IMG/VR virus record: IMGVR_UViG_3300036791_001200
Location: 1 to 37,793 of that record
Source of the DNA: a virus
Direction: 5' to 3' (one strand)
DNA: 37,793 nucleotides
Shown one piece after another: positions 1 to 37,793 of the stretch. The stretch's first letter is position 1. Each line of letters begins with the position of its first letter. The notes beneath the pieces are model-generated. The model had not been told where the DNA came from. It searched no databases and saw nothing but the letters and a program-made list of their open reading frames with translations. The translations under genes and the position numbers were made by a program.

Positions 1-403
1 CGTCGACCACCTGCTCCGGCACCGTCTGCGGCGTCGGCGCCGGCGCGAAGCGAATTTGCAGTCCTTCGGTGCAATAGGCTTCCGGCATCGATCCCGACAC
101 GTCCCCGTAATAAGCTTCGATCTGCCCGACCCGCATACCGTTGAGACGCACCTTCTGATAGCCGGTCGCCGCACCCGGCGACACCGAGACACGCTTCATC
201 TTCAAGAAATCAAACGGCAGGAACTCATACTGTTCGTTTAGCAGCGAGCGGCCGCGCCGGATCATCTCGCGTGCCCGCAGCTCGCGGTACATGCGTTGCT
301 CGGCTAACGCCACGAAGTCCGGGTACACCGGCTGCAACTCGGGACGTTGACCGATCCAGCTATCCACCGAAGTCAGTAAGTCGCTGTAACTCCCAAACGG
401 CAT
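1..403 (-). CDS. Phage adaptor (head-tail connector) protein, 3' end cut by window edge
   Basis: The ATG at 403-401 opens a frame that runs off the left edge, so only the first 134 residues are visible. The protein begins MPFGSYSDLLTSVDSWIGQR, followed by a helical segment FVALAEQRMYRELRAREM. This start is characteristic of the podovirus adaptor proteins that join portal to nozzle (SU10-type adaptor family, recognised from memory). The start overlaps the stop of the upstream gene by one base (TGATG), so the two are probably translationally coupled. Its place directly after the major capsid gene fits the role. The C-terminal half is missing from the window; the right edge carries the genes expected to follow, so the remainder probably lies just beyond the edge of a circular genome. 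Family call is good; exact length unknown. Confidence 0.75.
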   Translation of the reverse strand, partial: MPFGSYSDLLTSVDSWIGQRPELQPVYPDFVALAEQRMYRELRAREMIRRGRSLLNEQYEFLPFDFLKMKRVSVSPGAATGYQKVRLNGMRVGQIEAYYGDVSGSMPEAYCTEGLQIRFAPAPTPQTVPEQVVD

Positions 404-726
404 CAGACACGCCCCTGGTAGGTCTTGAAGAAGCGATTATCATAGTCGTTCAGCCACTTCCGCAGCGCTCGCGGATCGTTAGCGATACCCTCGTCCTTCA
501 GCCGCATCCACACCTGCAACGGTATCTCACCGATCTTCACCGCATGCTTCTGCGTGTTACCGGCATGAATGTCTTTCGGATTGGCTTTCACGTACTCCTG
601 GTTAAGCTCGATCACGTCCCGCCACGCCGTGTGCACGTGGCGGAACATGATCAACCCGTCTTCGTCCTGGTCCAACCACACCTGTAGATTACGCGTGCGG
701 TCCCAGTACAGCATCCGGCTCCACAT
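403..726 (-). CDS. Conserved-looking phage protein of unknown function (107 aa)
   Basis: A compact soluble protein of 107 residues, rich in Trp and charged residues, lying between the major capsid gene and the adaptor gene. There is no signal peptide or membrane segment. The start follows a purine-rich GAAGAGAAG stretch 8-16 bases upstream, and the stop overlaps the adaptor start by one base. Such small proteins between capsid and adaptor are usual in SU10-like morphogenesis clusters and are often minor head or connector components, but I do not recognise the family, so the structural role is inferred from position only. Confidence 0.8.
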   Translation of the reverse strand: MWSRMLYWDRTRNLQVWLDQDEDGLIMFRHVHTAWRDVIELNQEYVKANPKDIHAGNTQKHAVKIGEIPLQVWMRLKDEGIANDPRALRKWLNDYDNRFFKTYQGRV

Positions 727-761
727 CGTGTAACGCTTCTCTTCACACCTAGTTCTGCACT

Positions 762-1730
762 CTAGGTGAGGTCGGCGACGACGAAATGCGCTTGCGGCGC
801 ATCCACCCGCAGTGTGCCCTCGTAGACGATCATGCCGTTGGTGGCGTCGCTGACTTTCGCCAGGTCTTCGGTCACGAAGTTGGATTGCGGCAGGTTAGCG
901 ACAGTAACGTAATCCCAGTCGATGCCAAAGGCCATCGCCGCCGGCATGAAGCGTGACGGCACGATGTTAAGCTCGCCGAAGTCGGTGACATAGACACTGA
1001 CGGCGCCGATGATCGCCGACTGCTTCACCTGCTGCATCATGTATTCCGAGGTCGCCGCCCCCGCGGTGTTGATCAGCGCCGAGAAGTGCCGTTTCAGCGT
1101 CGGTCCCACCATCAGCGTATCCGGCTTGCCACCAAGCTGGTAGGCGGCCTGCATGCCGTCCCCGATCAGGCTGATCGTGATCGGCCGCGCCGTGCCGGCA
1201 ACCGGCGCCGTAGAACCGTCCCCGGCTGGCGCAGTACCGGTGGCGCCGGTCAGATAACTGCTGACGTACGCCGGGAAGCTCGCCATCTCCCTGGGATCGG
1301 TGCCCTTTTTGATCTGCACCCCGGTCATGCCGGTGAGCGAGGCTTCGAGGTCACGCTTGATCTCGATACCCTTTATCACCTGCTGATAGGCTACTTCCCT
1401 GGCACGGCCAGCCTTCTCAACCACGTTCAACGTGCGCGAAACCGACCAATTCTTCGCGGCGATCTGGCAATAGTTGCCCAACCGCACGGTCGGCAGTGGT
1501 TGCGTCAAGGTGACGACGAACCCTTCCGGCTGCGCATTCTTTGCCGGCGCCACCAAATGCTGCACCTGCCACTCGTGATAGATCGCCGCCGCGCTCGCCT
1601 TGGTGGCGTTACTGTACAGCGGCGTGTCTTCAGGGTCGATACGGCTGATTTTATCGATCAAGTCTTCACGTTGACCGATGGCTTTGTTGGCGCCAGTAGT
1701 TAAATACGTGCCTGCATCTGCTACGGCCAT
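762..1730 (-). CDS. Major capsid protein (DUF5309 / SU10-type major head protein)
   Basis: This 322-aa protein forms the icosahedral head shell. The N-terminus (AGTYLTTGANKAIGQREDL, then IDKISRIDPEDTPLYSN) and the block ending in NWSVSRTLNVVEKAGRAREV match what I know of the DUF5309 family, the HK97-fold major head proteins of SU10-like and related phages. The 322-aa length fits that family. The start lies two bases after the scaffold stop, with a GGTGAGAG ribosome-binding stretch inside the scaffold's last codons, so the two are co-translated. Scaffold-then-capsid order is canonical. There is no separate protease gene; scaffold removal may be non-proteolytic. Confidence 0.92.
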   Translation of the reverse strand: MAVADAGTYLTTGANKAIGQREDLIDKISRIDPEDTPLYSNATKASAAAIYHEWQVQHLVAPAKNAQPEGFVVTLTQPLPTVRLGNYCQIAAKNWSVSRTLNVVEKAGRAREVAYQQVIKGIEIKRDLEASLTGMTGVQIKKGTDPREMASFPAYVSSYLTGATGTAPAGDGSTAPVAGTARPITISLIGDGMQAAYQLGGKPDTLMVGPTLKRHFSALINTAGAATSEYMMQQVKQSAIIGAVSVYVTDFGELNIVPSRFMPAAMAFGIDWDYVTVANLPQSNFVTEDLAKVSDATNGMIVYEGTLRVDAPQAHFVVADLT

Positions 1731-1732
1731 GA

Positions 1733-2851
1733 TTAGCTCTCACCCCGTTCGGCGAGGATCGCGTCAACTGCTGAGTTGATCGACGGCGCCCGCCTGAATT
1801 GCACCTGCGCCGCCTGCCGGCGGGTTGCGTTGGGATCGGTGTTCGGCACATGCCGTTTCGCTGGCACTGTCCTGCCTGGTGACGGCGCTACCTTTTTGCC
1901 GTCCAGGTCGAGGCCACGCGATTTGCGGTAAGCCGCGGCATCGCGCATCATCAGCACCAGGCGAGGATCGAAGATACGGTCCAGCTCTTCGATGCGGTAG
2001 CCATAGTGTTCTACCGCAACACGAGACATCTCGCTGATCTCACGCTGGGCGACCTCGGGCTGCTGCCAGGCGGGGACGCGCTGCAACAGTATTTGCCGCG
2101 CTTCCTCCCTGGCCTGGGCGATCAGTTGCTGCTGCTCACGACCTTTCGTCTCCACGAGACGCTGTTGCTCTTGCCTGATCGCATCCAGCTTCCGCTCCCG
2201 TTCCTGCGCCCGGATTTTCTCCCGTGCCCAGGCGGCAGGATCGGTGCGTTCGAGTTCATCCCAGTTGATGTGCTGTCCACCGGCTTCGATCTGTGCCTGC
2301 ATTCTCCCTAGCATCTCGCCGTAAGCGGCGCGCTCACCCCGCACTTCGGCCACTTCAGACTCGAATGCTTTGCGCGCATTCGCGTTCTCGGCCGACTTAC
2401 GGGAATAGTCTTGCTGGCGTAGATAACCCTTTTGCAGTTCCGATAGCTTTACCCGTTCCAGCTTGTCACCGACTTTAAGCTCGTATTCCGGCTCTTCGGT
2501 GGTGCCTTCGGGTGCTTCGGCATCCTGCTCCGGCGGCTCCGCAGCCCCAGCTTCTTCGGTGGTAGCCTCCGGCTCCGGGGCGGTGCGCTCTTCTGCATCG
2601 CGCGTGTCGCTTTCCGCAGCGGGAGGTTCGTCATCGCGCGGCTCTCGCGACGCTCTTGCGTCGCCTTCAGCCTCGCGTGGAAGCGCTTTCGACGATGCTG
2701 GCGGGCGGGTGCCGGGGTGTTCCGATCGCTCGTCCAACAGTATCGCGGCGGCTTCATGCACCGATAACCGACCGGTGCGAGCACCAGGCGACGCAAGAGC
2801 GTCGCGGGGTGCTGGCGTATCGGTCGGCGGCGAAGGAATAGTATCAGGCAT
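1733..2851 (-). CDS. Scaffolding protein
   Basis: This 372-aa protein probably guides procapsid assembly. It has the expected composition: a disordered, acidic and Pro/Ala-rich N-terminus (residues 1-125), a short conserved-looking motif around YELKVGDKLERVKLSELQKG, a long Gln/Glu/Arg-rich coiled coil (about residues 130-280), and a basic C-terminus of the kind that contacts capsid protein. Its location just before the capsid gene supports the call. The frame contains two copies of the interspersed 18-bp palindrome (2647-2664 and 2788-2805), read as GDARASRE and RDALASPG, both in the disordered part. The start overlaps the preceding gene's end by 8 bases. Confidence 0.85.
   Translation of the reverse strand: MPDTIPSPPTDTPAPRDALASPGARTGRLSVHEAAAILLDERSEHPGTRPPASSKALPREAEGDARASREPRDDEPPAAESDTRDAEERTAPEPEATTEEAGAAEPPEQDAEAPEGTTEEPEYELKVGDKLERVKLSELQKGYLRQQDYSRKSAENANARKAFESEVAEVRGERAAYGEMLGRMQAQIEAGGQHINWDELERTDPAAWAREKIRAQERERKLDAIRQEQQRLVETKGREQQQLIAQAREEARQILLQRVPAWQQPEVAQREISEMSRVAVEHYGYRIEELDRIFDPRLVLMMRDAAAYRKSRGLDLDGKKVAPSPGRTVPAKRHVPNTDPNATRRQAAQVQFRRAPSINSAVDAILAERGES
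2647..2664 (+). repeat. Interspersed 18-bp palindrome, copy 1
   Basis: GCGACGCTCTTGCGTCGC: a 7-bp stem with a TCTT loop, inside the scaffold gene (minus strand reads GDARASRE). Preceded by CTCTC and followed by C, as in copy 5. Confidence 0.85.
2788..2805 (-). repeat. Interspersed 18-bp palindrome, copy 2
   Basis: The same 18-bp element in the opposite orientation, again in the scaffold gene; read as RDALASP. Flanked by CCCC on its 5' side on the minus strand, as in copy 3. Confidence 0.85.
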
Positions 2852-3113
2852 CGTCTTCGTCCATGCTATTCTGGGCTTCGCGGCCCACCGCGACCCACTC
2901 TCTGAGAATGTCGAGCAAACTCTCGGCGCCGTTCACCATGCGCCGGCTGCGCTCGCGCTCGATATCGCCCTGGCTGTCGTCGCCGGAGGTCACGAACAGC
3001 GTGTAAGCACGCCTATTCAACTCGTCGCACGCCGCTTTCAGCGTGTCGTGCCGCAACACGTCCTCGGCGGTGCGCCCGCGAGTGACCGCACCGGCGTGGC
3101 TATTGCTCGACAT
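2844..3113 (-). CDS. Small phage protein between portal and scaffold (89 aa)
   Basis: A small acidic, helical protein with an acidic end (EDDA). The frame is open further upstream (TTG at 3146, ATG at 3134), but the ATG at 3113 gives the smallest overlap (14 bases) with the portal's last codons, the style used throughout this operon; none of the three starts has a strong Shine-Dalgarno. The stop overlaps the scaffold start by 8 bases. Proteins of this size sit between portal and scaffold in many SU10-like phages. The function is unknown and I see no recognisable motif. Confidence 0.7.
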   Translation of the reverse strand: MSSNSHAGAVTRGRTAEDVLRHDTLKAACDELNRRAYTLFVTSGDDSQGDIERERSRRMVNGAESLLDILREWVAVGREAQNSMDEDDA

Positions 3114-5496
3114 CGGGATTGGCGATCTGAGCATTCGACTGTCCAACCTGGTGCGCGATGCGATAATGTTCGAGCGCCGTCTCGTTTTGCAGTTGCGCCA
3201 TATCGACGCGCATATCCTGCATCGCCTTCAACTGCTGCAACTGCACGTCGGCTTCGGCCTTCATCCGCTCCAACTGCAACTGCTGCTGCGCCATCCACTG
3301 CTCCATCTGCATTTTTTGCTGGTTGCGCTGCGTTTCCGCCTGCTGCTTCGCCTGGCCGCCCTGAATCTGCGCCTGCGTGCGCGCCATGATCGCCTGCGCC
3401 TGCGCCTGCGCGGCTGGATTTGGAGCGGTTTTAGCCTGTTGCGCCGCTTGCTGCGCCTGCGCTGCCTGCTGCGCCATCATCTGGTCGACATTTGGCGGCA
3501 ACTGCTTAAAATAGCGGTTTATGTTGCGGTAGGGGCTGAGATTGAGCAGATCGGTGAGCGTATTGCGGTATTCCGGCAGCCCCACTAACGGATTTCCTGG
3601 CCCCAAAGTCTGAAAAACCTGTTCCTGCGTCGCTTTCATCGACATCAACGTGCCGACGCGCACCTGATCGCTGTCGTTTCCCAATCCAACTACTGGAATG
3701 ACGTTCATCGACGGGTCGAGGCCGTGCGGATCGACGGTCAGGAAGCCTTGCGCGGTCTTGAAGGTGACGAGCCGGTCCTGGTAGTGCACGGCGAGCCTGA
3801 GCAAGGCGCGAAACAGGTCGGTAATGGCGTTTTCAACATAATTTCGCGCGATCGTCTCGATCCGCAGTTGCGCCTGCGCCACGACGGCACGCACGCCAAC
3901 CTCGGTGGAGGATTGCAGGGCATCGGGGTCGAGGCCGGCCGATTGCGGCGACACCCCGGTTCTGAACTCCCTGATCTTGTCGAGCCGGTCGATCATCGGG
4001 AACGCCTGCTCGCCAACGAAGGGTATCGGCAGCGGCGCGTACGCACCGGGCGCCCGCACCTTGATGATGCGGCCGAAGCTCTCATCCGCGGCGTCGTCGA
4101 GATTGACCTGTCCTTCGACGGCGGCGAATTTCGGGTTGATGGCTTGATAGAGGCTGTCTAACTGATTACGCAGGATCGCGGTCTGGATGTCTTGCAGATC
4201 GAGCACCAGGCGGGCAACGCCAGTGCCGATCACCGAGTGCGGCACGTTATAGGGCGAGCCAACGGTGAACTCCCACACGTCGGTGCGCTCGCGATCAATG
4301 ATCTCGAACTCTTCCCCTACTGCCGTGACGCGCCAGATTTCGGGTACCCCGTCGCCGTCGGTATCGACGCGCACGTTGGCCTGGATGACGCTGAGCGGGT
4401 AGGTGGTCGGATCGTCGCTGATGGTGGTGTCGCGCTGACGCAGCGTGTGCGGCACCCGCGCCTGCCGCTCCGCGGTCATCGATTTGTCGGTGCCGGCATA
4501 CTCCACCACGTCTTTGTAGCGATACCCGGCCGCGGTCATCTCACCGACGGTGCGGGTGCAATCGATCGCCATCAGCTTGGCATCGTCGGGCGTGGTGCAG
4601 GCGGGATCGAGCAGGAACTCGTCGGGCGGCACACAGGAGACCTTGATCACCGTCTTCGAGGTCTTGCGGGAGAGGCGCAGGTAGAAGGTCGGCGGCAGCG
4701 CAGGCGGAGGCGCCGCTGGAGGCATTGGGAGCGCTTGTGGAGGCGCCTGACCGTTCAAGGGCTGTGCAGGTGCAGCCAGGGCTCCTGGTGGCCCTGGCGG
4801 CCCTCCTACGGGCATAGGCGGCCCACTGGGCGCCCCTATTGGTCCGATCGGCCCTGCCGGCCCTGCCGGCGGCGGCACCTGCGGTGCCGGAGGCACGGTA
4901 TCGGGCGACGCGAGAGCGTCGCGGGGTGGCGATGCCTCGTCTTCGTCGCCTTCCTCGTCTTCGGCCTCTTCCGGTTCCTCTTGTCGCCGCTCAAGCACCG
5001 TCGCATCGGTTGCGGCGGCGAGCGCATCCGCCTCATCCGCGGTCAGCCCCTGATACTCTTCCTCGCTGACGCTCTCACAATCTTCGGCACGATGGTAGAA
5101 AACGCCCATATCCGCGACCAGACCATCACGGAAGAAGTCTGAGAGGATAGTCCAGCCGCGGTTCTCGCGCAGGAACAGCCAGTGCACGTAGTCGGTGGCA
5201 ATCTCGGCCTGGCGCTGCGCTTCTGCCGACGTAGCCTCGTAGGAGACCAGGTGGCCGGAGGCGCCGAACATCTTCATCAACTGGGCGTGCACCGCCTCGA
5301 CAGTATCCCTAACTTCCATCGAGACGGCGCTTGAACGGTTACGTCGCGAGTTCGCTCTGACCAAGCCTTTATAATAGTTCCACTGCCGAACTCTTTCCGG
5401 TCCTAACTGCCCATCGCGATATTGGCGTGCATCCGTCACCAGTGCCGTGAACACGCGCTGGAAGGCGGCATCGCCAAGTTTGCGACGGGCGGCCAT
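3100..5496 (-). CDS. Portal protein (SU10-type, 798 aa)
   Basis: This would form the dodecameric portal through which DNA enters and leaves the head. The N-terminal region (ARQYRDGQLGPERVRQWNYY, residues 24-42, and SMEVRDTVEAVHAQLMKMF, 59-77), the overall length, and a long Gln/Ala-rich C-terminal barrel-like helix (about 690-790) fit the large podovirus portals. The odd part is residues 170-270: an acidic run (173-188), the peptide RDALASP encoded by the interspersed palindrome (4905-4922), then a collagen-like Pro/Gly tract. Conserved portal sequence resumes at TFYLRLSRKTSKTVIKVSCV. The insert looks like a surface-exposed loop extension. It starts three bases after the stop of the Pro/Gly-rich gene. 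Confidence 0.9.
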   Translation of the reverse strand: MAARRKLGDAAFQRVFTALVTDARQYRDGQLGPERVRQWNYYKGLVRANSRRNRSSAVSMEVRDTVEAVHAQLMKMFGASGHLVSYEATSAEAQRQAEIATDYVHWLFLRENRGWTILSDFFRDGLVADMGVFYHRAEDCESVSEEEYQGLTADEADALAAATDATVLERRQEEPEEAEDEEGDEDEASPPRDALASPDTVPPAPQVPPPAGPAGPIGPIGAPSGPPMPVGGPPGPPGALAAPAQPLNGQAPPQALPMPPAAPPPALPPTFYLRLSRKTSKTVIKVSCVPPDEFLLDPACTTPDDAKLMAIDCTRTVGEMTAAGYRYKDVVEYAGTDKSMTAERQARVPHTLRQRDTTISDDPTTYPLSVIQANVRVDTDGDGVPEIWRVTAVGEEFEIIDRERTDVWEFTVGSPYNVPHSVIGTGVARLVLDLQDIQTAILRNQLDSLYQAINPKFAAVEGQVNLDDAADESFGRIIKVRAPGAYAPLPIPFVGEQAFPMIDRLDKIREFRTGVSPQSAGLDPDALQSSTEVGVRAVVAQAQLRIETIARNYVENAITDLFRALLRLAVHYQDRLVTFKTAQGFLTVDPHGLDPSMNVIPVVGLGNDSDQVRVGTLMSMKATQEQVFQTLGPGNPLVGLPEYRNTLTDLLNLSPYRNINRYFKQLPPNVDQMMAQQAAQAQQAAQQAKTAPNPAAQAQAQAIMARTQAQIQGGQAKQQAETQRNQQKMQMEQWMAQQQLQLERMKAEADVQLQQLKAMQDMRVDMAQLQNETALEHYRIAHQVGQSNAQIANPDVEQ
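4905..4922 (-). repeat. Interspersed 18-bp palindrome, copy 3
   Basis: GCGACGCTCTCGCGTCGC (minus strand), one loop change, in the portal gene at the border between acidic and Pro/Gly tracts; read as RDALASP. Confidence 0.85.
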
Positions 5497-5499
5497 TGG

Positions 5500-5958
5500 T
5501 TAGGCAGGCTTCGGCTGCGCGGTCAGCGGCGGCGCCACCGTCACCGGACCGATGCCGGGATAATTTACGACGATGTAGGGCGGCGGAGTGATCGGCTGCA
5601 CCGGGAAACTGCCCGGAACGACGGTCGTTGGATCGCCTGGGCTCGGTGGCTGCGGCGGCGTCAGTTCCGGCGGCACGTTGGGTGGATAGATCGGGCCACC
5701 ACCGACAGCGGGTGGGATCGGATGCTCGGGATGGCCAGGATACCAGGGCGGTTGCCCACCACCGGGCGGTATGATCGGCCCACCGCCGACGACCGGCGGA
5801 ATAGGATGTTCGACATGCGGCGGTGGTCCACCCGGCATCGGGCCACCACCTACTGACAACCCAGTAAGTGTCGCCTCGCCGATCAAAACGACATTTTGCG
5901 CCGTGCGGGCCAACTTGTCATAGAGCATGCCGGTGATAGTTAGTTCTACTGCTGCCAT
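5500..5958 (-). CDS. Pro/Gly-rich repetitive phage protein (152 aa)
   Basis: The frame opens at 5967, but the ATG at 5958 (MAAVELTITGMLYDKLARTA) is preferred: GGAG lies 8 bases upstream of it and only 3 upstream of the outer ATG. A short ordered N-terminus of about 40 residues is followed by a low-complexity domain with two copies of HPIPPxVGGGPIxPP, then Pro-rich sequence to the end. There is no signal peptide. It lies between a PEP-CTERM protein gene and the portal gene, so it may be a minor virion or decoration protein, but no family is recognised. The Pro/Gly bias parallels inserts in the portal and in an internal virion protein. Confidence 0.7.
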   Translation of the reverse strand: MAAVELTITGMLYDKLARTAQNVVLIGEATLTGLSVGGGPMPGGPPPHVEHPIPPVVGGGPIIPPGGGQPPWYPGHPEHPIPPAVGGGPIYPPNVPPELTPPQPPSPGDPTTVVPGSFPVQPITPPPYIVVNYPGIGPVTVAPPLTAQPKPA

Positions 5959-5979
5959 TACATACACTCCAGTTAAGGT

Positions 5980-6627
5980 TCAGCGACTACGGGAACGCAG
6001 GAACGTCAGCCCGGTCAGGCCAACGAGAAACAGCGCCAGTGAGGCCGGCTCAGGCACAGTTGACGCATCGGCATCGCCGGCAACGCTGGCGGTGAACGGC
6101 GCGATGGTGGTGCCGAGCTGACCGAGGCCAGGAGATACGTTGCTGAAAGCGAACGTAATCGACGACGGCGCCGCCAGTTCGGATACCGGGATCACACTGG
6201 AGGTCAGCGAGAGCGCATCAGGCGGGTTAGATACGTTGACAGATAGCTGGCTGCCGGTGGCGAGGCCGAACGCGGCGTCGATGAACGTGCCACTGAGAAA
6301 ATCGATGCCCGTGCAGCCGGGACCGCTGGTGATGCAGAAATTGCCGCTGTAGTGCTGCAACAGCGCCTGCCCGACCCCTTGCACCGCATCGATACTAGTG
6401 GCTGTGAGATCGAGATCGGCACTGATCGGCGTCACCTGCCCAAGCAGTTGCGTCAGCAACACGGTCGCATCGGTGATGACGATCGTGGTCTGCGTGTCGC
6501 CAGCATTAACAGTGGCAGTGGTGGTGTTAGAGCCGCTCGTCTGGCCAAACGCGGTGATCTGCACCGTCGCATGCGCGGCCGTGACAAGTGCTGCCGAGGC
6601 GACGCCGGCGAGAATAACAGCTTTCAT
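5980..6627 (-). CDS. PEP-CTERM sorting-signal exoprotein encoded in the phage head operon
   Basis: Starting at the ATG at 6627 (AGGAG 8 bases upstream; ATGA overlap with the terminase stop), the 215-aa product has a Sec signal peptide (residues 1-20, ending AHA|T), a Thr/Ser-rich beta-type mature domain with two Cys in FCITSGPGCTG, and a C-terminal PEP-CTERM signal: VPEPASLALFLVGLTGL beginning at residue 191, then a basic RSRSR tail. In host bacteria this signal is recognised by an exosortase, which anchors or releases the protein at the envelope during exopolysaccharide-linked secretion. The mature domain is not recognised. A secreted exosortase substrate between TerL and portal is very unusual. 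It could alter the lysogen or infected-cell surface (exclusion, aggregation), or be a captured host gene. Confidence 0.85.
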   Translation of the reverse strand: MKAVILAGVASAALVTAAHATVQITAFGQTSGSNTTTATVNAGDTQTTIVITDATVLLTQLLGQVTPISADLDLTATSIDAVQGVGQALLQHYSGNFCITSGPGCTGIDFLSGTFIDAAFGLATGSQLSVNVSNPPDALSLTSSVIPVSELAAPSSITFAFSNVSPGLGQLGTTIAPFTASVAGDADASTVPEPASLALFLVGLTGLTFLRSRSR

Positions 6628-8081
6628 ACCACCCACTCCTGCACTGGTGTCGTTACGCGCCGCCGATGGCGGGCGTCAGGCATGTAACCAACCGCCATGT
6701 CGGTGCCGGCGGCAAAGGTGAGCGCCAGTGCATCGGCCACGTCGGGCGAGGCGAGGCCGCGGCGCTTCATCTCGTCTTTGCTCTCGATGCGCATGCGGCC
6801 ATCGGAGGTGAAGCGATAACGAATTGACGTGACCTCGTTGACGAGACGGTCGTGCCGCGGCACGGTGACGGTGCGGGTGGCGAACCAGTCGCGCATGCGC
6901 CCATACAGTTCATCGCGGAGACGGTAATACTGCCCACCGATAGCGGGACTTTCACTGACATTCACACCTATCGTGGGCAGCTCCAGCTCGCGCAACCGGT
7001 CCGCCGCACCGGCACCGAGGCCGATCGCGTCGACGCAAATCGCGGCGGGGCGCATGTCGTCGGGCAGGGTGCTGTACTCGACTTTGACGGCACCGACGAT
7101 GTGCATCAGGTCGGTGGCGCGCCAGATGCGCGGTGTTTCCGGCACCGCGTTGCCGATGCGCTTGATCAGGCAAGAACTGTCGGCGCCGAAACGGGCGAGA
7201 TCGAGACCCCAGACGGCATTACCATAGTCGGAACGAGTAAAGACAGGCAGAACACGCTCCAAAGCGGGTTCAACGAGTGAACGAGGTACGAGTACCTCGT
7301 CCTCGTTCATCGGAAATTCGCCGGTTACGCGTGCTTGGTAGAAAGCGCTGTTGATGCCGTAAGCTTCGGCCTGCTCCTTGATCCATTTAGGGTCGACACG
7401 CGGGCTCTCGGTGCAGGGAACACGAAATGCCAGCCAGGAGCCGGAGAGATCGGTGTGGGTGCGGAAGAAAAATCCGCTGCTACGCAGTGGGTTTCCAGTC
7501 ATCACCGTGATCGCACCGGGGGTCGACATGCTGCCGCTGCCGGCCTCAAACACCTGTTCCGGCACCCCTGACGCCTCGTCGATGATCAGCAGCACATTGG
7601 CGGCATGCACGCCCTGGATCGCCTCCGGCGTCTCGGCGCGTGAGGTACGGGCGGAGACGAAGCACTGCGCCGGCGCGGCTTTCAGCGCCATGCGATCGTT
7701 GAACACTTCAAACAGGTTAGAAATACTTGGCGGGCACTCGCCCAGCCAACGCCGGATTTCCGTCCAGAGGGCGTCATAAAGTTGCTGCGCACTGGGTGCC
7801 GTGACCACGCATTTGGAGGGAAAACGCGTGACGGGAAACCAAATCGCCAACCAGGCAAGTAAGGATGTCTTACCGACACCGTTACCGCTTCTAATCGTGA
7901 TGCGGGTGACGCCGCGACGCAGTGCGTCGAGCACTTTAGCCTGCCAGGGGTCAGGTTTGACGTTGAGAGCTTCTCTAACGAAGGCTAAAGGGTCGCGCGA
8001 CCAGCGGTACATCTGCGCGGCGGCGCCCAGCGTGGGATCGCCAAGCAGCGGCGCAACGGTATCCTGGATTACGATAGCCAT
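6624..8081 (-). CDS. terL: Terminase large subunit (packaging ATPase and nuclease)
   Basis: This 485-aa protein would cut concatemeric DNA and pump it through the portal. The ATPase domain has a Walker A SGNGVGKT (residues 65-72), an adenine-binding-type region upstream, and a Walker B VLLIIDEA (163-170) followed by a coupling motif TGNP (195-198). The C-terminal RNase H-like nuclease has acidic residues in WGLDLARFGAD (291-301), CVDAIGLG (349-356) and SPDVADAL (445-452), giving D294, D351 and D447/D450 as candidate metal ligands. The length is typical. The start overlaps the upstream small gene by 13 bases, and the stop overlaps the downstream PEP-CTERM start (ATGA). Confidence 0.93.
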   Translation of the reverse strand: MAIVIQDTVAPLLGDPTLGAAAQMYRWSRDPLAFVREALNVKPDPWQAKVLDALRRGVTRITIRSGNGVGKTSLLAWLAIWFPVTRFPSKCVVTAPSAQQLYDALWTEIRRWLGECPPSISNLFEVFNDRMALKAAPAQCFVSARTSRAETPEAIQGVHAANVLLIIDEASGVPEQVFEAGSGSMSTPGAITVMTGNPLRSSGFFFRTHTDLSGSWLAFRVPCTESPRVDPKWIKEQAEAYGINSAFYQARVTGEFPMNEDEVLVPRSLVEPALERVLPVFTRSDYGNAVWGLDLARFGADSSCLIKRIGNAVPETPRIWRATDLMHIVGAVKVEYSTLPDDMRPAAICVDAIGLGAGAADRLRELELPTIGVNVSESPAIGGQYYRLRDELYGRMRDWFATRTVTVPRHDRLVNEVTSIRYRFTSDGRMRIESKDEMKRRGLASPDVADALALTFAAGTDMAVGYMPDARHRRRVTTPVQEWVV

Positions 8082-8416
8082 GTCGGAGGTTCAGTGGTTA
8101 GGGAGTCAGTAAGTAACGCTGAGAGATCGACGCCCTGTGCATGCGCTTGGTTGACGATGCGCAACAGGAACAAATGATGCTGCTGCGGCTGGGAGGCGAT
8201 ATCGAGTTCCTTGGGTAAAGTGGAGACGATCGCCTTGAAGACACCCAGGGGGTCTTCAGGCAGTTTAGCGATCAACGCGTCGAGCATCACCTCCGGCGTC
8301 AACTGCGCGTGCTCGTTGAGCGCGACATGGAAACGCTCGCGCCAATTACGGCCGGCAGACTGCGGAAGCAGCGGCTGGTCGAGCGACGCCAGAGCGTCGC
8401 GATTGCTCAGGCTCAT
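8069..8416 (-). CDS. Candidate terminase small subunit (115 aa)
   Basis: A helical 115-aa protein directly upstream of, and overlapping, the large terminase gene, the usual place for the DNA-recognising small subunit. I see no clear HTH, so the role rests on position. The N-terminus (residues 6-13, RDALASLD) is encoded by a copy of the interspersed palindrome (8383-8400); the conserved-looking part begins around NWRERFHVALNEHA. There is no clear Shine-Dalgarno before the ATG at 8416, so the true start is uncertain and the palindrome may have supplied or displaced the original N-terminus. Confidence 0.6.
   Translation of the reverse strand: MSLSNRDALASLDQPLLPQSAGRNWRERFHVALNEHAQLTPEVMLDALIAKLPEDPLGVFKAIVSTLPKELDIASQPQQHHLFLLRIVNQAHAQGVDLSALLTDSLTTEPPTWLS
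8383..8400 (-). repeat. Interspersed 18-bp palindrome, copy 4
   Basis: GCGACGCTCTGGCGTCGC (minus strand), one loop change, in the first codons of the small-terminase candidate; read as RDALASL. Confidence 0.8.
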
Positions 8417-8457
8417 AAGTGAGACGGTTTAGCGCACCCCGTGAGACAAATCAAGCC

Positions 8458-8547
8458 TCACCAGTGGAGACGCGGCAAAACTTCATAGTTGGCGAGAGCG
8501 AGAGCGAACAAACCGAGCCAGACCAGCGCTGCAATCACCGCATCCAT
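8458..8547 (-). CDS. Possible 29-aa single-span membrane peptide
   Basis: A short frame MDAVIAALVWLGLFALALAN followed by YEVLPRLHW, with one strong hydrophobic helix. AGGTG lies 8 bases upstream of the ATG. It overlaps the end of another candidate small frame by 13 bases and precedes the small-terminase candidate on the same strand, matching the tight packing of this operon. It is too short to assign; a holin-like or regulatory membrane peptide is possible. Real translation is unproven. Confidence 0.4.
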   Translation of the reverse strand: MDAVIAALVWLGLFALALANYEVLPRLHW

Positions 8548-8678
8548 CGGACCGGCACCTGTTGGTCGACACTTTGGAGGCGCGAGATAGCCATTTGCAG
8601 TGGGCGGGCAGTGTCGCCAGCGGCGCGACTGACCGAGGGCTTGTCCCAGTAGCGCCTCTTATAGTAAAAGCCGCACAT
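8535..8678 (-). CDS. Possible 47-aa small ORF upstream of packaging genes
   Basis: The frame starts MCGFYYKRRYWDKPSVSRAA and ends QQVPVRWMR. The composition (aromatic and basic N-terminus, amphipathic middle) looks protein-like, and its end overlaps the next small frame by 13 bases. Against it: the start codon overlaps the start of the divergent zinc-ribbon gene, and there is only a weak purine stretch upstream. Kept as a low-confidence candidate for the first gene of the late left operon. Confidence 0.28.
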   Translation of the reverse strand: MCGFYYKRRYWDKPSVSRAAGDTARPLQMAISRLQSVDQQVPVRWMR

Positions 8679-8943
8679 GCAAGCTCTAAGGAACTGCGCA
8701 TTCTGTGGCGAAGAGTTCTTACCGTGGCCATGGGCAAATAATCAACGCTATTGCTCGAAACCGTGCTACTGGCGAGCAGCCTACCGACGAAAAGCAGCGG
8801 CGCTGCAAGGCGTAACCTGCCCAGAATGCCTCAACGGCTTCAAACAAAACCGCACGGATCAGCGATTTTGTTCGGGTTCCTGCCGCGCCCGTTGGAGTTT
8901 GCGACAAAGAGCCATTGTTGGACCAGGCGAGGATTTCACCTAA
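8677..8943 (+). CDS. Double zinc-ribbon protein (88 aa)
   Basis: It has two Cys4 units of the form CxxC-x(n)-CxxxC: C7, C10, C26, C30 and C48, C51, C65, C69, joined by a basic linker YWRAAYRRKAAALQG. Such treble-clef or ribbon proteins in phage genomes usually bind nucleic acid, sometimes acting with HNH endonucleases or regulators, but no catalytic residues are present here. It is transcribed away from the packaging operon and stands alone. The ATG lacks a strong Shine-Dalgarno; a TATAGT stretch about 20 bases upstream could be a -10 box. Start uncertain; the zinc-binding call is firm from the motif. Confidence 0.7.
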   Translation: MQALRNCAFCGEEFLPWPWANNQRYCSKPCYWRAAYRRKAAALQGVTCPECLNGFKQNRTDQRFCSGSCRARWSLRQRAIVGPGEDFT

Positions 8944-9226
8944 TTTCACCTGATTTTGCTAGCTTTTTCCAATGCTCACGACGAAAATTTTTCAAAATTC
9001 TGGAGGTGTCAGGTTCGTCCACGTCCACGTGAGGGAGGGGTCACCGGCCGGCGGGGGGTCTACCGATCGGCGTCTCAATAAGGCGAATCTCTGGAATTGA
9101 GACAATTCCCTGTCGGCAAGATGGTTGCGGTTTGGGTGCAGCCATCGAAAGCCGCAGTGATATCAATAGCTTGCGACGTGCCAGCGATTGTGTAGACCGC
9201 TGGCGGCACGGCTTCCGATAATCCGG
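8944..9226. other. Intergenic stretch without a recognised gene
   Basis: No convincing coding frame was found. It begins with AT-rich sequence containing an imperfect palindrome GAAAATTTTTCAAAATTC near 8983, which may end the zinc-ribbon transcript, followed by a GC-rich patch with CCGGCCGGCGGGGGG near 9042. Frames crossing this region on the minus strand are extensions of the repeat array that follows and do not look like proteins. Confidence 0.4.
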
Positions 9227-9387
9227 CCGAGCGCGCACCGCGTCGCCAGGCTGCCACGCACCGCGCCGAGCGCGCACCGCATCGCCAGGCTGCTGCGCAC
9301 CGCATCGCCAGGCTGCTGCGCACCGCACCGAGCGCGCACCGCATCATCAGGCTGCTGCGCACCGCGTCGCCAGGCTACCGCGCACCA
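9227..9387. repeat. 23-bp tandem repeat array with interleaved 14-bp unit
   Basis: Five degenerate copies of a unit like GCACCGCRTCGCCAGGCTGC(YRC) run through this stretch, at about 9236, 9275, 9298, 9335 and 9358. After the first and third copies an extra GCACCGCRCCGAGC unit is inserted, giving a higher-order pattern. It is noncoding and lies just downstream of the RuvC-like gene on the other strand. Unit phase is approximate. The GGCGATGC core on the minus strand recurs in the array at 13237-13349. Confidence 0.8.
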
Positions 9388-9410
9388 CGACAACGCTTAG
9401 CTAACGCATC

Positions 9411-9430
9411 ACGCATCATGCACGATGCGT
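9411..9430 (-). terminator. Hairpin at the end of the RuvC-like gene
   Basis: A perfect 7-bp stem ACGCATC/GATGCGT with a six-base loop spans the stop codon of the RuvC-like gene. There is no long T tract after it, so it is either a weak terminator or an mRNA 3'-end stabiliser. Confidence 0.4.
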
Positions 9431-10033
9431 CGCGAGCCGATAACCAACCAAACCGATCAACGTTGCGTCTGCCATTCCAATTTGCACCGCTTGCGACGTA
9501 CGCGCCGGCATCGCGTCGACGAATCCAGGCACGGCGCGCGCGTGTGCCAGGCTAGCAGCCTTCCCAGCATTCAACAGGCTGCCGAATGTCAATTGAGACT
9601 TTGAGTCGCTAGACGCTTTCCCAGCGTTCAACAGGCTGCCGGACGATTGAGGCTTTGTGTTGAGTGATACCGATTGCACCACTGCACCCGCAAGCCGCTT
9701 CCACTGCACCGGCGCAACGCATTCGACGCGCAATCCCAGTGCAGCACACGCACCGAGTATCACGCCGTACGCTGTCATTTGGCTGGCAATGCTGGTTCTA
9801 CCTTGCCGCGGCATCGCCGATTGCCGCTCAACAGCCACCATCTCAACATCACTGTTATCATCCAACAGCCGCAACAGCATTGCCAGACCAGCAGCATCAC
9901 GAGGCAACGTCACTAACCGACTGACACGCATCGTTTTACCGGTTTCAATCACGGCAACAGCGCCAAAAACGCCAGGATCGACAGCCAAAAACAACCAACA
10001 ACCCCCCAACAACCTAATCCATTGATAACGCAC
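9416..10033 (-). CDS. RuvC-like Holliday junction resolvase with an internal duplication
   Basis: An RNase H-fold resolvase that would cut branched DNA before packaging. Visible motifs are LAVDPGVFGAVAV (first catalytic Asp, D19), MVAVERQ (Glu E69), and a C-terminal GMADATLIG (D189) followed by LVGYRLATH, typical of RuvC-like phage proteins. Residues about 121-160 are an insert in which GSLLNAGKA occurs twice (132-140 and 151-159), replacing the usual short linker between QWKR and the C-terminal helix. The GTG start at 10033 is tentative; a later TTG just before LAVDPG is possible. Three GGTTGATTA iterons lie directly upstream, suggesting autoregulation or an origin element. Confidence 0.75.
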   Translation of the reverse strand: MRYQWIRLLGGCWLFLAVDPGVFGAVAVIETGKTMRVSRLVTLPRDAAGLAMLLRLLDDNSDVEMVAVERQSAMPRQGRTSIASQMTAYGVILGACAALGLRVECVAPVQWKRLAGAVVQSVSLNTKPQSSGSLLNAGKASSDSKSQLTFGSLLNAGKAASLAHARAVPGFVDAMPARTSQAVQIGMADATLIGLVGYRLATHRA

Positions 10034-10037
10034 ACAA

Positions 10038-10064
10038 TAATCAACCTAATCAACCTAATCAACC
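10038..10064. repeat. Three 9-bp iterons TAATCAACC with an inverted fourth copy downstream
   Basis: Perfect head-to-tail copies at 10038-10046, 10047-10055 and 10056-10064. The reverse complement GGTTGATTA occurs at 10149-10157. Iterons of this type are binding sites for a dedicated protein (replication initiator or repressor). They end 5 bases before the RuvC-like start codon. Confidence 0.85.
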
Positions 10065-10231
10065 TTTTCCTTCTTGTTACATCCATAGACGTGGTAACGT
10101 ATATGTGATAATTATTACAGTATGGTCGCAGCTTATTTCTATCAAAAAGGTTGATTAGTTGTTACTTACTGATAAATTTCAATAAGTTAGGTCGCTACAC
10201 AGGTTGCTTAAGGTCGCTCCATAAATTATCA

Positions 10232-10260
10232 TTGACAAGCCTAAACCCCTCTCCTATTAT
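10232..10260 (+). promoter_or_regulatory. Promoter P1 of the small-gene cassette
   Basis: TTGACA (10232-10237), 17-base spacer, TATTAT (10255-10260): a near-consensus sigma70 promoter. The flank CATTGACAA is shared with three further promoters in this cassette. Confidence 0.8.
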
Positions 10261-10289
10261 CAATGACAACCAAGCAGGAGTTTAAGCCC

Positions 10290-10604
10290 ATGTTCACTGT
10301 CACCTACGATATTGTCACTGAGGAAAGTGCTGCCGAGGGAGAGACTGCGGAAGCGGGGTTTATCATTGAAAATACACCGCTCCGCGATGCCATAAAGGCA
10401 TTATTCGAAACGCATTCTTGTCACTGCGAAGGAATCCAGTGCATTGAAGCGAACGAATCGCCGATGCGTTCGCCTAACTCGGTCACAGTCTTCAACGGCA
10501 GCAACTATCTAACTGGTGCCTGCGAATCGCGTTCGCTGCATATGCCCGCTAATCTTACAGCGTCAACACGTCGACGCATTGCCCGTTTAGTCGGAGCACG
10601 CTGA
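10290..10604 (+). CDS. Small accessory phage protein (104 aa)
   Basis: The start ATG at 10290 is chosen because AGGAG lies 9 bases upstream; an earlier in-frame ATG at 10263 falls at the likely transcription start. The product begins MFTVTYDIVTEESAAEGETA and resembles, from memory, a widespread small phage and plasmid protein starting FTVTYxIVTxES, of unknown function. It is acidic at the N-terminus, has three Cys (SCHCEGIQC), and ends in a basic helix. It is the first gene after promoter P1. Confidence 0.75.
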   Translation: MFTVTYDIVTEESAAEGETAEAGFIIENTPLRDAIKALFETHSCHCEGIQCIEANESPMRSPNSVTVFNGSNYLTGACESRSLHMPANLTASTRRRIARLVGAR

Positions 10605-10687
10605 TGCGCTACTTCAAGCACGGCGGCTTGCGATTTGTTCGTGTGTGGCGCTTGCAAGTTTCGTTCTGCATATGCCGGAGAGGTTGA
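10604..10687 (+). CDS. Possible 27-aa basic peptide
   Basis: The start overlaps the preceding stop (TGATG) and the frame encodes MRYFKHGGLRFVRVWRLQVS plus FCICRRG. Very short Arg- and aromatic-rich proteins of this pattern occur in small-gene cassettes of alphaproteobacterial phages as I recall them, and the one-base coupling argues for translation. No function can be given. Confidence 0.45.
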   Translation: MRYFKHGGLRFVRVWRLQVSFCICRRG

Positions 10688-10691
10688 AGCC

Positions 10692-10814
10692 GTGCGTCGA
10701 ATCATAGCTTGGATATTCGATCCTGCCGACGGCTGCGCAGGATTAGCGTTGCTTCTGCAATGTGCGGTTGTGATGGCTTTCGTGCTCGCAATCGCCATTC
10801 ACGCAATGCAGTAA
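10692..10814 (+). CDS. Possible 40-aa single-span membrane protein
   Basis: A GTG start at 10692 has GGAGAGG about 8 bases upstream. The peptide has a short basic N-terminus, FDPADGCAGLALLLQCAVVM, then AFVLAIAIHAMQ: one transmembrane helix at about residues 16-38. It sits between two cassette genes. This frame is also in phase with the 104-aa gene upstream, separated by a TGA and an intervening Cys-containing stretch. Function unknown. Confidence 0.5.
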   Translation: MRRIIAWIFDPADGCAGLALLLQCAVVMAFVLAIAIHAMQ

Positions 10815-10841
10815 TCGCATTGCGGTTATTCTCGTTTGTCA

Positions 10842-10870
10842 TTGACAACGCTTCCGCTCTACACTATATC
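10842..10870 (+). promoter_or_regulatory. Promoter P2 of the small-gene cassette
   Basis: TTGACA (10842-10847), 17-base spacer, TATATC (10865-10870), preceded by GTCA as in P3. It drives the gene starting at 10906. Confidence 0.75.
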
Positions 10871-10905
10871 CCATTGCATCAACAGTCGAACAAGGAATCA
10901 CTCTA

Positions 10906-11403
10906 ATGCGTTCTCAATCTTATCCTGCATCTATTCCAGACGCCTACGCGTCGCAAACCGATCTTAGCGACGCGTACCGCGCCGGTTGGAACCATGGCCA
11001 CGGCATTGCGTGCCATAACGTGCCCACCATCGGTGCGCGCATCTTCAGTGACAGCTTAGGACGCGTAACTGTCAACGCTGCGAACGTGCGTGAAGTACAC
11101 GAAGCGGCATGCTTTGAAGCGGCAGACAATGCCCGTCAATACTCACCTTTTGAGTTCACGGCACACGCGTTCAACCAGTACGGCGATGGCGGCTGGTTCA
11201 TCCTGCCTTATGGTGAAGACAAGCGCGGCCCGTTTGACAGCGAAGCCGAAGCACGTGCCGAAGCTGACGAAGATGACGACATCGCCGAATTGCCATCATC
11301 CGAAGAAGTATGGCAGGCATTTGAGGCTGGCCAGGCCGATGCGATCGCGGCTGATCTGGCGACGTATGATGATGCAGACTACGGCATTGCAGACAATGCG
11401 TAA
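10906..11403 (+). CDS. Acidic accessory phage protein (165 aa)
   Basis: The ATG has AAGGA 9 bases upstream and follows promoter P2. The N-terminal third has a Tyr/Asp-rich segment (DAYASQTDLSDAYRAGWNHG), the middle has FEFTAHAFNQYGDGGWF, and the C-terminus has an EVWQAFEAGQADAIAADLAT helix ending in DDADYGI. These two blocks look like a family shared among alphaproteobacterial phages and plasmids (recognised as conserved, function unknown). It is strongly acidic, soluble, with no membrane segment. The next gene starts inside its last codons. Confidence 0.8.
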   Translation: MRSQSYPASIPDAYASQTDLSDAYRAGWNHGHGIACHNVPTIGARIFSDSLGRVTVNAANVREVHEAACFEAADNARQYSPFEFTAHAFNQYGDGGWFILPYGEDKRGPFDSEAEARAEADEDDDIAELPSSEEVWQAFEAGQADAIAADLATYDDADYGIADNA

Positions 11404-11587
11404 CGGCGTGGCCTGGGTAACGGAACTAAACGCCTGGCTGGCTGATGCCGGTCAGGCAGCCGCAACGGTCGAAGAAGCATCGCAATGGCGTACTGTCGCG
11501 CCGCTTGCTGCTTCGTTCAAAATCATTGAAGCACGTCACGACGCGAAACGCATCATTACCAACATAAAGGCACAGATCAATGCGTAA
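11396..11587 (+). CDS. Small accessory protein (63 aa)
   Basis: The start at 11396 lies in the last codons of the preceding gene (ATGCGTAAC, where TAA is that gene's stop). The product MRNGVAWVTELNAWLADAGQ onward is helical and ends with a basic helix KRIITNIKAQINA. The frame is open well upstream, but that part only shadows the previous gene. Function unknown; coupling suggests co-expression with both neighbours. Confidence 0.65.
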   Translation: MRNGVAWVTELNAWLADAGQAAATVEEASQWRTVAPLAASFKIIEARHDAKRIITNIKAQINA

Positions 11588-11918
11588 CCATGATGCGTTC
11601 ACTCGCGCCTATTTTGAGGCGATGGAATGGACCGACTGCACCAGCGACGAGCTTGAAAACGCCGACGGGTGGTCGGATGAACTGATCGCATCATCCGAAC
11701 GGGACTGCGTTTCATTCCAAGAGACCAACACCGACGATCTGACAGACATTGACCCTGCGCAAGCTGGCCATGATTTCTGGCTGACGCGCAACCGTCATGG
11801 TGCCGGCTTTTGGGATCGTGGTTACGGCGCAGTTGGTGACAGATTAACCGAGGCTGCGCACGCGTATGGTGCAGTCGATTTGTACGCTGGCGATGATAAC
11901 CTGATTTACGGCATGTGA
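11580..11918 (+). CDS. Conserved small phage/plasmid protein (112 aa)
   Basis: A block AGHDFWLTRNRHGAGFWDRG (residues 61-80) followed by GDRLTEAAHAYGAVDLYAGD is a hallmark of a very widespread phage and plasmid protein family of unknown function. The N-terminus FTRAYFEAMEWTD and acidic middle also fit. The start overlaps the preceding stop in the same ATGCGTAAC arrangement as the previous junction. Soluble, acidic, with no catalytic motif that I can name. Confidence 0.85.
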   Translation: MRNHDAFTRAYFEAMEWTDCTSDELENADGWSDELIASSERDCVSFQETNTDDLTDIDPAQAGHDFWLTRNRHGAGFWDRGYGAVGDRLTEAAHAYGAVDLYAGDDNLIYGM

Positions 11919-11948
11919 AGAGCGCATGCCGGTTTCTATCATTTGTCA

Positions 11949-11977
11949 TTGACAATTCCCTAGCGTGCCGCTACATT
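11949..11977 (+). promoter_or_regulatory. Promoter P3 of the small-gene cassette
   Basis: TTGACA (11949-11954), 17-base spacer, TACATT (11972-11977). The upstream TTTGTCA matches P2 base for base. Confidence 0.75.
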
Positions 11978-12019
11978 CCTCCCGTCGAACAACATCTAAT
12001 CAGTAGGAACACTCAAACA

Positions 12020-12406
12020 GTGAAACACAATCACGAATGCTTCGACTCTCTCTTTGCTGCCGGCATTAGTTACGCCGATGCGATCGCGTTGCGACGCATC
12101 GCCATGACGCTGCATCGCTGGCATGAACTGCAATGCGGTACCGACAACGTTGCGGTCGAGCGTGATGAAACAACGGGCAAACCGTACTATCATTTCAGCA
12201 ACAGCAACCACCGGCCGCAGATTGCCGATCGCGAGGCTGGCGCGCTGCGGCGCCTTGCTGCGATCATGCAGCGCTACCCTTCACTCCAATCCTACGTGCA
12301 AGGTGATCCGCGCGGCGCCAGCCTGTACGTGTTGCGTCCTGGTGACGTTCCCGCGGGCGAGCATGCTGAAAGCTATTACAACCGCGGCATTGCGGTTTAC
12401 CGGTAA
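12020..12406 (+). CDS. Conserved small phage protein (128 aa)
   Basis: The GTG at 12020 is preferred because the frame's earlier ATG (11915) lies upstream of promoter P3; AGGA is 11 bases before it. Segments MTLHRWHELQCG, VERDETTGKPYYHF, IADREAGALRRLAAIM and GASLYVLRPGDVPAG are shared, from memory, with a widespread phage family of unknown function. There are no membrane spans and no catalytic signature. Expressed from P3. Confidence 0.8.
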   Translation: MKHNHECFDSLFAAGISYADAIALRRIAMTLHRWHELQCGTDNVAVERDETTGKPYYHFSNSNHRPQIADREAGALRRLAAIMQRYPSLQSYVQGDPRGASLYVLRPGDVPAGEHAESYYNRGIAVYR

Positions 12407-12420
12407 CAGGAACCAGAACG

Positions 12421-12702
12421 ATGATTAGCTATAACGAATGGATTGACGGGCAGGCGAAAACGATTGCTAGCGCGGTCAACCGTCTCGCTTGTCATGGTAA
12501 CTTCACCGCGGCCGTGTACGTGCTGCCGTCGCACGGTGCGACGGCAGGCAGCCTTGTTGTCAGTACATCGCAACTGGCAGACGCATGCGACGTGGTACGC
12601 TTCCCGGCACAAGGCAGCAATGTGATGGCCGTTCCACGTTCACACCTGCGGTCACTGCTATGGAACGCGTGCCGTCATATGCCAATTTTACCAGTGGAGT
12701 GA
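12421..12702 (+). CDS. Small accessory phage protein (93 aa)
   Basis: Begins MISYNEWIDGQAKTIASAVN, 14 bases after the previous stop, with GGAACCAGAACG as a weak ribosome-binding stretch. It appears to be alpha/beta, with hydrophobic strands (AAVYVLP, GSLVVST, VMAVP) and a C-terminal HLRSLLWNACRHMP helix. The family is not recognised. Co-transcribed with the genes on either side. Confidence 0.65.
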   Translation: MISYNEWIDGQAKTIASAVNRLACHGNFTAAVYVLPSHGATAGSLVVSTSQLADACDVVRFPAQGSNVMAVPRSHLRSLLWNACRHMPILPVE

Positions 12703-12709
12703 ATTTGAT

Positions 12710-12898
12710 ATGGCCAAGTTTACCCTTTCCATCGATTGCGGCAACGACGCGTTCAGTGACGCGCCGTTGACCGAGGTTTCCCGCATCCTGACCGCAACAG
12801 CCAAACAGCTTGCCGACAATGGCAAGCCGCAGCATGCGGCATTGCGCGACTATAGCGGCAACACATGCGGGGAATGGACGTTCACGCCCGACGCGTGA
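12710..12898 (+). CDS. Conserved small phage protein (62 aa)
   Basis: The motif pattern KFTLSIDCGNDAF...EVSRILTATAKQL...RDYSGNTCGEWTF is typical of a small family common in phages of Proteobacteria (function unknown). GGAG stands 10 bases before the ATG, inside the end of the preceding gene. The length of about 60 residues is usual for the family. Confidence 0.75.
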   Translation: MAKFTLSIDCGNDAFSDAPLTEVSRILTATAKQLADNGKPQHAALRDYSGNTCGEWTFTPDA

Positions 12899-12921
12899 CC
12901 GCTAGCCTATGAACAGCAACC

Positions 12922-12949
12922 AACGGCGCCACAAGCATGTGGCGCCGTT
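12922..12949 (+). terminator. Strong hairpin in leader of the 52-aa gene
   Basis: A perfect 9-bp stem AACGGCGCC/GGCGCCGTT with a 10-base loop. It sits after one gene and 20 bases before the start of the next. A close copy lies at 13154-13181, so the pair brackets the 52-aa gene. Confidence 0.6.
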
Positions 12950-12968
12950 CCTACATGGAGAATGGAAC

Positions 12969-13127
12969 ATGCAAGTCACTTACGCTATCGCCATGGCAGC
13001 CGGCCGTGACGCCGGCAATCGTAGCATGCGCGCCGCGGGATGCACGGCATGGTCAGAAGAAGACTATGCCGTTGCGGCCGCAGTCGTGGCACGGTTGCTA
13101 GGCTGCGACCATGACGGCTCGACGTGA
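12969..13127 (+). CDS. Small conserved phage protein (52 aa)
   Basis: The ATG at 12969 with GGAGA 8 bases upstream is chosen over an earlier ATG at 12909, which would translate through the hairpin. The segment GRDAGNRSMRAAGCTAWSEEDYA belongs to a recurring small phage protein type of unknown function. It is the last gene before the repeat arrays and is followed by a copy of the interspersed palindrome and then a second hairpin. Confidence 0.7.
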   Translation: MQVTYAIAMAAGRDAGNRSMRAAGCTAWSEEDYAVAAAVVARLLGCDHDGST

Positions 13128-13134
13128 TGGTCTC

Positions 13135-13152
13135 GCGACGCTCTTACGTCGC
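13135..13152 (+). repeat. Interspersed 18-bp palindrome, copy 5 (intergenic)
   Basis: GCGACGCTCTTACGTCGC, one stem change, just after the stop of the 52-aa gene and before the second 9-bp-stem hairpin. The only copy outside a gene. Confidence 0.8.
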
Positions 13153-13153
13153 C

Positions 13154-13181
13154 AACGGCGCCGCAGCGATGTGGCGCCGTT
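13154..13181 (+). terminator. Second copy of the 9-bp-stem hairpin
   Basis: The same 9-bp stem AACGGCGCC/GGCGCCGTT as at 12922-12949, with a partly identical loop ending GATGT, followed by TTCC. It probably terminates the transcript leaving the 52-aa gene. Confidence 0.6.
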
Positions 13182-13236
13182 TCCATGTACGCCAGCCGGT
13201 GCACGTCAGGCGTCAGGCCACCGCGTCACCAGGCCA

Positions 13237-13349
13237 GTGCACGTCAGGCCACCAGGCGATGCAGGCTAGGCCGGTGCACGTCAGGCCACCAGGCGATGCA
13301 GGCTAGGCCAGTGCACGTCACAGGCCACCAGGCGATGCAGGCTAGGCCA
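13237..13349. repeat. Tandem array of about 37 bp units (three copies)
   Basis: Units at 13237-13273, 13274-13310 and 13311-13349 begin GTGCACGTCAGGCCACCAGG and end GATGCAGGCTAGGCC plus one base; the third has a 2-base CA insertion. A degenerate copy precedes them (from about 13199), and four further GTGCAC boxes follow to 13443. Each unit contains the palindrome GTGCAC. Noncoding. Confidence 0.85.
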
Positions 13350-13493
13350 CGCGCGCCACCGAGCGCCACGTCACCAGGCGGTGCACAATCGCAACCGTGG
13401 CGTGCACAACCGCAACCCCACCGTGCACAACCACGACGTGCACATGCCGAAAATCGCCGGAAAAATTTCACCGAACCTTGGCGTCAAAAAATC

Positions 13494-13615
13494 GCCAGAC
13501 ATCACACGAATTTCCAGCGAAAAGCATGCTTTTTGCCAGACATCACACGAATTTCCAGCGAAAAGCATGCTTTTTGCCAGACATCACACGAATTTCCAGC
13601 GAAAAGCATGCTTTT
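13494..13615. repeat. Three 41-bp direct repeats carrying palindrome AAAAGCATGCTTTT
   Basis: Units at 13494-13534, 13535-13575 and 13576-13615 are essentially identical, each starting GCCAGACATCACACG and ending with the 14-bp palindrome AAAAGCATGCTTTT. A degenerate palindrome overlaps promoter P4, and an exact one occurs at 14634-14647. This looks like a protein-binding iteron array (operator, partition or origin type). Confidence 0.9.
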
Positions 13616-13642
13616 CCTTTCTCACCCGTCATCCATTGTTCA

Positions 13643-13671
13643 TTGACAACTATAGAAAAACATGCTTTAAC
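13643..13671 (+). promoter_or_regulatory. Promoter P4 with overlapping palindromic operator
   Basis: TTGACA (13643-13648), 17-base spacer, TTTAAC (13666-13671). The spacer and -10 box contain AAAACATGCTTT, a degenerate copy of the palindrome in the adjacent 41-bp repeats, so a protein binding the array could also occlude this promoter. Confidence 0.7.
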
Positions 13672-13678
13672 GTTGAGT

Positions 13679-13897
13679 ATGACCGAAGACGAATTGAAAT
13701 TGGAGTTACTTAAAATGGATGTGCAACTTCGTCGCAAACAGGTGCTGTGGGAGACGCCTAAAGGTTTGGCGTTGATCGCCGCGGCGTTGGCCGCGATCTT
13801 CGGCGCCATCTTTGGTGTGCTCGGCTATAAGATCGGTGCCACGCCACCTGTTCCGCCAACCCCTATCATCATTCAACTGCCTCCGGTGACAAAATGA
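13679..13897 (+). CDS. Small single-span membrane protein (72 aa)
   Basis: Starts MTEDELKLELLKMDVQLRRK, an amphipathic charged helix, followed by one transmembrane helix (about residues 29-50, GLALIAAALAAIFGAIFGVL) and a Pro-rich tail. The ATG lies only 8 bases after the predicted -10 box, so the message would be nearly leaderless. Topology resembles small phage membrane proteins such as holin-like or exclusion proteins; no family assigned. The stop overlaps the next start by 4 bases. Confidence 0.65.
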   Translation: MTEDELKLELLKMDVQLRRKQVLWETPKGLALIAAALAAIFGAIFGVLGYKIGATPPVPPTPIIIQLPPVTK

Positions 13898-14130
13898 TCG
13901 CGCGTTCTCCACACCACATCGCCGCTCTCAAAGGCAAACCGTCGACCCCATTCGGCACCTGGTGTCAAGACCACTGCATCGATCTCTATACGGCGGCGCG
14001 CTGGCTTGGTCTCGGCAGTTACCATACCGCCTACCAGTACGCGACCGGTCTGCGCCGCCTGCCTGGCAGCGTGCGCAAGCTGATGCAATACATCGACAAG
14101 TACGGCGTGATTAAGGAGAAGGCGATATGA
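13894..14130 (+). CDS. Putative HTH DNA-binding protein (78 aa)
   Basis: Residues 28-62 (CIDLYTAARWLGLGSYHTAY, then TGLRRLPGSVRKL) have the pattern of a helix-turn-helix in small Cro-like or host-type regulators, where a second helix follows a Gly turn and a basic recognition helix ends before a conserved-looking LPGSVRKLMQYI. It lies 280 bases after the 41-bp palindrome array and is a good candidate for its binding protein. ATGA overlaps join it to both neighbours. Confidence 0.55.
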   Translation: MIARSPHHIAALKGKPSTPFGTWCQDHCIDLYTAARWLGLGSYHTAYQYATGLRRLPGSVRKLMQYIDKYGVIKEKAI

Positions 14131-14321
14131 GCGCGACCATGCCTTTGCCCCTACCATCATTGAATCCAGTGCAGGCACGCGACATCGCCCGCGGGCATCT
14201 GGCATTGGCCAGCCAGTACCGGCTCGCCGATATGGACGAGGCTGCTCGCAAATATGAAAAACAAGCGGAACTGTGGTTGGCGTACGCATGTGCGCTCACG
14301 AGAATCAAGGAAACATCATGA
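14127..14321 (+). CDS. Small helical protein (64 aa)
   Basis: The ATGA overlap with the preceding stop and GGAG about 12 bases upstream support the start. The protein is mostly one helical hairpin (QARDIARGHLALASQYRLAD, then EAARKYEKQAELWLAYACAL), resembling a single TPR-like repeat. Function unknown; coupled to the next gene by another ATGA. Confidence 0.6.
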   Translation: MSATMPLPLPSLNPVQARDIARGHLALASQYRLADMDEAARKYEKQAELWLAYACALTRIKETS

Positions 14322-14623
14322 GCGACGATACAAAGCAGCGCGTCGCCGTCGCAACAGCATTCCTCGCCTGCGGTGCACTGCTCATGTTCGGTTCCTGGTG
14401 GTGGTTCGGTCTGCTTTTGACGGCGATGGGCGCGCTCGGGCTATTGGGTGTCTTCTCCGCAGCTCTCGCCCTCACGTTGGCAGCGTGGTTGATAATGTCG
14501 ATCGTAACAGGCGTTCCCGCGCTGCTGTTCAGCGGGCCGCCTCTCTTCTTCCTGATGCTCGCCCTTGCCAGCGCCGCTTCGTTCCTCCTCGTCTTTGCGC
14601 CGCTGCATTGGAATCGTGGGTAG
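14318..14623 (+). CDS. Multi-span membrane protein (101 aa)
   Basis: The ATG at 14318 overlaps the previous stop (ATGA). After a short charged N-terminus (MSDDTKQRV) there are about four hydrophobic segments, roughly residues 8-24, 26-47, 48-68 and 70-95, with a WWWF cluster. The size and topology fit a small integral inner-membrane protein. It could serve in lysis or superinfection exclusion, but nothing in the sequence decides. The last gene before the gcrA-like gene. Confidence 0.65.
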   Translation: MSDDTKQRVAVATAFLACGALLMFGSWWWFGLLLTAMGALGLLGVFSAALALTLAAWLIMSIVTGVPALLFSGPPLFFLMLALASAASFLLVFAPLHWNRG

Positions 14624-14633
14624 AATCGCCAGA

Positions 14634-14647
14634 AAAAGCATGCTTTT
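14634..14647. promoter_or_regulatory. Isolated operator-like palindrome upstream of gcrA homologue
   Basis: An exact copy of AAAAGCATGCTTTT, the core of the 41-bp repeats 1 kb upstream, also preceded by GCCAG as in the repeats. It lies 8 bases before the GcrA-like start codon and could block translation initiation or a short promoter. Confidence 0.65.
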
Positions 14648-14655
14648 ATGCGAGT

Positions 14656-15093
14656 ATGGACTGGAACGATCATCCAGCGAAGACTGCGGAACTGCGCATC
14701 CGCTGGGCGGCCGGCGAGAGCGTGCGCAGCATCGGCCGTGCACTCGGCATCACGCACAATGCAGTGGTCGGCAAGGTGCGCCGGCTGCACCTGCCCCTGC
14801 GGGCAAGGCGAGCGCAGCTAAAACCGCCGCAAGCGGCGACCCCTGGGGCACCACCGCCAACGCCACCGCCGCCACCCTTGCCCTCACCTGTAAGCCCGCC
14901 ACAGCGCCTGCGGGTTGAGGAGTGCCGCTGGATACTAGGGAAGGCGCAAGGCGCAGGCTCCGCCGCACGCGGCGAACCCGTCTTCTGTGCGGCGCCGGTG
15001 CGGGTTGGGCAGAGCTATTGCCCGGAACACCATGCGCGTTGCTACCAGCGGGTGCGGAAGAGCGAACTCATGCGAACGGCAGCCGTGGATTAA
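14656..15093 (+). CDS. GcrA-like cell-cycle transcription regulator
   Basis: In Alphaproteobacteria GcrA binds sigma70-RNA polymerase and stimulates promoters carrying methylated GANTC sites. This 145-aa protein has the N-terminal DNA-binding helix-turn-helix of the family (WNDHPAKTAELRIRWAAGES, then IGRALGITHNAVVGKVRRLHL, residues 3-46), a Pro-rich linker (57-84), and a C-terminal domain with the family signature C90-R91-W92, C111, YC 121-122 and H125/H126, which in host GcrA contacts the sigma factor. There is no Shine-Dalgarno. The 3' end overlaps the convergent primase gene by 26 bases. A phage copy could redirect host cell-cycle transcription. Two similar small hairpins (14824-14839, 14960-14975) lie within the gene. 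Confidence 0.85.
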   Translation: MDWNDHPAKTAELRIRWAAGESVRSIGRALGITHNAVVGKVRRLHLPLRARRAQLKPPQAATPGAPPPTPPPPPLPSPVSPPQRLRVEECRWILGKAQGAGSAARGEPVFCAAPVRVGQSYCPEHHARCYQRVRKSELMRTAAVD

Positions 15094-17635
15094 CGATGTA
15101 ATCCATCCCGTGATAACCGCGCATACTCTGTCCGTTTTCCTGTTTAAGCGTCGAGCGCGCACCAAATTCTTCGCGCATCGCTCGCGCGATCTTCATCTCC
15201 ATGGCGCGATCTTCGAGCGTCAGGGCTTCCTCGAAGCCTGGCAATTCTTCGTCACAGTCTTCGCTGATGCGTTGCAACGCTGCGCGCACGCGGGCGCGTA
15301 GGTCGCCAGAGGCGACGCGTCTGCCCTGTCGCTTCTCGACCAGGCGGCGCAGCATGCCGGCGATCGGATCGGCAAGTTCAAAACGCTCCGCCGCTGCGCT
15401 TTCAACCTGCACGAAGTGCATCTTCATCGACCGCCACGAATTGCGCAGCCAGTAGGTTTCGGCGCCCTGTAGAATCTCGGTGCAACGGGCAATAGCCGCC
15501 CATAATACCTTGGGAGCATCGGCCAGCACCCGGTTATAGAAATCGCGATCGTCATTGAACTGTTGCAACAGCTCAAGCATGTGAAACCGCATGCGCAACG
15601 CTGGAATCGAAGACGTGAACGATAGCGCCGTATTAGTTGCGAAAGTAATGCCAGCCAAAAACCGATAGGAAAAGACGGAATGGTATTTTAAGCTGGCCTC
15701 GACGATCTCCCCAGCGATTGCCGCTTTTAGCAACGGTTCGTTCGGTGTAAACCCTTCCGGCATCTCCGAGAACAGCACGGCTCGTACCCCGTCCATCACG
15801 GCCAGGCTTTCCGCATGCGGCGTGCGCATCGATCGACGCAGATCGAAGGCATCAGGCATTGCGACCTTGTAGGCGTAACCGCCTTGTTTGTGGTCGCCCA
15901 GCATAGCCACCACTACGTCTTCCAGCAGCGACTTGCCGTTCCGCCCCGACCCGCTCAGCACCAACGCGGCGTCTCTGAGACGCACGCCCAGCAGGTTCAA
16001 CGCCATCCAGTCGTTCCAAATTTGTATACGCAGGAGATCACCGTCGAAAATCTCCATCACTGCTTTATTATAAACCTCGGCTGGTTCGTTTACTGGATTA
16101 ACCGGCGTAATGCAGCGCACATGGTCGCTGACCGTCGCGGCCCGCCATTGACCGGTGCGGAGATCGACGATGCCACGCGGCGTGTTCAACAGGTAAGTGT
16201 CATTGTCCCATTCCGCGACCGTTGCGGTATATTCGAGCGCTTTCAGCAGCCTCGGCGCAGTGTCGACGCTCTCAATCCTGTAGGCGCGGTTTTCCCGTTT
16301 ATTATCCTCCGGTAATTGCCGTGCGGTATGTCCCAGCCACCCCCGCACCAGGTAAAGCGCGCGCAGGTCGTTCGTGTCCCAGCGCTTGCCGTTCCAAGCC
16401 ATCCACTGCCCCGAAGCGTGCCGGCGCAAGGCTAACGATCCTACCTCCGCCCAGAATTGCAGCGCCATCTGTTGGTCGGTGTAGGGATTGCCGACGATCG
16501 TAGACGCTGGGAAAACCGGTTCTTCCGGCCCCTTGACGATCGCCTCCGCTTGCTTGCGCACCGCGGCCAGGTCGATCACCTCGGCAGGCTCGTCCATGAG
16601 CTGTGGCACCGGCTCGAACTCGCCCTGTGGCACCTCGCGAAAATCCCAGGTGCGGGCACAGGCAAACAGCCGGTCGGCGCCAACGTCGGTGCCATCGGCG
16701 AACGAGGCGATGCGTGCCTCGATCCAGGCGCTATCGTTACCCTCCCACTGTTCCAGCCAGGGCACCAGCCAACGATCGATATAGACGCGCTCACCGGCGA
16801 CGGCGCCCATGAAGGCGGCGATGAATGGCAGCACCTTGTCATGCGTATCCGTGTGATCGTTCGGCCTGGTGTTCGGGATCGCCATCAAGGCGCGGCCCGC
16901 CTGGTCTTTGTCTTGCGCGACCATGGTGAGATCGCCCAGCTTACGGCGCACGCCGCCACGCCGGATTTGGCCACCTCGCCTGGTGGTCCGTCCGACCTGG
17001 CATCCCAAGCCGCTCAGAGCCGCCGTGACGGCCTCCAGGATCAGGGGTATGTCTGCCTCGGCCAAGAGCGGCAGGGCGTCCACAGCCGTCTCAAACGGGC
17101 TGCCGCCATGCCACGCGTAGTCGCTGCCGGATACGTGCTTGCCCCAGGCGACGAACTGGTTGCCGAAGCCCAGGATTTCCAGGCGCGCTTCGGTGCCGTC
17201 AGGCTCGACCCAGGGCAGGATGACCTTGCCACCGATCGCCGCCTCGGCCCGGTAGAGCGCGAGGCCGCGGGGCGTCCCACCACGGCCACGCCATGGGGCG
17301 TCGCCGAGGCGCATGGCGAGCACCCGCCGTATCGCACCGACAATCTCTTCGTTATCGCTATCAACGTCGATCGGTCGCGCCGTGCGACAGTTAATGCCGA
17401 TGCTGCAATCGGTCTCCTGCCAGCGACGTATCTCGATCTCGCTGGTTTTGATCAGTTCCCAATCCCGCAACCCACCGTAAGTGCCGTTGGCGTAACGCGT
17501 GCCTGGCACCTTGCCGATCGCTTTCTCTGGGATCAGGGTGCCAACAGCGAGCTTAGCGCCCGGTGGAATGATCGGGAGAAGGTGCTCCGTCCAGCCGTTC
17601 GCCTTGGCGTGTGTGAACGCCTCTCGCCGCGTCAT
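15068..17635 (-). CDS. Primase-helicase (prim-pol plus D5-type SF3 helicase)
   Basis: An 855-aa replication protein. The N-terminal part (about 1-200) looks like a bifunctional primase-polymerase domain: GYxxxPI-type start (LLPIIPPGAKLAVG), the acidic metal motif PIDVDSD (88-94), and a later RGRGGTPRGLALYR segment. The C-terminal part is a D5/poxvirus-type SF3 helicase with Walker A GSGRNGKS (562-569), Walker B VRAVLFSEMPEG (617-628) and motif C TFATNTAL (664-671, N668). It would prime and unwind DNA at the phage origin. The start has GAGGTG 5 bases upstream and lies inside the upstream small gene. Last gene of the replication operon. Confidence 0.88.
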   Translation of the reverse strand: MTRREAFTHAKANGWTEHLLPIIPPGAKLAVGTLIPEKAIGKVPGTRYANGTYGGLRDWELIKTSEIEIRRWQETDCSIGINCRTARPIDVDSDNEEIVGAIRRVLAMRLGDAPWRGRGGTPRGLALYRAEAAIGGKVILPWVEPDGTEARLEILGFGNQFVAWGKHVSGSDYAWHGGSPFETAVDALPLLAEADIPLILEAVTAALSGLGCQVGRTTRRGGQIRRGGVRRKLGDLTMVAQDKDQAGRALMAIPNTRPNDHTDTHDKVLPFIAAFMGAVAGERVYIDRWLVPWLEQWEGNDSAWIEARIASFADGTDVGADRLFACARTWDFREVPQGEFEPVPQLMDEPAEVIDLAAVRKQAEAIVKGPEEPVFPASTIVGNPYTDQQMALQFWAEVGSLALRRHASGQWMAWNGKRWDTNDLRALYLVRGWLGHTARQLPEDNKRENRAYRIESVDTAPRLLKALEYTATVAEWDNDTYLLNTPRGIVDLRTGQWRAATVSDHVRCITPVNPVNEPAEVYNKAVMEIFDGDLLRIQIWNDWMALNLLGVRLRDAALVLSGSGRNGKSLLEDVVVAMLGDHKQGGYAYKVAMPDAFDLRRSMRTPHAESLAVMDGVRAVLFSEMPEGFTPNEPLLKAAIAGEIVEASLKYHSVFSYRFLAGITFATNTALSFTSSIPALRMRFHMLELLQQFNDDRDFYNRVLADAPKVLWAAIARCTEILQGAETYWLRNSWRSMKMHFVQVESAAAERFELADPIAGMLRRLVEKRQGRRVASGDLRARVRAALQRISEDCDEELPGFEEALTLEDRAMEMKIARAMREEFGARSTLKQENGQSMRGYHGMDYIVNPRLPFA

Positions 17636-17798
17636 TCAACACCTCGCTCAACAGCACAGCTTCACTCGGCCGCAGTGGCAGGTGCAACACCATCTCACTT
17701 TCTTCCAGATCAGCCCAGTGTCGCGGTGCGTGCTGCCAGTTAGCGCGCTGCGCGTTTTCCAGTCGTTGCGCGATCAGGTAGGCTGTCGTTGGATTCAT
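17553..17798 (-). CDS. Small protein overlapping the primase start (81 aa)
   Basis: Begins MNPTTAYLIAQRLENAQRAN (ATG at 17798; a TTG one codon earlier is also open). The first 60 residues look ordered and helical, with EMVLHLPLRPSEAVLLSEVL; the tail, which overlaps the primase by 83 bases, is low complexity. It overlaps the upstream gene by 59 bases. Such long overlaps make the call moderate. No function recognised. Confidence 0.55.
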   Translation of the reverse strand: MNPTTAYLIAQRLENAQRANWQHAPRHWADLEESEMVLHLPLRPSEAVLLSEVLNDAARGVHTRQGERLDGAPSPDHSTGR

Positions 17799-18003
17799 CA
17801 ACCAGCTCCTTCATCCCGCGACGCTCTTGCGTCGCCCACATTTCCAGGACGGCATCGAACTGTTCACGGATCAGATGCTCCTGGCCGGTGATCAGCATCA
17901 TTTTGCAGCCGTTCGGCATGTTCGGCATCAGCGTCATAATGTGATCAGGATGCACGGCGACCGCCTTCCCACCCAGCACGAGCGTCAATCTGATCGGCGT
18001 CAT
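17740..18003 (-). CDS. Small FlbD-like protein extended by a palindrome insert (87 aa)
   Basis: The first 55 residues (IRLTLVLGGKAVAVHPDHIM onward, with MLITGQEHLIREQFDAVLEMW) resemble the small beta-rich FlbD-like fold also seen in many phages, where it is uncharacterised. After W56 comes ATQERRG, encoded by a copy of the interspersed palindrome (17818-17835), then an unrelated tail MKELVDESNDSL. The original protein may have ended near the insertion point. ATGA coupling to the methyltransferase gene upstream. Confidence 0.65.
   Translation of the reverse strand: MTPIRLTLVLGGKAVAVHPDHIMTLMPNMPNGCKMMLITGQEHLIREQFDAVLEMWATQERRGMKELVDESNDSLPDRATTGKRAAR
17818..17835 (+). repeat. Interspersed 18-bp palindrome, copy 6
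   Basis: An exact GCGACGCTCTTGCGTCGC in the FlbD-like gene; the minus strand reads ATQERRG, a different frame from the RDALASP copies. Confidence 0.85.
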
Positions 18004-18836
18004 ATCGTTACCTCTTCACATGCAGTAAGAATGGCATTCCCGATCAGAGTTGCCATCTGCGGAATGATAGCGTTGCCTAACGCTTTGAGCCGGTGAACCC
18101 GATCGGGTACCCCATGAGCCACTCGACCCACGTCGGGTTCAGTGGTCCACCAGCCGCGTTCGGCAGTTGTTCGCCTTTCTTCCCGCCGCCACGGGCCGAG
18201 TAGAGAACCTTGTTGGGAAAGCGATAGTCGCGGCTCGCTGGCGAAGGCCACATCCGAAAATGCCCGGATGGACTCGAGTTGCCTCTCACCGCCATCAGCA
18301 GGTCTCTGCGGCCTCCACGCTCTGCGTCTGCACTCCGCAGGGTAGGCCACAATCCAGATGCGGTCGCGGCGGTGAGGGGCGCCAAGGCTGGCCGCGGGTA
18401 CACAATGCCATTCCGCATCGTAGCCGAGCGCAGCGAGGCTCCCGAGTATATCTTCCAGTCCGCGAGAGCGAAGGGCCGGCACGTTTTCGATGATCGCCCA
18501 GTGCGGCTGGATTTCCTCGACGAGCCGCCGGTATTCAAACCAGAGGCTGGAACGCGCGCCAGCCAGTCCAGCACCGCAGCCAGCGATGCTAATGTCCTGG
18601 CAGGGGAAACCGCCAGTGAGCACGTCGGTACGTGTGGCACTGGGCAGCAGGCAATGTCGGTTAAGGACACGAATGTCATCATAGCAAGGCACGTCCGGCC
18701 AGTGCCGTGCGAGATGCCGGCGGCACCAGCGGTCGGCCTCGCAGAAGGCGACAGTACAGAAGCCGCCGGTGCGTTCCAGTCCGAGCGTAAAACCGCCGAT
18801 ACCGCTGAAGAGGTCGAGCACATGCAGCAGCCTCAT
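18000..18836 (-). CDS. C5 cytosine DNA methyltransferase
   Basis: The 278-aa enzyme transfers a methyl group from SAM to cytosine C5. Motif I is DLFSGIGGF (8-16), motif IV TGGFPCQDIS (74-83, catalytic C79), motif VI ENVPAL (117-122), motif VIII HRRDRIWIVAY (155-165) and motif X LKALGNAIIPQ (250-260). The target-recognition region between VIII and X is short (about 85 residues). It is embedded in the replication operon, with ATGA overlaps to the polymerase and the small gene after it. There is no cognate restriction enzyme, so it is probably a protective or regulatory orphan enzyme. The other minus frame over 18080-18355 also looks like this family's C-terminal region (see findings). Confidence 0.88.
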   Translation of the reverse strand: MRLLHVLDLFSGIGGFTLGLERTGGFCTVAFCEADRWCRRHLARHWPDVPCYDDIRVLNRHCLLPSATRTDVLTGGFPCQDISIAGCGAGLAGARSSLWFEYRRLVEEIQPHWAIIENVPALRSRGLEDILGSLAALGYDAEWHCVPAASLGAPHRRDRIWIVAYPAECRRRAWRPQRPADGGERQLESIRAFSDVAFASEPRLSLSQQGSLLGPWRREERRTTAERGWWTTEPDVGRVAHGVPDRVHRLKALGNAIIPQMATLIGNAILTACEEVTI

Positions 18837-20764
18837 ATCTTTCTGTACCTTTCGACAACCTCACCCTGTGCGGCCAGCGGCAGACCTGGTGCCCACACCG
18901 GCGTCTCCGCCAGCATCGCCTCGACATGCTCGATATCGGCGCGATTTGCCGGCACTTCGCTCACCGTCTCGTCGTGCACCAGGAGCCGCACCGGGTGCCC
19001 CGATGTCTCCAGGCGTGCGCAGCCGTCCATCAGAATGTCGCGGCAGATTGCCTGCGTCGCGTGCTCCAGCAACATCGCGCCCCAGGTGCGCTGCCGCTGC
19101 CATTGACGGGTCAACGAGTTGACGCCCATGAAGGTGAGCACGTCGCGCTCGTAAGTGCTGCCGTCGTCGCGCTCGACTTCTTCGACGAGTATGCGCGGCT
19201 GATAATAGTAGAGGCAGCGATTGGACGGCAGGCGCATCAAGAGCCAACCACGCTCTAGTCTGAACGCCAGCTTGCCGGCAGGGAAGGTGAAACCAGGCTT
19301 GCGCAGCGCCAGCTTGGCGGCGGCTTCGAGGTCGCGCCAGGTTTGGCAGATGTGCGGATGCGCACTGCGGTAGGTGGCGACACCGCGCCTGGCCAGCACG
19401 TCGTCGACCTCAACGCCTTGGTCCCCACACGTTTTTTGAAAGCGCTTCCAGCCCATGCCGTACTGTCCCGCAAGCTCTAGCGTCTTGCCGAGGAAGCGTT
19501 CCCGGTAATCCGCTTTCGTCACCTTATGCCCGACCACCGCAGCCGCGGTATTGCAGTAGAGATCGACGCCTTCGACGAGAGCGTCGAGCGTGTACTGCTC
19601 GCCCGCCAGCCAGGCGGCGCCGCGCAGCTCGACCGCATTGAGGTCGCACACTTCAAATACGCAGCCTGGTTCCGGCACGATCAGTGAGCGCAAGGTATCG
19701 GCGATCAGTGCGAGCGGTGCGCCATGCAGCAGCCTGATCCGTTCCGTGTCGCCCTGCATCAAATCTTCGATGCCTTGCGCGATCTGCCACCATGGGCGAT
19801 CGGGGCGTGGCAGGTTCTGCAACTGCACGCCGACGCTGGAATGCCGGCCTGTATGCGCGCCATAATATTGCAGCATGCCCGGTAGCCAGCCGCTCATCTG
19901 GCGCATGCCGATGGCGGCGAGCTTGCGCGTCGAGGTGCGCGCGCCTTCGCTGCGCAGCTGCAACACGCGGCGCACGTTGCCGGGCATCTCCTGGTCTTCT
20001 AAGAGCCGCCTGCCGATCGTGCGTCGCGACAGGTCGGGCGTTATCACCAGGTGATCGGTGGCGTAGGCTAAAATACGATTTCTCTGACTGCTGCGCGTGA
20101 TCTCGACGCCGCTGACATCGAGTAGTTCTTCGTCGATGCGCGTGTTCGCCTCGGCGGCGACGCGCTGGCAGGCATCGAGCAGTCTCTCGTCGATGCGCAC
20201 GCCGCGCCAGTTCAGCAAGAAATCGTATTCAAACGTCGCCGCTTCCCGTGGCGGGAAGTGGGGCAGCGCCAGGTCGAGCGCGCGGCAGACCACTACATCC
20301 TGCGCACCGTAGGCGGCGAGGCGTTTTAGGGCGTCAGGGTCTTCGTGAAACTTGCCTTCGGCGTTGGGCATGCATAGGAGCTTGATCAGTACCGCGCCTT
20401 CTTTATCCTTCTGCACCGGCAGGCCAAGCGCCGGCGCCGCGCCTTTCAGCGACGGTGGCAGACCAGCCATGCGGGCACGCGCCATGGTGCAATCCCACAC
20501 CGCTCCCGTCTCGATGCCGTAGCGTAAACTGACCAGGCGATCGAATGTGACGTTATGCGCCACGACACGTTCAGCGCGACGCAGGATGTTGGCGAACAGG
20601 CTGCATCCGCGCGCATCATCGTGAAAGACCGAAATCACCGGCCCGTCGTCGATGCAATAATTGATGATCAGAATTTTAAGGCTGGAGTCTCTGACATAGC
20701 GCCACGCGCCAACCTGTTTCAGGTTGGCGCGGCAGCGCGTCTCATAGTCTAAGTAGACCGTCAC
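18833..20764 (-). CDS. Phage DNA polymerase, family A, with 3'-5' exonuclease domain
   Basis: A 643-aa replicative polymerase. The exonuclease domain has D6/E8 in YLDYETR, AHNVTFD (69-75) and YGAQD (152-156). The polymerase domain has motif A VCDLNAVELRG (372-382, D374), motif B RFLGKTLELAGQYGMGW (423-439, K427 and Y435) and motif C VHDE (596-599). The layout matches the compact family A enzymes encoded next to DUF2815 and DUF2800 proteins in many temperate phages. The start is GTG (20764) overlapping the upstream stop; the stop overlaps the methyltransferase start (ATGA). Confidence 0.93.
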   Translation of the reverse strand: MTVYLDYETRCRANLKQVGAWRYVRDSSLKILIINYCIDDGPVISVFHDDARGCSLFANILRRAERVVAHNVTFDRLVSLRYGIETGAVWDCTMARARMAGLPPSLKGAAPALGLPVQKDKEGAVLIKLLCMPNAEGKFHEDPDALKRLAAYGAQDVVVCRALDLALPHFPPREAATFEYDFLLNWRGVRIDERLLDACQRVAAEANTRIDEELLDVSGVEITRSSQRNRILAYATDHLVITPDLSRRTIGRRLLEDQEMPGNVRRVLQLRSEGARTSTRKLAAIGMRQMSGWLPGMLQYYGAHTGRHSSVGVQLQNLPRPDRPWWQIAQGIEDLMQGDTERIRLLHGAPLALIADTLRSLIVPEPGCVFEVCDLNAVELRGAAWLAGEQYTLDALVEGVDLYCNTAAAVVGHKVTKADYRERFLGKTLELAGQYGMGWKRFQKTCGDQGVEVDDVLARRGVATYRSAHPHICQTWRDLEAAAKLALRKPGFTFPAGKLAFRLERGWLLMRLPSNRCLYYYQPRILVEEVERDDGSTYERDVLTFMGVNSLTRQWQRQRTWGAMLLEHATQAICRDILMDGCARLETSGHPVRLLVHDETVSEVPANRADIEHVEAMLAETPVWAPGLPLAAQGEVVERYRKI

Positions 20765-20985
20765 GGCTTAGGTGGTTGTGCCTTCGCCCCTTCAGGCTGG
20801 GCGTGCGCCTCCTGCGGGTGCGCCTGCGTAGATGCCTTTGCCGCCGAGGGTTTATAGTTCATAGCGGCTTTCAGGAGTGACAGCACTTCGCTGACATCGT
20901 AGCGTTCCTGTTGCTCCACCGCTGCGACGAGCGCTTCCGCCGGCGCGTTCTGCTCCATGAGTTCGACGAGATGCTGTGTCGACAT
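20761..20985 (-). CDS. Small replication-operon protein (74 aa)
   Basis: MSTQHLVELMEQNAPAEALV begins a helical N-terminal half; the C-terminal half is Ala/Pro/Gln-rich and disordered (AKASTQAHPQEAHAQPEGAK). It lies between the ssDNA-binding protein and polymerase genes, with a 9-base gap upstream and a GTGA overlap with the polymerase. A good AGGAGG-like sequence (GTAGGAGG, 20993-21000) precedes it. No family recognised; it may be an adaptor for polymerase or the ssDNA-binding protein. Confidence 0.7.
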   Translation of the reverse strand: MSTQHLVELMEQNAPAEALVAAVEQQERYDVSEVLSLLKAAMNYKPSAAKASTQAHPQEAHAQPEGAKAQPPKP

Positions 20986-20994
20986 TGTTTCCTC

Positions 20995-21594
20995 CTACTT
21001 CATCCAGGGTGGGCCGTCTTTCGGGGCGACTTCGTAATCGACCGGCTCGAACTCATCGACAGGGTCGGGCTTGCCGCCCAGGCGCTCGCCGTCGCCGACA
21101 ATCTGCACGTTGTTGAGGGCGCAGCCAATGCCCCATTTCGGCAGCTTGTAGAAGAAGAACACGATCGACGCGTTCACCAGCATGCCTGGATAAATCGCAT
21201 CCGCCTGCATCACCGGCTGCACATTCTGGTCGACCACACCCGGTTTCTGTTTGGTGCGCGCCGAGACAAAAATCTTGCCGGCGTAACCGTTCCGCTCTTT
21301 TTTCGTATTACCATCGCGAATTGGCCACCAGAAATCGTTGGAGTCGCCGGTGCCGCGACGCCCCCGCCACTCCCCGTTCGGCCAGCCCTCGTTCGCCGCC
21401 GCGGTGCAGGCGTTTTCCAGTTTCGAGATCAGATGTTGCTGCCGCTTCGGATCGAACAGGAAGGTGGCGCCATAGACGGGCTCGCCCTGCTGCATCACCT
21501 GCTTCGGCACGAACAGTTGCGGGAAGCTGATGATGCACGGGCCGACGACGAGGCGACGCAGTTGCAGTTTATCGTTTTTGAGTGCTTGTGACAT
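20995..21594 (-). CDS. DUF2815-family single-stranded DNA-binding protein
   Basis: The 199-aa protein matches the DUF2815 family as I know it: a beta-rich core with ISFPQLFVPKQVMQQGEPVY, FLFDPKRQQHL, GYAGKIFVSARTKQKPGVVD, and the C-terminal IYPGMLVNASIVFFFY plus GIGCALNNVQIVGDGERLGG. Members are phage ssDNA-binding proteins (OB-fold) that act with the adjacent polymerase and nuclease. It has an acidic-aromatic C-terminal tail (FEPVDYEVAPKDGPPWMK), typical of SSBs. Operon neighbours DUF2800 and family A polymerase are the usual partners. Confidence 0.88.
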   Translation of the reverse strand: MSQALKNDKLQLRRLVVGPCIISFPQLFVPKQVMQQGEPVYGATFLFDPKRQQHLISKLENACTAAANEGWPNGEWRGRRGTGDSNDFWWPIRDGNTKKERNGYAGKIFVSARTKQKPGVVDQNVQPVMQADAIYPGMLVNASIVFFFYKLPKWGIGCALNNVQIVGDGERLGGKPDPVDEFEPVDYEVAPKDGPPWMK

Positions 21595-21615
21595 TCTGGT
21601 TCCCTTTTATGAGTG

Positions 21616-22764
21616 TTACGAGAGAAACGCCGGCACGAAATCTGTAGCGACGAGAGACGAAAGCGGCGCGCGGCCGTCGTCGCGCACCAGCTTGGCGCCA
21701 CCAGGTTTTAAGGTAATAAGATCGGCGAGCTTGCCGCGGTGCTCTTTCGACAGGCGCTTTTCGATCTGCGCGGGCGAGCGCAGCTTCGTCTCCACCACTT
21801 CCGATGCGTGTAGATAGACAAGCAATTGCTTGGTGATCTCGTCATCTGGCAGCGCCCATTCGCGCGTGACGCGGCCAGTGGTGAGCACGTAACCGGGAAT
21901 GTCTTGCCCAGTCTGTGCCCGCCGCAGCGCCTCGTTCTTCACCGCGTTGATCCAACCCTGCACGATCTCGGCCTTGTCGAGCACGGCGGCGACCTCAACA
22001 TTATCGAGCGTTTCCGCCTTGGCGAAATCAACCTGTGCCTCCTGCAAGGCGAGATCACGCAGGGCGGGACAGGTGGGTTGCGCGGGACAGAAGCGGCAAT
22101 GGTCGCCAGGGTTGTAGATCGCATCTGGTGCTTCCGTCGCCCGCAGCGCCGGCAACAATCGGGTGATCGCCCAGTGCCACAGGCTCGAAGTCGTCAAGCT
22201 GAAGCTGCGTACCGGCTCCGTACCGGCGTAACGCGGCTGCACGACGTGCATCCGCACCTGCGTCACTTCGGCTTTACGGTCGTATTCGAGCAGCGCGCCG
22301 AGCGCGTAGATCATGAGCTGCGGGTTATCGATGGCATCAACGAAAACGCCCTCACCCCACTTCAGATCGGTGATGTGCAGCTCGGGCGGGTCGAACACCA
22401 CGTAGTCGGCATGCCCGTATAAACCGGGCCACAACGCTTCCACCGACACGCGTGCCTCGGGGATGCCGATCGCACTACGCGGCACCAAGAGCTTGGCGAT
22501 ATGGTCGATATAGACGCGCAGCGGCTCAACATCGGATTCCGTAAATTCAACACCTTGCACCGTCTCGCCAACGTACTCGTCGAGCGGCCTGTCGCCTTGC
22601 AGCCGCAGCTCCGCGATCTTGGCCACCGCGGTGCCGGTGCGTGCCCAGATCGAAGGCGGTCGCAGCGGTGCGTTCGCCGATTCTCGGATCGACGCCGGGC
22701 ATGCCATCCACCGCTTGGCGGCGGACGGCGCCCAGACCGAGTGCCCGCGGCTGATCTGGTTCAC
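21616..22764 (-). CDS. DUF2800 family Cas4/RecB-like nuclease
   Basis: A 382-aa PD-(D/E)XK protein. The N-terminal SVWAPSAAKRWMACPASIRE contains C22. The nuclease core has GHADYVVF (D120) and HITDLKWGEG (D133, K135). A cysteine cluster DHCRFCPAQPTCPAL (C223, C226, C232), together with C22, forms the likely Fe-S site seen in Cas4/AddB-type nucleases. It probably processes DNA ends or recombination intermediates together with the DUF2815 protein. ATGA overlap with the gene upstream. Confidence 0.88.
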   Translation of the reverse strand: MNQISRGHSVWAPSAAKRWMACPASIRESANAPLRPPSIWARTGTAVAKIAELRLQGDRPLDEYVGETVQGVEFTESDVEPLRVYIDHIAKLLVPRSAIGIPEARVSVEALWPGLYGHADYVVFDPPELHITDLKWGEGVFVDAIDNPQLMIYALGALLEYDRKAEVTQVRMHVVQPRYAGTEPVRSFSLTTSSLWHWAITRLLPALRATEAPDAIYNPGDHCRFCPAQPTCPALRDLALQEAQVDFAKAETLDNVEVAAVLDKAEIVQGWINAVKNEALRRAQTGQDIPGYVLTTGRVTREWALPDDEITKQLLVYLHASEVVETKLRSPAQIEKRLSKEHRGKLADLITLKPGGAKLVRDDGRAPLSSLVATDFVPAFLS

Positions 22765-23171
22765 GTCAGCGTCGGCAAATTTTCAAGCCGGCTCAGGAAC
22801 TCGGCGCGCAGCTCCATCGGCAGAGCGGAAACGCGTTCCGCTTGGAACTCACGTAACAACGTGATGACATTGGGTTGCAGCTTGGAGTACTGCGCGCAGA
22901 ACGCACTGACGTGCTTCAGCATCACTTGATCCGTCAATTCTTCTGTCGGTTTCTCTTCTGGTTTATCTTCGACGAGATCAAGCTTCGGTTTTTTCGGCGG
23001 CCGTCCCACACGCTTGCCGGCGGTCACTTTGTCGGCTTCGTCTTCAACATCCTCGCCGTTAGGCTTGATTTCCTGTGACATCGAGACGACACCGGTGCCC
23101 AGCATGTCGATCGCGCGCTTGATTTTATTCAACTCCGCTTCGCCGCCTTGAATCGTAAAGGTGATAATCAT
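22761..23171 (-). CDS. AT-hook-like protein of the replication operon (136 aa)
   Basis: A short structured N-terminus (MIITFTIQGGEAELNKIKRA), then an acidic linker, a basic segment KRVGRPPKKPK (53-63) that matches the AT-hook core GRP flanked by basic residues, another acidic linker, and a helical C-terminal domain (LTDQVMLKHVSAFCAQYSKL onward). It would bind the minor groove of AT-rich DNA. Coupled by ATGA overlaps to the helicase and DUF2800 genes, suggesting a replication or recombination accessory role. Family not recognised. Confidence 0.7.
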   Translation of the reverse strand: MIITFTIQGGEAELNKIKRAIDMLGTGVVSMSQEIKPNGEDVEDEADKVTAGKRVGRPPKKPKLDLVEDKPEEKPTEELTDQVMLKHVSAFCAQYSKLQPNVITLLREFQAERVSALPMELRAEFLSRLENLPTLT

Positions 23172-24490
23172 GCTAACTGTCCCTCCACAGCATCGGGTTG
23201 AAGATCGGTGATCATGCGGGTTTTGCGAACCAGGATGCGCGACACCGCATCGTCGATAGTGCCTGCTACGGTGAACACGCGGCCGATCACCGGCAGCGTC
23301 TGACCGATGCGGTGCAGCCGTTTGACGGCTTGCAGCACGCTACTGGGCGTCCAGGGTGTGTCGATGAACCAGGCTTCATTCGCCGCATGCAGGGTGATGC
23401 CGAGGCCACCGACATCGCCATGTGCGAGCAGCACGCGGCAGGCACCGTCGGTCTGGAAGCGCTGGATCGCCTGCTCCCGCTGCGCCTGCGGCACGCTGCC
23501 GGTGAGCAGCGCAGGATTATACGACGCCAGATATGCGTTCAGCTTGAACAGCCCGTAGAGATGCCAGGCGAAGATCACCAGCTTCGGTCTTCCCGCCGCC
23601 AGCTCGTCCGCGGCGAGCATGCCTACGGCGCGTGCCTTGGCGGCGCTCAGCAGCATGCGCACGGTCGACAGGTGCAGCACCGAATCCGTCACGAGATTGA
23701 GCAGCTCGCCCTCGTCCAACCCCTGCCAGCCATCGGCATGCGCCTTGTGCATGGCATGATCCAATGCCTCACCGTCGAGTTCGAGGTCGTCTCGGTCGAG
23801 CGGCATCGTGCCCATCAGCAGGGGCGGCAGATCGCACTCGTCGACGCGCTGGCGCAGCACATACGGTTGCAGGGCGGTGCTCAATTGGTTCATGTTTCGC
23901 GTGCCGAGGATGCGGATTTTGTCAGCGTCAAGGATGTGATAGTGCTCGATGTAGGCGTCTCGCGTCAAGCCACCAATCGTCTCAGGGAAGAGCACTTTCA
24001 GCATCACGAATAAGTCGACCGGCCCGTTTGGGCACGGTGTGCCGCTCAGCGCCCAGGTACGCCTGGCCCGGTGCACGAGACCGCCTTTACCGTAGATGTA
24101 GCGTGTGCGCTTCGCCTCGGCGTTCTTGTACGCCTGGCACTCGTCGAGGATCAGGGCGTCAAATTGCATTTGACGCAAGCCATTCAGAATCTCAGGATTG
24201 TAAAGTTTATCAGGGTTAAGGACGAGAATGTCCTGCATCCGCAGGCCGTTCTTACTGCGCGGTACATGGCTCTTGAGCCGGCCCCAGCGCCACAGTTCAC
24301 GCTGCCAGTGGATCACCGCGGTCAGTGGCGTGAAAATCAGGCAGCGCTTCGCCTCGATCCTGAGCAGCGCCTGCACCGCTGCCGCGGTTTTGCCGATGCC
24401 GGGATCGCCCCAGTAGAGTGCCGCCTTGCGCTCGGCGAGGAACGCGGCCGCCGTGCGCTGGTGCGCAAACAGGGCTTCTGGCTGGCTCAC
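23168..24490 (-). CDS. SNF2-type superfamily 2 helicase
   Basis: The frame is open to 24598, but that part shadows the upstream HTH gene; the GTG at 24490 overlaps its stop (GTGA), in the style of this operon, giving 440 aa. Motif I is GDPGIGKT (28-35), motif II LDECQ (115-119), motif III SGTP (149-152), and the C-terminal RecA-like lobe ends with motif VI-like VKRLHRIGQ (389-397). These are SWI2/SNF2-family features. Phage homologues remodel or unwind DNA at replication start. Typical partner of the DUF2800/DUF2815/polymerase set. Confidence 0.88.
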   Translation of the reverse strand: MSQPEALFAHQRTAAAFLAERKAALYWGDPGIGKTAAAVQALLRIEAKRCLIFTPLTAVIHWQRELWRWGRLKSHVPRSKNGLRMQDILVLNPDKLYNPEILNGLRQMQFDALILDECQAYKNAEAKRTRYIYGKGGLVHRARRTWALSGTPCPNGPVDLFVMLKVLFPETIGGLTRDAYIEHYHILDADKIRILGTRNMNQLSTALQPYVLRQRVDECDLPPLLMGTMPLDRDDLELDGEALDHAMHKAHADGWQGLDEGELLNLVTDSVLHLSTVRMLLSAAKARAVGMLAADELAAGRPKLVIFAWHLYGLFKLNAYLASYNPALLTGSVPQAQREQAIQRFQTDGACRVLLAHGDVGGLGITLHAANEAWFIDTPWTPSSVLQAVKRLHRIGQTLPVIGRVFTVAGTIDDAVSRILVRKTRMITDLQPDAVEGQLA

Positions 24491-24708
24491 GACAGGAAAT
24501 CGGGTGTCTCGCTGAGGAAGTAGTCGACCCAGGATTGCGGGATCAGCACCTGCTTGCCGACGATGCGCGCGCCAGGAATTACTCCATTTCTCGCCCATTT
24601 CGCGATCGTTGGGTGAGACGGCTTTCCGCCCAGCAGGAGCGACGCCTTACGTGTACTGAGGTAGCGTTGCCCGTGGACAGCAGCGGGTTTCGAGGTGTTG
24701 GAGGGCAC
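24487..24708 (-). CDS. Small HTH DNA-binding protein (73 aa, excisionase/AlpA-like)
   Basis: The frame is open to 24786, but the GTG at 24708 has AAGGGGG 7 bases upstream and gives a compact protein. The domain RYLSTRKASLLLGGKPSHPT, IAKWARNGVIPGARIVGKQV, LIPQSWVDYFLSE is a MerR/excisionase-type winged helix of the kind that reads a short DNA site (family: helix-turn-helix domain 17). First gene of the replication operon and divergent from the integration module, so it could act as excisionase, early regulator or both. Confidence 0.8.
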   Translation of the reverse strand: MPSNTSKPAAVHGQRYLSTRKASLLLGGKPSHPTIAKWARNGVIPGARIVGKQVLIPQSWVDYFLSETPDFLS

Positions 24709-24992
24709 GGCACGTCCCCCTTGTGAGAGTTTGAAGGGGCGCGCAGCGGACCCTTGCCATAAAATTGTCACCCATCTGTGAGACACGTCAAGCTCGGGAA
24801 CCTATTGTTTCATAAACGTGAAGTGCGTTAAATCGGTAAAGTTCGTCACATTAAACCCTAGAAAGCTGTCTCAACCTGTTCAAATCGTGGTTGACGTTAA
24901 AATCGTAAATGTATATCTGTGACGCACAGTGTACGCACGTCATACGTTACCACTGAGACCCACGTTACCCTTTGATACAGAGAGAAACCCCT
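24709..24992. promoter_or_regulatory. Divergent control region between replication and integration modules
   Basis: AT-richer noncoding stretch. On the plus strand, TTGACG (24891-24896), a 17-base spacer and TATCTG (24914-24919) form a candidate promoter for the ribbon-helix-helix and integrase genes. On the minus strand, TTGACG (24794-24789) with CAATTT further along is a weaker candidate for the replication operon. Several ACGT-centred boxes (ACACGTCA, AAACGTGA, GCACGTCA, CCACGTTA) recur and may be regulator sites. This is the likely lysogeny switch region. Confidence 0.55.
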
Positions 24993-25433
24993 ATGGCCGG
25001 CAACTCCCAATTCCGCATTCGTCTCCCCGACAACCTCCACGACCGCTTACTGGCCGAAGCCGCACAGCTCGAAACTGACATCTCAACGCTGGTCAGTCGA
25101 GACCTGTCCTTCCTGTACGCGAAGGACAAGTCGTCAGCCACCGATATCGGCATGGCCATCATCAAGTGCTGGCGCGCTTATGAAGCGCTCCGCGGTGAGC
25201 CGATCAATCTCGACCATGAACTAGCCCCTAAAGTGCTCGAACTGAGCCGGCTTCTATTAGGGCAAATTCACGATTCTAAAGCAACGATCGAAGATCAGCG
25301 CGAGTTTTACCAGTTTCTTCAGATTCTTATGACACTGAAAAGAACCGATTTTGTTGATCTACAGAAGACTGTACTGATGATGCAAACCATGGGTCAGAAG
25401 CCAAAAGCATCACGCAGCCGGGTGGCGGCCTGA
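24993..25433 (+). CDS. Arc/ribbon-helix-helix-type DNA-binding protein (146 aa)
   Basis: The ATG at 24993 (GAGAGAAA upstream) is preferred over a TTG at 24972. The N-terminus MAGNSQFRIRLPDNLHDRLL, then AEAAQLETDISTLVSRDLSF, is the pattern of Arc-type repressors (beta strand FRIRLPDNL, two helices). The remaining 100 residues are helical and unrecognised. It lies in front of, and overlaps by one base, the integrase gene, so it probably represses or modulates integration and the divergent promoters. The most plausible repressor in the integration module. Confidence 0.75.
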   Translation: MAGNSQFRIRLPDNLHDRLLAEAAQLETDISTLVSRDLSFLYAKDKSSATDIGMAIIKCWRAYEALRGEPINLDHELAPKVLELSRLLLGQIHDSKATIEDQREFYQFLQILMTLKRTDFVDLQKTVLMMQTMGQKPKASRSRVAA

Positions 25434-26521
25434 TGTCCGCACTTCGCAAGCCCGTGCTCACGCAGCGCGGCCGTCTCTGGCAGGCAAAAACCTATATCGG
25501 CCGCATCAACGGCAAATCGCAATATGCCTACGTTTCTGCCGAAACTGAAGCTGAAGCGACAGCGGCAGCTTATGCGAAGCTGCGCGAGGCCAACCCGGCG
25601 GTGGGGCTGGGACAAAGCGCGCTCACGCTGGGCGAGTGGATGCAGCAGCATCTTCAGTACATGCAGCGCGAGCGCAAGCACTCGACCACGCACCGCGCCA
25701 ACCAGATTTACCGCGCCTATATCGAGCCGGTGCTGGCGCATAAGAAGCTGCGGCAGATCGCACCGCTCGATATCGACCTGGTGCACGCGCGGCTCTACAA
25801 GGCGCAGTTAAGCGGCAGCACCATCCGGCAGACGCATTTCCTGCTCAACAGTGCCTTCCGCCGCGCCAAACGCATGGGTTTGATGAGCACTAACCCGTGC
25901 GCGGATATGGACAAGCCGAAGCTGCAAGAGGTGAGAAAGCAGGTGCTCACCATTGAGAATCTGAAAGCTCTGCTGGCCGCGTTTGCAGGCACCTGGTGGC
26001 ACGACCATGTGCTGCTGCTCACGCACACTGGCTTGCGCCGCGGTGAGCTGTTGGGCTTGCGGCGGCGCGATGTCGATCTCATCGCCGGTACCATCACGGT
26101 CGGCAACACGCTCTTGGAGATCGACAGTGAGATGCGCGTCGACACGCCGAAGACGGCGGCCGGCTTCCGCATCCTCGCCCTGCCCGCCGACGTGATGACG
26201 ATGCTGAAGACGCGGCTTGAGACATTCGATGCCCTCAGCCCCGATCACCCCCTGTTCCCAAACCGGGACGGTGACTGGCAGCGCCCTAGCAGCCTCTCAG
26301 TCGCCATCAAAGAGCAGGCGAAGCGGTTGGGGCTGGAAGCGTGGACGCACCTCTTCCGGCACTCGCACGCGTCGATCCTGCTGCGCGCCACCGGCGATCT
26401 CGCGCAGGTGTCCAAGCGTCTCGGGCATGCTAATACCGCCATCACGGCGCGGGTCTACTCGCAGGCGATGGAGCAGGTGGATCACAACATGGCCACGGTT
26501 TCAGGGAAGCTGTTCGCATGA
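25433..26521 (+). CDS. int: Tyrosine integrase
   Basis: A 362-aa site-specific recombinase. The N-terminal arm-binding type domain (about 1-60, LTQRGRLWQAKTYIGRINGK) is followed by a core-binding SAM-like domain (about 64-145) and the catalytic domain: R202 in HTGLRRGEL, K240 in TPKTAAG, H306 and R309 in HLFRH, H332 in LGHANT, and nucleophile Y342 in ARVYSQ. All catalytic residues are present. It is directed toward the tRNA-Ser gene 208 bases downstream, the presumed attachment site. One-base overlap upstream (TGATG) and ATGA overlap downstream. Confidence 0.95.
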   Translation: MSALRKPVLTQRGRLWQAKTYIGRINGKSQYAYVSAETEAEATAAAYAKLREANPAVGLGQSALTLGEWMQQHLQYMQRERKHSTTHRANQIYRAYIEPVLAHKKLRQIAPLDIDLVHARLYKAQLSGSTIRQTHFLLNSAFRRAKRMGLMSTNPCADMDKPKLQEVRKQVLTIENLKALLAAFAGTWWHDHVLLLTHTGLRRGELLGLRRRDVDLIAGTITVGNTLLEIDSEMRVDTPKTAAGFRILALPADVMTMLKTRLETFDALSPDHPLFPNRDGDWQRPSSLSVAIKEQAKRLGLEAWTHLFRHSHASILLRATGDLAQVSKRLGHANTAITARVYSQAMEQVDHNMATVSGKLFA

Positions 26522-26724
26522 GCGATGACATCAGTGCAGCTCTGGCCAGGATCGAAGGCAAGATCGACAAGCTTGGCGTGGACGTGATGACACGCATCGA
26601 TCGATTACAGAACGCACTGACACTGCAGCGCGAGGAACAGGTCGTCGATCAGGCAAGCATTCTGTTGATCCGGCGACAAATCCAACACATTCAAGACCGG
26701 CTCACGTCGCTGGAAGGACGCTGA
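26518..26724 (+). CDS. Small coiled-coil protein after integrase (68 aa)
   Basis: MSDDISAALARIEGKIDKLG starts a regular heptad pattern that continues through VMTRIDRLQNALTLQREE to IQHIQDRLTSLEGR, so the whole protein is probably a coiled coil. The ATGA overlap links it to the integrase, and it ends 5 bases before the tRNA. Unknown function; possibly an integrase partner or simply co-transcribed. Confidence 0.65.
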   Translation: MSDDISAALARIEGKIDKLGVDVMTRIDRLQNALTLQREEQVVDQASILLIRRQIQHIQDRLTSLEGR

Positions 26725-26729
26725 CCGAA

Positions 26730-26817
26730 GGAGGGGTGGCCGAGAGGCTTAAGGCACTGGTCCTGAAAACCAGCATGGCGTTAGCCATCGCGGGTTCGAA
26801 TCCCGCTCCCTCCGCCA
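26730..26817 (+). tRNA. tRNA-Ser(UGA), complete including encoded CCA
   Basis: Acceptor GGAGGGG (26730-26736) pairs with TCCCTCC (26807-26813, one G-T), discriminator G and CCA at 26815-26817. The anticodon arm CTGGT-CCTGAAA-ACCAG gives anticodon TGA at 26764-26766. A long variable arm and a T arm GCGGG-TTCGAAT-CCCGC are present, as expected for class II tRNA-Ser. It lies between the integrase module and the P'-like repeats, so its 3' half is the probable attachment core. It may be functional and supply UCA decoding in infected cells. Confidence 0.93.
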
Positions 26818-26847
26818 CGGTAAAATCTGGAAAAACTGCAAGCAAAA

Positions 26848-26868
26848 CGGGCGGCCAAAGACCGCTCG
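26848..26868 (-). terminator. Candidate rho-independent terminator of the late tail operon
   Basis: On the minus strand a 7-bp stem CGAGCGG/CCGCCCG (one G-T pair) with a 7-base loop is followed by TTTTG. It lies about 290 bases after the tail-fibre stop codon and would stop late transcription before the tRNA and integrase. Confidence 0.5.
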
Positions 26869-26879
26869 AAAACGCAAAA

Positions 26880-27148
26880 TTTGGGTGCAAAACCGCATTT
26901 TGGGTGCAAAATAGGTGCAACTAACAAGATTTCAAAATTATGTGTAGCAATGATATCAACAGGTTAGAATTAAAATTAATTATTTGCTAGCGGTCTTGAA
27001 ATCTGTCTCTAACAGTCTGCCACGGAAGAACTGTAAAGAAAATCAACGCTTTAAGCTTTCAGACCTTTTCCATATTTTCCCATATTTTCCTAATTTACCC
27101 CTGCCTTTGGGTGCGGATTGGGTGCAAGACCGGGGTCTGCACCCAAAC
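26880..27148. repeat. Six GGGTGCAA-type boxes (candidate integrase arm sites)
   Basis: TTTGGGTGCAAAA at 26880-26892 and again at 26899-26911; AGGTGCAAC at 26913-26921; TTTGGGTGCGG at 27106-27116; TTGGGTGCAAG at 27118-27128; and the inverted copy CTGCACCCAAACG at 27136-27148. Clustered direct repeats next to a tRNA and integrase gene are the usual arrangement of arm-type binding sites. Confidence 0.75.
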
Positions 27149-27155
27149 GCCGCCA

Positions 27156-28013
27156 TCAGGCAATACGCATCAGGAACCAAAGCCCGAAACTCAGTGGTAC
27201 CGGGGGCGCTATCGTGTGCGTATGCGCGCCGTCGGCGGCAATGCCGTGTATGTGTACGTTTGCCGGGTCACTGCCCGTCGGGTCAGACAACCATTGCTGT
27301 GTACCTACATTGCCAGTGCCGGGTCCAATATAACCGTGATTGCCGCCGCCTCGATCCCAGTGCGTGATGGTTGTGTTGTGGGTATGCGCAGGTAGTTCCT
27401 CGATCGTCAGCGCGTGCCCCAGCGTAGCCCCGCCGTGGCTGTGCGATCCCTGGCTGTCGGTGGTCTGGTTACCGCCGCCAAACGGCGCCATGCCACCGGT
27501 GCTGTTAGTGCCGCACGGGTAGCGGTTAAGCAGGTTCGGCGTCCCGCGAGTGCCGTCACATACCGCCCAATGGTTACTGTCCACGTTCGCCATATTGCCC
27601 ATGTACATGATGATCGCGCCAACCGGCAGCAGGCTGGCCAGCGAAACACCACCGAGTGTGCTGGCGTCGTTAGCCGAGTTGACGGAGATCGGGTAGCTGC
27701 CAGACAACGCCCCCGCCGGTACCGTGCCACTGGCGATGTTGGACGCGTTCAGGCTGGTGACGCCGCTGCCTGGCCCCGCCAGGGTTGCAGTGACGGCACC
27801 GCCTGATATCGATACGTTGCTGCTGGTCTGCTTCGACATATCGCCGAGGCCACCAAACGTCGTCTGCACCTGGTCACCGAGCTGCCGGATGACCGACATC
27901 ATCTCGCGCATGGTGTCATTCACGCTGGAAGGGTACATCCCTTCCGGCGCACCGACCGGTGGCGGCGAGTTGTTGTCGCCAGGCGTCGCCGAGTAGTCGC
28001 TGTAGAGGGTCAT
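27156..28013 (-). CDS. Tail fibre / collar-domain receptor-binding protein (285 aa)
   Basis: The N-terminus MTLYSDYSATPGDNNSPPPV and following helical region probably attaches to the tail; a beta-repeat middle (SSNVSISGGAVTATLAGPGS) leads to a C-terminal phage tail collar domain starting LLPVGAIIMYMGNMANVDSN, with HWAVCDGTRGTPNLLNRY. Several His-x-His motifs (HSHGG, PAHTH, VHIHG, AHTH) are like the metal-binding sites of long tail-fibre tips. It probably contacts the host receptor. Coupled by ATGA to the internal virion protein gene. Last gene of the tail operon. Confidence 0.85.
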   Translation of the reverse strand: MTLYSDYSATPGDNNSPPPVGAPEGMYPSSVNDTMREMMSVIRQLGDQVQTTFGGLGDMSKQTSSNVSISGGAVTATLAGPGSGVTSLNASNIASGTVPAGALSGSYPISVNSANDASTLGGVSLASLLPVGAIIMYMGNMANVDSNHWAVCDGTRGTPNLLNRYPCGTNSTGGMAPFGGGNQTTDSQGSHSHGGATLGHALTIEELPAHTHNTTITHWDRGGGNHGYIGPGTGNVGTQQWLSDPTGSDPANVHIHGIAADGAHTHTIAPPVPLSFGLWFLMRIA

Positions 28014-30157
28014 TGTTGCTGATCCTGCCCATCGTTTTGCGGCCCCGACGCGAACTTTTGCGCCCCCAAACGCGCAAGCGCATTCAATGGTCCATACGGA
28101 CTCATGCGCGATTCCGTTGCCGCATCGAGCAGCCAGCTACGGAAAGCCTTGTTCTGTAGCATCCGGTAAGCGGCTTGCGGCGCCGCTAACCCTAATCCTG
28201 CACCCGCCACTGTTCCCAGGTGACCTGCCGCTTCCTTACCGCCAAAGCCGCCAGCAACACCCAGCAATAACTGACTGGCTAAAGCCATCATCTGCCCAGC
28301 GTTTACGGTGACGCCCGAACGCGACCAATTCGTCTTGGTCCATGCGTCTTGTGTCGCCTTGGTGACCGTCGCCAGATCATCAACGCTCTGGCGCACTTCA
28401 GGCGACAGATAACCGTCAAACAGTGCGGCTTTACTAGCGTCTGACAGCTTCCGCCAGTTGGACGCGAAGGCTATTGGCGAAAAGTTCGCCTTCTCCGCGG
28501 TGGCACCTGATGCGGCCGAAGGCTCGCCTAAGGAACGGAAGGTAGAAGCAGCGACGTTCCGCCAATCCTCCGGCGCCACCGAGCCACGCAACTGTTGGAT
28601 CGTCTGGCCCGCATCCACATTACCATGCGCAATCCCATTCGCCAACGCATTGGGCGCCTTTTCCACCAGCTTACCGAGATCATCCATCCCGATCGCATTC
28701 AGGTTCAGTGAAGCCGGATCACGGTTCATCTGCACGAAAGCATCGTGCTCCTGCACCGCCTTGCCTGCCTGTGGGCTGACGGAATTGGCGCCGTCGAGAA
28801 TGTCCTGCCTGGTGGCGCCATAGAGATCGTCCAGCGCGTTTCGTGCCGGTCCCGCATAGGCGCCTTCAGCGGTGGCTGGTAGTTTCTGCTTGGCGATGAT
28901 GTCGCTGCGGAACTGACGCAGCGCATCAAACGATATCGTGCCGTTCACCGTTGCGTCGTTGAGTTCCTTAGCCAGCTTGACCGCCTGGTCCTTAACTCCT
29001 GCCGTCAAATCGCTTTGACCGATCTTCGTCATCCAGTTAAGGACATTGGTAATCGGCACCCGAGTATCCGGTGGAATCGCCGTATCAATATTACCATCGA
29101 GTACCTTCTGGTAACGTTCAAATTCGTCGATGGCATTCTGTGCGCTATTTCGGATCACGCCGCCCAGACCTTCGGTGCCGGTCGTGACCGTGCCACCCGA
29201 CCCCGCGATGTCGGCGGCGATCTTGTCCGCGGCAGCACCGCTTCGGGCGACGTTGGCAGTAATATCACCCACGCCAGGGCCACCAAACATGCCCATCGAT
29301 CCGATGCCGCTCTCGAATGACTGCATCCCCTGACGGCCGGTGGCGACGCCAGTGCTGATCGGGATACCCAGGCGATCGGCCGCTTCCTGAATCGATTGAC
29401 CAGCCGGTGTCTGGCCAAACAATTTCCGTATACCGACACTCGCCCCTTCTCCGATACCTTGCCCCGCCGCATTGGCCGCGATCGTGCTAAGCCTACCGGT
29501 GAGTTGTTCGGTTGGCGTACGGTAGTCGGGGATGCCAAGAATGGTGCGCATCGCCGATTGCACCGTCTCTTTGCCGGCCGAGGCGCCGTAACCGGCACCA
29601 ACCATGCCGCCGCCTAAGGCGCCCGCAGCAGTGCCGAGACCAGGGACTACAGACCCTGTAGCACCTCCCGCCGCACCGCCACCAATGGCGCCCAGCGTGG
29701 CGCCAACGCCTTCCCCGATCTCCGGCGCTGCTGAAGCAATAGCGCCGACTGGATCACTCAGGAAGGAGCCAAGACCACGGGAGCCCAGCAATTTTTGACC
29801 AGGATTGAACAGCGTCAGCCGACCGGTATCTGGGCTGGTATAGACGAAGTTTCCTGGGTCTCCCGGCATTGGCTGTGCGTCCTTCGCTCCGAGTGCTTTC
29901 AGCGCTGCCAGCTTGCCCTCGTCGGTATCCTCAGAACTAACCAGCAACCGCCACTTTGCCGGAGCGCCGCGAGTGTCGAAGTTCGGTGTGTTCTGAATCG
30001 TCTGCAACCGGTCGTGCTCGGCGGCGAGCGCATCGAGCTTCGCCATCGCCGGATCGACCCTGGCAGGAGCGGCAGGGCGCGGCGTCAGATCGGTCGGGGC
30101 GGCCGAGGTGATATCGAACGGGAGATCGGTGGCACTGGCGCCATTACCGTTCGCCAC
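28010..30157 (-). CDS. Internal virion / DNA-ejection protein (715 aa)
   Basis: A long soluble protein with a disordered N-terminus, a Gly-rich hydrophobic segment (about residues 140-200, IGEGVGATLGAIGGGAAGGA onward) and a second hydrophobic Gly/Ala stretch near the C-terminus (about 645-690, LASQLLLGVAGGFGGKEAAG), separated by helical sequence. Membrane-inserting Gly-rich segments in large virion proteins next to the nozzle and fibre genes are typical of podovirus ejection proteins, which form a channel across the envelope. No enzymatic motif seen. Adjacent to the 996-aa protein gene and overlapping the tail-fibre gene by ATGA. Confidence 0.75.
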   Translation of the reverse strand: MANGNGASATDLPFDITSAAPTDLTPRPAAPARVDPAMAKLDALAAEHDRLQTIQNTPNFDTRGAPAKWRLLVSSEDTDEGKLAALKALGAKDAQPMPGDPGNFVYTSPDTGRLTLFNPGQKLLGSRGLGSFLSDPVGAIASAAPEIGEGVGATLGAIGGGAAGGATGSVVPGLGTAAGALGGGMVGAGYGASAGKETVQSAMRTILGIPDYRTPTEQLTGRLSTIAANAAGQGIGEGASVGIRKLFGQTPAGQSIQEAADRLGIPISTGVATGRQGMQSFESGIGSMGMFGGPGVGDITANVARSGAAADKIAADIAGSGGTVTTGTEGLGGVIRNSAQNAIDEFERYQKVLDGNIDTAIPPDTRVPITNVLNWMTKIGQSDLTAGVKDQAVKLAKELNDATVNGTISFDALRQFRSDIIAKQKLPATAEGAYAGPARNALDDLYGATRQDILDGANSVSPQAGKAVQEHDAFVQMNRDPASLNLNAIGMDDLGKLVEKAPNALANGIAHGNVDAGQTIQQLRGSVAPEDWRNVAASTFRSLGEPSAASGATAEKANFSPIAFASNWRKLSDASKAALFDGYLSPEVRQSVDDLATVTKATQDAWTKTNWSRSGVTVNAGQMMALASQLLLGVAGGFGGKEAAGHLGTVAGAGLGLAAPQAAYRMLQNKAFRSWLLDAATESRMSPYGPLNALARLGAQKFASGPQNDGQDQQQ

Positions 30158-30159
30158 GA

Positions 30160-33150
30160 CTAACCTCCCGCCCGCTTCTTAAGATCAGCGGCCCAGGCGT
30201 CAGAGAAGTTTCGCAGCTCCTCGTTCGTCAGCGTCACCTTGCCGGCTTTCAGGTCGCGGTAGAGTTGATCCCGATCCGCCGGTGTCATAGCGCCGAAATC
30301 GACGCTGCCGCCCTTCGTCCGCGGCAGTGCCGCATTCCCCGGTCCCGGTGCGACCGTCGCCGCAGGCGGTGCGACTGGTACGGTCGCCACCGCAGGCGCA
30401 GGCGCAGGCGCAGGCGCACCAAATTGTATCGGTGGCCTAGCACTCCCAGGCGCCGGGTGCTCAGCCGCCATCCGCGCCCAGCGATCGCGAATCATTTGAT
30501 TAAGATCAGGCAAGCCAAAGCTTCCTGGTGCTGATGCCGGTGCCGCCGCGGCGGGTGATGCCGATGCTGGTGCGACTGCAACCGGTGGTGCTATGATGGA
30601 CCCTAGCCCCGGCGTAGGGGCGCCAGTCACGGGTGCCCCAGCTGTCGGCGGGGGCGCTGTCGTTGGCGCCGGTGCCGGTGCCGGTGGCGTCGTCAATGGC
30701 GGCGGCGCCTTCCCCGCTTCCGACTTACGCCAATCCTCATACGTCGCTGGTCCATCGTGCTTATCGATGAAGTTCGGGATGCCACCGATTTTATCGATAG
30801 CACCCTGCATCTGGCCGGCGAGTCTATTATAAGAACGAACGCGGCCTTCCATCAGCTCACCAGTCGCCTTAATGATCGCGTCACGCTGTTGCGGCAGCAG
30901 CACGTCACCTTTCTGAAAAGCCGCAGCCCTTTGCAGCATGTTAGCGATGCCTGGCTCTTGCGTAATCAAATCATAATTTGAAGCTCTTACTACCGCATTC
31001 GGATCGGCGGCTTTCGACAGCGCATGCACAATCACATAGTCGCCAGCAACCGGGTCAAGAGCACCGTCTTTGATGTCTCGGTAAGATTTATAGGCTCCCT
31101 CCACCTGATCGCTCATAACGTCAAACTCTTTCTTGCCGACGCTATTTAAGAACTCCTTGTAGAGATCGATCGATTTATCTGTCGCGAAGCCTGGCTGCGT
31201 ACCGGCGGTAAGCTGTTTGGTTTCAGTTTCCCCGGTCGCTGGATTATAGGTCTTCTCGTAGATCGAACCTGGCGCACCCCGGATCGTCGGGTCTTCGTCA
31301 CCGTGCACGACGGTTGTCTGTTTTGGATAGGCCACCGCTGTCAAAGCCGCCATCGGGTCTTTAGAACTGATGATCTGCGCCGCTAATTCCGGTCGCACCT
31401 GTTGAATCTGTGCCAACTTCTGCGCCGGCGACATATCAGGCGTAATGCCAAACGGATTGGTGCTTTGACTGGCCGGCGGCACAGTGGCGGGCAGACCTGG
31501 CGGCACACCTGGACCAGGTGATACCGCGGTGCGCGCCCCTGGCGGTGCAGGCGGCGCTACAGGCGGCCCTGCAGGCGGCGCTACAGGCGGTCCTGCAGGC
31601 GGCCCTGGAGGCGGTGCTACAGGCGGCGCAACAATCGCTTGCTGCGCCGGATTGAGCCTGGGAGGCGCCATGGGACCTCCACCCATGAACCCTGGCGAGA
31701 CAACCGGCAGCGGCCCGGCTGGCGGCCCTGCTGGCGGCCCTGCTGGCGGCCCTGCTGGCGGCCCTGCTGGCGGCGCCATGCGCGGCCCCCCTGCCGATGG
31801 CATCGCGAAGCCTGGCGAGACAGGCGGCGGCCCTCCTGTCGTCATCAGCCCATTCGGTCCTGCTATCGGTGTCGTCAGCGATGGCAGTCCACTCGTCGGT
31901 GCACCCGGTCCCGCCACCAGCGTCCGCTGTGCCGGATTGAGCACCGGCGGTGCCGCTGCACCGGCAGGAGCCGCACCCGCGGTCCCTGCGAACCGCTTCA
32001 TGTAATCAGAAATTTTGGTCGAGCCGTCAAACGGGTCGACCTTGCCATCCGAGTTCAGGTAGCGCATCAGCCCGGCGTTGCCGCCGAGATGCGCCGCGGC
32101 GAGCATGCCATTCATGGTGACGGGCACGCCGTTCACCACCCGACCCACGTAGCTATCGAGGCCGTTCGCTTTGATGAAATTCGTGGTGTTGGCCTCGTTC
32201 GCGTCCTGCGCCACCATCTGCGCTCGTGGCGAGGCCAGGAAATCCTGGATGGTCTTGATCTCCGGCATGCCGGGAATGTTGAAGGTGCCGCTCCACTGGT
32301 TTGACGATTTGACGCGTGGATCGCCCTGACCGGTAACCCAGTGCTCGTCAGTACCGGGCGTGTAGAGACCGAGATCAGTCAACTTGGGCGCACCAAATTG
32401 AAACGCCCCAGCATAGCCGCCGGCGTTCGGTGGTTTAGCAAAATTACCGTCTGATTCAGAAGTAGCGAGCGCGGTACGATAGGGCAGGTTCGCCAGATTA
32501 GGCGACTGCCCACTGGTACCGCCGCTGGTATCCGGGACGCCAAGCACACTCAGCCCCCAGCGCCGCTGCGCCAGATCAAGCCTGGCTGCATCAGCCTGCG
32601 TCTTGGTCAGATCGCCACGCGCCTCGGCCTCGCCGATCTGCGCATAGCGTAATGCGGTGTCGGACTGCAGGCCGCCGATCTCGTACGGTAGTTTGGCGGT
32701 GATGGCGCCAGACTGCGCCCCGGACAAGGCGGTTTGCGCCTGCATCTGCGCCAACTCGGCCGGCGTCAGCGTATTCATCCGGTTGGTCTGCGCCTGCGAA
32801 TAAGCCAGGTCGGCCGGCGTCATCGTATTGATTCGATTGGTCTCGGCGCCGAGATAACCGGTCTGCGCCTGCGATTGCAGTATTTGCTGCATGCGCGCCT
32901 GAATCTGGCTGCGCACGTCCATGCCCTGCTGACCCGCAGTGCCTAAGCCGGCACCGAGTGCCCCCATCAACGCACCCGGCCCCATGCCTCGCTGATCCAA
33001 CGCGGCGATCTGCTGCGCCGCATTGCCGAGCGCCGCCGACCGATCGGCTTGCATCAGCGACGGATCGTTCCAGTTGCCTTGCAGCATCGCCTGCTGCGCA
33101 GCGGAAGGACCGGTCAACCAGTCCCAGATGCCGCCTAGAGTGCCGCTCAT
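30160..33150 (-). CDS. Internal virion protein with lysozyme-like domain and Pro/Gly tracts (996 aa)
   Basis: The N-terminal 200 residues are Gln/Ala-rich and helical. Residues about 222-385 contain a muramidase/transglycosylase-like block: YRTALATSESDGNFAKPPNA (catalytic-type E232), GGYAGAFQFGAPKLTDLGLY, and further on GMLAAAHLGGNAGLMRYLNS, which resembles virion-associated lytic domains that open peptidoglycan during DNA entry. Two long Pro/Gly/Ala-rich regions follow (about 395-590 and 820-960), one made by a 12-bp DNA repeat (31712-31776) giving PPAG repeats. The middle is helical. ATGA overlap with the upstream gene. Confidence 0.78.
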   Translation of the reverse strand: MSGTLGGIWDWLTGPSAAQQAMLQGNWNDPSLMQADRSAALGNAAQQIAALDQRGMGPGALMGALGAGLGTAGQQGMDVRSQIQARMQQILQSQAQTGYLGAETNRINTMTPADLAYSQAQTNRMNTLTPAELAQMQAQTALSGAQSGAITAKLPYEIGGLQSDTALRYAQIGEAEARGDLTKTQADAARLDLAQRRWGLSVLGVPDTSGGTSGQSPNLANLPYRTALATSESDGNFAKPPNAGGYAGAFQFGAPKLTDLGLYTPGTDEHWVTGQGDPRVKSSNQWSGTFNIPGMPEIKTIQDFLASPRAQMVAQDANEANTTNFIKANGLDSYVGRVVNGVPVTMNGMLAAAHLGGNAGLMRYLNSDGKVDPFDGSTKISDYMKRFAGTAGAAPAGAAAPPVLNPAQRTLVAGPGAPTSGLPSLTTPIAGPNGLMTTGGPPPVSPGFAMPSAGGPRMAPPAGPPAGPPAGPPAGPPAGPLPVVSPGFMGGGPMAPPRLNPAQQAIVAPPVAPPPGPPAGPPVAPPAGPPVAPPAPPGARTAVSPGPGVPPGLPATVPPASQSTNPFGITPDMSPAQKLAQIQQVRPELAAQIISSKDPMAALTAVAYPKQTTVVHGDEDPTIRGAPGSIYEKTYNPATGETETKQLTAGTQPGFATDKSIDLYKEFLNSVGKKEFDVMSDQVEGAYKSYRDIKDGALDPVAGDYVIVHALSKAADPNAVVRASNYDLITQEPGIANMLQRAAAFQKGDVLLPQQRDAIIKATGELMEGRVRSYNRLAGQMQGAIDKIGGIPNFIDKHDGPATYEDWRKSEAGKAPPPLTTPPAPAPAPTTAPPPTAGAPVTGAPTPGLGSIIAPPVAVAPASASPAAAAPASAPGSFGLPDLNQMIRDRWARMAAEHPAPGSARPPIQFGAPAPAPAPAVATVPVAPPAATVAPGPGNAALPRTKGGSVDFGAMTPADRDQLYRDLKAGKVTLTNEELRNFSDAWAADLKKRAGG
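31712..31776. repeat. 12-bp minisatellite encoding PPAG repeats
   Basis: Four exact tandem copies of GGCGGCCCTGCT (31721-31768) with partial copies on each side, inside the internal virion protein gene. A related, more degenerate stretch is at 31550-31630. Length variation would keep the frame. Confidence 0.85.
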
Positions 33151-34481
33151 TGGTAGGGTCCATAAGCGCCCGCAGGCGCGTTCATGAAGCCGGCTGCTTG
33201 TGAAGGATTGTTAGCAAAACTTCCAAATATATTATTGAACAGACCACCCCCAGCACCCAAAGCACCCAAGCCGCCCCCAGCACCCAAAGCACCAAGGCCA
33301 CCCATGAGACCAGCTCCGATGCCACTCAAGCCGCCGGTGCCAAGCAAGCTGCCCACACCAGCGACACCACCAAGAATCTGCCCAAACAAGCTCTGCGTCG
33401 GCGCCTGTTGCGTCTGCGTACCGGTGGAACTGGTGGCACGCGAGGCCGGATTGGCATTCAACAGGTTGGTGTAGTTTTGCAACGTCGACCAGGCGCCGCC
33501 GCCATTCATATAGTTATACAATTGCTCCTGATAGGCTTGATTCGCCTGATTGTACTGGTCCATCGTCTGACCGGCGGCACCGAGTTGCTGATACGGCGCA
33601 TAGGCCGCGTTGGCGAGACCCGGCATCGCCTGCGCCGCACCTAGCTGCAACGTACCTTGACCCAGTTGATTCTGGTTAAGCGCCGCGGCGCCCTGCTGGT
33701 TGATGCCCTGCAAGCCAGAAAGCAGGCCACCATAGCCCAGTTGCTGCGCCGTCTGCGTGGTGCCGAGGCCAGTTAGTCCCTGCAACGCCGCCGTCTGCTG
33801 TTGCAGGTTCTGACCGTAAGCGTTGCCATAGAGGTTGGCGCTGAGGTTGCCAAGCGCCTGTCCGAGACCCGTCTGCGCCTGCGTCTCGGTCGCATTCAAC
33901 GCACCGCCTGGGTGCATGCCATAACGCCCGGCCGCGCTGAACTGCGCGTTAATGCCCGGCTGTATCTGATTCTGCCACTGCTGGATCAGCGGCGTCGAAG
34001 CCTGCTGATACATCGAATTAAGGTATGGATTCTGCACGACGTTCTGGCCGGAGGCGAGACCAGTGAGCAAGTTCTGCGCCGTCGCCTGCGCCTGGTTGCC
34101 AGTTCCTAACTGACCAGGAAGCTGGCCGGTAGCGTACTGGTTGGCGGCGCCACCACCGCCCATCAGCATCTGTAGGTAAGCGTTACCGCCGCCCTGATTG
34201 GCCCCGCTGGCGACGTTCTGCGCCGTGCCCTGTGCACCAGAGATCAGATTTTGCAGGATGCCAGACTGGGTGAGATCGGTGATGCCGCCAACGGCACCGG
34301 TGGTCTGCGCCGATTGTGGGGCCATGTACTGCCCCTGCCAAATCTGCGGCGGCCCCTTATTGTAGAGGTCTTGCGCCGATTGCAGCGCCCCTAGATCATA
34401 GGGCTGCATCGGCGCCCATGGCGCCGTGGTCGATTGAGAAGTGGTGGTCTTATTGCCGCCGCCACCGAAAAACGAACCCAT
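33147..34481 (-). CDS. Internal virion / ejection-type protein (444 aa)
   Basis: Starts MGSFFGGGGNKTTTSQSTTA, then a Gln/Ala/Asn/Gly-rich helical body (for example NPYLNSMYQQASTPLIQQWQ and FSAAGRYGMHPGGALNATET) and a C-terminal Gly/Leu-rich membrane-active tail (GLSGIGAGLMGGLGALGAGG). This composition is common in the pilot or ejection proteins encoded upstream of large internal virion proteins in podoviruses. No enzyme motif. ATGA overlap with the 996-aa gene. Function inferred from composition and position. Confidence 0.7.
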   Translation of the reverse strand: MGSFFGGGGNKTTTSQSTTAPWAPMQPYDLGALQSAQDLYNKGPPQIWQGQYMAPQSAQTTGAVGGITDLTQSGILQNLISGAQGTAQNVASGANQGGGNAYLQMLMGGGGAANQYATGQLPGQLGTGNQAQATAQNLLTGLASGQNVVQNPYLNSMYQQASTPLIQQWQNQIQPGINAQFSAAGRYGMHPGGALNATETQAQTGLGQALGNLSANLYGNAYGQNLQQQTAALQGLTGLGTTQTAQQLGYGGLLSGLQGINQQGAAALNQNQLGQGTLQLGAAQAMPGLANAAYAPYQQLGAAGQTMDQYNQANQAYQEQLYNYMNGGGAWSTLQNYTNLLNANPASRATSSTGTQTQQAPTQSLFGQILGGVAGVGSLLGTGGLSGIGAGLMGGLGALGAGGGLGALGAGGGLFNNIFGSFANNPSQAAGFMNAPAGAYGPYQ

Positions 34482-34493
34482 GACCCTACCTCG

Positions 34494-34895
34494 CTACAGC
34501 ATCCGCACGCATGTCTCGGACCGCTGCTTCCACTCCTTCGGCAACACTTTATGCCAGCCTAACCGGCCGTTAAACTCGGCTTCTACGCAGCCCTTGCTGC
34601 GTCCCCACTCCAGCAGCGGCTCGTGCAGCCTGAGCACCGCCGCGAGGTCACCGCCAGCGAGGGCGAAGCGCAGCACCCGCTTGCGCGGGTAATTAGCGAT
34701 CTCGGTGACAATGAACGCTTCCTCGTTCGCCCACCACTGCGCCTCGTAGTCATTCAGCATGCGAAAGACCGTCGCCAGGTCGTGCGTACCGCCGCTGCGA
34801 TGCAGGGCGGCACGGATGCGCATGCGATGCCGCGCCCAATGCGGGGGCACGTGCTTGGCGTCCATCAACTTCAGCTTGTCAGCCGATGACGACAT
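34494..34895 (-). CDS. GNAT-fold phage protein (133 aa)
   Basis: The ATG at 34895 (MSSSADKLKLMDAKHVPPHW) is preferred; the frame extends further, but only as a shadow of the upstream gene, which it overlaps by 17 bases. The core EAFIVTEIANYPRKRVLRFA, LAGGDLAAVLRLHEPLLEWG, and CVEAEFNGRLGWHKVLPKEW is that of the GNAT-like acetyltransferase proteins often found in phage tail gene clusters, where enzymatic activity is usually unproven. The acetyl-CoA-binding RxxGxG/A loop is not clearly present, so it may be structural. Confidence 0.7.
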   Translation of the reverse strand: MSSSADKLKLMDAKHVPPHWARHRMRIRAALHRSGGTHDLATVFRMLNDYEAQWWANEEAFIVTEIANYPRKRVLRFALAGGDLAAVLRLHEPLLEWGRSKGCVEAEFNGRLGWHKVLPKEWKQRSETCVRML

Positions 34896-35208
34896 AATCG
34901 ACACTGACACTGGTAGCTGCCGCATGGTTAACGGTCGCCTGCCCCTTACCGCGCGACGATACATAGATGGAAGGCAGTAGCGTCGCACCAGCTGCAGTCG
35001 TCGCCATGAACAACAGCAGCGACTGCACGCCGATGCGATTGTCGATCAAGGTAGTCGGCGAAGCATTAAAGACTACCGTGCCACCGATATTCAACTTGCC
35101 CTGCATCGCATTCGCCAATACCTCGACGGTGCGGCGCAACGGGCTGCCAGGTCGGCTCTCGACGCCAACAACAGCCGCATTAACGCTGTCATAAGATACG
35201 CGCGTCAT
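34879..35208 (-). CDS. Small beta-rich virion-type protein (109 aa)
   Basis: The ATG at 35208 (MTRVSYDSVNAAVVGVESRP) overlaps the nozzle stop (ATGA). It is predominantly beta, with VFNASPTTLIDNRIGVQSLL, FMATTAAGATLLPSIYVSSR and GKGQATVNHAAATSVSVDYV. Small proteins with the SALLFMPTT/YVSSRGKG pattern are common in phage tail clusters and are likely minor structural or decoration proteins; function is not established. Confidence 0.7.
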   Translation of the reverse strand: MTRVSYDSVNAAVVGVESRPGSPLRRTVEVLANAMQGKLNIGGTVVFNASPTTLIDNRIGVQSLLLFMATTAAGATLLPSIYVSSRGKGQATVNHAAATSVSVDYVVIG

Positions 35209-36686
35209 CGCAGTCCTAACGGCTTGGCCAGGTACTCGACGCCCAGCACGTGGGTCCAGAACCCGTCGATGAACAAGCGCACGCGGTGATAGCGACCCTC
35301 GCGGCGTACGCCGATCCATCCTTCCGCATTCTCAGCGATCGTGGGACCGCTACGCCACTCGTTTTCACTGCGCCCCTTCGACCAGACCATCGCCGAAACA
35401 CTGGTGCTGTCGCCTTCAACCAGCGGATACAGCGCTTGCAGCATGGTGCGGCGCACCTCGGAGAGCGCCACCTGCGCTGTATCCAGCACCGCCTGATTCG
35501 GTGGCCCGGTGAAATTGCACAGATTGGAACCGTAATCCATGGCGCCGAGGAAGATACGACCACCGGCCCAGGTGCGGCTGTCGAGCGACGCCTGCAAAGC
35601 ATCGACGCTGCTGCTGAGGAAGTCGAGATCATCAAGCGTATAACCTGGCAACGCCACGCGCGCCAAAGCTGACGCCGCCATCTCGCCATGCGACCACTTG
35701 CCGAGGCTGTAATTGAACATAATGCAGTGGTTGTTGGTGCCATCACTGCCGGCACCCGCATAGACCCAGATCACCATGCGCGCGGCCGGGTCGACGCTGC
35801 CGCGCATACTGTCCAGCATGTCCATGTTGGCGTCGCGAAAAAAGTAACGGTCGACCTGTTCGGCGCCGATCGCCTGCACCTGATTACCGTCCCACATCTG
35901 AAAGCCAGCCGGCGACAGATAAAAGACGAAATTGAGGTAAGCGACCACGCTGCCCTCGATCATGCAGCCGTGCGAGTTCAACACTGCATCGAACTGGTAG
36001 ATCGCCGGCGGGCCGATGAAGGTGATGCGCTTCACCGTCGTCTCGAAGAGAGCAGTGGCGTAAGAGCCGCCGGCCAAGCCCATCAACGCGCCGCAGTCGG
36101 GATTGTCCTGAAAATCACATAATGTGGTGATATTAGGCGTCCACGAGGTTGGATCGTCGATCGCCGACCAGCCGACGCGCGCCACCTGCATATTACCGTT
36201 ACTGTCTGGATAAGCGCCGGCGAACACCTGATCCCGCACCAGGGTCAGAAAGCGTGCTTTCGGCGCCGAGGTCGACAAATCTCCAAACGTGCCGGTGCCA
36301 CCGCCAGCCATGTTGTAGGTCTGTAGCACGCTGATACCGTCCGTGGAGGCCAGCAGACTGTTGCCGAACTCGACAAAGTTCCACAGCGTGGCACCGGGAT
36401 AGCCGCCGGCTTTGGAAACGTCCTTCCAGTTCAACGCGCCCCGATCGAACTCGTAGAGATGCCCGTCACCACCGGCGGCGATCACCACCACGTCATCTTC
36501 GGTGGTGCGTGCCATCACCAGCGCCTGCGACGGCGACGGCACCACGGCCTGCGAGATCACGCGCAACCCCGGCAGCGGGCGGTAGCCATTGGGCGTACGG
36601 ATCGTGTTCAGCGCCTGCACCGCGCCGGTTGCCAGCTGCGCCTGATCTGGCGTCCAGTCGCCAAGCGGAATGACGTTCGACGGCAT
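35205..36686 (-). CDS. Tail nozzle protein (P22 gp10 / SU10 nozzle-like, 493 aa)
   Basis: An all-beta protein with repeated propeller-like strands: MPSNVIPLGDWTPDQAQLAT at the start, VVVIAAGGDGHLYEFDRGAL, then NFVEFGNSLLASTDGI, GAYPDSNGNMQVARVGWSAI, and FVFYLSPAGFQMWDGNQVQA near the middle. It matches what I know of packaged-DNA stabilisation or nozzle proteins that close the short tail under the adaptor. The size is usual. It starts one base inside the preceding stop (TAATG) and ends with an ATGA overlap. Confidence 0.82.
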   Translation of the reverse strand: MPSNVIPLGDWTPDQAQLATGAVQALNTIRTPNGYRPLPGLRVISQAVVPSPSQALVMARTTEDDVVVIAAGGDGHLYEFDRGALNWKDVSKAGGYPGATLWNFVEFGNSLLASTDGISVLQTYNMAGGGTGTFGDLSTSAPKARFLTLVRDQVFAGAYPDSNGNMQVARVGWSAIDDPTSWTPNITTLCDFQDNPDCGALMGLAGGSYATALFETTVKRITFIGPPAIYQFDAVLNSHGCMIEGSVVAYLNFVFYLSPAGFQMWDGNQVQAIGAEQVDRYFFRDANMDMLDSMRGSVDPAARMVIWVYAGAGSDGTNNHCIMFNYSLGKWSHGEMAASALARVALPGYTLDDLDFLSSSVDALQASLDSRTWAGGRIFLGAMDYGSNLCNFTGPPNQAVLDTAQVALSEVRRTMLQALYPLVEGDSTSVSAMVWSKGRSENEWRSGPTIAENAEGWIGVRREGRYHRVRLFIDGFWTHVLGVEYLAKPLGLR

Positions 36687-36796
36687 TACTTCTTACCGCC
36701 GGATTTCTTGGTGCCCTTCTTATCCGGCAGCGGGTGGATGGAGATGACCAAGGTAGGCTTGGGCATCGGTTTGCCGCCCTTTGGTTTGCTGGCCAT
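36686..36796 (-). CDS. Small Lys/Pro/Gly-rich protein (36 aa)
   Basis: MASKPKGGKPMPKPTLVISI, then HPLPDKKGTKKSGGKK. It overlaps its neighbours by one base on each side (TGATG upstream, TAATG downstream), a tight coupling that argues for a real gene despite its size. Strongly basic; could bind DNA or the inner virion wall. Family not recognised. Confidence 0.6.
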   Translation of the reverse strand: MASKPKGGKPMPKPTLVISIHPLPDKKGTKKSGGKK

Positions 36797-36990
36797 CAGA
36801 AGGCCGTAGGCGGGCGCTTCAGCGCCTGTGTGTGCATCGCTGCCCCCTTGCCGCCGGCAGCCTTAGGGACGGTTCCCTGGCCCTTTGGCGCCGGCACTCC
36901 TGGCTTCACATAACTGCCTGACTTTTGGTTCGCCACCGGCGACCCACCGAACGCCCGCGTCTTAGGTACGCTCTGCACGATCTTCGCCAC
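36796..36990 (-). CDS. Small basic Gly/Pro-rich protein (64 aa)
   Basis: Begins MAKIVQSVPKTRAFGGSPVA, continuing with a Lys/Pro/Gly-rich disordered stretch to LKRPPTAF. No hydrophobic segments. It overlaps the upstream gene by 29 bases and the next by one. Like its neighbour it is basic and probably a minor structural or DNA-associated protein; function unknown. Confidence 0.65.
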   Translation of the reverse strand: MAKIVQSVPKTRAFGGSPVANQKSGSYVKPGVPAPKGQGTVPKAAGGKGAAMHTQALKRPPTAF

Positions 36991-37150
36991 GACTAAACCC
37001 TCCCTGTTGTGCCGTCATGATCTGACGCTGGATTTCCCCAATCAGATGCGCCACCGTCTTATAGGGTGCCTCGGCCAGCACCGTCAGCACCGAAGCCCAT
37101 TGCTGCGCCGTCAATGCCACGCCCTGGCGGGTCATAAAATCGGCGTTCAT
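36962..37150 (-). CDS. Small helical phage protein (62 aa)
   Basis: MNADFMTRQGVALTAQQWAS, then VLTVLAEAPYKTVAHLIGEI and a short helical end. It has a strong helical pattern and a conserved look (AQQWASVLTVLAEAPYKTVA). The last residues (GFSRGEDRAERT) are in the overlap with the next gene. ATGA coupling upstream. Unknown function. Confidence 0.65.
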   Translation of the reverse strand: MNADFMTRQGVALTAQQWASVLTVLAEAPYKTVAHLIGEIQRQIMTAQQGGFSRGEDRAERT

Positions 37151-37308
37151 TTGCCCTTAGCCTTGCGCGCCTGGTCGAGCGCGATGGCCACAGCCTGGTC
37201 GCGGCTCTTCACCTTCGGCCCCGTTTTGCTGCCAGAGTGAAGTTCGCCCTTCTTGAATTCTCGCAACGTGCTCGCGACCTTGCGCTCGGTTTTGGTTGGC
37301 GATTTCAT
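37147..37308 (-). CDS. DUF6496-like small protein (53 aa)
   Basis: The ATG at 37308 overlaps the stop of the membrane protein gene (ATGA). The sequence TLREFKKGELHSGSKTGPKV followed by KSRDQAVAIALDQARKAKGK is the hallmark of a small family (DUF6496 as I recall it) found in phages and bacteria, with a basic KSRxQAxAIAL helix; function unknown, possibly DNA-associated. The frame continues upstream only as a shadow of the membrane protein. Confidence 0.8.
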   Translation of the reverse strand: MKSPTKTERKVASTLREFKKGELHSGSKTGPKVKSRDQAVAIALDQARKAKGK

Positions 37309-37550
37309 TTCCCATTCTCCCTGGGGCGGGTGCCCGCCATCAAGGCGAGTAAGACTGCGATGATATTCTCGATCATGCTCTTGTAGACGCTCAACGCCTC
37401 CGGCGTCGCCGCCAGGCAGGCCGACTGATCCCCAAAGACCCGGCATGAAATGCCGATCACGGCGAGCGCCGTGAAGACGATGACAACAACAAACGCGAAC
37501 AGTAGAAACGCGCAACTCCTGATATCGATGTCACGCGGCAACAGCGGCAC
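37305..37550 (-). CDS. Two-span membrane protein, holin candidate (81 aa)
   Basis: GTG start with GAGGGGG 7 bases upstream. One clear transmembrane helix (residues 13-34, CAFLLFAFVVVIVFTALAVI) and a second (about 61-72, ENIIAVLLALMAG), with a short loop containing two Cys (SCRVFGDQSAC) and a charged C-terminus (TRPRENGK). The size and topology suit a class II holin, but there is no endolysin next to it. Overlaps the next gene by ATGA. Confidence 0.65.
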   Translation of the reverse strand: MPLLPRDIDIRSCAFLLFAFVVVIVFTALAVIGISCRVFGDQSACLAATPEALSVYKSMIENIIAVLLALMAGTRPRENGK

Positions 37551-37562
37551 ACGCGCACCCCC

Positions 37563-37739
37563 TCACAAGAACCCAGCAACACGCAACAGCACGACAATCA
37601 AAACGATCACCAAAATCAGACCGAAAATCGGTACTGGCCCCTGCTGCGGGTACCACTGCGCGTGCCAGCCGTAGCCGCCTCCGGCTAAAAGGATGACTAA
37701 GAGGATGATCAGGATGAGAAGCAGCGGAGACATGCTCAT
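37563..37739 (-). CDS. Two-span DUF3309-like membrane protein (58 aa)
   Basis: MSMSPLLLILIILLVILLAG forms one membrane helix, followed by a short GYGWHAQWYPQQGPVPI loop and a second helix FGLILVIVLIVVLLRV. The Gly-Tyr-Trp-Pro loop between two hydrophobic strings resembles the DUF3309 family of small bacterial membrane proteins. The start is preceded by the stop of a 7-codon leader (TGA overlapping ATG). Possible lysis-related role by position. Confidence 0.6.
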   Translation of the reverse strand: MSMSPLLLILIILLVILLAGGGYGWHAQWYPQQGPVPIFGLILVIVLIVVLLRVAGFL

Positions 37740-37759
37740 TCGCCTGCGTTAGTTGTCAT
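37736..37759 (-). other. 7-codon leader ORF coupled to the membrane protein
   Basis: ATG (37759) with AGGAGA six bases upstream begins MTTNAGE and stops (TGA) exactly on the ATG of the DUF3309-like gene. A strong ribosome-binding site on so short a frame suggests it captures ribosomes for the next gene. The remaining 37756-37793 holds the end of a further upstream frame (stop TGA at 37758-37756, overlapping this ATG) cut by the window edge. Confidence 0.4.
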
Positions 37760-37793
37760 GACCATCTCCTACCACGCTCAGAGGTCCGCGCTG

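Follow-up and report, generated by a model that had tools for sequence, protein, structure and literature searches.

The PEP-CTERM/exosortase system, which sorts proteins to the cell envelope, is widespread among environmental bacteria, and most of its substrates have no known role. Phage morons and surface-exclusion proteins, such as Llp of T5 and SieA of P22, are optional phage genes for envelope proteins that are absent from sister phages and that make use of a lipobox or of plain membrane spans. Optional phage genes are known, as are PEP-CTERM proteins; in open-licence papers, a corpus that leaves most subscription journals outside, we came across no description of a PEP-CTERM protein encoded by a phage. 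According to the PEP-CTERM model, a substrate, once exported, is retained at the inner membrane and is cleaved close to the motif before it moves outward (PMC1569441). Bacterial substrates (TIGR02595, PF07589; Haft 2006, PMC1569441) combine a Sec signal, an E-P motif, a helix and a basic end with a body that lies outside known families and lacks any other membrane span, and their genes usually stand alone, each as an operon of its own that follows a long intergenic stretch. Host proteins of this class attach exopolysaccharide to cells, and one of them, PepA, drives flocculation (PMC9850573).

We analyzed a 37,793-nucleotide stretch of viral DNA (the stand-alone IMG/VR record IMGVR_UViG_3300036791_001200), referred to as the window in the rest of the text. 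An earlier note made from the sequence alone had placed an exosortase substrate at positions 5980 to 6627, inside a phage packaging operon. The coordinates were right, but it is the minus strand that encodes the gene (stop codon 5980–5982), the plus-strand frame over the same interval being full of stops. Its 215-aa product, supported by its open reading frame, its PF07589 and TIGR02595 matches and its homologues, begins with a Sec signal peptide judged from the sequence (residues 1–20, positions 6568–6627 on the minus strand) that ends in AHA at residues 18–20. It continues with a predicted exported beta domain (residues 21–190, 6058–6567, minus) and finishes with a tail (5983–6057, minus) in which VPEPAS at residues 191–196, with its Pro-Glu-Pro near the C-terminus, is followed by a membrane helix predicted by AlphaFold2 (residues 195–214) and the basic end RSRSR. 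No further membrane span is predicted between signal peptide and tail. The tail, VPEPASLALFLVGLTGLTFLRSRSR, exceeded the curated thresholds of both PF07589 (21.8 bits, with 20.7 required) and TIGR02595 (24.0 bits, with 16 required). Both the signal peptide and the PEP-CTERM tail claimed by the earlier note were borne out. So was its reading of the start: the ATG (6625–6627) overlaps the stop codon of the terminase gene terL (6624–6626) as an ATGA at 6624–6627 (minus), and an AGGAG ribosome-binding site lies 8 nt 5′ of the ATG (6636–6640, minus).

The gene sits among phage packaging and head genes, all on the minus strand. Upstream is terL (6624–8081; 485 aa), identified by tblastn against annotated terminases with a best identity of 50.6%. 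The portal gene had been expected to come next; it does follow (3100–5496; SU10 type, PF23899 494.6 bits, phrog_1216), and the gene immediately downstream of the PEP-CTERM gene codes for a Pro-rich protein of 152 aa (5500–5958; ATG at 5958, GTG at 5967 possible) that is a recurrent neighbor of the family. The SU10-type major capsid protein is encoded at 762–1730 (PF17236, 252 bits). On the plus strand, a tyrosine integrase gene (25433–26521; PF00589, 68 bits) is closely followed by a tRNA-Ser (TGA) at 26730–26817, a possible attachment site; this pair suggests that the window phage is probably temperate.

Homologues of the window protein were found in 42 other IMG/VR contigs by searches of viral contigs that were widened stepwise (1, 2, 3, 16, then 42 contigs), and one more was found later, which brings the family to at least 43 other phage records. 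These carriers are metagenome contigs in which genes were called as simple open reading frames. A DNA pattern for the peptide NPPDTLTLT matched 16 contigs, every one of which encodes a family member, and the member found later (E = 1.6e-80) is encoded by the phage of L187. Among the INPHARED phages, three family members used as queries detected no homologue. The occurrence of a PEP-CTERM protein inside a phage packaging operon, as claimed for the window, is thereby supported by the recurrence of the same family in many phages.

The sorting tail has been kept across the family. Clustering of 40 complete proteins at 90% identity gave 21 clusters, and an E-P motif, a hydrophobic stretch and at least three basic residues in the last 12 were present in all 21 representatives; 17 of these have an exact P-E-P, while SEP, FEP, TEP or GEP stands in the other four. 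By eye, the (A/S)-x-A box of the signal peptide is kept in nearly all representatives. TIGR02595 was matched at E≤0.05 by 18 of 23 family members, some members missing its threshold, and PF07589, run against 50 phage records, gave matches only in the four family carriers known at that time. The confinement of the PF07589 matches to carriers, together with the TIGR02595 matches, indicates that the tail is not due to chance. An alignment of 23 sequences contains 30 invariant positions, including those of the E-P motif and of two cysteines, Cys98 and Cys105, which as judged from sequence would fit an exported protein. For the pairs for which it could be computed, dN/dS ranged from 0.10 to 0.35; the family gene is under purifying selection.

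AlphaFold2 run with 23 sequences predicted a signal helix, one beta domain spanning residues 21–190 and a tail helix (mean pLDDT 83.4, pTM 0.74), the model built with 4 sequences having been poor (pLDDT 33). Foldseek returned no match at E≤0.001 for the beta domain, the best VIA Z score, 8.8 to PloI4-type barrels, being near noise level, and bodies without their tails matched no known family.

Although the family gene lies mostly in the packaging/head module, its slot varies between phages. It is found between TerL and the Pro-rich gene that precedes the portal gene in the window and in L170, after TerL and a Pro-rich gene in L164, between the portal and capsid genes in G049, just before TerS-TerL-portal in G051, before TerS in G053 and G055, between TerS and TerL in G048, and after the capsid gene in G054. 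Carrier terminases belong to differing PHROG types (phrog_38, 9, 979 and 2) and the neighboring TerS, TerL, portal and major capsid proteins are likewise of different types, indicating that the gene has entered unrelated phages. Within the group formed by L164, L170, L174 and L178, one nuclease-TerS-TerL-portal order is shared and the family gene occupies four slots. The six sisters L187–L192 (TerL identity 71–76%) have no insertion there, two of these contigs being short with a partial operon; one sister, G072, has the family gene elsewhere, downstream of portal, and another, G073, has an unrelated PEP-CTERM protein. G049 shares 56% (TerL), 48% (portal), 43% (scaffold) and 63% (capsid) identity with Microcystis phage Mae-Yong1326-1, which lacks the four-gene island, PEP-CTERM gene included, found between portal and scaffold in G049. 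The varying slots and the absence from sisters argue for an optional and mobile gene. The earlier note would have counted a lack of homologues in related phages against its reading; such a lack is indeed found for the nearest TerL relatives of the window, whose identity to its TerL is at most 51%, but it does not refute that reading, since unrelated phages do carry the family.

Despite this mobility, the gene appears settled in its phages. Its GC content (0.623) and GC3 (0.73) match the values for other window genes, including terL, portal and polymerase (GC3 0.65–0.81), and across 41 partly redundant loci gene GC follows locus GC with r = 0.97. These figures lend no support to the suggestion of a recently captured host gene. 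Nor do 84,980 bacterial species genomes, in which two pattern scans gave no homologue, although scans limited to a few short peptides leave room for bacterial homologues. The related idea that the locus is a host fragment or a misassembly draws on PEP-CTERM being otherwise a bacterial feature and on a remote similarity of the body to a PEP-CTERM protein of Polymorphobacter megasporae; it is already contradicted by the ATGA overlap with terL, the phage-like GC3, the dN/dS values below 0.4 and the number of other phage records, and we regard it, like a very recent capture, as barely credible. The similarity concerns WP_216710526.1, encoded by plasmid p29362-2, which has a PEP-CTERM tail and a weakly similar body in common with the family, at 32.5% identity over 131 aa only (E = 6e-4). 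It scored 22 bits against the family body profile and went unreported in a whole-record profile search; beyond this one weak bacterial match, plasmids yielded nothing usable. From sequence comparison, an ancient capture of a host PEP-CTERM gene would be a plausible origin.

Against this background, the family shares with bacterial PEP-CTERM substrates all the protein features listed above, and differs from them in that its genes reside in packaging/head operons, instead of standing alone behind a large intergenic region, and in that no EpsH is encoded by the phage. The exosortase domain PF09721 did not score above cut-off in any carrier phage record tested; a 15.5-bit match in the L002 phage was under the cut-off and was taken as chance. 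Processing would then depend on a host enzyme. Among named phages, those whose terminases come closest to the carrier terminases (40–56% identity) infect Rhizobium, Microcystis and further Gram-negative bacteria, a kinship that fits exosortase-bearing groups but proves nothing; no PEP-CTERM match was found in the five named phages scanned. The best-scoring named relative of the whole window protein is PepA (NF033554, 30.5 bits against an equivalog cut-off of 80 bits), which 22 of 23 family members match. None of three tail-less bodies matched NF033554, so that the PepA score derives mainly from the tail and kinship with PepA was rejected.

Like the genes of the T5 Llp/P22 SieA type, the family gene is optional and codes for a predicted envelope protein, but it uses a PEP-CTERM tail and lies inside late operons, overlapping terL in the window. 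As in classic morons, it is present in some and absent from other similar phages in the sister groups, the comparison for the window itself being limited to TerL relatives at most 51% identical. Unlike a classic moron, which has its own promoter and terminator and a base composition unlike that of the phage, the window gene overlaps the terL stop with its start codon and has the composition of its surroundings. A terminator-like sequence was seen by eye after the PEP-CTERM gene in L002.

We find it somewhat more probable than not that the members of the family are optional phage proteins, made late, which reach the surface of the infected cell, or are shed from it, through the host exosortase. 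Its conserved tail suggests that carriers use the host exosortase machinery to place the protein on the surface of the infected cell. An accessory late gene moving among phages of presumably Gram-negative hosts would be expressed together with packaging or head proteins, and its product would be exported by Sec across the inner membrane and lose its signal peptide. The C-terminal helix would then anchor the protein so that the PEP motif faces the periplasm, where the host exosortase would cut it and pass it on to the outer surface of the dying cell or into its exopolysaccharide. In that location the beta domain, which a disulfide probably stabilizes, would most likely alter the surface to the benefit of the progeny, for instance by keeping new virions from re-adsorbing to infected cells and debris or by keeping competitors out. 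Protection of the progeny by blocking re-adsorption or competitor entry is the least certain part of this proposal, and we hold it as a doubtful one. Counted against surface display are the four lineages without an exact PEP and the members that fall under the TIGR02595 threshold.

An integrase was found in three of 23 carrier records tested, many of them fragments, which makes a role in lysogens possible for some carriers. The gene could in that case serve lysogenic conversion or biofilm life, being made in lysogens and changing how the host flocculates or binds exopolysaccharide, as the flocculation driven by host PepA (PMC9850573) and the integrase and tRNA-Ser of the window would allow; nevertheless, the same count leaves most carrier records without an integrase, fragmentary as many are, and a gene overlapping terL should be silent in a lysogen, so we judge this unlikely overall. 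Lysis or envelope disruption, in which the bitopic protein and an adjoining small single-helix protein would open the envelope with the tail as a mere anchor, is suggested by single-helix proteins of 62–75 aa that some dozen carriers encode next to the family gene or close by, in several cases with a GTGA overlap. However, a mere anchor needs no E-P motif, yet E-P is kept in all 21 lineages; the small protein had no significant Pfam or PHROG match among the homologues scanned, was not seen in the vicinity of the family gene in some carriers, the window among them, and occurs in L097/L098 with no PEP-CTERM gene nearby; and an endolysin was not seen as a regular neighbor in a non-exhaustive search. 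We consider this reading quite improbable. Packaging and head genes surround the family gene in most lineages and the adjoining Pro-rich proteins could be decoration fibers, as expected if the product were a head or decoration protein of the virion whose PEP-CTERM look is incidental. Yet signal peptide, paired cysteines and exosortase tail are kept throughout, and the gene is absent from the same operon of the sisters, from Mae-Yong1326-1 and from phiM5, whose record lists part of its virion proteins; a virion role therefore seems very unlikely.

Some neighboring genes recur. Pro-rich proteins, which fall into two types, are encoded beside or near the family gene in the window, G049, G051, L146, L149, L160, L162–L165, L168–L170 and L172, and in none of about 80 TerL-relative loci without the family gene; the window and G049 proteins share 46% identity over 80 aa. 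Tentatively, and with rather less than even confidence, we propose that the PEP-CTERM gene, the Pro-rich gene and often the small membrane protein gene form a mobile cassette shared by several unrelated phage groups. With it, toward the end of infection, these phages would commandeer the host exosortase and give the cell surface or its polysaccharide a new coat; the body of the PEP-CTERM protein could be exchanged for an unrelated one, with the Pro-rich partner staying in place.

The PEP-CTERM protein of phage G073 (L196, about 850–1587), whose body is unrelated to the family, is encoded immediately behind a Pro-rich gene whose type matches that of the family partners. In L162, L163, L165, L167, L168 and L169, the single-helix protein has 65–66 aa and is encoded directly after the PEP-CTERM gene, its GTG start lying inside the last codons of the latter (GTGA overlap). 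A 578–653 aa protein that has a Pro-rich N-terminal part and falls into no known family is common to phages whose other genes differ (L003:4605–6347, L002:6140–7876, L009:4218–6179); it accompanies the family gene in L002, L003, L009 and, partly, L154–L156, and also occurs in L097/L098 with no family gene nearby.

Retention of the sorting tail in 21 lineages of one phage family would mean that phages make use of the PEP-CTERM/exosortase system. The family would also supply small substrates, each encoded by one gene, for which a phenotype can be expected (adsorption, exclusion or aggregation), and a marker linking uncultured phages to exosortase-bearing hosts.

Two repeats were also observed in the window. 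A dispersed 17-bp imperfect palindrome, GACGCNAGAGCGTCGCG, has six good copies (2646, 2790, 4907, 8385, 13134 and 17817), seven matches occurring where 0.5 would be expected when up to 3 mismatches are allowed, and several copies lie in frame within genes (portal, scaffold-like and a 115-aa open reading frame), where they encode the peptide RDALASP. At 13494–13615, three perfect 41-bp tandem copies contain the palindrome GAAAAGCATGCTTTT, and similar copies occur at 13655 and 14633.
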